The position numbers and the translations under genes were made by a program. From contig JAGCUK010000036.1 of the NCBI GenBank assembly GCA_017962925.1, forward strand, positions 1 to 61,510: a stretch of DNA of 61,510 bases, read 5' to 3'. The notes beneath the pieces are model-generated. The model was not told the origin of the DNA. It was given only the letters and a program-made list of their open reading frames with translations, and ran no database searches. The DNA is from Bacteroidales bacterium (GTDB taxonomy: Bacteria > Bacteroidota > Bacteroidia > Bacteroidales > UBA932). Below, in pieces: positions 1 to 61,510 of this stretch; the stretch's first letter is position 1, and each line of letters opens with the position of its first letter.

Positions 1-629
1 AGAAGTTCAAGGCCGTCCAGACGGGCGGACCTTCCGGCGGCTGCCTCACCGAGAAGCACCTGGACATCCCCATCGACTATGAAAGCCTCGCTGCGGCAGG
101 TTCCATGATGGGTTCCGGCGGTATGATTGTTATGGACGAGGATGACTGCATGGTCTCCGTGGCGAAGTTCTTCCTGGAATTCACCGTGGATGAGTCCTGC
201 GGAAAGTGCACCCCTTGCCGTATCGGCAACCGCCGTATGCTTGAAATACTTACCAAGATTACCGAAGGCCGCGGCACCATGGAAGATCTCGACAAGCTCG
301 AGAACCTCGCCAAGGTAATCAAAGACACCGCTCTCTGCGGCCTGGGCCAGACTTCCCCCAACCCTGTGCTCTCTACCCTCGCAAACTTCCGCGACGAATA
401 CGAGGAGCACGTCCGGGATCATGTCTGCCGCGCACACAAGTGCAAGTCCCTGCTGACCTACAGCATCGATCCTGTGCTCTGTAAAGGCTGCTCCGCATGC
501 GCCCGCGGCTGCCCTGCCGAAGCTATTGCAGGTGAAGTCCGCAAACCGTTTGTCATCAACCCCGAGAAGTGTATCCGCTGCGGCATGTGCCTGTCCCGCT
601 GCAAGTTCGGAGCCATCAAAGTAATCTAG
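1..629 (+). CDS. hydB: [FeFe] hydrogenase, NuoF-like flavin subunit (3' part)
   Basis: The 3' part of a gene whose start lies outside the window; the open frame runs in from base 3. The visible ~208 residues match the C-terminal half of the NuoF/HydB/HndC family. [10 protein letters not shown] with a later LCGLG cysteine is the N3-type [4Fe-4S] site that takes electrons from FMN. Two ferredoxin-type motifs follow at the C-terminus ([12 protein letters not shown] and [12 protein letters not shown]), an extension typical of the hydrogenase-linked version and not of complex I. In the family this subunit oxidises NAD(P)H and, with HydA and HydC, forms a cytoplasmic trimeric hydrogenase that can also use ferredoxin. 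hydA begins 9 bases downstream, so the genes are surely co-transcribed. The NADH versus NADPH choice cannot be seen because the nucleotide-binding part is missing. Confidence 0.93.
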
Positions 630-638
630 CATCGCCCT

Positions 639-2399
639 ATGGAAAATATGATAAACCTTACTATAGATAATCTGCCGGTCAGCGTGCCCAAGGGCACCAG
701 CGTGCTCGATGCCGCTGCCTCCGTGGGTATCGACATTCCCGCATTGTGCCATATCGACCTGAAAGGCACCTGCGTAAAGAATTCACCGGCTTCCTGCCGC
801 GTCTGCGTGGTTGAAATCGAGGGCCGCCGCAATCTTGCGCCTTCCTGCGCCACCATGGTGACGGAAGGAATGGTAGTCCACACCAACTCCGCCCGCGTGG
901 TGCGTGCCCGCAAGACGGTTGCAGAGCTCATCCTCTCCGACCATCCCAATGACTGCCTTACCTGCCCCAAGTGCAATCACTGCGACCTCCAGAAGCTGGT
1001 AACCCGCTTCAATATCCGCGAGATGACTTATAAGGGAGAGCAGTCCGTGCGCAAACACGAGCAGACGGTCGCCATTACCCGCAACATGGATAAGTGCATC
1101 CTCTGCCGCCGCTGCGAAAGCATCTGCAACAATGTGCAGACAGTAGGTGTGCTGGGTGCCATCCGCCGTGGCTTCGAGGCAACCATCGCTCCTACCTTCG
1201 ACCGCATGTTCTCCGAAACGGATTGCACTTACTGCGGCCAGTGCGTGGCAGTCTGCCCTACCGGTGCACTCACCGAGCGCGACAATACCGACCGTCTCCT
1301 GGAAGACCTCAACAATCCGGACAAGATAGTCATTGCCCAGCCCGCACCTGCAGTGCGCGTGGCTCTGGGAGAGGAATTCGGCATGCAGCCCGGCACCATC
1401 GTGACCGGCAAACTTGCCGCATCCCTCCGCCGCCTCGGCTTCGACTATGTGTTCGATACCGACTTCGGCGCAGACCTCACCATCATGGAGGAAGGATCCG
1501 AGATTCTCGCCCGCCTCAAGGCATTCCTTGCAGGGGACAAGAACGTCAAACTTCCTATCATGACCTCCTGCTGCCCCGCATGGGTCAATTTCTACGAGCA
1601 CCAGTTCCCGGATCTGCTGGATTATCCTTCCACAGCCAAGTCTCCCGCCCAGATGTTCGGCGCAATCGCCAAGACCTACTGGGCACAGAAGATGGGCATC
1701 TCCCGCGAGAAGCTTGTCGTCGTGTCCATCATGCCTTGCCTTGCCAAGAAGTACGAGTGCGAGCGCGAGGAATTCAAGGTTGAAGGCAATCCTGACGTGG
1801 ATTATAGCATCTCCACACGCGAACTCGCCCGCCTCATCAAGCGTTCCAATATCGACTTCGCATCCCTCGAGGACAGCGATTTCGACAAGCCTCTGGGAGA
1901 GAGTTCCGGTGCAGCTGCCATCTTCGGTGCCACCGGTGGCGTGATGGAAGCAGCACTGCGTACCGTATATGAAGTTTATACCGGCAAGACCCTGCCCAAG
2001 ATCGAGTTCCACGAGGTCCGCGGTCTGGAAGGCATCAAGGAAGCAACCATCGACTTGGACGGCTTCCCGCTCAAGGTCTGCGTGGCTCACACCCTCGGAA
2101 ATGCTCGCATCCTCATGGAGCGCCTCCGCAAGGGCAAACTCGGATATCATGTGGTCGAGGTGATGGCTTGCCCCGGCGGTTGCATCGACGGCGCCGGCCA
2201 GCCTTATCATCACGGCGATGTGGAAATCATCAAGGCCCGTGCGAAAGCCATCTACCGCGAGGATGAAGGCAAACCTATCCGCAAGAGCCATGAGAATCCG
2301 GATATCCAAAAACTGTACAAGGAGTTCCTGGGCGAGCCTCTGAGCGAGCGTTCCCACCACCTGCTCCACACACATTATTTCGACAAAAGCATCAAATAG
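639..2399 (+). CDS. hydA: [FeFe] hydrogenase catalytic subunit HydA
   Basis: 586 residues with the M3-type layout. An N-terminal [2Fe-2S] domain (Cys 37, 53, 56, 70) is followed by a His-Cys3 [4Fe-4S] site (His102, Cys106/109/112-115), two ferredoxin clusters (Cys153-163 and 196-206) and the H-cluster domain. The H-cluster signatures are complete: TSCCPAW near 309-315, MPCLAKK near 365-371 and EVMACPGGCIDGAGQP near 507-522. A small-subunit-like tail ends the protein. It reduces protons or oxidises H2 in the cytoplasm. Between hydB and the NuoE-like gene, it belongs to a trimeric, probably electron-bifurcating or confurcating hydrogenase. The ATG at 639 is used; an in-frame ATG three codons on is an alternative. 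Ends in TAG, which matters for excluding stop-codon reassignment. Confidence 0.97.
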   Translation: MENMINLTIDNLPVSVPKGTSVLDAAASVGIDIPALCHIDLKGTCVKNSPASCRVCVVEIEGRRNLAPSCATMVTEGMVVHTNSARVVRARKTVAELILSDHPNDCLTCPKCNHCDLQKLVTRFNIREMTYKGEQSVRKHEQTVAITRNMDKCILCRRCESICNNVQTVGVLGAIRRGFEATIAPTFDRMFSETDCTYCGQCVAVCPTGALTERDNTDRLLEDLNNPDKIVIAQPAPAVRVALGEEFGMQPGTIVTGKLAASLRRLGFDYVFDTDFGADLTIMEEGSEILARLKAFLAGDKNVKLPIMTSCCPAWVNFYEHQFPDLLDYPSTAKSPAQMFGAIAKTYWAQKMGISREKLVVVSIMPCLAKKYECEREEFKVEGNPDVDYSISTRELARLIKRSNIDFASLEDSDFDKPLGESSGAAAIFGATGGVMEAALRTVYEVYTGKTLPKIEFHEVRGLEGIKEATIDLDGFPLKVCVAHTLGNARILMERLRKGKLGYHVVEVMACPGGCIDGAGQPYHHGDVEIIKARAKAIYREDEGKPIRKSHENPDIQKLYKEFLGEPLSERSHHLLHTHYFDKSIK

Positions 2400-2401
2400 C
2401 C

Positions 2402-2881
2402 ATGAGTGAGATAAAAGTATCCTGCGAGGCTCTCCGTAAGACGGAAGAAATCTGCCGCAAGTTCAATAACGATCCCGGCGAACTCATCAGCATCCTGCAT
2501 GAGACCCAGAATACCCTGGGCTACCTGCCGGAGCAGGTGCAGCGCGTGATAGCCAGGGAACTGGGTATTCCTGCCCAGAAGGTTTACGGCGTCGTTACGT
2601 TCTACTCTTTCTTCTCCATGGTCCCCAAAGGCAAATATCCGGTTTCGGTATGCCTTGGAACCGCATGCTATGTGCGCGGCTCCGATAAGGTGTTGGAGGA
2701 ATTCAAGCGTGTGCTCGGCATCGAGGTCGGCGAAACCACCCCGGACGGCAAGTTCTCCCTGGACTGCCTCCGTTGCGTAGGTGCCTGCGGCCTTGCTCCT
2801 GTCGCCACCATAGGCGAGAAGGTTTACGGCCGTCTCAACCCGTCCGATATCAAGAAGATTGTCGCCGAGTTCGAGGACTAA
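2402..2881 (+). CDS. hydC: [FeFe] hydrogenase, NuoE-like [2Fe-2S] subunit
   Basis: 159 residues, the size of a single-domain NuoE/HndA-type thioredoxin-fold protein. The [2Fe-2S] ligands appear as CLGTAC and, about 40 residues later, CLRCVGAC. The N-terminal helical part (residues 1-60) with the GYLPEQ segment is also typical. In trimeric hydrogenases this subunit docks on the flavin subunit and relays electrons. It starts two bases after the hydA stop. Its TAA stop overlaps the TAG stop of the convergent hydF by four bases (CTAA at 2878-2881). The gene order here is B-A-C. Confidence 0.94.
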   Translation: MSEIKVSCEALRKTEEICRKFNNDPGELISILHETQNTLGYLPEQVQRVIARELGIPAQKVYGVVTFYSFFSMVPKGKYPVSVCLGTACYVRGSDKVLEEFKRVLGIEVGETTPDGKFSLDCLRCVGACGLAPVATIGEKVYGRLNPSDIKKIVAEFED

Positions 2882-3933
2882 GGAAGAGAAATCCTGCCAA
2901 GTATGCCCTGCAGTTTGGCCAGGGCGATACCATAATTAGTGATGGGCACTCTCGCAAGGAGTGCCTTTCTCGTGCGTGAACGCACCAGAGTTTTGGTGGC
3001 CACGCATGATCCGCAGTGGATGATGAGGTCGTATGGGGTCAGATCTTCCGGGAAGTCGTTCCCTGCGGCGATTTCTACCTGCAGGCCCTCTCCGGCCCGC
3101 TTGCGCAGGAGCGCGGGGATCTTCACCCGGCCGATATCCTCCGTATCCGGAACATGGGTGCATGCTTCCGCTATCAGCACGCGGGAGTTGGAATTCAGCT
3201 TGTCGATGGCGGCAGATCCTTCCACAAACGTGGCGATATCCCCTTTCGCGGCTGCCAGAAGCACCGAGAAGGATGTAAGGGGGATTTCAGGCGACAGCGC
3301 GGAATTCACCGGACCGAACACCTGAGAGTCAGTTATAACCAGGTCAGGGGTGACTTTCTTCAGGGCGTTCTGTAGCGATTCCGGAGTGCAGCAGAGCGCA
3401 TTGCATCCCCTGTCCAGCAACTCCCGGAGCACCTGCACCTGAGGCAGTATCAGGCGACCCTTGGGGGCTTCGCTGTCCTGGGGCATCACCAGTAGGACGC
3501 AGTCCCCTGCCTTCACCAGCTTGCCCGTCAGCCACTGCTGCTCTTCAACGCGCGCAGCCTTGGCAATCTGCTCTATCAAAGCGGGAATCCCCTGGCCTCG
3601 TTTATAAACGACCATAGGGATATCGCAGGCTTCGAGTTCCGCAACCAGGCCGGGCATGGCATCCGACAGCAGCACTGCGACATCAGTCTCATCTATGACA
3701 GCGCGGGTACGGCGTTCACGTTCCGCCCCGAGAAGGCTGCCGTCGTCCAGACCGGCGGTATCTATCAGCACGCAAGGGCCGAGTTCGGGCAATTCGATGG
3801 TCTTACGCACCGGATCGGTCGTAGTGCCGGGAATGGGGCTGACAAGCGAAACCTCCTGACCCGCCAGAGCGTTGATCAGGGAGGATTTACCGGAATTCAC
3901 CGGGCCGAAAAATGCAATGTGCAGCCGGTCCAT
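2878..3933 (-). CDS. hydF: [FeFe] hydrogenase maturation GTPase HydF
   Basis: 351 residues. The N-terminal Ras-like GTPase domain has the P-loop GPVNSGKSS (residues ~11-19), the switch-I GTTTDP and DTAGLDD. A dimerisation region follows, and the C-terminal cluster domain shows CTH and HCGSC, the CxH...CxxC pattern that binds the [4Fe-4S] cluster used to carry the H-cluster precursor. HydF is the scaffold that delivers the diiron subcluster to HydA. It lies three bases after hydG on the same strand and faces hydABC. Most HydF proteins are near 400 residues; here the N-terminus begins directly at the GTPase domain and the protein is about 50 residues short, although all motifs are present. Confidence 0.95.
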   Translation of the reverse strand: MDRLHIAFFGPVNSGKSSLINALAGQEVSLVSPIPGTTTDPVRKTIELPELGPCVLIDTAGLDDGSLLGAERERRTRAVIDETDVAVLLSDAMPGLVAELEACDIPMVVYKRGQGIPALIEQIAKAARVEEQQWLTGKLVKAGDCVLLVMPQDSEAPKGRLILPQVQVLRELLDRGCNALCCTPESLQNALKKVTPDLVITDSQVFGPVNSALSPEIPLTSFSVLLAAAKGDIATFVEGSAAIDKLNSNSRVLIAEACTHVPDTEDIGRVKIPALLRKRAGEGLQVEIAAGNDFPEDLTPYDLIIHCGSCVATKTLVRSRTRKALLARVPITNYGIALAKLQGILGRISLP

Positions 3934-3936
3934 ATT

Positions 3937-5352
3937 CTAAAAGTGGAAGTCTCTCTTCCCTTCTTCGATTTCTTTGAGATGGGCCTTGGTAATCTCCCTG
4001 GTACGCTCCAGAGGAATCTCCAGCAGGCCTTTTTCTATCATCGCCTCCCCCACCGCACGGGTTTCGGGAGAAGCATAATCCACCAGATACTCCTTAAGCG
4101 TCATAAGGGCATTGGGGGTGCAGCAGAGGCTGATATTGCCGCTCTTGCACAAGCTCATAAAACGGTCCCCGGTGCGCCCCTCGCGGTAGCAGGCGGTGCA
4201 GAAACTGGGGATATGGTCGGTCTCCAGAAGCCAGCGCACCACATCGTCCAGCGGACGGGTATCGGACACGTCGAACTGGGCGGTTTCGTCGTGGCGTTCC
4301 TCGCTGGTGTATCCTCCGACACTGGTTCGGGAGCCTCCGCTAATCTGGGAAACTCCGCATTCCAGCAACCGAGCCCTCATACGGGCGCTCTCGCGGGTAG
4401 AAACTATCATGCCGGTGTAAGGCACGGCCACACGCAACACAGCCACCAGTTTGCGGAAGATGGCGTCCGGAAGGGAATCCGGGAAGTCCTTGGTGTCAAT
4501 ATCATCGGCGGGGCAGATCCTAGGCACCGAAATGGTGTGAGGGCCCACTCCGAAACGCGCGTCCAGGTGCTCCGCATGCATCAGGAGCCCTACGAGTTCG
4601 TACATGTAATTCTCCAGGCCGAAGAGAACGCCTATGCCCACATCGTCGCATCCTCCTTCCTGGGCGCGGTCCATGGCCTCCGTATGCCACTCGTAGTTGC
4701 TCTTGGGGCCGGTGGGATGCAGCTTCTGGTATCTCTCCTTATTATATGTTTCCTGAAAGAGGATGTAGGTGCCTATGCCGGCGGCCTTCAACTTGCGGTA
4801 GGTCTCTATCGGCGCTGCGGCGATGTTCACATTCACGCGGCGGATGGAGTTGCCGCCTTCGTGCACGGAGTAGATTGTCTTGATGGAATCGAGGATGTAG
4901 TCCAGCGGATTATGCACCGGGTCCTCCCCCGCCTCAATCGCAAGACGCTTGTGCCCGATGCGGATGAGGGCGCGCACCTCCTCCTCTATCTCCTTCTGGG
5001 TCAGCTTCTTACGAGGGATGGTGCGGTTCTTGGCGTGATATGGGCAGTATACGCAACCGTTGATGCAGTAATTGGAAAGATACAGCGGTGCGAAGAGCAC
5101 TATCCGGTTTCCGTAGAACTTTTGCTTTATCTGAGCTGCGAGGGTGTATATCTTTTCTTCAAGTTCAGGTTCGTGGCACTCCATCAGGATGGCTGCCTCC
5201 CGGTGGCTGATGCCCTTGAACAGGGCAGCCTTCTCCAGAATCTGCAGCACTCTCTGATGATTGCCGCTTTCTCTGCCGGCCTCTTCCAGGCTGGCAAGGA
5301 CTTCTTCATGATTGATAAAATCTCCCGCATGCGGGGACTTGGGATCATACAT
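3937..5352 (-). CDS. hydG: [FeFe] hydrogenase maturase HydG (radical SAM)
   Basis: A 471-residue protein if it starts at the ATG at 5352 (an in-frame ATG at 5379 would add nine unlikely residues). The radical SAM motif is CINGCVYCPYH (CX3CX2C). The C-terminal CTACYREGRTGDRF...CKSGNISLCC stretch holds the CX2CX22C site for the auxiliary cluster that assembles the Fe(CO)2CN synthon. HydG cleaves tyrosine to give CO and CN for the H-cluster. It forms an operon with hydF. The third maturase, HydE, is not in the window and should lie upstream of hydB or elsewhere. Confidence 0.95.
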   Translation of the reverse strand: MYDPKSPHAGDFINHEEVLASLEEAGRESGNHQRVLQILEKAALFKGISHREAAILMECHEPELEEKIYTLAAQIKQKFYGNRIVLFAPLYLSNYCINGCVYCPYHAKNRTIPRKKLTQKEIEEEVRALIRIGHKRLAIEAGEDPVHNPLDYILDSIKTIYSVHEGGNSIRRVNVNIAAAPIETYRKLKAAGIGTYILFQETYNKERYQKLHPTGPKSNYEWHTEAMDRAQEGGCDDVGIGVLFGLENYMYELVGLLMHAEHLDARFGVGPHTISVPRICPADDIDTKDFPDSLPDAIFRKLVAVLRVAVPYTGMIVSTRESARMRARLLECGVSQISGGSRTSVGGYTSEERHDETAQFDVSDTRPLDDVVRWLLETDHIPSFCTACYREGRTGDRFMSLCKSGNISLCCTPNALMTLKEYLVDYASPETRAVGEAMIEKGLLEIPLERTREITKAHLKEIEEGKRDFHF

Positions 5353-5392
5353 GTCAGGTGTAATCAAAATACAATACAAAATTACAACTATA

Positions 5393-5424
5393 TTTTCTCA
5401 AATGAAAAAAGAATTGTATATTTG
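5393..5424 (+). promoter_or_regulatory. Bacteroidota-type promoter for tRNA-Val
   Basis: A perfect -7 box TATATTTG lies at 5417-5424, with a TTTTC element at 5393-5397 about 19 bases upstream in the -33 position. The predicted start near 5431 is a dozen bases before the tRNA. Confidence 0.6.
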
Positions 5425-5442
5425 CAGCCCGTTTTAGGGAAC

Positions 5443-5517
5443 GGGACCTTAGCTCAGTCGGTTTAGAGCGCTTGCTTCACACGCAAGAGGTCAGCAGTTC
5501 GAATCTGCTAGGTCCCA
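5443..5517 (+). tRNA. tRNA-Val (anticodon CAC)
   Basis: A 75-base cloverleaf. The acceptor stem pairs GGGACCT (5443-5449) with AGGTCCC (5510-5516), followed by discriminator A. The D-arm contains AGCTCAG. The anticodon stem is CTTGC/GCAAG with loop TTCACAC, giving anticodon CAC (codon GTG, valine). The T-arm contains GTTCGAATC. The CCA end is not encoded. Confidence 0.95.
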
Positions 5518-5520
5518 CGA

Positions 5521-5554
5521 AAGCAGGATTCCGCGAGGAGTTCTGCTTTTTTTG
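5521..5554 (+). terminator. Rho-independent terminator after tRNA-Val
   Basis: AAAGCAG at 5521-5527 pairs with CTGCTTT at 5544-5550, extended by an inner CC/GG pair around GCGA, and runs into a stretch of eight or more T. It directly follows the tRNA. Confidence 0.8.
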
Positions 5555-5561
5555 TGGCCGT

Positions 5562-5592
5562 TTGCATATGCGGGGATTTTTTTCTAAATTTG
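5562..5592 (+). promoter_or_regulatory. Bacteroidota-type promoter for the acyltransferase gene
   Basis: TTTG at 5562-5565, 19 bases, then TAAATTTG at 5585-5592: a full match to the Bacteroidota consensus. The start site near 5599 rules out initiation at upstream ATG codons and supports the ATG at 5617. Confidence 0.75.
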
Positions 5593-5616
5593 TGGTTTGG
5601 AAGTTTGCCATTTTTT

Positions 5617-7437
5617 ATGGAAAAACAGACGTACGTAGTATCTGAAGCCGACCTGCAGAAATCCCTCAATCTCAAAGGGGGTTTCGGCCGCTTCGTAACG
5701 CGCCGCATTCATCGCCTTCTGGAACTGGACAAAATCAACGCCATACAAGCAAAAATAGCGGATTATTCCGGCCCTGAGTATGCAGAGATGATCCTCAAAG
5801 AAGTGGGCGCCACCTACGAAATCATCCCCGAACAGCTTTCCAATATCCCCGAAGAGGGAGGATTCATCACCGTTTCCAACCATCATTTCGGCAGCATAGA
5901 CGGCCTCATCCTCAGCTCCGTCATTGGCAGTAAAAGGCCCGACTACCGCATTCTTACCACATACGCCCTGTCTCTTATTCCCGGCCTCCGGGACACTTTC
6001 ATGCCGGTGGACAATCTCACCAAAGGTGGCAGTGCCAAGAGCATAAAAGGCATACGCATGGCCCTTCAGCACATGAAGGAAGGCGGCCCCATGGGATTCT
6101 TCCCTGCCGGAGAAGTTGCTACCTATCAGAAAAAGACCAGGCGCACCGCTGTAGGCAAGAAGAAGATCATAGAAGACAAGCCCTGGGCAGACAATGTGAT
6201 GAAGATGGTCAAGGGCTCCGGATTCCCGGTGATTCCCATATATTTCGAAGGCACCAATTCCAAGTTCTTCCATTTTCTGGGCAAGATACACCCCCGCCTC
6301 CGCACCGTACGTCTCATTCATGAGATGCTGAACAAGAACGGCACCAACGTAAAGGTCCGCATCGGGCATCCTATCCTCCCCGAAGAAATTGCAAAGTACG
6401 ATATCCACGAGCTTGGGCAGTACCTGCGCAACCGCACCTATGCCCTCGAGGCAGAATGCAGGCCGGCGCCGAAACTGGAACCTACCGTTTGCCACGAGCC
6501 CGTTGCAGATCCTGTTGATCCGGAACTTGTCCGTGCCGAAATGGCCGCCATCAAGGACAGGATACTCTTCGAGACCGGAGACTATCGCCTATATCTTACT
6601 ACCGTGGATGGCATCCCCAACACCATGAAAGAGCTTTCCCGCCTGCGCGAAGAGACTTTCCGCGGAGTCGGAGAAGGCACCGGATATGCTACGGATACCG
6701 ATGAATACGACAAGTATTACCACCATCTCCTTCTCTGGAGCATCCCCAACGAGGAGATTGTGGGGGCATACCGCGTGGGCGTCGGCTCCGAAATCTTCCC
6801 TAAGCACGGCGGGCTCAACGGTTTATACTGCGCTTCGCTGTTCGACTTTTCCAAAGAGCATGATGATCTGCTCTCGCAGTGCCTGGAACTCGGCCGCACG
6901 ATTGTGGTGACCAAATACCAGCGCGAGGTCCTTGCACTCAAGCTTCTGCTCTCCGGCCTGATATACTCGACCTCCAAGTTCTCCGGCTCCGAGTACTTCC
7001 TCGGGCCTGTCAGCATCAGCAACTCCCTGCCCGATTTCTATAAGAGCCTGATAGTTTACTTCATAGAGAAGCATCACAGTTGCACGGAAGTGCCCGATCT
7101 GGCAAAACCCGTTCATCCTTTCGTGCCGGATTATCTGGCCGTCAATCCCGATCAGCTGCTTGCCAAGATCGAGAGCCTGGACGAACTGGACAGGTTGATT
7201 CTGACTATCTCGGACGGGAAATACAGGATTCCTGTATTGGTCAAGAAATACTTCAATTACAACGCAAAACTTGTTTGCTTCAACATCGATCCCTTGTTCA
7301 ATAGCAGTCTCGACGGTCTCATCCTCCTCAAATTCCGCGAGTTCCCCAAGAATTACCTTCGGGGCCTGATCAGTTGCCTTTCAGATGAAGAGAAGGAAGA
7401 AGTGATGACTAAGTCTTCGATGGCTCTCACCAACTAA
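5617..7437 (+). CDS. Bifunctional acyltransferase (PlsC-like + GNAT), OlsF-like aminolipid synthase
   Basis: 606 residues from the ATG at 5617, the first ATG after a good promoter. The N-terminal half (to ~290) is a PlsC/LPLAT acyltransferase with NHHFGSIDG (the HX4D catalytic motif), then a FPAGEVAT block and VIPIYFEGTNS. The C-terminal half (~300-606) is a GNAT-fold acyltransferase of the OlsB/GlsB type, often labelled hemolysin. In the family, the GNAT part N-acylates an amino acid with a 3-hydroxy acyl group and the PlsC part adds the second acyl chain. That gives ornithine lipids (OlsF of Serratia and Flavobacterium) or, with separate GlsB/GlsA proteins in Bacteroides, glycine lipids. 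The fusion suggests one protein makes the whole membrane lipid; the amino-acid head group cannot be read from sequence. Its stop overlaps the convergent glycosidase gene by four bases. Confidence 0.85.
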   Translation: MEKQTYVVSEADLQKSLNLKGGFGRFVTRRIHRLLELDKINAIQAKIADYSGPEYAEMILKEVGATYEIIPEQLSNIPEEGGFITVSNHHFGSIDGLILSSVIGSKRPDYRILTTYALSLIPGLRDTFMPVDNLTKGGSAKSIKGIRMALQHMKEGGPMGFFPAGEVATYQKKTRRTAVGKKKIIEDKPWADNVMKMVKGSGFPVIPIYFEGTNSKFFHFLGKIHPRLRTVRLIHEMLNKNGTNVKVRIGHPILPEEIAKYDIHELGQYLRNRTYALEAECRPAPKLEPTVCHEPVADPVDPELVRAEMAAIKDRILFETGDYRLYLTTVDGIPNTMKELSRLREETFRGVGEGTGYATDTDEYDKYYHHLLLWSIPNEEIVGAYRVGVGSEIFPKHGGLNGLYCASLFDFSKEHDDLLSQCLELGRTIVVTKYQREVLALKLLLSGLIYSTSKFSGSEYFLGPVSISNSLPDFYKSLIVYFIEKHHSCTEVPDLAKPVHPFVPDYLAVNPDQLLAKIESLDELDRLILTISDGKYRIPVLVKKYFNYNAKLVCFNIDPLFNSSLDGLILLKFREFPKNYLRGLISCLSDEEKEEVMTKSSMALTN

Positions 7438-10400
7438 AGGAGCAACAATTCCACTGCACCGCCAAGCCCGAAAGGAATACAAAAATAATCGTCGCGCCAA
7501 ATGCGCGTGGAGCCTGTTTTGCGCAGATCGTACCAGTCGTTGTCCCCGCGCTCGAAATTAGGCCAGGAATCCTTGCCGCTGAATGTCGCAGGGCCAAGCA
7601 CGGAGAATTCGCCGCCAATGCAATGAGAAGGCCCCATCAGGTTGCGCAGGCTCCCGGTAAGAGTGAGCGACACGGTGTTTTCGCCGGGACAAAGAGCATC
7701 CGTTATATCTGCCTCCCAGGGGCTGCAGAACACTTTGGGGAAATCCTTTCCGTTCACCCTTACGCCCACTGTGATGGCTTCCACTGAGGGGAAAGCCAGC
7801 TTCAGGCGGCCTTCAGGCAAAGAATCCAGGACAAAACTTGTACTGCACTCGATACTACCGGAATAGAAAGGATATCCTTCGATAGTGATGTTTATGCCGG
7901 GCACGTCCTGCTCTTCCACAACGCGGAATGACCCGCATTCGAAACGCGCGGGAAGAGGTTTGGGGTTGAGCATGGGATTGCGGTTGCGCCAGCTTTCTAC
8001 GGGCTGCTTTGCAGCAAGTTTTCCGGAAACGGCGAAGTCTCCGCAGAGGAAGATATTCTCTATCTCCGTACCATAGCGCTCAAGCGCGTTGTAGGAGTCA
8101 GGGACGGGGTTCCTGAAATCCAGCGAAAGCAGCACTTCGTTATGTCCTTCACGCACCAGAGATGCAACATCCGCCTTACGGAAATAAGTATCTACATAAT
8201 AATCTTCCCCAAAGTGCAACTTATTGCCATTCAGGGAGATATCCTTATACATCCAAGGCTGCTCCACAACCAGGAAGCAGTTCTGCGGCACCGCATCCAC
8301 TTCGAAACCGAAACGAAGCAGCATGGGGCCGTCATAGGTTCTGGCCAGACTGTTGAAGCGGTCGTAAACTGCAAGCACCGGCTCGGGGCCTTCCCAGTGG
8401 ATGCCACCGTCGGTAGACCATTCCGCGAAGTCCATTATCAAGGCATTGGGATCCAGCCTCCTGCTTGTCCAGGGGCCATCCAGCGTCATGAAATCATGTT
8501 CTTCTGCGGGCAGAGAATAAACTCCCCCGGCCTTGCCTCGGACAGGATTATCCCCGAATGCCAGCACCCAGGTCTGAGCTGGCGCGAACTCTAGTTCCGC
8601 GCATCCGTTTTCCACCGGAAGTGCCAGCATGCTGCCATCCAGAGGGTTCAGAAGCGTGACATTATTCGTAGGGATGCCAAGTTTCACCCGGACTGCCTTG
8701 GTGCGGGAGATGTTGGACAGTTGAAGAGTATGTCCGCCTTTGACCTTCCGGAGATGAGTCCAGATCAGAGAGGCATCCTCCCCTTCCACAGCGAACTGCC
8801 TGTAGCAATGCGAGTTAAGCCACACTCCCAGTTCATCCGGAGCTACCGTCGCGCCCAACTCATGCAGGCGCTCGAAGCCACATTCCTCCCCATCCAGATA
8901 ACGCGGCCATCCTCCGCAAACCACCACATTTCCACCGTTGGAGGCAAACTCCTCCAGCAGTGCCAGGGTGGAAGGGCGCATGGTCAGCAGATCCGGGAGG
9001 ATGACGGTGTGATAGCTCATCTCCCCTATGCGCAGGCGGGAGCCCTCCACGGAACCGATCTCGGAGATGATCTGCTCGTTTCCAAGGTCCGTGTTATAAT
9101 GCAGACCGTTCAGCCTCTGGAGGATATCTTCCAGCAGCACGTCTCTTGCCGGTTCCGCCTCGTGGCGCAGGTCCAGGTCGATGTAGTCGGATTCGAGAGT
9201 GGTCAGCACGCACACCTCTCCTTCCGTCGCACCCATGGTAGCGAAGTAGCAGAGGCGGGCAGCATAATCCTCGAACAGGGCGTTATCCTGCCACCAGGGC
9301 TCCTGATAATTGAATGACGGAGGATAATCGTACTTGCGTATCCCTTTAAGAGTATAGTGCGAAAGATGCGGGCAGAGCATGTTCAGGCCGCAGTTGGTGT
9401 GCCATGCCGTGAGCCACATCCTGTCTTCCAGGGACAGGTTGTGGCCGGCGATGCCGAAAATTTCCACCACGCGGCGCCGTTTCCCGTACTGATTGGCGAC
9501 GGAAGTCATCACCTTGCCATTGTGAAGCACCTTGAAACGGAGGCCGAGGGCGTCGATGCCAGGCACCTGCATATGGCGGTACTGGGTCATCAGATCCCCC
9601 TCGTTCATCATATTCGCATAGGGCTCTTCTTCGTGGTTGAAGTGCCCCGTCCATTTCAGGCCGTGGGATGCACAGTAATCCCCTATCTGGGCGCTGAAAG
9701 CCTTCTCGAAACATTCTCCCACGGTCCTGTAGTAATGAAGGCGGAACTGGCGCCAGTTCCCTACCGTATCCACCAGGGATGCCAGATGAGGGATCATATC
9801 ATAGCCCCAGCGCTCCTCGAACGCCTTATTCATCACTGGAGAATATGGGATGAACGCATCTCCTGCGGCAAGATCTTTCCTTGGAGATACCTGAGGTTCG
9901 TCGGAGAATATGCCCATCACGCCCTTCTTTCTCGCGAAACGCGTCACATAGGGTTCGTAGGTGCAGTCGAGGAAGGCCTTGACGGTCTCAGGATTCATCA
10001 GATCCACCCAGCAGGTGCCGTTATACCACGACTGCCCCCAGGGGTCTACATGGCTGATATACAGATGCTTGCCATCATCTAGAAGGATTTCGTCAGGAGC
10101 CTCGACCACCGTGCCGGAAGGGACCCTCACCAGAGTCCGGGCGCGGAAATCATCGTTCTGCTTAGGCACTATTCCCCCGGCAAAACCGCTGGGCCATTTG
10201 TCCTCGTCGTAAAACCAGGTCTCGAGGCCGAGCCGCTGCGATTCCTTCACCCCTACCTCCATCATATCGAACCACTCATCCTCGAGATACGGGGTAAGCA
10301 GTCCCGGTCGGCTATGCAGGAAACTGCCGCCGAATCCGCCCTCCTTGAAGAGGGCCAGCTGACGCTTCATCTCCCCTGCACGCAGACTGTCGTTCAGGGA

Positions 10401-10517
10401 CCAGAAAGACATGGAACGGTATGTCACCGGAGGATTCTTGAACTCCTTCAGTTCAAAACGGTCCACCGGCCTGCAGCAAGCCGTCAGCAAAAGGAGTCCG
10501 AACAATAAGCGTTTCAT
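7434..10517 (-). CDS. GH106-like glycoside hydrolase, lipoprotein
   Basis: 1027 residues from the ATG at 10517, which overlaps the stop of the upstream Hdr-type gene as ATGA. The signal MKRLLFGLLLLTAC ends in a lipobox (LTAC). The N-terminal ~500 residues look like the barrel of GH106-type (alpha-L-rhamnosidase-related) enzymes: a KEGGFGGSFLHSRPG segment, then FYDEDKWPSGFAGG, a pattern seen in large uncharacterised Bacteroidota glycosidases. The C-terminal part has beta-sandwich, sugar-binding-like segments (DGPWTSRRLDP, VEQPWMYKDISLNGN). It probably acts on plant or host glycans at the outer membrane or in the periplasm. No SusC/SusD pair is nearby, so it is not in an obvious utilisation locus. 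Family assignment is by general resemblance; the exact substrate is not visible. Confidence 0.7.
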   Translation of the reverse strand: MKRLLFGLLLLTACCRPVDRFELKEFKNPPVTYRSMSFWSLNDSLRAGEMKRQLALFKEGGFGGSFLHSRPGLLTPYLEDEWFDMMEVGVKESQRLGLETWFYDEDKWPSGFAGGIVPKQNDDFRARTLVRVPSGTVVEAPDEILLDDGKHLYISHVDPWGQSWYNGTCWVDLMNPETVKAFLDCTYEPYVTRFARKKGVMGIFSDEPQVSPRKDLAAGDAFIPYSPVMNKAFEERWGYDMIPHLASLVDTVGNWRQFRLHYYRTVGECFEKAFSAQIGDYCASHGLKWTGHFNHEEEPYANMMNEGDLMTQYRHMQVPGIDALGLRFKVLHNGKVMTSVANQYGKRRRVVEIFGIAGHNLSLEDRMWLTAWHTNCGLNMLCPHLSHYTLKGIRKYDYPPSFNYQEPWWQDNALFEDYAARLCYFATMGATEGEVCVLTTLESDYIDLDLRHEAEPARDVLLEDILQRLNGLHYNTDLGNEQIISEIGSVEGSRLRIGEMSYHTVILPDLLTMRPSTLALLEEFASNGGNVVVCGGWPRYLDGEECGFERLHELGATVAPDELGVWLNSHCYRQFAVEGEDASLIWTHLRKVKGGHTLQLSNISRTKAVRVKLGIPTNNVTLLNPLDGSMLALPVENGCAELEFAPAQTWVLAFGDNPVRGKAGGVYSLPAEEHDFMTLDGPWTSRRLDPNALIMDFAEWSTDGGIHWEGPEPVLAVYDRFNSLARTYDGPMLLRFGFEVDAVPQNCFLVVEQPWMYKDISLNGNKLHFGEDYYVDTYFRKADVASLVREGHNEVLLSLDFRNPVPDSYNALERYGTEIENIFLCGDFAVSGKLAAKQPVESWRNRNPMLNPKPLPARFECGSFRVVEEQDVPGINITIEGYPFYSGSIECSTSFVLDSLPEGRLKLAFPSVEAITVGVRVNGKDFPKVFCSPWEADITDALCPGENTVSLTLTGSLRNLMGPSHCIGGEFSVLGPATFSGKDSWPNFERGDNDWYDLRKTGSTRIWRDDYFCIPFGLGGAVELLLL

Positions 10518-12319
10518 GAGCACGTATCTATAATTTGTGCGATATCCTGAACCGGGATGTCCGAATACGTGCTATACGTGCTTTGGCAAAGCGGACAGGC
10601 CGTCACAATCTTGTCCGGATCCTCCGCCTGCAGATTCCGCAGGGAGTTCAGGGTGATGTCCTTACGCTTCTCGTAGTTCAGCGAAAGGCTTCCCAGGGAG
10701 CCGCCGCAGCAGATGCTCATTTCCCGGTTCTGGGCTGCCTCGACCAAGATTCCGGCAGCAGAAACGGCAGAGCGCGGAGGATCGTAAATCCCGCAGCCAC
10801 GACCGAGTTCGCAAGGGTCGTGATACACCAGTTTCAGGTCCGCATCTTTCTTTACATGGAGCCTTCCGGAGTGGATCAGTTCGTTGATAAAAACGCTGTG
10901 ATGCACCACGTAGATGCCGCTCAGTTTGTATTTTTCTTTGAAGACCTTATAGCAGATAGGGCAGCTCAGGAGCAGCACGTCGCAGCCGGAGGCCTTGATT
11001 ATCTCCTGATTGATGCGCCGCATCTCGCGGGCCTGCTCCTTGCGTCCGGCGAGTTGCATGGGCCGGCCGCAGCAGAGGCCACCGTCAGGATCCATCATGG
11101 TCCAGTTGGCGCCAGCCTTATCCAGCAGCGAACATACCGCCTTCTTGATGCCCGGGGTGAGATGAGTCATGCATCCTGCGAAGTACAGCACCTTGCCAGA
11201 GCCCAGACCGCTGATTTTTTCTTCCGCAGAAACTTTGGAATAATGCTGATTGATGCCGTATTTGCGCATGGAACGCTGTGCCAGACGCATCTGAGGGCCA
11301 TCCACCTGAACCTGACACACCTGAGTGCACTTCCCGCACATCAGGCATTTGTCGCTGATTTCCTCGATGCGCTTCTCGTTCCCGCGACGCAGCTGGCGGT
11401 TCAGATAAACGGTGCAATCCTTCAGATTCTCCTTTTTCACGCTCATCGGACAGGCATCTATGCACACGCCGCAGCCGGGGCAGGAATAGAACTGCACTCT
11501 GGCATAACCCTTACGGGGATGGAGTATATGCAATCCGGCGTTGCGAAGAGGGATCAGCAACATCTCGGCAGGGATATGCATGTAGCGGGTGAATGGCAGC
11601 ACGCACATAAACACCCCCAGAACTATGGAATAAGCCCACCAAGTGGGCATATAATTCAGGTCGTTGCCGAAGAACTGGCGGAAAACCCAGTTCATGGGAA
11701 GCGTCAGGAAACTGCCGCCGCTGATGTGGGCGGTGAAGGTTTCGCTGAGGAGGCGCAGGGGGAAGATCGCCCATAGCGAATAGAGCCCGATCCTGTCCAG
11801 CAAACTGGGGCGCGTGGTCCGCCTCATTCCGAACCAGAGCGACCGGACACGCTTGATGATCGCAAGGGTTATGCCGCTCAGTATTATCAGCAGGAATAAG
11901 TCCATCAGGAAGAAAAGGACCGCTCCCTGTATGGTGCTTTCCGTCTCCGCGACGAAAAAGTTGAAGAAGATGGGATAGTAGAAGAACTTGATGCGATGCG
12001 GCAGGAAGAGCATTACCTCGATGTGGCCCAGAAGGATAATCATAAACCAACCGAAGGCGATGCTGGAGTGCATATACCCAAGTACCTTGTTACGCTTCCA
12101 CAGTTTCACGTGAAGCAGACAGTTCAGAAAGATATCCTTGACGTTTTTCCAGGCTGTCGCCGGTGTTATCAGCGAGAGCAGGAATCGTTTCCTGTCTTTT
12201 GCGGGCAGTTCGAAAAGGATGCGGAGAGCCCCGAACAGGCAGTATCCCAGCACGAAGAGCATCCCTATCAGGAAGGGAAGCACGAAAGGATCGAACCCAG
12301 ATGCAAGTCTCTCTCTCAT
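10514..12319 (-). CDS. Membrane-bound HdrD/HdrE-like Fe-S oxidoreductase
   Basis: 601 residues. The N-terminal ~240 residues hold about six hydrophobic segments resembling the cytochrome-b type NarI/HdrE/DsrM module. Two [4Fe-4S] motifs follow (CPGCGVCIDACP and CLMCGKCTQVC), then two cysteine-rich CCG domains (CCGRPMQL... with SCPICYK, and CCGGSLGS... with CPLCQSTY), as in HdrD, GlpC and DsrK. The protein is thus a DsrM-DsrK or HdrE-HdrD fusion: the membrane part should exchange electrons with menaquinone and the CCG part with a disulfide or another protein. It is the last of five coupled Hdr-like genes and overlaps the preceding one by four bases. A parS-like 16-mer lies inside the gene at 12102-12117. 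Confidence 0.85.
   Translation of the reverse strand: MRERLASGFDPFVLPFLIGMLFVLGYCLFGALRILFELPAKDRKRFLLSLITPATAWKNVKDIFLNCLLHVKLWKRNKVLGYMHSSIAFGWFMIILLGHIEVMLFLPHRIKFFYYPIFFNFFVAETESTIQGAVLFFLMDLFLLIILSGITLAIIKRVRSLWFGMRRTTRPSLLDRIGLYSLWAIFPLRLLSETFTAHISGGSFLTLPMNWVFRQFFGNDLNYMPTWWAYSIVLGVFMCVLPFTRYMHIPAEMLLIPLRNAGLHILHPRKGYARVQFYSCPGCGVCIDACPMSVKKENLKDCTVYLNRQLRRGNEKRIEEISDKCLMCGKCTQVCQVQVDGPQMRLAQRSMRKYGINQHYSKVSAEEKISGLGSGKVLYFAGCMTHLTPGIKKAVCSLLDKAGANWTMMDPDGGLCCGRPMQLAGRKEQAREMRRINQEIIKASGCDVLLLSCPICYKVFKEKYKLSGIYVVHHSVFINELIHSGRLHVKKDADLKLVYHDPCELGRGCGIYDPPRSAVSAAGILVEAAQNREMSICCGGSLGSLSLNYEKRKDITLNSLRNLQAEDPDKIVTACPLCQSTYSTYSDIPVQDIAQIIDTCS
12102..12117. promoter_or_regulatory. Possible parS-like ParB site
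   Basis: AGTTTCACGTGAAGCA matches the widespread parS consensus TGTTTCACGTGAAACA at 14 of 16 positions, including the central TTTCACGTGAA. It is intragenic, as parS often is, and lies about 38 kb from parAB. Only this single candidate was noticed, so chance is possible. Confidence 0.3.
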
Positions 12320-12657
12320 TGCTCGCCCTCCACATTATCGAAAAGCCTGCAAACCGTGAGAATTATGCGGCGGGTATTAATGCCCCGAGGGCATACCATC
12401 GTGCATTTCCCGCATAGCATACAGTGCGAGAGCATCTGTTCCACTTCCTGATTGCGCCCCCGCTGCAAGTCCAGAAGAAGCTTTCGGACACTCATCCCCG
12501 AGTAGGAAGAAGCCGTGCAGGTGGCACTGCAACTCCCGCAGGCGATGCAGGTGCGGGCACCAGGCTCCAGGCTGCACAGTTTTTCGTACAGCGAGATATC
12601 CACTTTATCCAGCTCGATGGAAGAACTGGGGTTAAGCCCGAATCCGAAATCCATCAC
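12316..12657 (-). CDS. HdrC-like small ferredoxin subunit
   Basis: 113 residues with two [4Fe-4S] motifs, CIACGSCSATC (residues ~37-47) and CMLCGKCTMVCP (~79-90), the HdrC arrangement. The fourth cysteine of the first motif is followed by T where Pro is usual. HdrC-type proteins pass electrons between the flavoprotein HdrA and the CCG subunit. It overlaps both neighbours by four bases. A second, larger HdrC-like gene opens the operon, so the complex has two such relays, this one presumably linked to the membrane subunit. Confidence 0.88.
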   Translation of the reverse strand: MMDFGFGLNPSSSIELDKVDISLYEKLCSLEPGARTCIACGSCSATCTASSYSGMSVRKLLLDLQRGRNQEVEQMLSHCMLCGKCTMVCPRGINTRRIILTVCRLFDNVEGEQ

Positions 12658-13673
12658 TTCTGATTCTTTAGATAGTTATACACATTCAGAGCCGCACTGC
12701 GCGCTTCGGCAACTGTTTCAGGCACTGTCTTGGGGCCGGTGCAGGTACCCACATAGAAGATGCCGTTCCTGTCCGCCTCGGTAATTGAGAGGATATTGTC
12801 TTTGCTGCGGAAGAAACCATCATCGTCCACAGGCATCTGCAGGGAGTAAGCCAGTGTCTGGTTCTCTTTATTGCATACTATGCCGGCCATCAGCACCAGC
12901 AGGTCCAGTTTCACCTTGACGGGCTTGCCCACAAGGGTATCCTCAGCCTTCACAAGCACGCGCCCGTCGATTGTTTCAGACACCTCCGAGACACGGCCCC
13001 GGATGAAGTGTATGCCATAATCCCTCTGGGCATTGATGTAGAAATCTTCGTATTTCTTGCCGAAAAGACGGAGGTCCATGTAGAAACAGTAGATTTCCGC
13101 ATCGGGGAATTCCTCTTTCAGCTCAATTGCCTGTTTGATTGCTGTGATGCAGCATACCTTCGAGCATTGGGTGTTTCCGGCCTTGATGTCTCTGGAGCCG
13201 ACGCAATGCACGAATCCTATGGCCGACGGCTTTTCAGGAACGCGTTCATCGCTATGGGTATTGAACCAGGCTTCCAGGTCCCGGTTGGTAATCACGCGGT
13301 CGTAGATTCCGTATCCGTATTCCTCTTTCTTTTCCGCTTCGAAGAGTTTGAATCCGGTGGCGAATACCACCGCCTTGCAAGGCATTGCACGGCCGTTGCT
13401 CAGAATCACCGAATATCCCTTCTGGAGGCGGTTGATAGAGGATATTTCCGTTTCCAGCAGCACCTCTACATCCTTCAAAGGCTCCTCATAGGCGGCCAGG
13501 ATCTTACTTGCAGACGTCATATCCGGGAAGAGTTTATGCCACTGTGCGACATGCCCGCCCAGAGCACTGCTCTTTTCCACTATGACCGGTTTCAGGCCAA
13601 GGGCTTTGAGCTGTTTGGCGGCCTCCATTCCGGCTATACCGCCTCCGACTATCAATACGGGATTATTGTTCAT
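12654..13673 (-). CDS. HdrA/QmoA-like FAD and Fe-S oxidoreductase (short form)
   Basis: 339 residues. The N-terminal FAD-binding motif is VLIVGGGIAGMEAA, with EKSSALGGHVAQW after it as in HdrA. The HdrA-type cluster motif is HCVGSRD...CSKVCC (residues ~164-183). The C-terminal VGTCTGPKTVPETVAEARSAA closes the FAD domain. Archaeal HdrA is about 650 residues with flanking ferredoxin domains; these are absent, so the protein is closer to QmoA. It lacks the extra clusters HdrA uses in classical flavin bifurcation. In the operon it sits between hdrB-like and hdrC-like genes. Confidence 0.87.
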   Translation of the reverse strand: MNNNPVLIVGGGIAGMEAAKQLKALGLKPVIVEKSSALGGHVAQWHKLFPDMTSASKILAAYEEPLKDVEVLLETEISSINRLQKGYSVILSNGRAMPCKAVVFATGFKLFEAEKKEEYGYGIYDRVITNRDLEAWFNTHSDERVPEKPSAIGFVHCVGSRDIKAGNTQCSKVCCITAIKQAIELKEEFPDAEIYCFYMDLRLFGKKYEDFYINAQRDYGIHFIRGRVSEVSETIDGRVLVKAEDTLVGKPVKVKLDLLVLMAGIVCNKENQTLAYSLQMPVDDDGFFRSKDNILSITEADRNGIFYVGTCTGPKTVPETVAEARSAALNVYNYLKNQK

Positions 13674-13674
13674 A

Positions 13675-14745
13675 TCAGCAACATTTGAGGACTGAGGGCA
13701 GCCCGGGTTTCTTTAGTTCTTTTTCGTTCAGGCCGAGGTACTTCTTCGAAGGGTCGTAGGGCACTCCCATCTTGTCAAGGAGGGGCTCGGGACCAACTTG
13801 GTGTATTTGAAGGCCGAGGTCCCAGGGATCCACGCCCAGCACCAGGCCGGCCAGTTCTTCATAGGTGAACACGGGAATACCGTTTCCGTTCTCGCCATAG
13901 GTCTTTCCGGTCTGTTCGGAGATCACATACTGCCAGCGGTCCAGGAAGAAGGGACATCCGGGGCAGTTGGTGATTATTGCATCCGGATGGTAAGGCTCCA
14001 TCGATTCGAATTTCTTATGGGTGTTCGACACGGAGTATCCGCGGTTGGCTTTTACCAGATACTGGCGGAAACCGAAACCGCAGCAGTGCCTGCGCTCGGG
14101 ATAATCTATCACCTTCCCTCCCCAGGCCTCCGCCATCCCGCTCAGCACGCAGGGGTATTCCGCACCGCCTACGCCCTTGTGCGGGAACATCTTGGAATAG
14201 TGGCAGCCTATATGCTCAACTATCCTCAGCGGCTCCCCGGTCTCTTTGTTAACCAGCTGATATTTAGCGTGTGCCGCAATCTCTTCGCGCAACTTGTAGA
14301 CCAGGTCACTCGCATGCGCGACATATTCCGGCTTTTCGAATTCCCTGCGGCAGGCCTTCCAAAGCTTTTCCCGTATGCGGGCCTCGAGTTCCGGGAATTC
14401 ACGCCAGGTCTCGAGTATCTCGGTATAGTTGCCGAAGGATGTGATGCAGGACGTGACCAGATTCTTGTAGCCGGCCTCCGTCATCAGCGCGAACTGGCGG
14501 GCGACTATGGTCATTGCGGTTTCCTGGGGGATGGTGTCCGCGTGATAGGCTATGCCCCCGCAGGTGGTGTGATGCTTTGTTTCGTAGATATCCCGCCCTA
14601 GCATGTCCCTGCATATCTTAAGGAAGTAATGCTCCGAAGCCGGGAAGAAACTCTGGCGGATGCAGCTGCGCACATAGAACCAGTGGTCGTCCGGTATCTC
14701 TTTCTGGTAGTCGGACCAGATCTTCTGCTTTCCCTGATAAATCAT
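13675..14745 (-). CDS. HdrB-like CCG-domain subunit
   Basis: 356 residues with two CCG-type modules. The C-terminal one is complete: HIGCHYSK, then RRHCCGFGF, then NCPGCPFF, giving the CX..CC..CX2C ligands of a noncubane cluster. The N-terminal one is degenerate: the CC pair is TTCGG with one Cys, and the CX2C is SCITS. The protein ends in a CC pair. HdrB carries the active site for disulfide reduction in the archaeal enzyme; here the partner substrate is unknown. It overlaps the upstream hdrC-like gene by four bases, and the gap to hdrA is one base. Confidence 0.86.
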   Translation of the reverse strand: MIYQGKQKIWSDYQKEIPDDHWFYVRSCIRQSFFPASEHYFLKICRDMLGRDIYETKHHTTCGGIAYHADTIPQETAMTIVARQFALMTEAGYKNLVTSCITSFGNYTEILETWREFPELEARIREKLWKACRREFEKPEYVAHASDLVYKLREEIAAHAKYQLVNKETGEPLRIVEHIGCHYSKMFPHKGVGGAEYPCVLSGMAEAWGGKVIDYPERRHCCGFGFRQYLVKANRGYSVSNTHKKFESMEPYHPDAIITNCPGCPFFLDRWQYVISEQTGKTYGENGNGIPVFTYEELAGLVLGVDPWDLGLQIHQVGPEPLLDKMGVPYDPSKKYLGLNEKELKKPGLPSVLKCC

Positions 14746-15452
14746 AGCGCGCCCTCCTCGTTATTGAAATGCCCCCTGGAGCAATGCTCGAAGGTGTATT
14801 TGGTGTATTCTTCCATAGTCATCCCCATCTCTTCGGCCTTTTTGCGGGAGCACTCTTCCACAAGGTTGATGCGCTCGGTGGCGCCGGTTTCGTCGAAGAT
14901 TGCCTGGAGCTCGTCCAGATCTTCCTGAGGGATGGCTCTCAGCGCCCCCTCCCCCTGTCGGCCATAATTGGCTCCAAGACGGGCGTACACATCCTCTTTA
15001 TTATTCAGCACCCATTCGAAAACGGGCCCGGATTCGGGATGATCTTCATATTTATAGGTGGAAGGATGTACGCAGTATCCCAGCTTCAACACATTGGTTG
15101 TCAGCACTTTGGTAAGAGGATAAAGCTGGCGCCCTTTTTCGGACTCGGTGAAATAGCCAAGCTTTGTGGACAGGTTGCGCAGCGCCATCACCACAAGCCC
15201 TGCCCCGTTCTTGCGCGGGCAGCGGGTCACGCAGGACATGCATTCGCCACAGTACCAGATAGTCTCGCTTTTCAACAGTTCAAGTATGCCTTCCTCATCT
15301 TTCCGCTGCACCGTGTCCACTATCTTTCGAGGATCATATTTATAAAACTCCGCTGCGGGGCAGATGGCCGTGCATGTGCCACAGTTGATGCATGTCTTCA
15401 GCCCCTCTTTGAAGCGATAGTCCTTGGTAAGTTCGTCGTATAGTTTACCCAT
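14742..15452 (-). CDS. HdrC-like iron-sulfur subunit (first gene of the Hdr-like operon)
   Basis: 236 residues. Two [4Fe-4S] motifs, CINCGTCTAICP (~21-32) and CGECMSCVTRCP (~68-79), sit in the N-terminal third. The remaining ~150 residues are a helical, charged extension not found in the small archaeal HdrC. It begins the Hdr-like operon, reading away from the lipoprotein/radical SAM operon across an 80-base divergent region that holds its -7 box. The extension may serve for docking; that is inference. Confidence 0.85.
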   Translation of the reverse strand: MGKLYDELTKDYRFKEGLKTCINCGTCTAICPAAEFYKYDPRKIVDTVQRKDEEGILELLKSETIWYCGECMSCVTRCPRKNGAGLVVMALRNLSTKLGYFTESEKGRQLYPLTKVLTTNVLKLGYCVHPSTYKYEDHPESGPVFEWVLNNKEDVYARLGANYGRQGEGALRAIPQEDLDELQAIFDETGATERINLVEECSRKKAEEMGMTMEEYTKYTFEHCSRGHFNNEEGAL

Positions 15453-15470
15453 AGCACACGTTTAATCTTT

Positions 15471-15478
15471 CAAATATA
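15471..15478 (-). promoter_or_regulatory. -7 box of the Hdr-like operon
   Basis: On the minus strand this reads TATATTTG, a full match to the Bacteroidota -7 consensus, 19 bases before the ATG at 15452. The -33 element is not clear. No strong promoter was recognised for the plus-strand gene at 15533, although it should lie in the same 80 bases. Confidence 0.5.
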
Positions 15479-15532
15479 CAAAATATTTGACTACCTTTAC
15501 GCAAGATTCGGCGTAACGCGGATTTAAAGAGT

Positions 15533-16021
15533 ATGAAACAGAGAATTAACAACTGGACCAGATTGTTCTACGGCTTCCTGATGACCATTCTTGGGTTTTC
15601 GGGATGCGACCTTATCGAGTTTGGCCGTATGGAATATGGTCAGCCCCATGCAGAATTCAAAATTGCCGGTGAAGTAAAATCGCAGGCAGGAACACCACTG
15701 AAGGGCATTCGCGTGACCATCAACCCGCGCCCCGGCGAGCCAAATGATTGGAGCCGATATTCATCTGACACCCTATTTACTGACGCCGGAGGCAAGTACT
15801 CGAAAGACAGGCTCAAATACAACTGGCCGGATGAATTGAAAGAGGCCGAGATCTCTTTCGAAGACATTGACGGGCCCGAGAATGGTGGCGAATTCGAAAC
15901 CGTGAAGTTGACTAGCGGAGAGTTCTCAGTCAAGCAGACCAAAAAAGGCGACGGGAATTGGAATGAAGGCGCTTATTCAGTCACCGCCAACGCCACCATG
16001 TCTCTCAAAAAGAAAGACTGA
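15533..16021 (+). CDS. Putative lipoprotein of a radical SAM/lipoprotein system
   Basis: 162 residues. A hydrophobic N-terminus ends at the lipobox GFSGC (Cys25, the only cysteine in the protein). After it come EYGQPHAEF and a beta-rich, Ig-like domain (KIAGEVKSQAGTPLKGIRVTI...), the pattern of the Bacteroidota lipoprotein family that always neighbours a radical SAM/SPASM enzyme (described in TIGRFAM as the rSAM/lipoprotein system). Its stop and the next start share one base (TGATG), so the pair is translationally coupled. The lipoprotein is probably outer-membrane or periplasmic. Whether it is a substrate of the enzyme is unknown; with one cysteine, already the lipid anchor, a thioether on another Cys is excluded. 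Confidence 0.85.
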   Translation: MKQRINNWTRLFYGFLMTILGFSGCDLIEFGRMEYGQPHAEFKIAGEVKSQAGTPLKGIRVTINPRPGEPNDWSRYSSDTLFTDAGGKYSKDRLKYNWPDELKEAEISFEDIDGPENGGEFETVKLTSGEFSVKQTKKGDGNWNEGAYSVTANATMSLKKKD

Positions 16022-17088
16022 TGGCCGAGCCCCTGTCATTCCGCCGCAGAATTGCACTTAACATCACCGAGAAGGTCAAGCAGAACCTTGTGCGGGAGCA
16101 TCCGCTCAGGCAACTGTTCTGGGAATGCACCTTGCGCTGCAACCTGGCCTGTCGCCACTGTGGAAGCGACTGCAGGCAGATTTCCGCCATCAAGGACATG
16201 CCAAAGGAGGATTTCGGCCGCGTGCTGGACAGTGTTGCCGCAGTCACCGATTCCCATAAAGTGATGATCAACATCACCGGCGGAGAGCCCCTCTGCCGCC
16301 CCGACCTGGAGGAATGCGGCCGGATGATCTACGAAAAAGAATTCCCCTGGGGGATGGTCACCAACGGTCTTGCCCTTACTCCCCAACGTTACGAGAAACT
16401 CCTCCGGAGCGGCCTCAGGGCGATGACCATCAGTCTGGATGGCATAGGAGAGACCCACGATTGGATGCGCGGGCACAAGGGCTCTTTCGAGAAAGCCGCA
16501 GCCGCCATCAAAATGGTGATAGATTCCGGGGAGATCGCTTTCGACGTGGTTACCTGCGTGAACAAGCGCAGCTACGCTCAACTCGCTGATATAAAGGAAT
16601 TTCTAATCAGCCTCGGGCTCAAGGAATGGCGTCTCTTCACGGTATTCCCCGTCGGACGCGCCGCACAGGACCCCGAGCTCCAACTCTCCAACGAAGAATT
16701 CCGCGGCTTGATGGAATTCATCAAGGCCACCCGCAAGGAGGGTCGCATAATGGCTGAATACGGCTGCGAAGGTTTCCTGGGCAACTACGAAGGAGAGGTG
16801 CGCAGCCATTTCTATTCATGCCAGGCCGGCATCACGGTGGGATCTGTCCTCGCCGACGGAAGCATCTCCGCCTGCCCCAGCATCCGCTCCGACTTCCATC
16901 AGGGGAACATCTATCAGGACGACTTCATGGAAGTCTGGAACACCCGTTTCCAACCCTTCCGGGACCGCTCCTGGATGCATAAAGACCAGTGCGCCTCCTG
17001 CAAGGTCTGGAAATACTGCCAGGGCAACGGCATGCATCTGCGCGACGCCGACGGCAAACTCATCCTCTGTCATTACTCGAAACTATGA
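16021..17088 (+). CDS. Radical SAM/SPASM enzyme of the rSAM/lipoprotein system
   Basis: 355 residues. The radical SAM motif is CNLACRHC (CX3CX2C, residues ~40-47), followed by ITGGEPLCRPD. The C-terminal SPASM domain shows CQAGITVGSVLADGSISACP, then CASCKVWKYCQGN and a final LCHY, giving seven or more ligands for auxiliary clusters. SPASM enzymes typically modify peptides or proteins. It is coupled to the lipoprotein upstream and, by an ATGA overlap, to cstA downstream. The conserved partnership suggests a peptide/protein-modifying or lipoprotein-linked maturation step in the cytoplasm, before lipoprotein export. No product is known to me. Confidence 0.88.
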   Translation: MAEPLSFRRRIALNITEKVKQNLVREHPLRQLFWECTLRCNLACRHCGSDCRQISAIKDMPKEDFGRVLDSVAAVTDSHKVMINITGGEPLCRPDLEECGRMIYEKEFPWGMVTNGLALTPQRYEKLLRSGLRAMTISLDGIGETHDWMRGHKGSFEKAAAAIKMVIDSGEIAFDVVTCVNKRSYAQLADIKEFLISLGLKEWRLFTVFPVGRAAQDPELQLSNEEFRGLMEFIKATRKEGRIMAEYGCEGFLGNYEGEVRSHFYSCQAGITVGSVLADGSISACPSIRSDFHQGNIYQDDFMEVWNTRFQPFRDRSWMHKDQCASCKVWKYCQGNGMHLRDADGKLILCHYSKL

Positions 17089-18539
17089 TATCATTCCTTT
17101 TTTGCATCATCGCCCTGGTTCTGGGCTACACACTTTACGGAAAATTCGTAGACAAAGTCTTCGGATCGGATCCCAAGCGTCCGACTCCCGCTGTCGAAAA
17201 AGCGGACGGGGTGGATTTCATCCCTATGCCCACCTGGAAGGTGTTTATGATACAGTTCTTGAATATCGCAGGAACGGGGCCTATCTTCGGAGCCATAATG
17301 GGCGCGAAGTTCGGTCCCGCCTCCTATTTATGGATAGTGTTGGGGTGCATTTTTGCCGGAGCGGTGCATGATTACCTCACGGGGATGCTTTCCGTACGCC
17401 ACGGCGGAGCGGGCCTGCCGGAACTCGTCGGCAGCTACCTCGGCGGCGGCACCAAAAAAGTGATGCTGGTGTTCTCCCTTCTGCTTCTGCTCCTGGTGGG
17501 AACCGTGTTCGTCTACAGCCCTGCCCTGATTCTGGGAGATATGGCCGGCGACGGTTCCCGAAGCGCCATAATGCTCTGGGTAGCAGTGGTTTTCGTTTAC
17601 TATATCATCGCCACGCTTCTCCCTATCGACAAGATAATCGGAAGGATTTATCCCCTGTTTGCCGCCGCCCTGCTGTTTATGGCAGCCGCGCTGATGATAT
17701 GCCTCTTCGCCAAATGGCCCGCCATTCCCGAACTCTGGGACGGCCTCCAGAACCGCGGACCCTCGATAGGTTTGAATGGCCAAAGCATCTTTCCCTGTCT
17801 CTTCATAACCATAGCCTGCGGAGCAATCAGTGGCTTCCACGCCACCCAGAGCCCGCTTATGGCCCGCTGCATCAAGAATGAGAAGCTGGGGCGTCCGGTG
17901 TTTTACGGGGCGATGATAACCGAAGGACTCGTGGCACTCATCTGGGCTGCCGTTGCATCCTACTTCTTCTTCGACGGAGGTGCGGCGGAAGTCGGTTCGG
18001 ACCTCACCGCAGCGGCTCCTACGGTGGTCACCAAAGTCTCCCGCAGCTGGCTGGGAATACTCGGCGGAGTGCTGGCAATCCTTGGCGTGGTGGCAGCTCC
18101 TATCACCAGCGGCGATACTGCCTTCCGCAGCGCCCGCCTGATAGTCGCAGACTTCCTGAAATTCGACCAGAAACCCATACGCAACCGCCTTGTGATAGCG
18201 GTTCCGCTGTTCATAGCGGCTAGCGCATTGCTTTGGTTCAACGTTGCGAATGCCAACGGATTCAATATCATCTGGCGCTATTTCGGATGGGCCAACCAGA
18301 CACTGGCCGTATTCTCGCTCTGGACTGCGACCGTCTATCTGGTGAAGGCGAAGAAGGGTGCCTGGTATCTGATTTCCCTGCTTCCCGCCGCGTTTATGAC
18401 CTCCGTCTGCCTCACCTTCATCTGTGTAGACAAGACGGGCTTCGGCCTGAACCACGCACTGATACCCTGGCTTGGGGTCGGCACATTCCTGCTTTCTCTG
18501 GCTTTATTCTTCATCTGGCATAAGAAAGTTTGCAAATAA
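17085..18539 (+). CDS. cstA: CstA-family carbon-starvation/pyruvate-type transporter
   Basis: 484 residues from the ATG at 17085, which overlaps the radical SAM stop (ATGA) and yields MISFLFCIIALVLGYTLYG, the usual CstA opening. About 12-14 hydrophobic segments follow. Family marks include GPIFGAIMGAKFGP, HDYLTGMLSVRHGG and FHATQSPLMARC. CstA proteins take up pyruvate or peptides. This one is the short form (~480 residues) and not the ~700-residue enterobacterial form. Its tight coupling to the radical SAM pair may mean it imports a compound related to that system, or may be only operon packing. Confidence 0.92.
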   Translation: MISFLFCIIALVLGYTLYGKFVDKVFGSDPKRPTPAVEKADGVDFIPMPTWKVFMIQFLNIAGTGPIFGAIMGAKFGPASYLWIVLGCIFAGAVHDYLTGMLSVRHGGAGLPELVGSYLGGGTKKVMLVFSLLLLLLVGTVFVYSPALILGDMAGDGSRSAIMLWVAVVFVYYIIATLLPIDKIIGRIYPLFAAALLFMAAALMICLFAKWPAIPELWDGLQNRGPSIGLNGQSIFPCLFITIACGAISGFHATQSPLMARCIKNEKLGRPVFYGAMITEGLVALIWAAVASYFFFDGGAAEVGSDLTAAAPTVVTKVSRSWLGILGGVLAILGVVAAPITSGDTAFRSARLIVADFLKFDQKPIRNRLVIAVPLFIAASALLWFNVANANGFNIIWRYFGWANQTLAVFSLWTATVYLVKAKKGAWYLISLLPAAFMTSVCLTFICVDKTGFGLNHALIPWLGVGTFLLSLALFFIWHKKVCK

Positions 18540-18560
18540 GGAAATCTTTTCTTTAATTTG
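18529..18560 (+). promoter_or_regulatory. Probable promoter of the arginine operon
   Basis: TTTG at 18529-18532, inside the cstA 3' end, is followed after 21 bases by TAATTTG at 18554-18560, one base short of the TAnnTTTG consensus. The predicted start near 18566 leaves a ~205-base leader before the first biosynthetic gene. Confidence 0.5.
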
Positions 18561-18567
18561 CAATCGT

Positions 18568-18615
18568 ATGTCAGCAGTGTATTCGCATAACACCAGCAAA
18601 CGAGCCCGAAGGTAG
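18568..18615 (+). CDS. Candidate arginine leader peptide (15 residues)
   Basis: An ATG only ~8 bases after the -7 box opens the frame MSAVYSHNTSKRARR followed by TAG. Three of the last four codons are arginine (CGA, CGA, AGG), directly ahead of an arginine operon. The Arg codons overlap one strand of a predicted helix (18606-18611 with 18640-18645), as expected for a ribosome-stalling leader. No Shine-Dalgarno is seen, but Bacteroidota rarely need one, and translation may be leaderless. Support is architectural; a short frame could also arise by chance. Confidence 0.5.
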   Translation: MSAVYSHNTSKRARR

Positions 18616-18714
18616 GAGGCGTAGAACCCTCCCAAATATCTTCGGAAATTCTTCATAAATACGATTCCAACAGAATTTCCCTCCAATAATTGCAATTGAC
18701 AATCTCGGTTTGTC
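18606..18714 (+). promoter_or_regulatory. Structured RNA leader with alternative helices
   Basis: CCGAAG (18606-18611) pairs with CTTCGG (18640-18645), enclosing GGAGG (18615-18619)/CCTCC (18628-18632). GGAAATTC (18644-18651) is a perfect complement of GAATTTCC (18673-18680) and shares two bases with the CTTCGG strand, so the two helices are mutually exclusive. A second CCTCC at 18680-18684 could also capture GGAGG. A last hairpin is GACAA (18698-18702)/TTGTC (18710-18714). No U-run follows, so an ordinary intrinsic attenuator is not evident. The rest of 18540-18771 holds nothing else I recognise. Confidence 0.5.
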
Positions 18715-18771
18715 TTGCCATTAGGGATATTACGTATCCGGCCCGACAACCGCAGCCAGATAAAACAAACA

Positions 18772-19332
18772 ATGGAAATCAATGTATTTGTGGCTGACCA
18801 AAGCCATTTAAAGTACGCAGAAGACATCTGCAACGAAATTTATCTTTCATCACTCGAACGCAAAACCGGTATCGCAAAGCGTACCCCTGAGTATATCCAG
18901 GAGAAGATGCTCGCTGGAAAAGCGGTCATAGCCATCACCGAAGACGGAGAATTCGCGGGCTTTTCTTACATCGAAAGCTGGGGTGGCAAGAGTTTCGTGG
19001 CCAATTCCGGTCTTATTGTAGCCCACAAAGTCCGTGGGCAGGGCTTGGCGAAACGCATCAAGGAGCAGACTTTCATCCTCTCACGCACCCTCTTCCCCGA
19101 AGCCAAGATTTTCTCAATAACCACCGGGGCGGCCGTGATGAAGATGAACTATGAATTCGGATTCCGTCCGGTGCCCTTTGCAGAGCTGACCGACGATCCC
19201 GAATTCTGGAAAGGCTGCGAGGGTTGCCGGAATTTCGATATCCTTACCCGCAATGAGTACAGGCTATGCCTCTGCACTGGGCTTCTGTACGATCCTGAAG
19301 AACATTTGGAAATACATCATCCCGGAGAATAA
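18772..19332 (+). CDS. GNAT-family N-acyltransferase of the arginine operon
   Basis: 186 residues from the ATG at 18772 (an upstream in-frame ATG at 18715 lies within the structured leader). The GNAT acyl-CoA site is VRGQGLAKRI (residues ~92-101). The C-terminus is cysteine-rich (KGCEGCRNF, LCLCTG). As the first gene before argG, it is the best candidate for the step that N-acylates glutamate, which is otherwise missing here. Bacteroides use N-succinylated intermediates, so the donor could be succinyl-CoA or acetyl-CoA. The stop shares one base with the argG start (TAATG). Confidence 0.75.
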   Translation: MEINVFVADQSHLKYAEDICNEIYLSSLERKTGIAKRTPEYIQEKMLAGKAVIAITEDGEFAGFSYIESWGGKSFVANSGLIVAHKVRGQGLAKRIKEQTFILSRTLFPEAKIFSITTGAAVMKMNYEFGFRPVPFAELTDDPEFWKGCEGCRNFDILTRNEYRLCLCTGLLYDPEEHLEIHHPGE

Positions 19333-20534
19333 TGAAAAAAGTAGTTGTTGCATATAGCGGAGGGCTGGACACCTCCTACACGGTAATGTATCTCGCCAAG
19401 GAAAAGGGATACGAGGTTTATGCCGCCTGCGCCAATACAGGAGGTTTTTCCGACGCGCAGTTGAAGCAAAATGAAGAAAACGCCTACAAGTTGGGCGCAA
19501 AGAAATATGTCACTCTGGACGTAACCGCCGATTATTACGACAAGAGCCTGAGATATATGGTATACGGGAATGTGCTCCGCAACGGCACCTATCCCATATC
19601 CGTATCATCGGAACGCATCTTCCAGGGCATTGCTATCGCCAAATATGCCAAGCAGATATGGGCTGATGCCATCTCGCACGGCTCTACCGGTGCCGGCAAC
19701 GACCAGGTCCGTTTCGACATGACCTTCCTGGTGATGTGCCCGGAGATGGAGATCATCACCCTCACCCGCGACGGCAACATCTCCCGCAAGGAAGAGGTGG
19801 ATTATCTTAACAAGCATGGCTTCAATGCCGATTTCGCCAAGCTCAAGTACTCCTACAACGTGGGAATATGGGGCACCTCCATCTGCGGAGGAGAAATCCT
19901 CGACTCGAAGCAGGGGCTGCCCGAAAGCGCCTATCTGAAGCAAATTACCAAGACAGGGGCCGAGATCCTTTCGCTAGGTTTCAGCAAGGGAGAACTTTGC
20001 ACGGTGAACGGGAAGGCCTACGAAGATAAGATCCAGGCTATCAAGGCTGTAGAAGAGATCGGCGCAGCCTATGGAATCGGCCGCGACATGCATGTCGGGG
20101 ATACAATAATCGGCATCAAGGGACGTGTAGGTTTCGAGGCCGCCGCCCCCATGCTTATAATCGCAGCCCATAAGTTCCTCGAGAAATTCACGCTCAGCAA
20201 GTGGCAGCAGTACTGGAAAGACCAAGTGGCCAACTGGTACGGCATGTTCCTTCACGAGAGCCAGTATCTCGAACCCGTCATGAGAGACATCGAGGCCATG
20301 CTGGAAAGCAGCCAGAGAAATGTGAATGGTACCGTTACGCTGGAACTCCGTCCATGGTCGTTCTCTACGGTGGGGGTTGACTCCCCCGACGACCTCGTCG
20401 CATCCAAACTGGGGGAATATGGTGAGAGTCAGAAGGGCTGGACCGCAGAAGAGGCTAAAGGCTTCATAAAGCTTCTGTCAACACCGCTTAGAGTGTATTA
20501 CGGAGTACATCAAGAAGAATTCGAAAATGATTAA
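19332..20534 (+). CDS. argG: Argininosuccinate synthase
   Basis: 400 residues, the usual length. The ATP-pyrophosphatase P-loop is VVAYSGGLDTSYT at residues 4-16. It joins citrulline and aspartate with ATP to give argininosuccinate in the cytoplasm. It is second in the operon, coupled to the GNAT gene and overlapping argC by eight bases. No irregularity seen. Confidence 0.97.
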   Translation: MKKVVVAYSGGLDTSYTVMYLAKEKGYEVYAACANTGGFSDAQLKQNEENAYKLGAKKYVTLDVTADYYDKSLRYMVYGNVLRNGTYPISVSSERIFQGIAIAKYAKQIWADAISHGSTGAGNDQVRFDMTFLVMCPEMEIITLTRDGNISRKEEVDYLNKHGFNADFAKLKYSYNVGIWGTSICGGEILDSKQGLPESAYLKQITKTGAEILSLGFSKGELCTVNGKAYEDKIQAIKAVEEIGAAYGIGRDMHVGDTIIGIKGRVGFEAAAPMLIIAAHKFLEKFTLSKWQQYWKDQVANWYGMFLHESQYLEPVMRDIEAMLESSQRNVNGTVTLELRPWSFSTVGVDSPDDLVASKLGEYGESQKGWTAEEAKGFIKLLSTPLRVYYGVHQEEFEND

Positions 20535-21489
20535 GGCAGGCATTATAGGCGGTGCCGGATACACGGCCGGAGAACTCATCCGCATCCTGGTGAATCACCC
20601 GGAAGTGGAACTGGGTTTCGTGCATTCGGAGAGCAGTGCGGGAAAGAAGCTATACGAGGTGCACGAAGGTCTGCTGGGAGATACCGGGATGTGCTTTTCC
20701 AGTGAGGCCGACCTTTCCGCGATCGATGTGCTCTTCCTTTGCTCCGCGCATGGGAAAAGTCAGGAATTCTGGGCATCGCACCCTTGCCCCGGGACACTTA
20801 AGGTCGTGGATCTGGCCCAGGATTTCAGGGATGAGAGCGATGGCTATGTGTATGGCCTTCCCGAATGGCAGAGAGACAAGATCTCGAAGTCCTCGAAAGT
20901 TGCCAATCCAGGATGCTTCGCCACTGCCATACAGCTGGGGCTGCTTCCCCTGGCAGCCAACGGGTTGCTTTCCGGCGACGTTGCCATCACTGCCATCACC
21001 GGCTCTACGGGTGCAGGGGTGAAGCCCGCCGCTACCACCCATTTCAGCTGGAGGAACGACAATATCTCTACATATAAGGTATTCACTCACCAGCATCTCA
21101 CCGAAATCAAGCGGAATATCGGGCTGATCCAGCCCGGTTGCGACGCCTCATTGAATTTTGTGCCTATGCGCGGCGATTTTGCCAGAGGTATCTTTGCAAG
21201 CATCACTCTGGACTGCCCCCTGGAAGAGCAGGCCGCCGTCGATCTTTTCAAGAACTATTATGCGGGTGCCGCCTTCACCTTTGTCAGCGACACTCCGGTC
21301 GATCTGAAACAGGTCGTAAACACAAACAAATGCATAGTCGCCCTTGAAAAACATGGCAACAAACTGGTAGTGAGCTCGGTTATAGACAATCTACTTAAAG
21401 GCGCATCCGGACAGGCTGTGCAGAATATGAATCTTATTTTTGGACTCCCGGAAAAATCCGGCCTGAAGCTGAAGGCATCAGCATTCTGA
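20527..21489 (+). CDS. argC: N-acyl-glutamyl-phosphate reductase
   Basis: 320 residues. The NADP-binding start is IKAGIIGGAGYTAGELIRIL and the catalytic cysteine is in NPGCFATAIQLGLLP. It reduces N-acetyl- (or N-succinyl-) glutamyl phosphate to the semialdehyde. This is the short ArgC form usual in Bacteroidota. It overlaps argG by eight bases and precedes argD by three. Confidence 0.96.
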   Translation: MIKAGIIGGAGYTAGELIRILVNHPEVELGFVHSESSAGKKLYEVHEGLLGDTGMCFSSEADLSAIDVLFLCSAHGKSQEFWASHPCPGTLKVVDLAQDFRDESDGYVYGLPEWQRDKISKSSKVANPGCFATAIQLGLLPLAANGLLSGDVAITAITGSTGAGVKPAATTHFSWRNDNISTYKVFTHQHLTEIKRNIGLIQPGCDASLNFVPMRGDFARGIFASITLDCPLEEQAAVDLFKNYYAGAAFTFVSDTPVDLKQVVNTNKCIVALEKHGNKLVVSSVIDNLLKGASGQAVQNMNLIFGLPEKSGLKLKASAF

Positions 21490-21492
21490 TCC

Positions 21493-22617
21493 ATGGAACT
21501 GTTCGACGTTTATTCCCTTTTCGATGTCATCCCCGTCAAGGCCTCTGGCTGCAGGATATGGGACGACAAGGGCACCGAATACCTCGACCTGTACGGCGGG
21601 CATGCAGTGATTTCAATAGGTCACTCGCATCCTGCGTACATCAAGGCCTTGACAGACCAGATCAACAAGATAGGGTTCTATTCCAATAGCGTGGTTAATC
21701 CCCTTCAACAGGAACTCGCACACAAGCTGGGAGAGGTCTCCGGCTACGAAGACTATTCCCTGTTCCTGGACAACAGCGGTGCCGAGTCCAATGAGAATGC
21801 AGTAAAACTGGCCTCCTTCCATACAGGAAAAGACAGGGCCATCGCGTTCCGCAAGAGCTTCCACGGCCGCACTTCCGGTGCGGTTGCCCTAACCGACAAC
21901 CCCGCCATCGTCTCCCCTTTCAATTCGCATCATAAAGTCACTTTCTGCGAGTTGGGAGATCTGGAAGGTGTGGAGAAGGAACTCTCTACCGGCGACGTGG
22001 CTGCCGTCATCATCGAAGGGATTCAAGGCTGCGGAGGCATCAATCTGCCTTCGAGCAGCTTCTTAACAGGCCTTTCCGGGCTATGCCGCAAGCACGGCGC
22101 CGTGCTTATCCTCGATGAGGTACAAAGCGGATATGGCCGCACCGGCAAGTTCTTCGCCCATCAGTGGGCCGGGATCAAAGCAGACATAATCACTATGGGA
22201 AAAGGCATAGCCAATGGTTTTCCCTGCGGCGGAATACTCATTTCCCCAGAATTCAAGGCGGTCAAAGGAATGCTCGGCACCACCTTTGGAGGGAATTATC
22301 TTGCCATGTCTGCAGCCATCGCCGTGCTGGACGTAATGGAAAAGGAGAAGCTTGTGCAGAATGCCGCGGAAGTAGGAGAATACCTTCAAGCTTGCATACC
22401 GTCCGACCCAAGGATAAAGGATGTCCGCGGGCGTGGTCTGATGATAGGGTTGGAGTTCAATGTGGGGATTGCCTCTATCGGCAATAGCCTGCTCCACGAC
22501 AAACACATCTTCACCGGAGTGGCCGGAAAGAATATGATAAGGCTGCTTCCGCCCCTCTGTCTGAGTAAGGCAGAAGCGGGAGAATTCATCTCGGCGTTCA
22601 AGGAGGTTCTCGCATGA
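21493..22617 (+). CDS. argD: N-acyl-ornithine aminotransferase
   Basis: 374 residues, a class-III PLP aminotransferase. The PLP lysine lies in TMGKGIANGFPCGG, and LILDEVQSGYGRTGKF carries the conserved Asp. It converts the acylated semialdehyde to N-acyl-ornithine with glutamate. Whether it prefers acetyl or succinyl groups cannot be decided here. It overlaps argB by four bases. Confidence 0.95.
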   Translation: MELFDVYSLFDVIPVKASGCRIWDDKGTEYLDLYGGHAVISIGHSHPAYIKALTDQINKIGFYSNSVVNPLQQELAHKLGEVSGYEDYSLFLDNSGAESNENAVKLASFHTGKDRAIAFRKSFHGRTSGAVALTDNPAIVSPFNSHHKVTFCELGDLEGVEKELSTGDVAAVIIEGIQGCGGINLPSSSFLTGLSGLCRKHGAVLILDEVQSGYGRTGKFFAHQWAGIKADIITMGKGIANGFPCGGILISPEFKAVKGMLGTTFGGNYLAMSAAIAVLDVMEKEKLVQNAAEVGEYLQACIPSDPRIKDVRGRGLMIGLEFNVGIASIGNSLLHDKHIFTGVAGKNMIRLLPPLCLSKAEAGEFISAFKEVLA

Positions 22618-23354
22618 AAGATCTGATTATCAGCAAGATAGGTGGCAATATCGCAGAATCCCCCGAGAAACTTGAGGCATTCTGCAAGGAGTTCGCTGCC
22701 GCCCCTTCCCCGAAAATCCTGATTCACGGGGGCGGGGTGCTTGCAAGTGATATTCAGAAGAAGTTCGGCATCGCTCCGAACATGATCGACGGCCGCAGGG
22801 TCACTGACGCGGAAACCCTCCGTATCACAGTGATGGCTTATGCGGGATGGTGCAACAAGAATATCGTTGCCACCCTGCGCAAATACGCTTGCAACGCCAT
22901 AGGCCTCGCCGGCTGCGACGCATCCGTCATACAAGCCCCTAAAAGAGCCCCCCTGAACGGCATTGACTACGGATTCGTGGGGGATGTGAGCCCCGCCTGC
23001 GTAAATACGGCCGTGTTGGAATCCCTGCTCTCTACCGGGCTCGTGCCGGTATTATGTTCCATAGTTCACGATGGCAACGGTCAGTTGCTGAACACCAACG
23101 CAGACACTGTTGCCTCCAGCGTTGCAGCAGCGATGAATGCCTCGCTGAATTGCGTTTTCGAATTTGCCGGAGTGCTGCTGGACCAGAACGACCCTTCCAG
23201 CCTAATCGGCGAGCTCAGCTACGATGATTTCAAGGCCCTGCAGGCCGCCGGGAAGATTTCCGGAGGGATGATCCCAAAGCTGGAAAACGGTTTCAAAGCG
23301 CTTTCACAGGGCGCCGCATCCGTCAACATAGGAAAGACCATACTTAAGATATGA
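22614..23354 (+). CDS. argB: N-acyl-glutamate kinase
   Basis: 246 residues, an amino-acid kinase fold. The N-terminal SKIGGNIAE and KILIHGGG are the phosphate-binding glycine motifs, and the AGKISGGMIPKLENGF segment near the C-terminus is characteristic. It phosphorylates N-acetyl- or N-succinyl-glutamate, normally the regulated step. There is no N-terminal extension of the arginine-sensitive hexameric type, so strong feedback inhibition is less likely. It overlaps both neighbours by four bases. Confidence 0.95.
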   Translation: MKDLIISKIGGNIAESPEKLEAFCKEFAAAPSPKILIHGGGVLASDIQKKFGIAPNMIDGRRVTDAETLRITVMAYAGWCNKNIVATLRKYACNAIGLAGCDASVIQAPKRAPLNGIDYGFVGDVSPACVNTAVLESLLSTGLVPVLCSIVHDGNGQLLNTNADTVASSVAAAMNASLNCVFEFAGVLLDQNDPSSLIGELSYDDFKALQAAGKISGGMIPKLENGFKALSQGAASVNIGKTILKI

Positions 23355-24439
23355 ACTGCGAATTCTATATTAATCTCCTGCGCGGCATGGTAGGCATCCC
23401 ATCCCCTTCCTGCAAAGAGGATGGAGTATCCGCCAGAATCAGCTCCGCCCTGGATGAACTGGGCGTCAGGCACGAGATCCTGCGCGGGAACATTGTAGCA
23501 ATAAACGAGGGTTGGGACGCATCCAAGCCCACTTTGGCCCTGGATGCCCACATCGATACCGTGGCTCCCAACAACGGCTATACCAGAGACCCCTACGATT
23601 CCGGGGACGATCAGGCAATTGTCTATGGGCTCGGATCTAATGACGACGGCGGCTCCGTGGTCAGCATGATAGCAGCCTTCCGGCACTTCTACAAAGAGCA
23701 GATTCCCATCAATCTGATGCTGGTGCTCACGGTAGAGGAGGAAATATCGGGCCCGAACGGCGCAGAATGGCTCTATGGGGGCAACGGTCCTTTCGGGAAA
23801 GGCAAGCCCTACCCCATGCCTGACTGGGTGATAGTAGGAGAACCCACGAAGATGTGCGCCGCCACCAGCGAAAGAGGCCTTCTAGTTCTCGACGGCCTGG
23901 CAGAAGGAGTCAGTGCCCATGCAGCACGCGGTGGTGGAGAAAACGCCCTTTACAAGGCTCTGGAAGATATCACGGCCCTTCGCAACTACAACTTCGACCG
24001 CGTCTCTCCCAAGATGGGGAAGGTCCATCTGAACGTTACACAGATACAAGCCGGCACCGCCCACAACGTGATTCCCGACCGCTGCTCCTTCGTGGTGGAC
24101 ATCCGCCCAACGGAGCTCTACACGTGCGAGGAAATAGTAGAGGAGTTGCAGGTCATCTGCAAAAGCAAGCTCACTCCCAGGAACCTGTCTCACCGGTCTT
24201 CCGCAACCCGCGACGGTTCTCCCCTCATGAAGACGGTCGAGGCACTGGACATTCCTGCATTTACTTCTCCCACCACATCCAACTGGATGGTCATCGGCTG
24301 CGATGCCATCAAAATGGGGCCGGGAGACTCTGAACGCTCCCACAGAGCAGACGAATACATAACCCACAGCGAAATCGAAGGTGCTGTGGATACTTACATC
24401 GACTTTATCCGTACTTTTTATGGCAACTCTTTGGAATAA
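23351..24439 (+). CDS. argE: M20-family deacylase of arginine synthesis (ArgE-like)
   Basis: 362 residues of the M20/ArgE/DapE metallopeptidase family. Zinc ligands are visible in LDAHIDTV, GLGSNDDGG and TVEEEISG. It removes the N-acyl group. In Bacteroidota the transcarbamylase works on N-succinyl-ornithine, so the likely substrate is N-acyl-citrulline and not N-acetyl-ornithine; this placement between argB and argH fits. Its 3' end overlaps the argH start by 20 bases. Confidence 0.88.
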   Translation: MNCEFYINLLRGMVGIPSPSCKEDGVSARISSALDELGVRHEILRGNIVAINEGWDASKPTLALDAHIDTVAPNNGYTRDPYDSGDDQAIVYGLGSNDDGGSVVSMIAAFRHFYKEQIPINLMLVLTVEEEISGPNGAEWLYGGNGPFGKGKPYPMPDWVIVGEPTKMCAATSERGLLVLDGLAEGVSAHAARGGGENALYKALEDITALRNYNFDRVSPKMGKVHLNVTQIQAGTAHNVIPDRCSFVVDIRPTELYTCEEIVEELQVICKSKLTPRNLSHRSSATRDGSPLMKTVEALDIPAFTSPTTSNWMVIGCDAIKMGPGDSERSHRADEYITHSEIEGAVDTYIDFIRTFYGNSLE

Positions 24440-25718
24440 AGGAACTTCCACCACTTCGGCGGTGGACGCATTCACAGTCGGCAACGACCGCATACTCGAC
24501 CAGAAACTCGCGAAATACGACGTGCTGGGCTCCAAGGCCCATATCGCCATGCTGGAGAGCATAGGCCTGCTTGGCAAGGATGAACTCCAGAAGCTCAATG
24601 CCGGCCTGGACAACATTGCCGCCAGCATCGACAACGGCACATTCAAATTGGAGGACGATGTGGAAGATATCCACTCCCAGGTAGAACTCCTGCTCACCAA
24701 GGAACTCGGAGAGATAGGCAAAAAGATCCATTCAGGGCGCTCCCGCAACGATCAGGTGCTGCTGGACATCCGTCTCTTCCTGCGCGACGAACTCAATTCC
24801 GTACGCAGCGAAGTAAAGGAACTCTTCTCCACTCTCCAGGCCCTCAGCGAGCAGCACAAAGAGGTTCTGCTGCCCGGATATACCCACGGACAGATTGCCA
24901 TGCCATCCTCCTTCGGGCTCTGGTTCGGAGCATACGCCGAGGCACTCGTGGACGATCTCAGCATCCTGAATGCCGCCCGCAAAGTGATCAACCGCAACCC
25001 CTTGGGTTCAGCGGCCGGTTATGGCAGTTCCTTCCCCCTCGACAGGGAGATGACTACCCGCCTCCTCGGCTTCGACTCCCCCGTCTATAATAGCATTGCC
25101 GCCCAGCTCGGGCGCGGCAAGAGCGAACGCTGCGTAGCATCTGCACTCGGCGGTATCGCCCTGACGCTCAATAAGTTCGCAGCCGACTGCTGCATGTATA
25201 TGAGTCCCAACTACGGCTTCATCCACTTCCCGGACAGCCTTACTACCGGTTCCAGCATTATGCCTCACAAGAAGAACCCTGACGTCTGGGAGCTTGTGCG
25301 CGCCCGCTGCAACCGCATCCTCGCCTGCGAGAACGAAATTTCGCTTCTTTGCAGCAATCTCCCCCACGGCTATCACAGGGATTACCAGATACTCAAAGAC
25401 ATCCTCTTCCCCGTGCTGGAGATGACTCACGAATGCCTGGACATCACTCTCTACATGCTTCAGAACATAGAGGTCAACACCTCCATCCTGGACAATCCCC
25501 TCTACGAGCAGATGTTCACCGTCGAGGAGGTCAACCGCCGCGTGCTGGATGGAATTCCCTTCAGGGAGGCCTACAGGCAGGTCGGCAAGGAAGTAAATGA
25601 AGGAACGTTCAAATACGATTGCAAAGGCCTCAAGGCCTCCGACCTTGGTCATAGCCATATCGGCAGTCTCGGAAACCTCTGCAACAAGGAGATAGCTGAA
25701 CTGATGGAAGATGAATAA
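24420..25718 (+). CDS. argH: Argininosuccinate lyase
   Basis: 432 residues from the ATG at 24420 (MATLWNKG); an upstream ATG at 24381 would give an atypical N-terminus. The fumarase/aspartase-superfamily signature TTGSSIMPHKKNPD is complete, and HSGRSRNDQV is the substrate-binding block. It splits argininosuccinate into arginine and fumarate. It overlaps argE by 20 bases and carA by eight, so the whole operon is translationally interlocked. Confidence 0.96.
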   Translation: MATLWNKGTSTTSAVDAFTVGNDRILDQKLAKYDVLGSKAHIAMLESIGLLGKDELQKLNAGLDNIAASIDNGTFKLEDDVEDIHSQVELLLTKELGEIGKKIHSGRSRNDQVLLDIRLFLRDELNSVRSEVKELFSTLQALSEQHKEVLLPGYTHGQIAMPSSFGLWFGAYAEALVDDLSILNAARKVINRNPLGSAAGYGSSFPLDREMTTRLLGFDSPVYNSIAAQLGRGKSERCVASALGGIALTLNKFAADCCMYMSPNYGFIHFPDSLTTGSSIMPHKKNPDVWELVRARCNRILACENEISLLCSNLPHGYHRDYQILKDILFPVLEMTHECLDITLYMLQNIEVNTSILDNPLYEQMFTVEEVNRRVLDGIPFREAYRQVGKEVNEGTFKYDCKGLKASDLGHSHIGSLGNLCNKEIAELMEDE

Positions 25719-26862
25719 AGCTGAGCTCATATTGGAAAACGGCCTCCGCATGGAAGGGCTGAGCTTCGGATACGAGGCGGCCTGCAGCGGAGAGTTGGTG
25801 TTTTCCACCTCGATGGTAGGTTATCCAGAGAGTCTGACCGATCCCTCTTACGAGGGGCAGATTCTTTGCGTAAGTTACCCTATCATAGGCAATTACGGTA
25901 TTCCGGCGATGGAGAGGGACGAGTGGGGTGTTTGCCTGGGGTTCGAGTCGGAGAGGATTCATGTGAGGGGGCTGGTGATTTCGGATTATAGCATGAAGTT
26001 CAGTCATTTCGATGCAGTGAAGAGTTTGGGGCAGTGGCTTCAGGAGGAGGGTATCCCGGCCATCTGCGGCATCGACACGCGGCATCTCACTCAGCTTCTG
26101 CGCGATAACGGCACCCTTGCTGCTAGCATAGTGCCTTGGCAGCCGCAGGTTGCACCCTCGCCGACCGCTTCGCTGCGCTTCGCCCCTCCCATCTCCGATG
26201 GGTCCCTCCCTCTAAGCCGAGGGTGGCGTAGGTCCTGCGAGGGTGCACCTGTCGGCTGCGACCAGAATCTGGCAGCAGTCGTAAGTTGTAAAGAACCAAT
26301 CCATTACGGCAAGGGTGCCAAGAGTGTGGTGTTGGTAGATTGCGGGGTGAAGCATCAGATATTACATTGTCTGTTGGAGAGGGGCATCGAGGTACTTCGT
26401 GTGCCGTGGGATACCGACATCAACAACATCGACGCCGACGGCATACTCGTATCCAACGGCCCCGGCGATCCATCCGCCTGCACTCCTGCGATAGAGCATC
26501 TTCGCAAAGCCATCTCCGGCAATCGCCCCATCTTCGGCATCTGCCTTGGAAATCAGCTACTTAGCCTCGCCGCGGGGGCATCTACCTACAAGATGAAATA
26601 CGGCCATCGCAGTCACAATCAACCCGTGCGGATGTGCGGCACCGACCGCTGCTACATAACCTCCCAGAACCATGGATACGCCGTGGACACCGCTACTCTG
26701 GGCGAGGAGTGGGAGCCCTTCTTCATAAACCTCAACGACGGCACTTCCGAAGGCATACGCCACAAGAGCAAGCCCTTCTTTTCGGTGCAGTTCCATCCCG
26801 AGGCCTCCAGCGGCCCCACCGACACTGAATTCCTTTTCGACGACTTCATCTCCGCATTATGA
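25711..26862 (+). CDS. carA: Carbamoyl-phosphate synthase, glutaminase subunit, with in-frame repeat insert
   Basis: 383 residues. The N-terminal small domain, then the class-I glutamine amidotransferase domain with the nucleophile in PIFGICLGNQLL and the His-Glu pair in VQFHPEASSGPTDTEF. Between DTRHLTQLLRDNGTLAAS and LAAVVSCKEPIHYGKG, where homologues have a variable linker, about 40 residues come from a 121-bp palindromic element (26139-26259) and include FAPPISDGSLPLSRGW. The frame stays open, so the enzyme is probably functional. Parts of the gene before and just after the insert use more G- and T-ending codons (AGG, GGG, GTG) than its neighbours. It supplies carbamoyl phosphate to the arginine (and pyrimidine) pathway. 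Confidence 0.95.
   Translation: MNKAELILENGLRMEGLSFGYEAACSGELVFSTSMVGYPESLTDPSYEGQILCVSYPIIGNYGIPAMERDEWGVCLGFESERIHVRGLVISDYSMKFSHFDAVKSLGQWLQEEGIPAICGIDTRHLTQLLRDNGTLAASIVPWQPQVAPSPTASLRFAPPISDGSLPLSRGWRRSCEGAPVGCDQNLAAVVSCKEPIHYGKGAKSVVLVDCGVKHQILHCLLERGIEVLRVPWDTDINNIDADGILVSNGPGDPSACTPAIEHLRKAISGNRPIFGICLGNQLLSLAAGASTYKMKYGHRSHNQPVRMCGTDRCYITSQNHGYAVDTATLGEEWEPFFINLNDGTSEGIRHKSKPFFSVQFHPEASSGPTDTEFLFDDFISAL
26139..26259 (+). repeat. 121-bp palindromic element, copy 1 (inside carA)
   Basis: Ends form an imperfect ~28-bp inverted repeat: GCAGCCG...GGTTGCACCCTCG on the left against CGAGGGTGCACC...CGGCTGC on the right. The middle carries a 28-bp core (26183-26210), two CCCTCCC blocks around ATCTCCGATGGG. 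The same core with one change occurs at 32081-32108 in copy 2. The element is read through in frame, with no stop. Confidence 0.85.
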
Positions 26863-29800
26863 AAGACAAGAGCCTAAAGAAAGTATTGATTCTCGGATCC
26901 GGCGCCTTGAAAATCGGAGAAGCCGGAGAGTTCGACTATAGCGGAACCCAGGCGCTGAAGGCCCTGAGGGAAGAAGGCATATCCACGGTGCTGGTGAATC
27001 CCAATATCGCCACCGTACAGACCTCTGAAGGGGTTGCAGACAAGATTTACTTCCTGCCCGTCACCCCGGAATTCGTAGAAAAGATCATAGAGAAAGAGCG
27101 CCCGCAGGGCATATTGCTCTCATTCGGAGGGCAGACCGCGCTGAACTGCGGAGTGGAATTATACAACAGCGGCGTGCTGGAACGTTACGGAGTGCGCGTG
27201 CTGGGCACACCGGTGCAGACAATCATAGATACGGAAGACCGCGAGCGTTTCGTGCAGCGGCTGGACGAGATATCCGTGCGCACCATCCGTTCCCATGCGG
27301 CAGAATGCAAGGAGGACGCCCTGGCGGCAGCGCGAGAGATAGGTTTCCCCGTCATAGTGCGCGCCGCATACGCCCTGGGAGGCCTTGGATCAGGCTTCTG
27401 CAACGATGAAGCGGAACTGGAAGCAACCACAGCCAAAGCATTTACTTTTTCATCCCAGGTTCTGATTGAGAAGTCGCTCAAGGGATGGAAGGAAATCGAA
27501 TATGAGATAGTCCGCGACAGTTTCGACAACTGCATCGCGGTCTGCAACATGGAGAACTTCGATCCCCTCGGCATTCACACCGGAGAGAGCATCGTGGTCG
27601 CACCTTCGCAGACTCTCAGCAACGAGGAATACCACTTCCTGCGCAAGACATCCATAGATATAGTCCGGCATCTGGGAATAGTAGGTGAATGCAACGTGCA
27701 GTTCGCATTCAGCCCGGATGGAGAAGATTACCGTGTGATAGAAGTGAACGCCCGCCTCAGCCGCTCTTCCGCTCTGGCATCCAAGGCCACCGGCTATCCG
27801 CTGGCATTCATAGCAGCGAAACTGGCGCTGGGATACGGACTCTTCGACCTGAAAAACACCGTCACCGGCACCACTCCGGCGTTCTTCGAACCGGCACTGG
27901 ACTACGTTGTATGCAAGATTCCGCGCTGGGATCTCGCCAAGTTCAAGGGAGTGTCCCGTGAGCTGGGTTCGAGCATGAAGAGTGTGGGAGAGGTGATGGC
28001 CATAGGCCGTTGCTTCGAAGAGGCCATCCAGAAAGGTATCCGGATGATAGGCCAGGGCGCCAATGGCTTCGTGTGCAACAAGCCCTACAAGGTCGAGGAC
28101 CTTGACTATGCCCTGCAGAATCCGGATGACACCCGCATTTTCGCAATCGCGGCAGCCTTCGAATCCGGCTACGATGCCGACAGGATCAACCGCCTCACCA
28201 ACATCGACCGCTGGTTCATCGACAGGCTGGAGAACATCGAAGCCACCTATCGCGCGCTGGAAGCATGCCCTTCGCTCGAGGGAGTCTCCCCCGATCTGCT
28301 GCTGAAGGCCAAGCGCCAGGGCTTCTCCGACATCCAGATAAGCCGCGTTTTCCACATCACAGAAGCCCAGGTTAAGGATTTCCGTCATGGTCTGGGGATA
28401 CGCCCCTGCATCAAACAGATAGACACTCTGGCGGCGGAGTTCCCCTCCATCACCAACTACCTCTATCTCACCTATAATGGAGATTGCAGCGATATTTCTC
28501 CCGCTTCCGGGGCGGTGATAGTCCTGGGTTCCGGGGCCTACCGGATAGGTAGCAGCGTGGAATTTGACTGGTGCGGGGTGAATGCCGCAGCCACCGTCCG
28601 CAAAAACGGACAGCAGGCGGTCATCATCAACTACAACCCCGAAACCGTCTCCACCGACTACGACTCCTGCGACCGCCTCTACTTCGACGAACTCAGCCTG
28701 GAAAGCGTCTGCGAGATCTGCGATGTGGAGCATCCTTCCGGAGTGATAGTGAGTGTCGGAGGGCAGATACCCAATAACCTGGCACTCCCCCTCTCCAAGG
28801 CGGGAATACCCATCCTGGGCACTTCTGCAATGCATATCGACCAGGCGGAAGACCGCGAGAAGTTTTCTGCCATCGTGGATAAACTTGGCATAGACCAGCC
28901 GCGCTGGAGCAGCCTCAGCAGCTTCGGCGAGGTAGAGAAATTCGTGGATGAGGTGGGCTTCCCGGTGCTGGTGCGTCCTTCCTACGTGCTGTCCGGCGCC
29001 GCCATGAACGTCTGCTACAGCAAAGAGCATCTGCACGACTTCCTGGATATGGCGGTGGAGGTCTCGGAAGAGCATCCTGTGGTCATCAGTTCCTTCATGC
29101 AGCGCTGCAAGGAGCTGGAATGCGATGCAGTGGCGGATGACGGGAAGATGCTTGCATGCGCTATCTCGGAGCATATAGAATTTGCCGGAGTTCACTCGGG
29201 CGATGCCACTATACAGTTCCCTGCGCAGACGACCTACGGGGTCACTGCTGCAAAGATACGCCGCACCGCAGCCTCGATAGCGAGAGAATTGCACATCACC
29301 GGGCCGTTCAACATTCAGTTCCTCGCAGGCGAAGACAGCCTCAAGGTGATCGAATGCAACCTGAGGGCGTCCAGGAGCTTCCCCTTCGTGTCCAAGATAC
29401 TGAAAATCAACCTGATAGAACTTGCCACCAAGGCCATGCTCGGAAAGCATCCGGCCGGAGGCCATCCGGAGCCATTCGAACTGGAATACCTGGGAGTCAA
29501 GAGTTCCCAGTTCTCCTTCGCACGCCTTGGCAACGCCGATCCCGTGAGCGGAGTGGATATGGCATCTACCGGCGAAGTAGCCTGCCTCGGAAACAATCTG
29601 CACGAGGCACTGCTGAAATCTATGCTTTCTGTCGGGCACAGGATTCCGGCGCACTCGGTGCTGCTGTCGTCGGGTGACGCCCTTCAGAAAGCGGATTTGC
29701 TTCCGGCATGCCATATGCTCGAGGAGAAAGGCTTTACCATCTATGCCACTTCCGGCACATGGAAGTACCTGACCGGCAACGGAATAGGCGCGAAAAGAGC

Positions 29801-30056
29801 GCTATGGCCGGATGAGGATCCGGATGGAACGCCTGCCGCTCTGGACCTCATCCATAATCACGAAGTGGATCTGGTGATCAACATCCCCAAGGACTTCAGT
29901 TCCGGGGAACTCGGCAACGGCTATAAAGTAAGAAGAGCGGCCATTGATTTCAACGTGCCGCTCATAACCAACAGCAGACTTGCAGATGCCTATATCAAGG
30001 CTTTCTGCAGCGTGCCGGTATCAGAACTTGCCATTAAGGCTTGGGATGAGTACTGA
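26859..30056 (+). CDS. carB: Carbamoyl-phosphate synthase, large subunit
   Basis: 1065 residues, full length. Two homologous ATP-grasp halves are visible: ILGSGALKIGEAGEFDYSGTQA opens the first and VLGSGAYRIGSSVEFDWCGV the second. A C-terminal MGS-like regulatory domain follows (GFTIYATSGTWKYL). It makes carbamoyl phosphate from bicarbonate, two ATP and ammonia channelled from CarA. It overlaps carA as ATGA and its last 23 bases overlap the convergent YhhN gene. Confidence 0.97.
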   Translation: MKDKSLKKVLILGSGALKIGEAGEFDYSGTQALKALREEGISTVLVNPNIATVQTSEGVADKIYFLPVTPEFVEKIIEKERPQGILLSFGGQTALNCGVELYNSGVLERYGVRVLGTPVQTIIDTEDRERFVQRLDEISVRTIRSHAAECKEDALAAAREIGFPVIVRAAYALGGLGSGFCNDEAELEATTAKAFTFSSQVLIEKSLKGWKEIEYEIVRDSFDNCIAVCNMENFDPLGIHTGESIVVAPSQTLSNEEYHFLRKTSIDIVRHLGIVGECNVQFAFSPDGEDYRVIEVNARLSRSSALASKATGYPLAFIAAKLALGYGLFDLKNTVTGTTPAFFEPALDYVVCKIPRWDLAKFKGVSRELGSSMKSVGEVMAIGRCFEEAIQKGIRMIGQGANGFVCNKPYKVEDLDYALQNPDDTRIFAIAAAFESGYDADRINRLTNIDRWFIDRLENIEATYRALEACPSLEGVSPDLLLKAKRQGFSDIQISRVFHITEAQVKDFRHGLGIRPCIKQIDTLAAEFPSITNYLYLTYNGDCSDISPASGAVIVLGSGAYRIGSSVEFDWCGVNAAATVRKNGQQAVIINYNPETVSTDYDSCDRLYFDELSLESVCEICDVEHPSGVIVSVGGQIPNNLALPLSKAGIPILGTSAMHIDQAEDREKFSAIVDKLGIDQPRWSSLSSFGEVEKFVDEVGFPVLVRPSYVLSGAAMNVCYSKEHLHDFLDMAVEVSEEHPVVISSFMQRCKELECDAVADDGKMLACAISEHIEFAGVHSGDATIQFPAQTTYGVTAAKIRRTAASIARELHITGPFNIQFLAGEDSLKVIECNLRASRSFPFVSKILKINLIELATKAMLGKHPAGGHPEPFELEYLGVKSSQFSFARLGNADPVSGVDMASTGEVACLGNNLHEALLKSMLSVGHRIPAHSVLLSSGDALQKADLLPACHMLEEKGFTIYATSGTWKYLTGNGIGAKRALWPDEDPDGTPAALDLIHNHEVDLVINIPKDFSSGELGNGYKVRRAAIDFNVPLITNSRLADAYIKAFCSVPVSELAIKAWDEY

Positions 30057-30723
30057 TGCGGTTGCGCACCATTCCGCTCACCAGCAGCCATTCTGCCAGG
30101 AGGTAGGTTATCATCACCAGAGGACCCCTGCCCCAGAAATCCAGGCCTGCGAAAGCGTTGATAGCGATCAGTGAATCCGAGATGATGAAAATGATTCCTC
30201 CCCAGAAAATGCGGGAGGCGAATGCCTTGCCGCGGAGCTTCCAAAGCACACCGCTTGCCGCAACTATCATCAGAGTAAAGGCGTAGACAGTTACAACAGC
30301 GCTGAAGGGCCATTCTACGCCGAACAGACTCACAAGGACCGGAGCCAGCGCAAGGGGCCCGAGCAGGCACAGGAACTCCTTCCAGCCCTTCAGGCCGCCC
30401 ATTCCGGAGAGCAGCACTGCCAGATAGAAGAAATGCCCAATCAGGAAGCAGCCCAACCCGGCTGCAAAGAAGATGAAACCCTTGTTGTCCAGCAGCAGGA
30501 GCGTATCTCCTGCGGTATGGAAGCAGAGGCCTACCAGCATCAGCCAGGTCAGTTTACCCTTGAATTCGGGGAGAAGCTGAAGCAGGGCGGCAGCGGCCAG
30601 CGCCGGCATTAACAGAGGTTTGGTGAAAAAGCGGCAGGCATCGTGTCCTGTGATTATGCAAAGCTGATCGAGGACGGCCAGCACCAGGAAAATGATCCCG
30701 GCTATTTTCGTAGATTTTTTCAT
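30034..30723 (-). CDS. YhhN-family membrane protein (lysoplasmalogenase-like)
   Basis: 229 residues with about eight hydrophobic segments and the YhhN/TMEM86 pattern (FxxGLxxFxxGHxxY as [19 protein letters not shown]; late [10 protein letters not shown]). Characterised members hydrolyse lysoplasmalogens. Many strict anaerobes contain plasmalogens, so this fits, although the activity is inferred. It is last in a four-gene minus-strand operon and overlaps the GH95 stop by four bases. Confidence 0.8.
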
Positions 30724-33302
30724 AATATCGTGTATATTTTACCTTTAACCGTATCTATGACGCCTGCCTCTCCGGCATAAGCGTACTTCAAAGGACCGCC
30801 CGCTTTGGAAAGGATCACCAAAGAACGCAGTTCCCCATCTTTCCAGGACATATCCACCTCGAAACCGCCCCTGGCGCAAAGCCCCTTCACCGAGCCCGTG
30901 GGCCAGGAGGATGGCAGCGCCGGGAGTATTTCCAGCACCCCGTTGCGATTTTGCAGCAGCAGTTCCGCCATGCCAGCAGTGCCACCGAAGTTACCGTCTA
31001 TCTGGAAGGGAGGATGATTGTCCCAGAGATTATCCAATGTGCCGAATTTCAGCAGATTAGCCAAAAGCATATGGGCGTGGTCTCCATCCTCCAGGCGTGC
31101 CCAGAGATTGACTTTCCATCCCATGCTCCAGCCGGTCCCGGCATCTCCGCGGTGCTCCAGCACCACCCTTGCCGCTTTAGCCAGCTCAGGCGTCCCGGCC
31201 ACAGTGATGCCGTTGCCAGGATGCAGTCCGAACAGGTGATTCACGTGGCGATGGGTGTCATCGGGATTATCTATGTCCCTGCTCCACTCCATGAGCTGCC
31301 CATAGCATCCTATCCTGTAGGGGGCGATGCTGTCCAGCACATTCTGCCATTCTGCGCGGCGGGAGGCATCCTTCTCAAGATCCTCCGAGGCGGCGATCGC
31401 ATCCGTAAGAATCTCCCTTACCACGGCGTGCACGAAGGTAGCTCCCGCATCCACCGGTCCATGCTCGGGCGAGGTAGTGGGAGCAGCGGTATAATAGCCC
31501 TCAGGATGCTTCCAGAGCATATCGCAGGAGAAGTCGGCGGCACCGGCAATCAAATCGAAAACGTCCGCCAGGTAGTCCTTATCCTGAGTGAACTCGTAGC
31601 GGTCCCACAGATGCGTGGCAAGCCATGGGCCGTCTGCCGGAGCAAGATTCCAGATCATCGACTCCGAATCTCCGGGAGAGGCATATCCATACAGGTTGGA
31701 GGATGTTTCCACCGTCCATCCGCGAGCACCGTAGTAGGCCTGCGCCACCTTCTCCCCAGGCTTTGCAACGGTGCGGATGAAATCCACCAGCGGAGGCATG
31801 CATTCATCCAGATTGGTCATGTTCGCGGGCCAGTAGTTCATCTGGATGTTGATATTATTGTGGTAGTCGGTGTTCCAGGGGCCTTTGAGTTTGTTGCACC
31901 AAATCCCCTGCAGATTTGCCGGCATGTCGCCCTCACGGGAAGAGGCTATCAGCAGATAACGCCCGTATTGGAAATATAGCGCCTCCAGCCCCGGATCCGC
32001 CTCGCCGTCCCTGTAACGGTCTAGTCGGTAGGGTGTTGGCCTGGCGGATAAGGGTTCCCCTCCTCGAGCCGGCCTGACGGCCCCTCCCATCTCCGATGGG
32101 CCCCTCCCACTCCATCCGTGGGCGGATAGGGCGTCCGGAGGGGATACCCTTCCCGCCAGGCAGAGCTCTACTCGGCGATACAGCCGCTGATAATCGGCGA
32201 GGTGGCGGCGGAGGAGGCGCTTCCAGCCGAGTTTGCAGGCGGCTGCAAGGCGATGGGCGGTAACGACGGTGGGGTCGTCACCTTTGAAATAAGTATTGAT
32301 ATCCGTGAAATCCGGATCGAAATTCATTTTATAATTGGTGGCAGATGTCACCAGAAAAACGGCTTCATTGGCAGCAGAGACAGTCAGGACACCGTTTTCG
32401 GAACTGACAGAACCGCCTTTGGCAATGGCCTTTATGCGAAGCGCGAAGCGTTCGCCATTGTTCTTCAGGCGGCCGGAATAGAGGATCTCATCCTCGCCTA
32501 CGCTCACGGTCTCCCCTTCTGCCAGAGGGTTGCGAAGGTAGTTCAAAGTTAGATTCTGGCTCTTCCTGCGGTTTGCGGTAAAGCGTATGGCCATCACCTG
32601 GTCGGGATATGAAACGAAAGTCTCACGCTTGTAGGAGATGCCATCCTGACGGAACTGTACCCTCACCACGGCGGAATCCAGCGACAGGGAGCGCACATAC
32701 CCGTCCACAGTGGCCCCGGGGCCGGATTTAGGATCGGGACGATCGATCTTGACCGGGTTCCATTTCCCACTGTAATTCACTTTCTGCTTGGGTCCTTTGA
32801 CGAAATTCTCCGGCACAGGGCCTTCTTTCAGACCGGTATCGATCAACAATTCTCCCAGCGCGGTCATATAGCCGAAACGCTCGACTTTCTTTCCGTTCTC
32901 GATCTTTTCCGGAATAGCACCGAAGTTCTTCTTGGTGATTTCCTCGGCGAGTTCGTAATTGCCGTCCAGGAAGGCCTGGCGGATATCCGGCAGCAACGCC
33001 GCAGAAGGACGATTGGAATTCCAATAATAGGAAGGATCATCCGTCACCGCAGGGCCGCCTGTCCAGAGGCTTTTCTCATTGAGTGTCAGGCGTTCACGGG
33101 AGATAGAACCCATCACGTTCGCACCCAGGGAGCCGTTGCCCACTGGCAGTGACTTGGATTCCCATTCAGGATCGACTCCCCCGGCCCATTCGGCACTCCC
33201 GGCAGAGGATGTGGGGACGTCGAACCAGATATTCAAAGGGGTCTTGTCCGAAGTGCAGCCAACGAACAGCTCTGCAACAATGATTAAGGCCGTCAGTCTC
33301 AT
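30720..33302 (-). CDS. GH95 alpha-L-fucosidase-type glycosidase, lipoprotein, with in-frame repeat insert
   Basis: 860 residues. The signal [16 protein letters not shown] ends in a lipobox-like LFVGC. GH95 residues are visible: the paired Asn in [15 protein letters not shown], the Glu in [12 protein letters not shown] and the Asp in [15 protein letters not shown]95 cleaves alpha-1,2-fucosyl (or alpha-L-galactosyl) links, for example in xyloglucan or host glycans. About 40 residues between VELCLAG and TPYRLDRY, within the (alpha/alpha)6 region where homologues are short, come from palindromic element copy 2. The residue count is correspondingly above usual. It shares an operon with a MORN protein and an MG2/plug protein, not with SusCD. 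Confidence 0.92.
32040..32160 (-). repeat. 121-bp palindromic element, copy 2 (inside the GH95 gene)
   Basis: Begins CCTGGCGG and ends CCGCCAGG. The 24-base ends (32040-32063 and 32137-32160) are near-perfect inverted repeats. The 28-bp core at 32081-32108 differs from copy 1 in one base. Inner hairpins are CCCAT/ATGGG and CCCAC/GTGGG. Relative to the coding strand the core lies in the opposite orientation from copy 1, yet also has no stop in the used frame. Confidence 0.85.
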
Positions 33303-35893
33303 TCTATGGTTATGGTGCGTTTAAAACTAATAATTCTGCCATCGGCGGCAACGCCTTCCCCTGTCAACAGATATCCGCTTTCCTTATCTGCCGACCAGAA
33401 GTCTACGACTGCATTGCCGGATTTGTCGAACATTACGGAAGGATTCCAGTAGATGGTAGTTCGCAGATCGGGCGTCGATGAATCCCTTTCAGCGGCCGTC
33501 TCGTATTTCGGAGACCAGAACTCCACGGGAGTCTGATAGCCCAGAGGTTTCACCCGGGAGATGTTCAGAGATTTCGATACGGTAGCGCCAGCGTTTCCGG
33601 AAGTGGTCTTGATTACCAGGGCACCGTTGTAGCCGGCGTAAAGGCCGAACACAGCGCTGTTGTCCTTGATTACGAAAAGATTGTCAATATCCGTGACACT
33701 GAGAGTCATAGGGTCGTATTCGGGGAGCACCACGTCGTCTATGACGGGCAGCACCGGCTGTTCCGACCTCGTGGTGGTCAGGTAGTAACCTTCACTATTT
33801 CTGCGAATTACCAGGCCGGGCGTATTGAGGAATACGCTGGTGATGCTGGTATAATGCGCTCGCTCGATCTCGGCGGCAGTCAGAGGCGTCGAAGAATTGA
33901 CCTGCGAATACCAGATGGAACTGGATGTCTTTTCCTCGCTGTCTGCAGATACCACTGCCGCCTCCAGCATGGTCGCTCTGATTCCATGCTCGCGCAGATA
34001 GGCCTCATCGGCCTGCTCCATATAATCATCCGGCTTGGCGGAAGGTGTCAAGGTCTTTATCGACGCATTCTGGGCGGAGGGAAAACTGACATCGTCGATT
34101 TCTATGATATTCCCTTTCTTCCCCTTTCGGGTCTGGGTCTGCACGGTAATCTGGGTGCCTTCCGGGAATTCAGTGGCAAACGAGAAATGCCCGTCTTTGC
34201 TCAGAGGAGCATAATCCACGCTGGTCTTATCCTCGTGGACGGCAAAGAGCGACACTCTGCCGCCATCCATCGTATTAAAGACAAAGCCCTCCGCATGCCC
34301 GGTCAGGGACTGGAACTTCTCGGCCTTCACCCTGGCCTCCGCCATCTGCCCCTTCAGCACCGACGGAATATCATATCTCCGCCAGCACTGGGTAAGCATC
34401 AGGGCATCCAGATGCGGCTGGCCGGCAGGCGTGAAATAATCGGCAGGACTCTCCAGATATCCCCGCAGTTCCGAAGAAAGGAGCAGGCTGGAAAGCAGAT
34501 TGTCGGTGGTATCGGCCAGCGCAGTCCCCGAATCTATGACGCTGATCCCGACATTCGATTCAACTCCGGGAGGAAGATGAAATTCCGCCCGCACATGCTG
34601 CCTGGTGCCATAGACATTCTTGCCCGCAAACCCCTCAGGATCCACTATATCTTCCGGACGGAGATTGAAATACAGGCGCTCGCTGAGGATATTGGAGTCC
34701 CCGTCTAACAGGAGGAATCCGATTATCCCCGAAGGAAGATCCGCGGCCCTGAATGAGATATAATTGTTTTCCGGATCCCACTCGTTACAATAGAGCGGCC
34801 GTCCGCATTGATGAACTAATAGAGTCAGTCCGTTCCGGCTGCTTTCAGGGCCCTCGATCAGAGCCACGTTCAGCAATCCGCGGATACTCTGCAGCTGGAT
34901 TATACTGGCTCCCGCGTTGGCAGCAGGCAGAGGGAAACGCTTTACGCTGCCGTCCGTGGCAGTGCAAACCGCAGTATAGCTTTCGCCGGCGAGAGCCTTC
35001 ATCACGAAAAATCCCATACCTTTATATAGAGAGCCGAAAGCAGCAACCTGATTCCCTTTGGAATCCTCCACTATCCCGGTCACGTCCTTTCCCAGGCCAT
35101 CCGCCCCAAGCACTTTCACACCAACCCTGCACGCACGTCCGGGAATCAGATAACCACCCTCAGGGAGCAATGAGACATCGAATTCACCCGCCGCAACAGG
35201 GATGCTGAAATACTTCTGATACTTCCTGCCTCCAGACTGGATTCCAAGCAACAGGACTTGCCCGGCAGCTTCGGCATCCAAGCGAGAAGAATAGAACCCG
35301 CTCCTGTTTTTAAGCGAGGATTCGGCCTTTCCGGGAAGGCGGATGGTGACTATTTCCGGCTCTACCGGCTCCCCTGTCCTGCGGTCCTTGAAACTGAGGC
35401 GAAGCGAAATCCCCCTCTCCAAAAAAGAAAAGACAGGCTCAGCTTCCACCTGCAGGGAATAAGGATCCAGCACCTGCACTGTCTTGCGGAAGAAATATTC
35501 TTCTCCCTGATTCTGCATGTAGCGGGTGTAGGCACGCAAGGTGTAGATTCCTTCCGGGAGATCCTCCTTTAAATCCAGGTGGCCTGCAAATACTCCGAGG
35601 CTGTCTGGCCTTAGCATGATACGTGCAGAAACATCGCTTGCCGGACTGAGTAATTCTATATATACATACCGGCTGATCCGCGAGGGCCGCCCGTCGGAGG
35701 CATTCACCAAATGGGCACGCAACCAGATGCGTTCGCCGGAAAGATATGCTTTCTTGTCGGTCTGCAAATAGACCTTCTCGTGAGGGAGCGACAGCAGCTG
35801 CTGCTCTAGACGCATCGCGAGAGTATCAGAATGCTGCCCCTTCACACAAAAGGGCAGCACTAAAAAAATGAGACTGACAAATATTTTTCGCAT
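33299..35893 (-). CDS. MG2-domain / TonB-plug-domain surface protein
   Basis: 864 residues with a signal peptide ([20 protein letters not shown]). The N-terminal third resembles alpha-2-macroglobulin MG domains ([23 protein letters not shown], then [17 protein letters not shown]). Near residues 650-770 comes a TonB-receptor plug-like domain ([39 protein letters not shown]), but no beta-barrel follows. Such barrel-less plug proteins are common in Bacteroidota and have no known function to my knowledge. It starts immediately after the stop of the MORN gene (TAA-ATG) and overlaps GH95 by four bases. Confidence 0.75.
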
Positions 35894-37525
35894 TTACTCG
35901 GCTGCTACCGGCGCGGGAGCGGGCTCGGCCACAGGTGCCGGAGCAGGCTCTGAAACCGGTGCCTGGACGGGCTCTGCCGGCTGCTGGCTGGCGGCCATCA
36001 TCTCGGCGGCAAGCCTCTCGCGGATAGCGCGCTGCTCATCCAGCTTCGCCTTGATATCGCCCAGGATCGTCATAGGATCGCTATAGATAAAGGCGCAGCG
36101 CTCTCCCGTCTCGAAGTCTACCTGCACAGCATTGCTATCCTCCGATGCGGTGAGGGTGAAAGGAATCGCGTCCATGACGCCCTTGCCGCTGACCAGTTTG
36201 CCTTCTTTCCAGAAGGAATTGATGGAGACGGAATCCGCCTTGGCGATTTCCATATAGGTTTCGCCATCCGGGATGCCGTTCTTGAGAAGGCCGCGGAAGG
36301 TGAAGCTATCTTTCTTGAACACGCCGCTGAGTGCGCTGGAGCCCTCGATGCGGCCGAGGTCCGCACCCTGCACCTCATCCCATGCGGAAAGGTCGAAGCC
36401 TAAGAAGGGGCAGGCCTTGAAATCGCCCACGTAGATGCCGTAGGGCTCTCCTCCCCTGAGTTCGCCGGAGAAGCTGAACTTGGCGGGGATGGAAACGGTA
36501 AGGGAACCATTGTTCTCTTTGCCATCCTTGATGTCACCGTCGAAGGAGCGTCCATCCAGGGTATAGCGTGCCTTACCGTTCACCATGTCGGTGTAAACGC
36601 AATTGGCAAGGGTGATATTCTCTTTCCATTTACCATCGGCCAGGGTGCCGTTATTCCACTCTACACGGCCAGCATCCAGCATGGGACCGGTCTCCCCGTT
36701 GCCGGAGAAAGGATAAACGGTGCCGACGAAGGTCTTGCCAGAAAGGGCAAAGGCGGTCATAAAGGAATCACCGCCGACCCACTCGCCCTGAAGAGCCAGC
36801 AGATCGAATCCGTCCTTGACGAAACGGATAGCGCCGGTGCCGGACAGCTCGCTGTCGTTCCAAATGCCCTGCAGATAGCGGTCGAGGGCTTTATTGTACA
36901 TTTCGCCGACGCCGAACCTCTTTCCACCCTGCCATTTGCCGGTGTAGATGTCCCCGTTGGCATATTTCATCTCTCCGTCTCCGGAGGGAAGTCCCTTGTC
37001 CCAATATCCCTTGTAGGATGCACCGGTGGCGTAAAGCATGGTGCCCTCACCCTGCTGCAGACCGGCCTCCCAGCTGCCCTCGTACTCATCCTTATTAGGA
37101 TAGACACGCTTGCCGCTGCCCTCGTATTTACCGGCAGCCCAGCCGCCTTCGTAGGTAGAACCATCGGCATAATCCATCTTGCCTTCTCCATGCTGGAGAT
37201 TGTTCTCCCAGAGACCTTCGTAGTAATCCTTATTGGCAAAGGTCATCTTGCCCTCTCCGCAAAGTTTATTGTCTTTCCAGTTGCCGAGGTACTCATCCCC
37301 GTTCAGGAAAGTCATAGTGCCGAGGCCCTCCTTGATACCGTTCACCCAGTATCCGGAATAGATCTCGCCGTTGGCATAGATCATCACACCCATGCCATTG
37401 GGCGCCTTGCTCTTCCACTCTCCATCATATACATCGCCGTTTTTAAACTTGACCTTGCGAGCATCCAGATTCATGGGAGCGAATGCGAGAATCAGCGCCA
37501 GTGAAATGAAAATGACCTTTTTCAT
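35894..37525 (-). CDS. Secreted MORN-repeat protein with Pro-Ala tail
   Basis: 543 residues with a signal peptide (MKKVIFISLALILAFAPMNLDA). Residues ~30-220 hold about eight MORN repeats of ~23 residues, each of the form YxGxWxxGxxxGxGxMxYANG. A second, less regular region with FSFSGELRGG and similar units follows. The tail is low-complexity, with three copies of an EPAPAPVA-like unit. MORN proteins act as scaffolds or bind phospholipid in eukaryotes; in bacteria the role is unclear. It is first in the minus-strand operon with the MG2/plug, GH95 and YhhN genes. Confidence 0.85.
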   Translation of the reverse strand: MKKVIFISLALILAFAPMNLDARKVKFKNGDVYDGEWKSKAPNGMGVMIYANGEIYSGYWVNGIKEGLGTMTFLNGDEYLGNWKDNKLCGEGKMTFANKDYYEGLWENNLQHGEGKMDYADGSTYEGGWAAGKYEGSGKRVYPNKDEYEGSWEAGLQQGEGTMLYATGASYKGYWDKGLPSGDGEMKYANGDIYTGKWQGGKRFGVGEMYNKALDRYLQGIWNDSELSGTGAIRFVKDGFDLLALQGEWVGGDSFMTAFALSGKTFVGTVYPFSGNGETGPMLDAGRVEWNNGTLADGKWKENITLANCVYTDMVNGKARYTLDGRSFDGDIKDGKENNGSLTVSIPAKFSFSGELRGGEPYGIYVGDFKACPFLGFDLSAWDEVQGADLGRIEGSSALSGVFKKDSFTFRGLLKNGIPDGETYMEIAKADSVSINSFWKEGKLVSGKGVMDAIPFTLTASEDSNAVQVDFETGERCAFIYSDPMTILGDIKAKLDEQRAIRERLAAEMMAASQQPAEPVQAPVSEPAPAPVAEPAPAPVAAE

Positions 37526-37561
37526 AATATGTCTTGGTTATTCGTTAGCAATTAAAACTTT

Positions 37562-37569
37562 CAAAATTA
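37562..37569 (-). promoter_or_regulatory. -7 box of the MORN operon
   Basis: Reads TAATTTTG on the minus strand, a full match to TAnnTTTG, 36 bases before the ATG at 37525. A T-rich stretch about 20 bases further upstream fits the -33 element. Confidence 0.55.
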
Positions 37570-37596
37570 ATGAATTCTACTGAAAAATAAAAACTT

Positions 37597-37604
37597 TAAC
37601 TTTG
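37597..37604 (+). promoter_or_regulatory. -7 box of the sigma-factor/DUF4252 operon
   Basis: TAACTTTG matches the consensus. The -33 element is weak. The predicted start (~37611) falls on an ATG at 37612 that opens a nine-codon frame (MAVRPSYGR) whose TGA overlaps the ATG of the first gene as ATGA. Confidence 0.5.
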
Positions 37605-37637
37605 TAACATTATGGCGGTTCGTCCGTCTTATGGTCG

Positions 37638-38141
37638 ATGAGAAAAACAATAGCTATACTATGCATCCTGCTCCTCCCCCTTTCCGGGTGGGCAGGAAAA
37701 CCAGTCAAAAAAGGCCAGCTGGCCTCTCTGGTTTCTGAATACCGGGGCGTCGAGGGTGTAGAGCTCGTCCGGCTCGGCACCCTCGCCACTTCGGCGATTA
37801 AAACTACCGTACGATTATCCGCGAAGGATGACCCGGATGCCCGTCAGGCTCTGGACCTCCTCAGCGGAATACGCCGCCTGACCATCTTCGAGTTCGAAGA
37901 CTGCGAGGCATCCGTAAAGGAGAAGATCAACAATAAGTTGGGCCGCATCCTGAAGGAATCCGACCTGTTGATGGAAGTCAAGGACGGCAGCGATGCCATG
38001 CAGATGTACGGGATTCTCGATGAAAAGGGAGACAGTGTGAGCGATTTCGTGCTTTACACCCCCGGAGAATGCGCCTTGATCTGCATTTTCGGCAAAGTTT
38101 CCATGAAAGCCGTGGAGAAGATCATGAAGGAGTATGACTGA
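37638..38141 (+). CDS. DUF4252 protein, exported
   Basis: 167 residues with a signal peptide (MRKTIAILCILLLPLSGWA). The rest matches the DUF4252 family: a hydrophobic-charged alpha/beta domain with RRLTIFEFEDCEASVKEKI and LLMEVKDGSDAMQMYGILDEKG. DUF4252 genes usually accompany an ECF sigma gene in Bacteroidota, as here; function is unknown. It overlaps the sigma gene by eight bases. A second DUF4252 gene closes the operon. Confidence 0.8.
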   Translation: MRKTIAILCILLLPLSGWAGKPVKKGQLASLVSEYRGVEGVELVRLGTLATSAIKTTVRLSAKDDPDARQALDLLSGIRRLTIFEFEDCEASVKEKINNKLGRILKESDLLMEVKDGSDAMQMYGILDEKGDSVSDFVLYTPGECALICIFGKVSMKAVEKIMKEYD

Positions 38142-38613
38142 GAAGGAATTCCATAGCGAGTATCTGTCGCTTGCCGACGCGCTCTACCGGGTGGCATACT
38201 ACATCCTGGAGTCGGAGGCGGAAGCGGAAGATGCGGTGCAGGAGCTGTACCTGAAGCTTTGGAAGAACCGCCCGGCACTGGACGGCATCCGCAACCCCAA
38301 AGCCTACGCCATGACGCTGCTCCGCAACCTCTGCCTGGACCGCATACGTCAGGCCAGCAGGATTGTGGAAAGCGATGTCCCAGAGGATATGGGCGGTGGC
38401 TTCGACCCGGATGCCGCGATGGACCAGAAAGAGCGGCTGGAGAAGGTTCTGGCCGCGGTCAAATCCCTTCCCGACAAGCAGCGTGAAGTCCTGATATTGC
38501 ATACGATAGAAGGACTCTCATACGAAGAGATCACCGCCCGCACCGGGATCAATTACCTTAACTTGCGCGTGTTGCTTTCAAGGGCACGGCAATCATTGAA
38601 AAAGAGTATATGA
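38134..38613 (+). CDS. ECF-type RNA polymerase sigma factor
   Basis: 159 residues. Region 2 is seen as YYILESEAEAEDAVQELYLKLW and region 4 as LPDKQREVLILHTIEGLSYEEIT with a C-terminal helix-turn-helix. It probably directs transcription of its own operon in response to an envelope signal, with the next gene as anti-sigma. It overlaps its neighbours by eight and four bases. Confidence 0.92.
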   Translation: MTEKEFHSEYLSLADALYRVAYYILESEAEAEDAVQELYLKLWKNRPALDGIRNPKAYAMTLLRNLCLDRIRQASRIVESDVPEDMGGGFDPDAAMDQKERLEKVLAAVKSLPDKQREVLILHTIEGLSYEEITARTGINYLNLRVLLSRARQSLKKSI

Positions 38614-38999
38614 AACGAATCGAAGATATAGAAAACCTCAGTCTGGAAGAGTTGGAGCAGGCCGCCCAGGGCGTGCCGGTTCCGGATGGCCTTGCCGACA
38701 GGCTCAAAGCCACGCTTGCAGCCGAAACCCTCCTGCAGGAGGGTCAAAAGGAGCCGTCCGGCGCTTTGATGGGCGAGACTTCTTTTGGCGAGAACGGCAA
38801 AGACGACCGGCGGCGACATATCTGGCGCAACAGCCTGGTGGCTTCGCTGGCTCTCGCGGCAGCGATTGCAGTCGGAGTGTTCGTATTCCGGCCGGCTGCG
38901 CCCAAGGATACCTTCGATGATCCCCTGCTGGCCTATGCCCAGGTCGAAGAGACCCTGCAGTATATTTCAAGTCAAATCAACAAAGTCTATAACAAATGA
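38610..38999 (+). CDS. Single-span membrane protein, probable anti-sigma factor
   Basis: 129 residues. A ~75-residue acidic/polar cytoplasmic part comes first (MKRIEDIENLSLEELEQAA), then one hydrophobic span (SLVASLALAAAIAVGVFVF, ~80-98) and a short outer tail. It has no zinc-binding HxxxCxxC motif, so it is not a ZAS-type anti-sigma. The role is inferred from its place after the sigma gene and its topology. Confidence 0.65.
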   Translation: MKRIEDIENLSLEELEQAAQGVPVPDGLADRLKATLAAETLLQEGQKEPSGALMGETSFGENGKDDRRRHIWRNSLVASLALAAAIAVGVFVFRPAAPKDTFDDPLLAYAQVEETLQYISSQINKVYNK

Positions 39000-39478
39000 A
39001 AAAGATAATCGTATTGGCAGCCCTGCTGCTCAGTTTCATCAGCTCCTTTGCCCAGGACGGCAAGAGCCTCTACCGCAAATACTCCGACGAGCCTAATATC
39101 AGCGCCGTCTATGTCTCCCCCGCCATGTTCCGCCTGATAGGCCGCATTCCGGACATCCAGGCCGCTGACGGCGATGTCAACCTTACCCCTGTGATACAGG
39201 CACTTACCGGTCTCTACATAATCAGCAGCGAGAACCCGGACATCAATGCCAAACTGTCAAAGGATGTGAAAAAGTTCATCAATTCAGGCACATACGAACT
39301 CCTGATGGAAGCCAAGGAGGACGGAGAGAAGATGACGATGTATACCTGCGGAGATGAAAAGACGGTCACCAGTTTCGTTATGCTGGCAGACGAAGGCTCC
39401 GAAGTCACCTTCATCTGCCTGGATGGAAAACTGGACCGGAACAAACTTGAAGAGATGATGTCTTCACAGGCAAAATAG
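38996..39478 (+). CDS. DUF4252 protein, exported (second copy)
   Basis: 160 residues with a signal peptide (MKKIIVLAALLLSFISSFAQ). It aligns in general pattern with the 37638 gene (GLYIISSENPDINAKLSKDVKKFI; LLMEAKEDGEKMTMYTCGDEK), so the operon carries two paralogues flanking the sigma/anti-sigma pair. They may be the sensed or regulated envelope components. A terminator follows within 30 bases. Confidence 0.78.
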   Translation: MKKIIVLAALLLSFISSFAQDGKSLYRKYSDEPNISAVYVSPAMFRLIGRIPDIQAADGDVNLTPVIQALTGLYIISSENPDINAKLSKDVKKFINSGTYELLMEAKEDGEKMTMYTCGDEKTVTSFVMLADEGSEVTFICLDGKLDRNKLEEMMSSQAK

Positions 39479-39499
39479 TTACAAACAATCTTTTTTCAG

Positions 39500-39524
39500 A
39501 GCCGCAGTAATGCGGCTTTTTTTT
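39500..39524 (+). terminator. Rho-independent terminator of the sigma/DUF4252 operon
   Basis: AGCCGCA (39500-39506), loop GTAA, TGCGGCT (39511-39517), then seven T. It ends three bases before the -7 box of the V-type ATPase operon. Confidence 0.9.
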
Positions 39525-39526
39525 GT

Positions 39527-39534
39527 TATATTTG
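39527..39534 (+). promoter_or_regulatory. -7 box of the V-type ATPase operon
   Basis: TATATTTG, a perfect consensus, 38 bases before the first gene. The -33 position falls inside the preceding terminator hairpin, so the two signals are nested. Confidence 0.6.
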
Positions 39535-39572
39535 TGAGTTGTGAACACGAATTAATAATAACACCACAAGAT

Positions 39573-40181
39573 ATGCAGAATAAATTGCAAGAACTTACCG
39601 AGAAACTCTATCAGGAGGGTCTGTCAAAGGGTAAGGCCGAGGGTGAAGAAATCCTGGCAAAGGCAAAGGAAGAGGCTGCCGCCATCATAGCGAAAGCGAA
39701 GGAAGAGGCTGCCGCCATCACCGCCAAAGCCGAAAAAGACGCCGAAGACCTCAAGGCCAAGGTGGATTCCGACATCAAGATGGCATCCGCCCAGTGCCTG
39801 CAGGCCACCCGTAAGGATATAGAGAACCTCGTGGTAGGCAAGATCGAAGAGAGCAAAGTTTCAGAGGCCCTGAAGGATTCTGCCTTCGTGAAAGAGATAA
39901 TCAAGGCCGTCGCAGCCAAATTCGACGCGGAAGAAGCGACGGACCTTGCACTTGTCCTGCCGGAAAGCCAGAAAGCGGAGCTCGAGCCCTGGGTCAAGAA
40001 CGAACTTGCCAAGAGCCTGAAGAATGGCGTCGAGGCCGGATTCTCCAAGAAGATCAGCGGCGGATTCACCATCGGTCCCAAGGATGGAGGATGGTTCGTC
40101 AGCCTCACGGAGCAGACTTTCAACGAGCTGATTGCAGAGTACCTGCGTCCCGTAACCCGCAAACTGCTGTTCGGTGAATAA
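39573..40181 (+). CDS. atpE: V-type ATPase subunit E (peripheral stalk)
   Basis: 202 residues from the ATG at 39573; the upstream ATG at 39510 lies in the terminator. The N-terminal ~75 residues are a charged coiled coil with an 11-residue repeat (AKAKEEAAAI twice), followed by the globular E-subunit domain with KNGVEAGFSKKISGGFTIGPKDGG. Subunit E is half of the peripheral stalk that holds the A3B3 head. It opens a seven-gene operon in the order E, DUF2764, A, B, D, I, K. Confidence 0.9.
   Translation: MQNKLQELTEKLYQEGLSKGKAEGEEILAKAKEEAAAIIAKAKEEAAAITAKAEKDAEDLKAKVDSDIKMASAQCLQATRKDIENLVVGKIEESKVSEALKDSAFVKEIIKAVAAKFDAEEATDLALVLPESQKAELEPWVKNELAKSLKNGVEAGFSKKISGGFTIGPKDGGWFVSLTEQTFNELIAEYLRPVTRKLLFGE
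39657..39722 (+). repeat. Two tandem 33-bp units in the subunit E coiled coil
   Basis: Units 39657-39689 and 39690-39722 differ at only a few bases and encode two 11-residue (hendecad) turns. Such periodicity suits the right-handed coiled coil of the V-ATPase stalk, so this is structural and not a mobile repeat. Confidence 0.8.
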
Positions 40182-40761
40182 TTACGAATACATAATCGCC
40201 GGACTCCCCCTTCTCAGCCAGGACGGGCGGGAAAACCCCGATACCGAAGGGCTCCTCGCGGAAATCCGCGAACAGCTCAGCGGCAAGGACAGGGCCACCC
40301 TGGATTTCCTGCTCAGTTCCTACGAGCCGGATACCCTGAACGCGGAGTTCTACCTCAAGGCTGCGAAGGACCGCAATTCTTTCATCCGCAAGTTCTTCCT
40401 TGCGGATTTGGGCGTGCGCAATACCAAGGTGGAGTACCTCAACCGCACCCTGGGCCGGCCCGAGGGCACGGATACCCTGATTCCGGACCCCGAAGCGGAG
40501 CCGGCGGATTTCGAGCAGAAGGCCGAAGTGGATGCCATCCTGGAAATCGGGGACATTCTCGCGCGCGAGCGCGGGCTCGACGATTTTTATTGGAAGACGG
40601 CCGATGCCATCACCGTCCTGGACGTATTCGACCTGGACGTGATACTGGCATTCGTGGTAAAACTCAAACTGGTGGAGCGCTGGCTCCGCCTGGACGAGGC
40701 CACCGGCCGGGAACTCTTCCGCAAACTTGTTAAGGAAATAAAAGAAAACACTAAGATATGA
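40174..40761 (+). CDS. DUF2764 protein, V-type ATPase subunit (probable C-like)
   Basis: 195 residues beginning at a GTG (40174) that overlaps the subunit E stop by eight bases; no ATG fits better. It matches DUF2764, found only within bacterial V-type ATPase operons of Bacteroidota and spirochaetes at the place where others have subunit C. The helical, acidic sequence (e.g. DFLLSSYEPDTLNAEFYLKA) would suit the rotor adaptor between D and the K ring. The C-subunit role is inferred from position. Confidence 0.8.
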   Translation: MNNYEYIIAGLPLLSQDGRENPDTEGLLAEIREQLSGKDRATLDFLLSSYEPDTLNAEFYLKAAKDRNSFIRKFFLADLGVRNTKVEYLNRTLGRPEGTDTLIPDPEAEPADFEQKAEVDAILEIGDILARERGLDDFYWKTADAITVLDVFDLDVILAFVVKLKLVERWLRLDEATGRELFRKLVKEIKENTKI

Positions 40762-42512
40762 GCACATTTGGAAAGGTGACAGGCATAGTTGCCAACCTTG
40801 TGACGGTGCAGGTGGACGGCCCCGTGGCGGAGAACGAACTCTGCTACATCAAACTCGGCGGCACCGACCTCCTCGCAGAAGTCATCAAAGTGAATGGCGA
40901 CAAAGCCTCCGTGCAGGTATTCGAAAGCACCCGCGGGCTGCGGAACGGCGATTCGGTCGAGTTCCTCGGCAGGATGCTTGAGGCCACCCTGGGCCCCGGC
41001 CTGCTGTCCAGCATCTATGATGGTCTGCAGAACGACCTCACCACGATGACCGGCGTATTCCTCAAGCGAGGCGAATACACCGACCCTCTCGACCAGGAGA
41101 AACTCTGGGACTACACTCCCCTCGCCAAACCCGGGGACAAAGTAGTCGCGGCGGACTGGCTGGGAGAGGTGAAGGAAGGATGGCTTCCCCATAAGATTAT
41201 GGTCCCGTTCTCCTTCAAAGGCAGCTATACCATCAAGGAAACGGCCCCTGCAGGGCAGTATAACGTAGATAAGGTGATAGCGGTCCTGACCGATGAAGAC
41301 GGAGAGGACGTGCCCGTCACCATGACCCAGAAATGGCCCGTCAAGGTAGCCATCAAGGGATATAAAGAGAAGCCCCGTCCCCAGAAGATAATGGAGACCG
41401 GCCTCCGCACCATCGACACCTTCAACCCCATTGCAGAAGGCGGCACAGGATTCATCCCCGGCCCCTTCGGCTGCGGTAAGACCGTGCTCCAGCACGCTAT
41501 CGCAAGGCAGGGCGAGGCGGATGTGATAGTGATGGCGGCCTGCGGTGAGCATGCGAACGAGGTGGTGGAAATCTTCACCGAGTTCCCCGAACTAATCGAC
41601 CCTCACACCGGGCGCCACCTGATGGAGCGTACCACCATCATCTGCAATACCTCCAACATGCCCGTGGCCGCGCGTGAGGCATCCGTATATACGGCAATGA
41701 CCATCTGCGAATACTACCGCGCCATGGGAATGAGGGTGCTGCTGCTGGCAGACTCCACCTCCCGCTGGGCGCAGGCTCTCCGTGAGATGAGTAACCGTAT
41801 GGAGGAGCTCCCCGGCGCCGACGCCTTCCCCGTGGACCTGTCCGCAATCATATCCAACTTCTATTCACGCGCGGGAATGGTGGTCCTGAACAACGGACAG
41901 ACCGGTGCAGTCACATTCATCGGCACCGTCTCCCCTGCCGGAGGCAACCTCAAGGAGCCCGTCACGGAATCCACTAAAAAGGCTGCCCGCTGCTTCTACG
42001 CCCTCGAACAGAACCGAGCAGACCAGAAGCGCTACCCGGCCATCAACCCTATCGACTCCTACTCCAAGTATCTGGAGTACCCCGAAATCATCTCTTACCT
42101 CGACGGCAAGATTGAAAAGGGATGGGTAGAGAAGGTGCTGAAGGCCAAGACCATGGTGCTGCGAGGCAAGGAAATGGCCGACCAGATCAACATCCTCGGC
42201 GACGACGGCGTGCCCATGAGCTACCACGAAACCTTCTGGAAGAGCGAGCTGATAGACTTCGCTTTCCTGCAGCAGGATGCCTTCGACTCGATCGACGGTC
42301 TCTGCCCTCTGGAGCGCCAGAAGTATATGCTGGACCTCATTCTGGACATCTGCGACCGCCACTTCGAGTTCGGCAACTACGAAGACTGCCGCGCGTGGTT
42401 CAAACGCGTGATCAACGCCCTGCGCCAGATGAACTTCTCCAAGTGGGGCAGCGAAGATTTCGACAAATTCCATTCACAACTCAACGAAATCCTCTCAGAA
42501 AATGGCAACTAA
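40758..42512 (+). CDS. atpA: V-type ATPase catalytic subunit A
   Basis: 584 residues. The P-loop is GPFGCGKTV (~235-243), the ~90-residue non-homologous insert typical of V/A-type A subunits is present, and LLLADSTSRWAQALREMSNR is the catalytic-domain signature. It hydrolyses or makes ATP in the A3B3 head on the cytoplasmic side. It overlaps DUF2764 by four bases and subunit B by eleven. Confidence 0.97.
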   Translation: MSTFGKVTGIVANLVTVQVDGPVAENELCYIKLGGTDLLAEVIKVNGDKASVQVFESTRGLRNGDSVEFLGRMLEATLGPGLLSSIYDGLQNDLTTMTGVFLKRGEYTDPLDQEKLWDYTPLAKPGDKVVAADWLGEVKEGWLPHKIMVPFSFKGSYTIKETAPAGQYNVDKVIAVLTDEDGEDVPVTMTQKWPVKVAIKGYKEKPRPQKIMETGLRTIDTFNPIAEGGTGFIPGPFGCGKTVLQHAIARQGEADVIVMAACGEHANEVVEIFTEFPELIDPHTGRHLMERTTIICNTSNMPVAAREASVYTAMTICEYYRAMGMRVLLLADSTSRWAQALREMSNRMEELPGADAFPVDLSAIISNFYSRAGMVVLNNGQTGAVTFIGTVSPAGGNLKEPVTESTKKAARCFYALEQNRADQKRYPAINPIDSYSKYLEYPEIISYLDGKIEKGWVEKVLKAKTMVLRGKEMADQINILGDDGVPMSYHETFWKSELIDFAFLQQDAFDSIDGLCPLERQKYMLDLILDICDRHFEFGNYEDCRAWFKRVINALRQMNFSKWGSEDFDKFHSQLNEILSENGN

Positions 42513-43821
42513 AGCATATAAGAAGATATACACTCAGCTGGAAGCCATCACAAAGGCAACCGTGTCGCTGAGGGCGGCCGGGGTGAGCAACGATGAACTC
42601 GCCACCGTAGAAGGCCGCCTGGCACAGGTGGTGAAGACGAAGGGAGACCTTGTCACCCTCCAGGTCTTCGCAGGCACCGAGGGCATCCCCACGAACGCGG
42701 AAGTATCCTTCCACGGGGAGCCTCCTACCCTGAAGGTGAGCGAGCAGCTCTCCGGGCGCTTCTTCAACGCCTACGGGCAGCCTATCGACGGCGGTCCCGA
42801 GGTGGAAGGAGAGGAACGCCAGGTGGGCGGCCCGTCCGTAAACCCCTACAAGCGCCGCCAGCCATCCGAACTCATCCCCACCGGCATCGCGGGCATCGAC
42901 CTCAACAATACCCTCGTTTCCGGGCAGAAGATCCCCTTCTTCGCCGACCCCGACCAGCCTTATAACCAGGTGATGGCGGATGTTGCGCTCCGCGCGGATG
43001 TGGACAAGATCATCCTCGGAGGCATGGGCCTGAGCAACGACGACTACCTCTTCTTCAAGCACAGTTTCGAGGCTGCAGGTGCGCTCGACAAGATTGTTTC
43101 CTTCGTGAACACCACCGAGGAGCCCCCCGTGGAGCGTCTGCTCATTCCGGATATGGCACTCGCCGCAGCCGAATACTTTGCGGTGGACAAGAACGAGAAG
43201 GTTCTGGTGCTGCTCACGGACATGACGCTCTACGCCGACGCGCTTTCGATCGTGAGCAACCGTATGGACCAGATTCCTTCTAAGGACTCCATGCCCGGCT
43301 CGCTGTATTCCGACCTCGCAAAGATCTACGAAAAGGCCGTGCAGCTGCCTGACGGCGGTTCCATCACCATCATAGCAGTCACCACGCTGAACGACGGAGA
43401 CATCACCCACGCCATCCCGGACAACACCGGCTACATCACCGAGGGACAGCTCTTCCTGCGTGCCGATTCCGATACCGGCAAGGTTATCGTGGATCCGTTC
43501 CGCTCGCTCAGCCGACTCAAACAGCTCGTGCAGGGAAAGAAGACGCGCGAAGACCATTCTCAGGTGATGAACGCGGGCGTGCGCCTCTACGCGGACGCAC
43601 AGAACGCCAAGACCAAGCTGGAGAACGGTTTCGACCTCTCCGACTACGATCTCCGCTGCCTCGACTACGCGAAGGATTATGCAGTCGAACTGCTCAGCAT
43701 AGACGTCAACATCAAGATAGAAGAGATGCTGGACACGGCCTGGAGGCTGTTCGCCAAGCATTTCAAGCCGGAAGAAACCGGCATCAAGCAGGCATTGATC
43801 GATAAATACTGGAAGGCTTAA
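42502..43821 (+). CDS. atpB: V-type ATPase regulatory subunit B
   Basis: 439 residues. GRFFNAYGQPIDGGP and LTDMTLYADALSIVSNRMDQIPS are subunit B marks, and the P-loop is degenerate (SGQKIPFFA), as expected for the non-catalytic subunit. Its stop shares one base with the subunit D start. Confidence 0.96.
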   Translation: MATKAYKKIYTQLEAITKATVSLRAAGVSNDELATVEGRLAQVVKTKGDLVTLQVFAGTEGIPTNAEVSFHGEPPTLKVSEQLSGRFFNAYGQPIDGGPEVEGEERQVGGPSVNPYKRRQPSELIPTGIAGIDLNNTLVSGQKIPFFADPDQPYNQVMADVALRADVDKIILGGMGLSNDDYLFFKHSFEAAGALDKIVSFVNTTEEPPVERLLIPDMALAAAEYFAVDKNEKVLVLLTDMTLYADALSIVSNRMDQIPSKDSMPGSLYSDLAKIYEKAVQLPDGGSITIIAVTTLNDGDITHAIPDNTGYITEGQLFLRADSDTGKVIVDPFRSLSRLKQLVQGKKTREDHSQVMNAGVRLYADAQNAKTKLENGFDLSDYDLRCLDYAKDYAVELLSIDVNIKIEEMLDTAWRLFAKHFKPEETGIKQALIDKYWKA

Positions 43822-44429
43822 TGGCTATTAAGTTCCAATATAACAAGACATCGCTGACGAACCTCGGGAAACAGCTGAAGGTGCGCCAGAGGGCACTCCC
43901 CACCCTTAAGAACAAGGAGTCCGCCCTGCGCCTCAGTGTTATCCAGGCCAAGAAGGATTCGGAGCGCCTGGCGGCGGAACTGGAAGCTGCGATTCAGCGA
44001 TACGACTATCTTGCATCCCTTTGGAACGAGTTCGAGCCCGGTCTCATCCGCATCACCGACATCGACCTCAAGGAGGTGAAAGTGGCGGGAGTGAAGTGCC
44101 CTCAGCTGGATGAAATACACTACGAGCTTGCACCTTTCAACGCCTTCGTCAAGCCCGCCTGGTACGCCGATGGCGTGCGCATCCTCCAGGAACTCACCCG
44201 TCTGGGGCTGGAAAGCGAGGTTTATGAGCAGAAGCGCCGCATCCTGGATTTCCAACGCAAGAAGACCACCCAGAAGGTGAACCTCTACGAGAAGGTGCAG
44301 ATTCCGGGATACCAGGAGGCTATTCTGAAGATCAAACGCTACATGGAGGATGAAGAGAACCTGAGCAAGGCCGCATCCAAGATAGTCAAGACGCGCCACG
44401 CGCTCGAAGAAGAGGAGGAAGCCCTATGA
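43821..44429 (+). CDS. atpD: V-type ATPase subunit D (central rotor)
   Basis: 202 residues, mostly two long helices at the N- and C-termini that form the rotor coiled coil (FQYNKTSLTNLGKQLKVRQRA at the start). It turns inside the A3B3 head. It overlaps subunit I by four bases. No subunit F gene, its usual partner, is present. Confidence 0.92.
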   Translation: MAIKFQYNKTSLTNLGKQLKVRQRALPTLKNKESALRLSVIQAKKDSERLAAELEAAIQRYDYLASLWNEFEPGLIRITDIDLKEVKVAGVKCPQLDEIHYELAPFNAFVKPAWYADGVRILQELTRLGLESEVYEQKRRILDFQRKKTTQKVNLYEKVQIPGYQEAILKIKRYMEDEENLSKAASKIVKTRHALEEEEEAL

Positions 44430-46201
44430 TCGAGAAGATGACCAAATACTCCATGATTCTGCTCAAAGGGCAGCAGGAGTCGCTTCTGGAAGGCCTCCAG
44501 GAACTGGGCCTGGTGGATATCACCCGCAGCACCAAGGCTCTGGACGACACTTCCCAGAAGATAGTGACGGAGATCGAACTGATCAAAGGACTCATCCAGG
44601 GCTTACAGAAAGCCAGAATCCCCGAAGGGACTCAGCCGGAGCATATCGACGGCGATATCGTGCACCTGGCCGGCGGCATGATCATGCGCTATGCCGACGA
44701 TACGGAAGCGATCCAGTCCCTGCGCAAGGAACTGGAAACGAGGCGCATCTGGGGTTCCTTCGATCCGGATATACTACGCAAACTCTCGGAAGCCGGCGTC
44801 TCCGTCAATTTCCACAAACTGTCCAAGAAACAGTTCAAGCCTGAATGGAACGAAGAATACGCCATTTCCGTAATCAATCAAGATAAGACAGGCATTTGGT
44901 TCGTGGTGGCGGGAGAAGATCCCCTCCCGGGCAAGATTCCAGCTCCCGAAACAGATGCAAGGCAACTTGAGCAGGACCTCCAGGAAAAGGAACAGCATTT
45001 CCAGAAAGTACTTGGGCGCATTGCCGGCGCCAAGGAGCGCATTCCTGAACTGGAGCAGAAAAAGGCCGATCTTTGTTCAAAGCTGGACCTCTACCTTGCC
45101 GGTGCCGCCGCCGTCCCTGCTGCAGAAAACTCAATCGTCACCCTGGTGGGCTATGCCCCGGTGGAGGACGATGCCGCCATCTGCGCCGCGCTGGATGCAT
45201 CGGACATCTTCTATCTGAAGGAAGACGCCGTCCTGGAGGACGATCCGCCCATCTCCTTCAGGAACAACAAGTTCGTGAAGATGTTCGAGCTGCTCACCGA
45301 TATGTACGGCCGCCCGGCCTACAACGGTTTCGACCCGACACCCTTCATCGCCGTGTTCTTCATGCTGTTCTTCGCATTCTGCATGGGAGACGCCGGCTAC
45401 GGGCTGCTGCTGGTCGCCATCGGCCTTGGTCTCAAGAAGACTCTCGGGGACATCTCCCCGCTGGTAGTCACCCTCGGCGTTGCCACCACGGTGATTGGCT
45501 TCCTCTTCCATACCTTCTTCAGCATAGACATAGCCCAGTGGCAGATATTCGAGCCCATCAAGGGCATTTTCCTGCCTTCCAAGATTGCAGGGTATGACGG
45601 CACCATGGTGCTCTCGCTCGTAGTGGGTATAGTGCATATCTGCATAGCGATGGTTGTCAAGACCTGCGTTGCCACCAGGCAGAAAGGCTTCCTCGGCAGC
45701 CTCGGCACCTGGGGATGGACTCTGCTGATCGTGGGTGGAGTGATCGTGGGAGCATTCGCCCTTCTCGGGGTTATCGACAAGAGCCTGACCAAAATCATAA
45801 TCATAGTGCTTGGCATTGTTTCCGCGCTGGGCATTTTCCTGCTCAACGACATTCACCGCAATCCCCTGCTGAACATAGGCTCCGGCCTCTGGGACACCTA
45901 CAATGCAATCACGGGCCTGCTGGGAGACGTGCTGAGCTATCTGCGACTGTATGCCCTCGGCCTTGCCGGAATGATGCTCGGCAGTTCCTTCAACACCATA
46001 GGGCTGACTCTGCTTGGGGACGGATCCTCACCGGTGATGTGGGTGTTTTTCATACTCCTCGTCATTGTGGGGCATACACTCAACATAGCCATGGCCGCCC
46101 TGGGCGCCTTCGTCCATCCGCTCAGGCTCAACTTCCTTGAATTTTTCAAGAATTCCGGCTACGAAGCAACAGGACGCAATTTTAATCCGCTAAAGAAATA
46201 A
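44426..46201 (+). CDS. atpI: V-type ATPase subunit I (a-type membrane stator)
   Basis: 591 residues. A ~300-residue cytoplasmic arm with coiled coils precedes about seven membrane spans. The ion-path arginine lies in DVLSYLRLYALGLAGMMLG, and the late HPLRLNFLEFFKNSGYEATG is the family's closing motif. It forms the stationary half-channels against the K ring. Confidence 0.95.
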   Translation: MIEKMTKYSMILLKGQQESLLEGLQELGLVDITRSTKALDDTSQKIVTEIELIKGLIQGLQKARIPEGTQPEHIDGDIVHLAGGMIMRYADDTEAIQSLRKELETRRIWGSFDPDILRKLSEAGVSVNFHKLSKKQFKPEWNEEYAISVINQDKTGIWFVVAGEDPLPGKIPAPETDARQLEQDLQEKEQHFQKVLGRIAGAKERIPELEQKKADLCSKLDLYLAGAAAVPAAENSIVTLVGYAPVEDDAAICAALDASDIFYLKEDAVLEDDPPISFRNNKFVKMFELLTDMYGRPAYNGFDPTPFIAVFFMLFFAFCMGDAGYGLLLVAIGLGLKKTLGDISPLVVTLGVATTVIGFLFHTFFSIDIAQWQIFEPIKGIFLPSKIAGYDGTMVLSLVVGIVHICIAMVVKTCVATRQKGFLGSLGTWGWTLLIVGGVIVGAFALLGVIDKSLTKIIIIVLGIVSALGIFLLNDIHRNPLLNIGSGLWDTYNAITGLLGDVLSYLRLYALGLAGMMLGSSFNTIGLTLLGDGSSPVMWVFFILLVIVGHTLNIAMAALGAFVHPLRLNFLEFFKNSGYEATGRNFNPLKK

Positions 46202-46212
46202 TAACAATATAA

Positions 46213-46638
<426 letters not shown>

Positions 46639-46647
46639 TTATTGATT

Positions 46648-48069
46648 ATGAAACGCAGGGACTTTCTCAAGACCGCGGGCGTCCTCGCAGCAGGATCGGC
46701 CTTGTCTTCCCCTCTGGCATCAGCCAGTCCTCTAGCATCTTCCGCCGCCGCACCGGTGGAAGGAGATCTCAACGATCTGAAGATTTTCAGGTCCCTGGAA
46801 GCGCAGGTAGATAAGCCCGTCACCGTTATCATTATCGGCGCCGGCAACCGTGGCAGGACTTACTCCGGCTACGCCGACCTCTATCCCAAGACTATGAAGG
46901 TGGTTGGCGTGTCCGACATATTGGATCATCGCCTCAAATACCTGTCCGACAAGCACAACGTAGCTCCCGAAATGCGTTTCGGGCACTTCCGCGAGGTGTT
47001 CGCAAGCGGAAAGAAGCTGGCAGATGCAGTGATTATTTGCACTCCGGATGACAGGCATTTCGAACCCTGCATGAAGGCTCTGGAGCTTGGTTATGACGTG
47101 CTTCTGGAGAAGCCCATGGCCCAGACCGAAAAGGAGTGCCGCGCCATCCTGGCCCAGTCCAAGAAATACAACCGCATAGTCGGCATCTGCCACGTGCTCC
47201 GCTACGCCCCTTATTTCATGGCGCTTCGTCACGTGCTCCGCAGTGGAGCCATCGGCGAGATAGTAAGCTTCCAGCATATGGAGCCCATCCAGTACGCCCA
47301 TATGGCGCATTCCTATGTGCGTGGCAACTGGCGCAATTCCAAAGAGACCACGCCCATAATCCTCGCAAAGTCCTGCCACGACCTCGACATACTGCGCTGG
47401 ATGCTGGATAAGCCCTGCAAGAGCATAGTCGCAGACGCAAGCCTGCATCTCTTCAAGGCCGAGAATGCACCGGAAGGCGCACCTTCCCATTGCACTGACG
47501 GATGCCCTCACGAGGACACCTGTCCTTATTCTGCAATCGACATCTACTGCAGGCGCAAGGCCCACCTGGGAGTATTCGACCTACATGGCAACAGGGACCC
47601 GGAAGTAATCCTGCAGCGCCTCAAGGACCCTGCATACAGCAGTTACGGACGATGCGTCTATCATTGCGACAACGACCAGCCGGACCACTATGTGGCCGAA
47701 ATGGTGTTCGAGGGCAATGAGACCGCCACATTCTCGATGGAAGCATTCTCCCCTTACGGAGGCCGCAGGACCCGCGTCATGGGCACCACAGGCTACATCG
47801 AGGGAGACGGCGGCACTTTCACCGTCTACGATTTCCGAAGTGGAAGGAAGAACGTATGGAATAGGAAAGTGTCCGAGATTCCCGAGTACAAAGGCTCCGG
47901 CCACGGCGGAGGCGACCTCGGCCTTGTCCGTGACTTCCTCGAAGCAGTCGGGCATCAGGATCCTTCACGCCTTACCAGCACTATCGAAGCTTCCATAGAA
48001 AGCCACGTAATGGGCTTTGCAGCTGAACGCAGCCGCAAGTCCGGCAAAAAGGAAAAGGTGAAAGTCTAG
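46648..48069 (+). CDS. Gfo/Idh/MocA-family oxidoreductase with Tat signal
   Basis: 473 residues from the ATG at 46648. A Tat-type leader (KRRDFLKTAGVLAAGSAL) shows export in folded form with bound NAD(P). The Rossmann part has VIIIGAGNRGRTYS, and EKPMAQTEKEC is the family's catalytic-lysine block. A cysteine-rich segment (CTDGCPHEDTCPYSA) is typical of the Bacteroidota subgroup. Relatives act on sugars; some (GH109) are NAD-dependent glycosidases. The substrate is not predictable. It starts nine bases after the ATPase operon and may be its last transcribed gene. It overlaps the convergent gene by CTAG. Confidence 0.85.
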   Translation: MKRRDFLKTAGVLAAGSALSSPLASASPLASSAAAPVEGDLNDLKIFRSLEAQVDKPVTVIIIGAGNRGRTYSGYADLYPKTMKVVGVSDILDHRLKYLSDKHNVAPEMRFGHFREVFASGKKLADAVIICTPDDRHFEPCMKALELGYDVLLEKPMAQTEKECRAILAQSKKYNRIVGICHVLRYAPYFMALRHVLRSGAIGEIVSFQHMEPIQYAHMAHSYVRGNWRNSKETTPIILAKSCHDLDILRWMLDKPCKSIVADASLHLFKAENAPEGAPSHCTDGCPHEDTCPYSAIDIYCRRKAHLGVFDLHGNRDPEVILQRLKDPAYSSYGRCVYHCDNDQPDHYVAEMVFEGNETATFSMEAFSPYGGRRTRVMGTTGYIEGDGGTFTVYDFRSGRKNVWNRKVSEIPEYKGSGHGGGDLGLVRDFLEAVGHQDPSRLTSTIEASIESHVMGFAAERSRKSGKKEKVKV

Positions 48070-49412
48070 CGGTAGATATAGAGTATCTGCCCGATACGGA
48101 GTTTGTCACTGCGCAGATGGTTCCATTTTTTGAGTTGAGCCACTGTGCAGTGATTCTTTTGTGCGATTTTGCCAAGGTAGTCGCCTTCCCTGACTTTGTA
48201 GGCGATGCGGGTCTCTCCTCCGCTCTCTTCTATATTCTTCAGTACCTGGGCGTTCAAGAGTTCGCCCGCACGGTGCAGGTAGAGCGAATCCTGGTTCGCG
48301 GCGAGGAACGGCCCAGTCCACGCATAAGGGAGATTCAGTATGCAGGTGCCGCTGTTGCCAGGGATGATGTCGTGGGTGTACTGAGGGTTCAGGAGTTTCA
48401 CCGTCTCGAGCGGAACGCCCACCACCTCGTTTATCTGCTTGAAGTGCAGATTACGGCGGATTTCAAAGGTGTCCACCTTGGCCGGCATCCCCACATCGGC
48501 AGGCTGCAGGCCATACTCCTTCGCATAATGGAAGGCGTACATCGCCCCGATGAACGCTGGCACATAGCCTCTGGTTTCCCTCGGAAGATAGGGGTAGATG
48601 CTCCAGAAATCCATCTTTCCATCCGCACGCTTGATGGCCTTGACCACGTTGCCCGAACCGCAATTGTAGGAGCAGATGGCCAGGTTCCAATCCCCGAACA
48701 CACTGTAGGCATCGCGGAGGTACCTTGCAGCTGCATCGGCCGACTTTTCCACGTCCAGACGCTCGTCCATGAATGAATTGATCTTCAAGCCGTAGAGCTT
48801 GCCGGTGCGATACATGAACTGCCAGATACCCATCGCTCCGGCCCTGGATTCCGCCGTGGGATTCAGGTTGGATTCGATGATGGACATATACTTCAACTCA
48901 AGCGGAAGCCCGTATTTGGCGAGTTTTTCTTCGAATATGGGGAAATAATACAGGCTCCTTCCCATCATGGCCTGCATGTGGCGAGGCATCTTCTCGGAAT
49001 AGAGAATCATGTAGTTCTTCACCGTCTCGTTGAAGGGGATGGTGATGTAGGCGTTCATGGCCTGCAGGCGGCGCATCAGCTCTTCGTCCGACACTTTGGA
49101 GGTGAAGTGGACTGCATCCATGTCATATTCCGACGCTTCCTGGAAATCGGCGTTGAGCTTCTGTTTGTACCATGCATCTATGAGACTGTCCGAGAGTTCC
49201 ACCGGAACGGCAGGCAGCACAGCCCCGGATTCATCCGCTGCGGGCTCTTCCGCCACTGCCACGAGTGATGCCTGAAGGCTGTCCAGACGGGCCTGCAGGG
49301 CCGCCAGCTCGCGCTTGAGGGCTTCGTTCTCCGCTTTCAGGGCCTTCTTGTTCTGTCCGAAAGAGGGAACCATAACTGCAAGAAGCAGGAGAGCCGGAAG
49401 CAGTCTTCTCAT
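48066..49412 (-). CDS. Lytic transglycosylase with LysM domain (MltD-like)
   Basis: 448 residues with a signal peptide (MRRLLPALLLLAVMVPSFG) and a coiled-coil segment. The SLT domain has the catalytic Glu in IIESNLNPTAESRAGAMGIWQF and SYNCGSGNV. One clear LysM repeat closes the protein (YKVREGDYLGKIAQKN). It cleaves peptidoglycan in the periplasm. The parA-parB-DUF5683-transglycosylase order is a conserved Bacteroidota block. Confidence 0.93.
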   Translation of the reverse strand: MRRLLPALLLLAVMVPSFGQNKKALKAENEALKRELAALQARLDSLQASLVAVAEEPAADESGAVLPAVPVELSDSLIDAWYKQKLNADFQEASEYDMDAVHFTSKVSDEELMRRLQAMNAYITIPFNETVKNYMILYSEKMPRHMQAMMGRSLYYFPIFEEKLAKYGLPLELKYMSIIESNLNPTAESRAGAMGIWQFMYRTGKLYGLKINSFMDERLDVEKSADAAARYLRDAYSVFGDWNLAICSYNCGSGNVVKAIKRADGKMDFWSIYPYLPRETRGYVPAFIGAMYAFHYAKEYGLQPADVGMPAKVDTFEIRRNLHFKQINEVVGVPLETVKLLNPQYTHDIIPGNSGTCILNLPYAWTGPFLAANQDSLYLHRAGELLNAQVLKNIEESGGETRIAYKVREGDYLGKIAQKNHCTVAQLKKWNHLRSDKLRIGQILYIYR

Positions 49413-49415
49413 AAG

Positions 49416-50297
49416 CTAGAAAGTGATGCCGAATCGTACACCCAGGGCAGAATTCAGCCCGGAGCCTGAAGCATAGAAACTATCGGTCGGGAGCACCACG
49501 GGATCTATCGACATGGTCAGATCATCCGCGATGTTGAAATCGTGCATATATGCGAACACGTTGGCATCTATCACCTGAAGGAGATAGAAACCTGCAATCG
49601 CGAGCACGGAATAGTCCCTGTAGCGGCGATAGACGTTCCTGTAGTAAAGCGCCGTTTCTGCACCGATAGGGCCGTTGTAAGGGGTTTCTGTGCTGGTGGC
49701 TTCCCTGTAGATACGGCGGAAACGGACGTAGTTGGTCTTGTTCAGCACATAGAAGTGGATGGAACCCATCAGGCCGCCCTAGTAGATAGGCAGTTTCCAT
49801 GCCTCGCCGTTGTAAATCTGTCCCAGGCCAGGCACCAGGATTGAATACAAGGTCGCCTTTCCGGCGCTGGGATAATCGGCCTCATAGCAGATCACCTCGT
49901 CCAGGGCCATCCCCCAATAGGTCAAGCCGGCTGCGGCAAAACACAGTGTAGATGCCTTGGTATTGCCTTTACTCTTGTAATAATATCCCCCCGCAACACC
50001 TCCAATCAATCCGGTATAGACTATGGGAAGCTTCCAATAATCCCTGTTATACATCTGCCCCGTGCCGGGGAAGATGGCTGAGCCGAAGGCCATGGTGCCT
50101 GGCTTCAAGGGGTTCTTGTGGGCGACTCCACCGAAAAACTCCTTGAAAGAGAACATCACGTCGGTGCTGTCCTTCTCGGCTTCGGGATCGTCGTTATAAC
50201 TCTGGCTGAATGCCTCTTCTTTAAACTGAGCATGCGCCGGCACGCCGATGGCCGCGGCCACCAGCAGCAAGGCAAGTATGCACAGTAAGCGTTTCAT
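49416..50297 (-). pseudogene. DUF5683 protein interrupted by one in-frame TAG
   Basis: The frame from 50297 runs 172 codons (signal MKRLLCILALLLVAAAIGVPAHA), meets TAG at 49779-49781, and continues in the same frame for a further ~120 codons to 49416. Sequence on both sides is family-like. The protein has an internal duplication: YNRDYWKLPIVYTGLIGG in the first half and YNGEAWKLPIY*GGLMG in the second, so the stop falls at a residue that is probably Tyr (TAC or TAT to TAG). Other genes here end in TAG, so the code is not altered. It is a fresh nonsense mutation, an assembly error, or read-through. DUF5683 proteins are inner-membrane proteins of unknown role next to parAB. Confidence 0.8.
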
Positions 50298-51232
50298 CAG
50301 ATATCCGCCTTCTCGAGAGCCTCCAGGAAACGCTGCACCTCCTCGTCGGAAGCGAACTTCACTGTCATCGTTCCCTTGCCGGAAGCGCTTCGGCGCACGG
50401 AAATATCGTTAGAGAAGAATTTTCCGATATGCGAGAGCATGCGGGTATATTCAGCCGGGAGTTCCGTCTGCACGGGTGCAGGCTTGCGGGTAGAAGGAGA
50501 CTTGAGATACTTGCGCACAAGTTCTTCGAGTTCACGCACGCTGAGCCCCTCCTTGATTACGAGGTCGCAGAACTTCTCCTGGGATTCCGCATCGGGCAGG
50601 CCGAGCAGAACCTTGGCGTGGCCTACGCTGAGCAGGCCTACCTTGAGGTCGTGCTGAATCTTCACGGGGAGTTTGAGCAGGCGTAGGGTGTTGGCGACGC
50701 TGGCGCGCTTCTTCCCCACCCTGTCTGCCATTGCCTCCTGAGTGAGACTGCATTCATCTATCAGACGCTGGAAACTAAGAGCGGTCTCGATGGGGTCCAG
50801 ATTCTCGCGCTGGATATTCTCCACGAGTGCCATCTCTAGCATGCCCTGATCGTTCGCCTCGCGCACATAGGCGGGAATCATCGACATCCCGGCCATGCGG
50901 CAAGCCTTGAAGCGGCGTTCACCGCTGATTATCTGGTAGCGTCCATCGGAAACCTTGCGGACCGTAATAGGCTGAATCAGGCCCAGAGTGCGGATAGATG
51001 CCGCCAACTCCTCGAGAGCATCCTGGTCGAATGCCATTCGGGGCTGGAAAGGATTGGCTTCCACGTTGGCAACGGGGATGCGAAGCACATCGGACGAATC
51101 CTGCTTAGGACGGGCGCCCGCCACCTCTTTGTTCACGTAGCCTACCGGCTTGCGGAACTGATCCACGTTTATATCATCTCCCAGCAGGGCACCGAGGCCC
51201 CTGCCGAGTCCGCGGGGTTCTTTATTGCTCAT
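50297..51232 (-). CDS. parB: Chromosome partition protein ParB
   Basis: 311 residues from the ATG at 51232 (MSNKEPRGLGRGLGALLGDD, the usual Bacteroidota start). CTP-binding and helix-turn-helix parts are seen as ISGERRFKACRMAG and LTQEAMADRVGKKRASVANTLRLL. It binds parS sites and spreads as a CTP-dependent clamp. It overlaps parA by eleven bases and shares one base with the DUF5683 start. Confidence 0.95.
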   Translation of the reverse strand: MSNKEPRGLGRGLGALLGDDINVDQFRKPVGYVNKEVAGARPKQDSSDVLRIPVANVEANPFQPRMAFDQDALEELAASIRTLGLIQPITVRKVSDGRYQIISGERRFKACRMAGMSMIPAYVREANDQGMLEMALVENIQRENLDPIETALSFQRLIDECSLTQEAMADRVGKKRASVANTLRLLKLPVKIQHDLKVGLLSVGHAKVLLGLPDAESQEKFCDLVIKEGLSVRELEELVRKYLKSPSTRKPAPVQTELPAEYTRMLSHIGKFFSNDISVRRSASGKGTMTVKFASDEEVQRFLEALEKADI

Positions 51233-52007
51233 TGCGTTTCTCTCCATTTCTTTCGAGCACCTCGGCCGCCAGACTCATATAGTTGTTGGCGCCGTTGCTC
51301 ATGATATCGTAAAGGATGATGGGTTTCCCGTGGCTGGGGGCCTCGCTGAGGCGGATATTGCGCTGGATGATGGTGCGGAAGACCATCTCCTTGAAATGCT
51401 CGCGGAGCTCCGCCACCACCTGCGTATGCACCTTGGTGCGCCCGTCGAACATGGTCACCAGGAAGCCCTCTATGGTCAGGTTCGGATTCACCTCTCCCTG
51501 CACCAGGCGTATGGTCTGGAGGAGTTTGCCCAGGCCTTCCAGTGCGAAGAATTCAGGCTGCACGGGGATAATTACGGAATCCGCAGCGGTGAGGCAGTTG
51601 ACGGTGATAAGCCCGAGCGAAGGGGAACAGTCTATGATGATATAGTCGTAGTTGTTCCGGATGGGCTCCAGAACCTTCTTGAGCACGGACTCGCGCCCGG
51701 GAAGCTCCAGCATCTCGATTTCAGCTCCCACCAGGTTGATATGGGAAGGCACCAGGTGCAAGCCGGACATCTCGGTCTGGATCAGGGCGTCCTCAATCCC
51801 GATCTGGCCGATCATCACCTCGTAGAGGGTGCGTTTCTGGCCGTCGTCAGGCGAGAAATTCAAACCCGAGGTGGAGTTTGCCTGGGGATCTGCGTCGATG
51901 ATCAGGACCTTCTTCTCGAGCACTGCGAGAGAGGCCGAAAGGTTGATGGCCGTCGTGGTTTTGCCCACGCCGCCCTTCTGGTTTGCTATGGCGATAATCT
52001 TTCCCAT
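51222..52007 (-). CDS. parA: Chromosome partition ATPase ParA (Soj)
   Basis: 261 residues. The deviant Walker A is NQKGGVGKTTTAINL, followed by IDADPQANSTSGL and IIDCSPSLGLI. There is no DNA-binding N-terminal extension, so this is the chromosomal Soj type. It works with ParB in origin segregation, which suggests the replication origin is not far. A -7 box precedes it. Confidence 0.96.
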   Translation of the reverse strand: MGKIIAIANQKGGVGKTTTAINLSASLAVLEKKVLIIDADPQANSTSGLNFSPDDGQKRTLYEVMIGQIGIEDALIQTEMSGLHLVPSHINLVGAEIEMLELPGRESVLKKVLEPIRNNYDYIIIDCSPSLGLITVNCLTAADSVIIPVQPEFFALEGLGKLLQTIRLVQGEVNPNLTIEGFLVTMFDGRTKVHTQVVAELREHFKEMVFRTIIQRNIRLSEAPSHGKPIILYDIMSNGANNYMSLAAEVLERNGEKRNEQ

Positions 52008-52021
52008 ATCGTAGAGTTATG

Positions 52022-52627
52022 TCAATCTACAAATTTAGCAAAAAAACTGGTAATGACCCAATGAATCAGCCGGCACAAAAGTTCAGCAATTATTATACCC
52101 GCTATCGCGCCCACGAGTATATCTCCCAGGAAATGCTTCCCGACGAAGACCCGGCTGATGCTCACTCCGGCTACCCAAAGCACGAGAAGCGTGGCCAGAA
52201 GCCTCTCTGGACGCCCTGCACCCCATTTCCGAAAGAAATACAGCACAGCGGTGGCAACGCCCGCACAGGTGGCTGCATGGGCAGAGAAAAAGCCGTATTT
52301 ACCGCCTCTCTTTTCCAGAATATTCAAGCCATTGTCTATCATGTACTCATCCCAGCACGGGCGGAATCGCTGCACCCAGTGCTTGATAATGGTTGCAAAC
52401 TGGTCTGCAGCCGTTACGGAAAGCACCACTGCAAGAAGAATCATCAGAGCTTTCTTCCATCCCAGACGATACCAGATATACGCAAACAGTATCACATAGA
52501 GCGGAATCATCACCGTGCGGTTGCTCAGCACCGGCATCACGGCATCGGTAAAAGCACTGTCGAAATCGTTGATGGCCAGAGTCGCCATGCGGTCGGCATT
52601 CACCAGGGTATCGAAAAAGGCACTCAT
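52022..52627 (-). CDS. PAP2-family membrane phosphatase
   Basis: 201 residues from the ATG at 52627, which overlaps the obg stop as ATGA. About five membrane spans. The three phosphatase motifs are KHWVQRFRP, SAHAATCAG (PSGH-like with Ala for Gly) and SRVFVGKHFLGD. Family members dephosphorylate undecaprenyl pyrophosphate or phosphatidylglycerol phosphate at the outer face of the membrane; which one cannot be told. Confidence 0.88.
   Translation of the reverse strand: MSAFFDTLVNADRMATLAINDFDSAFTDAVMPVLSNRTVMIPLYVILFAYIWYRLGWKKALMILLAVVLSVTAADQFATIIKHWVQRFRPCWDEYMIDNGLNILEKRGGKYGFFSAHAATCAGVATAVLYFFRKWGAGRPERLLATLLVLWVAGVSISRVFVGKHFLGDILVGAIAGIIIAELLCRLIHWVITSFFAKFVD
52030..52037 (-). promoter_or_regulatory. 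-7 box of parAB
   Basis: TAAATTTG on the minus strand, 23 bases before the parA ATG and just inside the 3' end of the PAP2 gene. The -33 element is not clear. Confidence 0.5.
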
Positions 52628-53616
52628 TTCTGCAATGCCCTCCACAGCATATCAAGAAGCGTTTTTATTCCCTCTCCGCTCACCGACGAAATAAACACGT
52701 GAGGCACGTCTGCAGGTAGCGAGGGCTCGATTTCTTTCTCGATAGTCTCGTCTATCATATCGCATTTGGTGACCGCCAACACGCGCTCCTTCACCAGCAG
52801 CTCGGGATTGTAGAGTTTGAGCTCGTTCAGCAGAGTTTCATAGGTGCCGGGAATATCATCCTCATCCACCGCTACCATGAAGAGCAGCACTGAGTTACGC
52901 TCGATATGGCGGAGGAACCTGTCCCCGATTCCGCGGCCTTCGTGCGCCCCTTCGATGATGCCGGGGATATCGGCGATCACGAAGGATCTGTCGTCGTAGT
53001 AGCGCACGATTCCCAGATTGGGCTCGAGCGTGGTAAAGGCGTAGTTCGCTATCTTGGGTTTGGCGGATGTGACGGTGGCCAGCAGGGTGGATTTTCCCGC
53101 GTTCGGGAAGCCTACCAGGCCGACATCGGCCAGAAGCTTGAGCTCGAGGATGAACCATCCTTCCTCCCCTTCCTCGCCCGGCTGGGCAAAGCGTGGAGTC
53201 TGGAGGGTGGCAGTCTTGAAATTATCATTCCCAAGGCCTCCACGGCCGCCTTTGCAGAGGATTCTTTCCTCTCCGGGCTCCGTCAGATCCATCACCACCT
53301 CGCCCGTTTCGGCATCCTTTACCACGGTGCCCACGGGCACGTCCAGGTAGATATCCTCCCCATTCTTGCCATGGCGCAGGGCAGCTCCGCCCTTCTCGCC
53401 ATCTTCAGCAATCACGTTCTTATGGTACTTCAGGTGGATCAGCGTCCAGAACTGCGGATTGCAACGGAGGATGACATGCCCCCCGCGGCCCCCATCACCA
53501 CCGTCCGGCCCGCCCTTAGGCACATACTTCGCCCTCAGCAGGTGCGTGCTCCCGGCACCCCCGTGCCCCGATGCGCAATGTATCTTGACGTAGTCTATGA
53601 AATTGGATTCTGCCAT
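52624..53616 (-). CDS. obg: GTPase Obg/CgtA
   Basis: 330 residues from the ATG at 53616 (MAESNFIDYVKIHC). The glycine-rich Obg fold is at the start (GGPDGGDGGRGGHVIL), then the GTPase P-loop GFPNAGKSTLL and DIPGIIEGAHEGRGIG. There is no long C-terminal OCT domain. It acts in 50S ribosome assembly. In many Bacteroidales obg directly follows adk; here a block of four genes lies between. Confidence 0.95.
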   Translation of the reverse strand: MAESNFIDYVKIHCASGHGGAGSTHLLRAKYVPKGGPDGGDGGRGGHVILRCNPQFWTLIHLKYHKNVIAEDGEKGGAALRHGKNGEDIYLDVPVGTVVKDAETGEVVMDLTEPGEERILCKGGRGGLGNDNFKTATLQTPRFAQPGEEGEEGWFILELKLLADVGLVGFPNAGKSTLLATVTSAKPKIANYAFTTLEPNLGIVRYYDDRSFVIADIPGIIEGAHEGRGIGDRFLRHIERNSVLLFMVAVDEDDIPGTYETLLNELKLYNPELLVKERVLAVTKCDMIDETIEKEIEPSLPADVPHVFISSVSGEGIKTLLDMLWRALQK

Positions 53617-53634
53617 AACACGCAAAGATAGCGA

Positions 53635-54816
53635 TTATTTCTTGTTCAGCTCTTCTTCAAGCAATCTAATGCGTTTCTTTAATTCTTCGATGGAAGGTAA
53701 CTGATCCTGTATCTGTTTTACCTGCACATTATTATACGAAGCAACTCCCATTGGTGTCTGGACTCCCTTGAATGCATACTGGACTTCCGTTTCATCCTTG
53801 TTGCTGCAAATAAGCAGTCCGATGGTGGGATTTTGTGCAGGCGTTTTGATCAAGTCATCTACGGCGTTCACATAGAAGTTGAGTTTCCCGGCGAATTCCG
53901 GTTGGAAAGGAACCGCTTTGAGTTCAATAACGATGTAGCAGTTGAGTGGAATGTGGAAGAAAAGCATGTCCAACTTCCTCGTTTTTCCTGCCACGATGAT
54001 CTGCTTCTGTCGGCCCAGGTAAGCGAATCCCGTCCCAAGTTCCAGAAGGAAATCAGTGAGATGTTTTTCCAGCTCAGTCTCCAGTTCTTCTTCCTCGTAG
54101 CCTTTTTTCAGGGATGCGAAACCGAAATCGTAGGTGTCTTTGGTAATGGCTTGAGCCAGTTCGCTTTGAGGAGAAGGGAGTTTATCACTGAAATTGGTGA
54201 TTGCTCCGCCGGACGTATGGAAATAGTCTGCCTTGATGCAGTTCATCAGGGTATTGCGACTCCAGCCTTCCGAGGCGGAATTAACGACGTAGAACAGGGC
54301 TTCTTCGAGTGTTTTGCACTTGGCGATTATCTCGGCATGATGCCCCCAGGGGACGTAAGCAAATATTTCGGGGAATGCGACGCCATCCTGCTGGCTTATT
54401 ATGCGGTCGTGAATTTCTCCCGCAAGTTGTGGGAGTTTCTTACGGCCCTGTAAATCAGCACTTTGTAATTCTCCCACAAGTTGTGGGAGTTTTTGAGACT
54501 CTTGAGCATAGAACATATACCATTGCTTCATCCGCCACAAGTTCGTAGTGCTGAAGCCCTTGGATTCCGGGAATGCGGCTTGGAGGTCCAGACTGACCTG
54601 TTCGACAATGCCGGATCCCCATTTTTCCTCTGCCTTGCGCATCACAAGGTCGCGTCCCAGTTGCCAGTTGAACAGCAACTGTTCAGCGTTCACCTTGACG
54701 GCGGCCTTGATCTGAGCATTGCGATACCGGGCTTTGATTTCTCCAAGCCACTGCATGTAATCCTGGTCTATTTTTACGTCGTGGATCTTCACGACTTTCG
54801 GAGCGTCTTTTTCCAT
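53635..54816 (-). CDS. DUF1016 (YhcG-like) PD-(D/E)XK nuclease-family protein
   Basis: 393 residues from the ATG at 54816, chosen because a good -7/-33 pair ends just before it; an ATG at 54861 would add 15 residues. The N-terminal winged-helix-like DUF1016_N (NWQLGRDLVMRKAEEKWGSG) is followed by the C-terminal nuclease domain with RKLDMLFFH...YIVIELKA, the D...ExK pattern. The centre has the repeated peptide KLPQLxGE, 18 residues apart. The gene is visibly poorer in GC than its neighbours. Related proteins occur near restriction and defence loci and vary between strains. Function is not established; horizontal gain is likely. Confidence 0.85.
   Translation of the reverse strand: MEKDAPKVVKIHDVKIDQDYMQWLGEIKARYRNAQIKAAVKVNAEQLLFNWQLGRDLVMRKAEEKWGSGIVEQVSLDLQAAFPESKGFSTTNLWRMKQWYMFYAQESQKLPQLVGELQSADLQGRKKLPQLAGEIHDRIISQQDGVAFPEIFAYVPWGHHAEIIAKCKTLEEALFYVVNSASEGWSRNTLMNCIKADYFHTSGGAITNFSDKLPSPQSELAQAITKDTYDFGFASLKKGYEEEELETELEKHLTDFLLELGTGFAYLGRQKQIIVAGKTRKLDMLFFHIPLNCYIVIELKAVPFQPEFAGKLNFYVNAVDDLIKTPAQNPTIGLLICSNKDETEVQYAFKGVQTPMGVASYNNVQVKQIQDQLPSIEELKKRIRLLEEELNKK
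54417..54489 (-). repeat. Duplicated palindromic 19-mer within the DUF1016 gene
   Basis: CTCCCGCAAGTTGTGGGAG (54417-54435) and CTCCCACAAGTTGTGGGAG (54471-54489) sit 54 bases apart within a ~26-base direct repeat. The second is a near-perfect palindrome around one central base. Each encodes KLPQLxGE. Confidence 0.8.
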
Positions 54817-54820
54817 AACG

Positions 54821-54852
54821 CGAATATACTGATTATTTGGCGGTTCTTCAAA
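54821..54852 (-). promoter_or_regulatory. Promoter of the DUF1016 gene
   Basis: On the minus strand, TTTG (54852-54849), 20 bases, then TATATTCG (54828-54821), one mismatch to consensus. The expected start lies at or next to the ATG at 54816, so the mRNA may be leaderless. Confidence 0.45.
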
Positions 54853-54875
54853 GATATTCACGATTCATATAATGA

Positions 54876-54907
54876 TTTGGTTTTGTCGAAGGAAATCCAT
54901 AATTTTA
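54876..54907 (+). promoter_or_regulatory. Promoter of the receiver/ATP-grasp gene
   Basis: TTTG at 54876-54879, 20 bases, then TAATTTTA at 54900-54907 (last base differs from consensus). The start near 54914 fits the ATG at 54931. Confidence 0.5.
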
Positions 54908-54930
54908 GAGGTTTTTCACGCATACGCTAT

Positions 54931-57837
54931 ATGTCCGGAAATGCTACACTTATGAGCCGACGCATCCGCAGGGTCCTGCTGGTGTGCAACAACTACGATA
55001 ACTTCTCACTGGAGGAGGATGGCAGCCTGGACATGCGCATTTCGCGCGAGTATTCGGAGCTGAACCTCACCAATCCCCCGGTGTTTGAGCGCGTGGAGAC
55101 CACTGCAGAGGCTCTGGAATTGGTGGCAGGGGGCGAACGCTTCGACCTCGTCATCACCATGTACAACGTGGGCGAAGTGGATGTGTTCGAGTTCGCGCGT
55201 AAGATGAAGGCCAGCGATCCCGACACCCCCATCGTGCTCCTCACCCCCTACTCCAAGGAGGTCTGGCGCAAGATGCAGGATAGGGACCGCAGCAGCATAG
55301 ACTACGCGTTCTGCTGGAGCGGCTCCACCGACCTCATCATTGCCATCATCAAGCTTCTGGAAGACAGGATGAACGCCGACGACGACATCCTGCAGGGAAG
55401 CGTGCAGTGCATTCTGCTGGTAGAGGACTCCGTGCGATACTATTCATCCTACCTCACCCTTCTCTACAAGCTGGTGCTTCAGCAGAACATAGCTGCGCTG
55501 AAGGACGCCCTGAACGAGGAGCAGCAGGTCTTCCGCAAACGCGCGAGACCCAAGATACTCCTCGCCACCAACTACGACGACGCGGTGGCCACCTTCGAGC
55601 GCTACAAGGAGCAGATGCTTGGTGTGATCTCTGATATCGGCTTCGTGCTGCACCGGGGCGACAAATCCTCGGACGAAAAGCTGGATGCCGGCGTCGAGCT
55701 CTGCAAGCTCATCCGCCGGGAGGTGCCTAAGATGCCCATCCTGATGCAATCCTCGCAGGAAAGCATGCGCAGCGTGGCCGAGAGCCTCGGGGCGGGATTC
55801 CTGATGAAACGCTCCAAGACCCTCATCCACGAACTTGGTGAGTACATCGGTCGTGAGTTCGGCTTCGGCGACTTCGTGGTGGCCGACAGCAAGCTCCACC
55901 AGATTGCCCGTGCGGATGACCTCCAGGGGGCGGAGCGCATCATTGCCAACCTGCCGGACAGCTATCTGGAAGAACTGAGGGCCAAGAACTACATTTCCCG
56001 CTGGCTGCTGGCACGAGGCATATTCAAAGTGGGCAATGCCATCAAATACACTTCCTACCCCAATACGGAGGCTCTTCGCAAGGATGTGGTGGCACGCATA
56101 CACGATTACCGTATCTCCCAGGCGCTGGGTGTGGTGGCGAAGTTCATCCCGGAGACCTACAACGATACCATCGGCTTCGCGCGGATAGGAGAAGGTTCCA
56201 TTGGCGGAAAGGCCCGCGGCCTCGCCTTCCTCAGCCATCTCCTCTATAAGTACAAGCTCTACGACAAGTGGGAGGGCGTACACCTGCTGGTTCCGCGCAC
56301 CCTTGTCATCTCCACCGACTACTTCGACCGTTTCATCCTGGAAAACGGCCTTCAATACGTAATTAACTCCGATCTGGCGGACGGCGAACTGCTCACCCAA
56401 TTCGTGTCCTCCACCCTGCCGTCCGACCTCGTGGACGCCCTCCGTATATTCATCCGGCAGGTGGACAAGCCCCTGGCCATTCGTTCTTCCTCGAAGCTGG
56501 AAGACTCTTACTATCAGCCGTTTGCAGGCGTCTACTCCACCTACATGATTCCGCACACTGAGAACGAAGACCAGCAGCTGCGTCTGCTCGCCAACGCCAT
56601 CAAGAGCGTATATGCCTCGGTGTACTACGCGTCCTCCAGAGGATACATCACCGCCACCGCGAATGTGATTTCCGAAGAGAAGATGGGCATCATCCTCCAG
56701 GAAATCAGCGGCACTGAAGACAGCGGATACTTCTTCCCCACCCTCTCCGGCGTGGCCCGCTCGGTTAATTTCTACCCGGTCGGCTATGAGAAGGCCGATG
56801 AGGGTATAGCCAAGATAGCTTTCGGCCTCGGGAAGGCTGTTGTGGACGGAGAGCAGGTGCTGCGATTCTCGCCCTGCTACCCCAAGAACGTAATCCAGAC
56901 ATCCACTCCCGAACTCACCATGCGGGACACCCAGCAGGTGATGTATGCGCTGAACCTGCTTCCCGGCAAGTTCAAGACTTCGGTGGATGATGCCGTAAAC
57001 CTCGAGCGCATCCCCATTTCGGAGTGCGGTCGTTTCCGCGAATTCGCGAAGGTGGCATCCACCTATGACTTTGAAAATCAGCGCATTGTGGATTCCCTCC
57101 AGGAACGCGGGCCCAAGGCGGTAACCTTCGCCCACATACTGCGCTACGGCACCTTCCCCCTGGCAGAAATCCTGAAGGAACTGCTGAAGATCGCAGCCGA
57201 CGAAATGAAGTGCAGCGTGGAGATCGAGTTCGCCGCCGACCTGGAGAACCGCCTCTTCCATCTGCTTCAGATACGCCCTATCTCCTCAGATAGCATGAAG
57301 ACCGAAGTGGACTGGAAGAGCATCGACGAAAACGGTGCCCTCATCCGCTCCTCCTGCGCCCTTGGGACCGGCTGGATCCCGGAACTGGCGGACATAGTAT
57401 ATGTGCGGAAGGACAGCTTCGACAAGATGCGCACAGAGGAAATAGCCGCAGAGCTGCGGGAGATCAATGCGCAGCTGCGGGAAGAAGGCCGCAACTACGT
57501 GCTGATAGGCTACGGGCGCTGGGGATCCAGCATTCCCACGCTTGGCATCCCGGTTATCTGGAGCGATATCTCCGAGGCAAAGGCCCTTGTGGAATGCTCC
57601 CTGGCCGATTTCCGGGTGGATCCCAGCCAGGGCTCCCACTTCTTCCAGAACCTTACGTCGTTCAACGCGGGATACATTTCGGTGGATCCCTTCGCACGTT
57701 CGACGGATTTCATAGATTTTGACAGGTTGGAAACGCTTCCAGCCGTCAGCGAGAGCACATTTGTAAGGCATATACGCCTGTCATCCCCCCTTCAGGTATG
57801 CGTAGACGGGAGGAATGGTAAAGCGATAGTGAAATGA
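54931..57837 (+). CDS. Two receiver-like domains fused to a PPDK/PEP-synthase ATP-grasp domain
   Basis: 968 residues from the ATG at 54931. Residues ~8-130 resemble a response-regulator receiver, but the phospho-acceptor place in DLVITMYN is Met. Residues ~200-320 form a second receiver-like unit with an Asp in VISDIGF and a late Lys (FLMKRSKT). From ~415 comes the PEP-synthase/PPDK nucleotide domain: GSIGGKARG (~420) and LAIRSSSKLEDSYYQPFAGVYSTY (~515). The histidine swivel motif (xSHAAI) and the PEP/pyruvate barrel are absent. It is therefore not a PEP synthase. The protein may phosphorylate or adenylate another molecule under control of the receivers. nhaC overlaps by four bases. Family members are known in Bacteroidota only as PEP/pyruvate-binding-domain proteins. 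Confidence 0.82.
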   Translation: MSGNATLMSRRIRRVLLVCNNYDNFSLEEDGSLDMRISREYSELNLTNPPVFERVETTAEALELVAGGERFDLVITMYNVGEVDVFEFARKMKASDPDTPIVLLTPYSKEVWRKMQDRDRSSIDYAFCWSGSTDLIIAIIKLLEDRMNADDDILQGSVQCILLVEDSVRYYSSYLTLLYKLVLQQNIAALKDALNEEQQVFRKRARPKILLATNYDDAVATFERYKEQMLGVISDIGFVLHRGDKSSDEKLDAGVELCKLIRREVPKMPILMQSSQESMRSVAESLGAGFLMKRSKTLIHELGEYIGREFGFGDFVVADSKLHQIARADDLQGAERIIANLPDSYLEELRAKNYISRWLLARGIFKVGNAIKYTSYPNTEALRKDVVARIHDYRISQALGVVAKFIPETYNDTIGFARIGEGSIGGKARGLAFLSHLLYKYKLYDKWEGVHLLVPRTLVISTDYFDRFILENGLQYVINSDLADGELLTQFVSSTLPSDLVDALRIFIRQVDKPLAIRSSSKLEDSYYQPFAGVYSTYMIPHTENEDQQLRLLANAIKSVYASVYYASSRGYITATANVISEEKMGIILQEISGTEDSGYFFPTLSGVARSVNFYPVGYEKADEGIAKIAFGLGKAVVDGEQVLRFSPCYPKNVIQTSTPELTMRDTQQVMYALNLLPGKFKTSVDDAVNLERIPISECGRFREFAKVASTYDFENQRIVDSLQERGPKAVTFAHILRYGTFPLAEILKELLKIAADEMKCSVEIEFAADLENRLFHLLQIRPISSDSMKTEVDWKSIDENGALIRSSCALGTGWIPELADIVYVRKDSFDKMRTEEIAAELREINAQLREEGRNYVLIGYGRWGSSIPTLGIPVIWSDISEAKALVECSLADFRVDPSQGSHFFQNLTSFNAGYISVDPFARSTDFIDFDRLETLPAVSESTFVRHIRLSSPLQVCVDGRNGKAIVK

Positions 57838-59288
57838 AAAGAAAGATCATATCCCTAATCCCGATACTGGTACTGATTGGCATGCTGGCGTTCAATATCA
57901 GCATGCTTGGCAGCGATTCCATACAGGGTGCCAGCCAGGTGGCCCTGCTGTTCGCCACCGGCGTGTGCGTGTGGCTTTCAATGTGGTTTTTCAAGGCCCC
58001 GTGGTCCGCTTTCGAAGAAGCAATCAAGGCGAATATAGGCAATGTCACCTCCGCAATAGTAATACTGCTGCTCATAGGTGCCATCTCCGGCACCTGGACC
58101 ATGAGCGGTATCGTGCCCACGCTGATTTGCTATGGCGTAAAGATTATCTCCCCGAAACTCTTCCTCCCTGCCGCCTGCCTCATCTGCGCAGCGGTATCGC
58201 TGATGCTGGGCAGCTCCTGGACCACCATCGCCACCATCGGCGTCGCCCTGCTGGGTATTGGCAAGGCTGAAGGGTTCCACGAAGGCCTGATCGCCGGTGC
58301 AATCATCTCCGGGGCCTATTTCGGGGATAAGATCTCCCCTCTCTCAGACACCACCGTCCTGGCATCCTCCATTGCCGAGACGCCGCTGTTCACGCATATC
58401 CGCTATATGCTCATCACCACCGTGCCGTCATTCGTGATTGCGCTGGTGGCATTTACGGTGATCGGACTCACCGGCACGCCCGAGTCCCCGACCGACATGA
58501 GTACATTCACCGGGATCCTATCCTCCAAATTCCATATCACCCCCTGGCTGCTGGTGGTGCCGGTGCTTACCGGTGTGATGATTGCCAGGAAGATGCCTGC
58601 GCTCATGGTGCTGGCCCTCTCCACCCTGCTGGCAGCCATCGCAGCCGCCATCTTCCAGCCGGATATTATCCGCGAAATCGGCCAGAGAGCGGCCATTGTC
58701 CACGGAGTAGAAGGGCCACTCACCAACTGGAAAATAATGCTCGCCGGCACCGTGGAGAGCATCTACAATACCGTGCCTTTGGAAACTGGAGATGCCCATG
58801 TGAACGAGCTGGTTTCATCCCGTGGAATGATAGGCATGCTCAACACTATCTACCTGATTATCTGCGCGATGTGCTTCGGAGCATGCATGCGCGCCGGAGG
58901 CATGATCGAGACCATCATCAAGGCCATGCGCAAGTTCACTGGCAACCGCACCGGACTGGTGGCCTCCACCGTCGGCACCGGCACCGTGCTGAATACTTTG
59001 GTGTGCGACCAGTATCTGGCTATCATGCTGACTGCCAATATCTTCAAGGATATTTACGAGGATGGGAATTATGAAAGCCGGCTGCTGAGCCGCTCCACCG
59101 AAGACTCGGCCACGGTGACCTCCGTGCTGGTGCCATGGAACACCTGCGGCATGACTCAGGCAACCATCCTGAGCACACCGACGCTGGTGTATCTCCCCTA
59201 TTGCTTCTTCAACCTGATCAGCCCGCTGATGAGCATTTTCGTGGCGGCGCTAGGTTACAAGATTTTCAAAAAGAAGTCCGAAGCCTGA
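57834..59288 (+). CDS. nhaC: NhaC-family Na+/H+ antiporter
   Basis: 484 residues with about 11-12 membrane spans. Family segments include SSWTTIATIGVALLGIG, GAYFGDKISPLSDTTVLAS and EDSATVTSVLVPWNTCG. It exports Na+ (or another solute) in exchange for protons. It is coupled to the preceding gene by an ATGA overlap, which links its expression to the receiver/ATP-grasp protein. With the Na+-type V-ATPase, it points to active sodium cycling. Its 3' end overlaps the convergent gene by 23 bases. Confidence 0.92.
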   Translation: MKRKIISLIPILVLIGMLAFNISMLGSDSIQGASQVALLFATGVCVWLSMWFFKAPWSAFEEAIKANIGNVTSAIVILLLIGAISGTWTMSGIVPTLICYGVKIISPKLFLPAACLICAAVSLMLGSSWTTIATIGVALLGIGKAEGFHEGLIAGAIISGAYFGDKISPLSDTTVLASSIAETPLFTHIRYMLITTVPSFVIALVAFTVIGLTGTPESPTDMSTFTGILSSKFHITPWLLVVPVLTGVMIARKMPALMVLALSTLLAAIAAAIFQPDIIREIGQRAAIVHGVEGPLTNWKIMLAGTVESIYNTVPLETGDAHVNELVSSRGMIGMLNTIYLIICAMCFGACMRAGGMIETIIKAMRKFTGNRTGLVASTVGTGTVLNTLVCDQYLAIMLTANIFKDIYEDGNYESRLLSRSTEDSATVTSVLVPWNTCGMTQATILSTPTLVYLPYCFFNLISPLMSIFVAALGYKIFKKKSEA

Positions 59289-60342
59289 CGATCTGCTGGC
59301 ATCCCTGATAGCCCGTGGCGTCGAAGTGGAAGGCAGCCGTTACCTGCAGACTAGTCTTCTTGGAGATGCGCGGAGCCCAGATCAGCTCTGCGCGATTGTA
59401 GAATCCCCTATACGTGTTTTCTCCCGGATAAAGATCAGAGGCATAGATACCTCCTTCCGGAGCAGGATAATCGTAATAATGATAAAGGTCGTTGCCGGCA
59501 TAGATGCTGTTCTGCAGCATGAGGCTCTTCCTGCGGGCACGGAAGATCAGCTCGGTGCCGACGGGAATTATGGGCTCGGCGTCGATCTCGCGGGAGCGCT
59601 GGTATCCGGCAAGAAGCCCCGCCTGAAGAGAGAGCTCGTCGAGAGCCTTGACCTTAGATCCCACATCAACTTTCAACCACGGACTGAAGAGGTGGTTATC
59701 GATCACATTTTTGGCCACGGCCGAAGTTGCATAATGATAGAAACTTCCGGACCAACCTGCTGACAGCCAATTGTTTATGATGCCGTTACCGGATGTGAAA
59801 ATCTGGAAGCGTTCGCGGGTGGCGGTGGCGTATTTACCCATCCAGTCGCAACCCAGTTCCGTAGAAAGCCTGGCGTTGCCGAACCTCAGCAGCATACCTT
59901 CCATGTTCATGTCGTAGAAGGTCTGCGCATCGCTCCAGATGGCGCGGGTGTAACTGCCCTGCACGAACCTGCGCGGGAAAACCCCGGCAGCGCCTTCGAA
60001 CCAAAAGTTTTTACCTATGTGGCTGGCGTGATAATAGATGGAAACCTCCTTGAAAGAATCAGCAGGTTTTTCCCCGGAGCCCATACTGCGGAGGATATCC
60101 GTCCCGAGCATTATCCGGTGCTCTACGGTGCGGCTGGATTTCTTGTTCTGAATGAACTCGAAGCCAATTTCAGGCGCCAGCAGAGCCGAAAACAAAGTCT
60201 CCGACTCCATGTACTTTTCTCCTGCTACATCAAACTCCCGGTTGTCGAAATAGAAATCAAAATACTCCCCGTGCACAAACTTCTGCGCCAGACCGGGAAC
60301 GGCGGCAGCAGAAAGCACGAGGAGCAGCAGGAGACGGCGCAT
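59266..60342 (-). CDS. Predicted outer-membrane beta-barrel protein, unknown function
   Basis: 358 residues with a signal peptide (MRRLLLLLVLSAAAVPGLA). The mature part is rich in alternating aromatic/polar strands (e.g. KEVSIYYHASHIGKNFWFEGAAG) and ends in Phe (RLRTSF), as outer-membrane barrels do. I do not recognise a named family. It lies between adk and nhaC on the adk strand, two bases before adk ends, so it may be read from the hpt-adk transcript. Confidence 0.65.
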   Translation of the reverse strand: MRRLLLLLVLSAAAVPGLAQKFVHGEYFDFYFDNREFDVAGEKYMESETLFSALLAPEIGFEFIQNKKSSRTVEHRIMLGTDILRSMGSGEKPADSFKEVSIYYHASHIGKNFWFEGAAGVFPRRFVQGSYTRAIWSDAQTFYDMNMEGMLLRFGNARLSTELGCDWMGKYATATRERFQIFTSGNGIINNWLSAGWSGSFYHYATSAVAKNVIDNHLFSPWLKVDVGSKVKALDELSLQAGLLAGYQRSREIDAEPIIPVGTELIFRARRKSLMLQNSIYAGNDLYHYYDYPAPEGGIYASDLYPGENTYRGFYNRAELIWAPRISKKTSLQVTAAFHFDATGYQGCQQIVRLRTSF

Positions 60343-60344
60343 GG

Positions 60345-60917
60345 CTAAAGCGTATCCATCAGGTCGATGACGCGCTTCTCCACCTCCGGAATAGATCCTA
60401 CGCCGTTGATTTCGTGATAGACGCCCTTTTCCTTGTAGATTTCAATAAGGGGCTCTGTCTTGGCGTGATAGGTGCGGATACGGTTGGCAATCGTCTCGTC
60501 GTTGGCATCATCGGCACGGCCCTCGATCATGGCGCGGCCCTTGATGCGCTCCTTAATGACCTCGTCCGGAATCATCAGGGAAATGACACCGGTCACATAC
60601 TCATCGCGGGATTCCAGCATCTCATCCAGGTCAATGGCCTGCTGGATAGTGCGGGGGAAGCCGTCCAAAAGGAATCCTTTCACATGAGGATTAGCAGCAA
60701 AAGTATTGGCAATCATTCCTTCCACCACCACATCGGGCACAAAATCGCCCTTCTCTATAAGCGCCTGCGCCTGCTTTCCCAGCTCGGTGCCGGCGGCAAT
60801 CTCGCTGCGGAGAAGCTCTCCGGTGGAGATGTGTTTCAGATTAAACTTTTCCACCAACGCGGCTGCGTGGGTGCCTTTCCCGGCCCCGGGAGGGCCGAAC
60901 ATAATGAAATACTTCAT
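60345..60917 (-). CDS. adk: Adenylate kinase (short-LID)
   Basis: 190 residues. The P-loop is FGPPGAGKGTHA and the AMP-site DGFPRT is present. The LID is the short form without zinc cysteines. It interconverts ATP + AMP and 2 ADP in the cytoplasm. It follows hpt by five bases. Confidence 0.97.
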   Translation of the reverse strand: MKYFIMFGPPGAGKGTHAAALVEKFNLKHISTGELLRSEIAAGTELGKQAQALIEKGDFVPDVVVEGMIANTFAANPHVKGFLLDGFPRTIQQAIDLDEMLESRDEYVTGVISLMIPDEVIKERIKGRAMIEGRADDANDETIANRIRTYHAKTEPLIEIYKEKGVYHEINGVGSIPEVEKRVIDLMDTL

Positions 60918-60922
60918 AAAAA

Positions 60923-61492
60923 CTATTCTAGTACGTAAATATCTTTCAGGTTGCGGCCGAATTCATCATAATCAAGTCCGAAACCTACTATGAAACGATT
61001 TGGAATCTCCTCCCCCACATAATCCAGCTCGCAGCGGTTGCAGAACACCTCCGGTTTGAGCAGCATGGTGCAGAGCTTCACATCCTTTGCGCCCTTGTCC
61101 AGAAGCTTCTGCTTGAGGGCCACGATGGTGGTGCCGGTGTCCACGATGTCCTCACAGACTATAACCGTTTTGCCGGTGATATCGGTGCTGAGAGGGGCTG
61201 TCTCCTTGACCACTCCGGTGGATGTGGTGCCAACATAGGAAGACAGTTTCATCGATGCCAGCTCGACGGGGAAGTTGAGACGTTTGAGAAGTTCTCCCGT
61301 GAAAAGAATGGAACCGTGAAGAATGCACAGCAGCACGGGAGCATCTTCCTTTCCAGACGGGCGCGCATAGTCATGATCCGCGTCACAAAAATCTTCGTTG
61401 AGCTTATCTGCCACAGAATCAATGATTTGCGAGATCTTCTCGTAAGGAATGAAAGGCACGAAGACCTTGTCATGAATATAAACTTTATCCAT
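60923..61492 (-). CDS. hpt: Hypoxanthine phosphoribosyltransferase
   Basis: 189 residues. The PRPP-binding loop is VIVCEDIVDTGTTI, and the purine-side VGFGLDYDEFGRNL is complete. It salvages hypoxanthine and guanine. The ATG at 61492 is 18 bases from the window end, so promoter signals cannot be seen. hpt-adk-obg is a common Bacteroidales order, broken here by the 53.6-60.3 kb block. Confidence 0.96.
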   Translation of the reverse strand: MDKVYIHDKVFVPFIPYEKISQIIDSVADKLNEDFCDADHDYARPSGKEDAPVLLCILHGSILFTGELLKRLNFPVELASMKLSSYVGTTSTGVVKETAPLSTDITGKTVIVCEDIVDTGTTIVALKQKLLDKGAKDVKLCTMLLKPEVFCNRCELDYVGEEIPNRFIVGFGLDYDEFGRNLKDIYVLE

Positions 61493-61510
61493 ATTATAAG
61501 TTTCAAAGCA

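Follow-up and report, generated by a model that had tools for sequence, protein, structure and literature searches.

Palindromic elements embedded in protein genes are best known from Rickettsia. Rickettsia palindromic elements (RPEs) are palindromic sequences of ~150 bp that lie in frame in unrelated genes, where they are tolerated (Ogata 2000, 2002, cited in the available part of PMC10969869). According to the same part of that source, some MITEs also make in-frame fusions at times. In yeast coding DNA, template switching between inverted repeats leads to arm homogenisation and spacer inversion (available part of PMC8604942). The mitochondrial palindromes of Nematomorpha are long inverted repeats within translated genes and, as described in the accessible text of PMC6649704, both arms encode conserved protein and there is no dispersed core. 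REP/REPIN sequences are small hairpin repeats for which a Y1 transposase acting in trans is the presumed mover, the REPs being extragenic and 20-40 bp long (accessible parts of PMC3116915, PMC6006769 and PMC3733652).

We have analyzed a palindromic element in the carA gene of a Bacteroidales bacterium. The window is the whole stretch of DNA that was analyzed, 61,510 nucleotides of contig JAGCUK010000036.1 (assembly GCA_017962925.1). Its own genome, 2.03 Mb in 96 contigs and 84% complete, is referred to as G000; other G numbers denote further genomes and L numbers denote sequence stretches. Like the RPEs, the element is a self-folding palindrome found in frame in many unrelated protein genes. 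It differs from them (RPEs being known here by description, not by sequence) in belonging to another phylum and in having arms that are not common to its copies. In addition, host sequence can make up one of the arms, and the multi-hairpin core can stand in either orientation at one site; to our knowledge neither feature is known from RPEs, and our verdict is that of an RPE-like family in another phylum which carries both. The original prediction of a protein-embedding palindromic family resembling the RPEs is thus supported by the many copies in unrelated genes, the kept frame and the element-free relatives; it rightly pictured the family as palindromic and embedded in proteins, but had not seen that the inverted ends vary between copies, that the core occurs in either orientation or that an arm can be of host sequence.

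The likeness to other systems is partial. The element resembles the MITEs described in the available part of PMC10969869 in being short, in having inverted ends and in that no transposase of its own is seen, but it lacks conserved terminal inverted repeats over the long arms. With the yeast case it shares arm homogenisation, arm growth and spacer inversion in genes, whereas the yeast repeats are native with spacers of 2-5 bp in the text available (PMC8604942), and here a dispersed core of tens of nt is flanked by arms of about 20-35 nt. No equivalent in Bacteroidales or in the window's genus was recognised in the open-licence literature. The family extends protein-embedding palindromic elements to a large gut Bacteroidales genus, and its host genes include core genes such as atpG and carA.

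The carA element and its copies in the source genome

The 121-bp self-complementary element predicted in carA is indeed present at 26139-26259 and lies in frame. It introduces no stop or frameshift, the carA ORF (25711-26862, + strand, 383 aa) being stop-free, and it falls, as foreseen, in the linker between the two CarA domains (CPSase_sm_chain, 6-140, and GATase, 207-381; Pfam/NCBIfam). The inverted ends are imperfect: 26139-26161 pairs with 26237-26259 over 23 nt, interrupted by two bulges of one base each. The ~40 added residues first proposed were an overestimate, since the net insert is 28 codons relative to L174, another CarA of the same genus that served as reference for this figure, and 35 relative to G195 (L172). 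The features of the window are as follows, with strand given for the two genes:

25711..26862, + strand: carA, carbamoyl-phosphate synthase small subunit, with the element in frame (ORF, Pfam/NCBIfam)
26139..26259: whole carA element including arms (sequence, pairing)
26139..26152: outer left arm, which differs in the G145 carA copy and in the second G194 copy
26153..26161: inner left arm, CACCCTCGC, common to a second element copy elsewhere in G194
26162..26182: P2 region, which forms a small hairpin in other copies, variable but still paired
26183..26210: core as originally delimited, with two C-runs flanking the central hairpin P3 (26188-26202)
26208..26230: P4 region, where CCCTC (26208-26212) can pair with the loop GAGGG (26219-26223), with a flanking GCC/GGC stem
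26237..26245: inner right arm, GCGAGGGTG
26246..26259: outer right arm, the bulged complement of 26139-26152
30720..33302, - strand: GH95 glycoside hydrolase gene, with the second copy in frame (ORF, domain match)
32039..32161: second copy, with arms at 32039-32063 and 32137-32161 and core at 32081-32108

CarA linkers were recovered by script from 17 of the 29 genus loci tried. Sixteen of these 17 lack the insert and G194 has it, which speaks against the linker sequence being an ancestral part of the CarA orthologs; the carA gene of G145, which lies outside the 17, also carries the insert. The second copy in G194 has the same core and inner 9-nt arms as the carA element, but different outer arms. 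Plasmid and phage collections contained no match to the carA element at E<=0.001, and the single IMG/VR stretch that was found (L168) is without long arms; a plasmid or phage origin was rejected on these grounds.

The 28-nt core (26183-26210) recurs as predicted at 32081-32108, with one mismatch, in the GH95 gene, which lies on the opposite strand. The arms of this second copy are unlike those of carA, and the inverted ends are therefore not a conserved part of the element. Searches of the rest of the genome found further copies, and the recurrence of the element in G000 is beyond chance. A BLAST search with the carA element gave five further places, with E values from 5e-9 to 2e-4. Five cores were used to build a covariance model of 54 positions, whose E-values are rough; it matched 12 places at E<=10, and 10 of these reached E<=1e-4. 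The BLAST place L004 is absent from the 12. The ABC-F and ApbE copies scored weakly in the covariance search (E of 0.08 and 0.4), and their arms are complementary (scores 16 and 12). The ten host genes in G000 encode CarA, GH95, DapF, a class I/II aminotransferase, the F1 ATPase gamma subunit (AtpG), an E2 acyltransferase, a MatE transporter, an ABC-F protein, ApbE and MtaB. In two similar stretches, L015 and L016 (contigs C33 and C52 of G000, L016 containing the MatE gene), both the element and its arms are the same, probably because of a duplication that followed the insertion. Diverged or degenerate relatives of the element are seen in L004 (G000:C78:8735), L282 (E2 in G145), L288 and L289, which hold related pieces with another core or no clear long arms and are perhaps a hint of a wider superfamily.

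The copies share one anatomy. Throughout the family, the left arm is followed by the small hairpin P2, a C-run, the central hairpin P3, another C-run, P4 and the right arm, in a structured element of roughly 100-170 nt. P4 is a hairpin whose loop can pair back. A single pair of this loop pairing varies, and its two bases are complementary in all but two of 127 distinct copies (125 in total, with T-A in 97, C-G in 24 and A-T in 4), the loop motif is missing in two more of the 129 copies, and the remaining positions were fixed by the search patterns and are uninformative on conservation. The P4 stem and P2, the left hairpin, vary with pairing kept through several pair types, without correction for kinship, as is the case for all the fold counts given here; P2 was not recognised as a hairpin of at least 3 bp in 31 of 129 copies. 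A P3 stem of 5 bp or more is present in 86 of 134 copies, as against 26% when its halves are swapped between copies, and 29 different variable stem halves occur among these 86. There are 17 G-T mismatches on the strand shown and 48 if the other strand is read, which is only a hint as to the strand that folds. A G-quadruplex role was considered for the paired C-runs, which are G-runs on the opposite strand; conservation of these runs cannot be claimed because the search pattern required them, and they are broken in the mtaB copy of G000. A search of the whole window against Rfam gave no match at gathering threshold except a tRNA, with nothing at E<=1 around the element, and a known structured RNA was accordingly rejected.

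Distribution and in-frame inserts

Copies are dispersed in one Bacteroidales genus, in both orientations, within genes and between genes. The core was matched at E<=0.01 in 25 of 61 genomes, including the source genome; all of these belong to the window's genus (25 of 37), and none of the 24 genomes from other families gave a match. The genus may correspond to Cryptobacteroides, a rumen genus. In an order-wide draw of 393 genomes from 206 genera, searched under stricter filters (E<=0.001), the sole match was the source genome itself, with none in two other members of the genus and three members of the family. A pattern scan of named genomes returned at least 119 stretches. Among the 80 pattern matches listed, 70 come from records of Bacteroidales, Bacteroidia or Bacteroidaceae, in many cases with a rumen or gut sample named in the title, none is from Rickettsia, and 10 are from unrelated, non-Bacteroidota bacteria; nine of these ten were measured for arms (all but L062) and none has long ones. 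Host proteins in the related species are MtaB, RibF, an RlmI-like SAM methyltransferase, TruA and a radical SAM protein.

The reading frame is kept. Arms were present in 125 of the 146 copies examined; a frame is open through the element and 150 nt to either side in 71 of the 125, and in 62 this belongs to an open frame of at least 250 codons, counts in which near-duplicates were kept and some open frames may be due to chance. Eight genes, with flanks found in one open frame, have gained between 28 and 54 whole codons relative to element-free relatives: the net inserts are 28/35 codons in carA, 30/31 in GH95, 54/50 in dapF, 30 in the aminotransferase gene, 35 in truA, 28 in abcF, 36 in mtaB and 34 in atpG. 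The E2 gene has no empty site from G145, because the E2 gene of G145 carries another insert. The element also supplies conserved proteins with new peptide sequence.

Some linkers are hit in several species, with differing arms and orientations. This is seen in MtaB (L021, L018, L088 and L095) and in the RibF region (L055, L057, L072, L107 and L139), and reflects either repeated insertion at tolerated spots or the remodelling of old inserts.

Arms, empty sites and orientation of the core

Of 122 pattern copies, 90 lie between long complementary arms (score >=15), as against 1 of 363 swapped pairings; the former count includes unrelated chance matches, and some places are counted twice. The long arms stand at nearly fixed distances from the core. 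Their sequences are unlike between copies, even within one genome among near-identical cores, and only short inner parts are common to some copies.

In orthologous inserts the two arms change together. Nine comparisons, two of which fall within the atpG set, gave 177 arm positions that are paired and unchanged, 29 that have changed with pairing kept and 15 that are paired in one insert only; these last, uncompensated positions count against the reading that we favour below. Identical arms (carA of G000 and G194, L117/L235 and L140/L230) were left out of this count, as were L234 (not recovered), L232/L236 (no such element there) and the other element of L142/L160.

In the dapF, aminotransferase and truA genes the arm at the 5' side clearly consists of host sequence, of which the 3' arm is an inverted copy. 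The 5'-side dapF arm of G000, GCGGTTGTGGTACAACC (17 nt), is found letter for letter in the element-free gene of G145 and in a diverged form in G194; the G145 stretch is a small palindrome, so that a deletion scar is possible there. The 5'-side arm of the aminotransferase copy is identical in element-free G194, inside a 34-nt stretch that adjoins the core; the other arm is the inverted copy, and 12 native nt are gone. As the identical stretch continues into the apparent end of the element, G194 could have lost an element, or alternatively the target could have resembled one. The outer part encodes YRAAVHRLPL and is taken as native because this peptide has a counterpart, YRAEIVPL, in the G198 protein. 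The truA gene reads MAGEG where the element-free comparison has MGGEG, with the 35 codons added. GH95 and mtaB point in the same sense less clearly, and RlmI (L035) weakly suggests a native 3' arm. In abcF and carA neither arm could be identified as native from the comparisons, the G145 site of the MatE gene forms an imperfect palindrome of its own, and relatives at the intergenic sites L117, L061 and L141 have neither arm (L140 and L142 are uninformative). Most of the 13 empty-site alignments in one comparison set are too diverged to decide. An earlier rule, which always placed the native arm to the right of the core, was given up once dapF and truA were seen to have it on the left; from these alignments we propose that it would lie on the 5' side with respect to the gene, RlmI being weakly against this.

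The core of the atpG insert has one orientation in G000 and the opposite one in G194 and G145. Opposite orientations were also found for L140 as compared with G207, and for mtaB of G000 as compared with G195. These differences at three sites could reflect separate insertions at one spot. Arm homogenisation and core inversion are the same two signatures as those of yeast template switching in the available part of PMC8604942; here homogenisation between relatives is seen, and spacer inversion is found at the three sites, with separate insertions possible. In the gamma subunit of ATP synthase, the opposite orientation of the core in L012 and L277 gives an entirely different inserted peptide.

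Mode of spread and candidate enzymes

The reading that we consider the most probable, with confidence somewhat better than even, is that of a selfish mobile hairpin, RPE-like and tolerated in linkers, in which template switching would lengthen the stem out of host DNA and maintain its pairing. It would be a non-autonomous short DNA element that acts as a folded single strand, its core moving as a hairpin, most likely by means of an enzyme provided in trans, for which the Y1 transposase-like proteins of the genus are candidates. The genic survivors would be insertions in linkers or loops with the frame kept. After or during insertion, DNA polymerase would switch template between the arms and copy the first-replicated arm into the other, which would lengthen the stem into host sequence, keep the arms complementary and sometimes flip the core. 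The element would be selfish or near-neutral to its host, and each insertion or flip would create a new stretch of residues in a host protein. The anatomy, the dispersal, the kept frame and the joint change of the arms are shown by the data, and movement as a folded strand, the enzyme, and the moment at which the stem takes in host sequence, at insertion or afterwards, are points that we infer. Mobility, which the original prediction had put forward, likewise follows from dispersal and from presence and absence between species; no transposition event was observed.

Alternatively, the arms could be made by the insertion itself, if a 3' end at the target were extended through the core and snapped back to leave an inverted duplication of the target. 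We regard this as a possible but rather doubtful account. It would suit the unrelated arms of copies with nearly identical cores, the 34 nt of aminotransferase target beside the core that are identical in element-free G194, the DapF arm (17 of 17 nt) and the second G194 copy, in which the carA core and 9-nt inner arms are joined to different outer arms. Later template switching, however, is a known process that gives the same pattern, relatives at three intergenic sites are without either arm, and part of the inner arm is common to some copies. In the same vein, we suggest only tentatively that the hairpin might build its own terminal inverted repeats at each site by inverted target copying, the core alone being inherited; if this were true, the stem of each copy would be made from the host gene, with new and sometimes flippable peptides in housekeeping proteins as a result.

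The favoured hairpin has also to be set against an ordinary MITE-like or RPE-like transposon, in which the arms would be the element's own terminal inverted repeats and their differences old divergence with compensation. Orthologous arms do drift together and the RPEs provide a precedent (available part of PMC10969869), but arms are unrelated among the near-identical cores of one genome and one arm is host sequence in three genes, and we consider such a transposon unlikely. Host selection for a conserved structured RNA or regulatory element would explain why pairing is kept through different base pairs; the occurrence of the element in both orientations to genes, in unrelated host genes and patchily among related species, and the lack of an Rfam match, make this very improbable. 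An assembly artefact of metagenome bins is hardly credible: although the 70 Bacteroidota records among the matches listed are titled metagenome-assembled or uncultured, the same insert with conserved flanks is found in assemblies of separate species, dozens of named records hold copies, and the frame is kept. Filled, empty, inverted and diverged sites make up a natural series in the genus, from which each step in insertion, in the growth of the stem and in the homogenisation of the arms may be read, and the origin and persistence of long, well-paired hairpins in coding DNA thereby become testable.

Tyrosine (Y1) transposases are the lead candidate for the mobilising enzyme, though unproven in this role. 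There are six Y1_Tnp matches in G000, and such genes are multi-copy in many genomes of the genus. The core is present in 23 of 27 genus genomes with Y1_Tnp and in 2 of 10 without (Fisher p 0.0004, with kinship and completeness uncontrolled); the exceptions are G014 with nine cores and G030 with one, both without a Y1 match, and four genus genomes with Y1 but no core. In the likeness to REP systems drawn from the accessible parts of PMC3116915, PMC6006769 and PMC3733652, Y1-like proteins are present here, but the C-run motif is not beside the Y1 genes examined (0 of 20 fetched Y1 stretches). The diverged copy L004 lies ~1.4 kb from a Y1 match on contig C78 of G000, one of these 20 stretches. 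Three of the Y1 proteins were compared with NF047646, a model for REP-associated tyrosine transposases: L302 matched with E 5.7e-10 and 39.3 bits, below the cut-off of 80, and L300 and L304 gave no match. A reverse transcriptase was also considered as mover and rejected, as an RVT_1 match is missing from 16 of the 25 core-bearing genus genomes, the source genome included, so that the enzyme is not needed in cis as far as incomplete genomes tell.

Two further observations were made in the genus. Diverged Y1 transposase-like proteins are encoded in multiple copies in the 20 stretches L299-L318; they are about 260-320 aa long, and many of the stretches have an HxH motif. Another family of palindromic repeats (about TGCCCGATCAGGTCGGGCATGACG and CATTCCCGGCTTGACCGGGAAT) is present in L232 (G312:C76:46700-47500), in L119 and in the flanks of L127, and it could be a substrate of the Y1 proteins.
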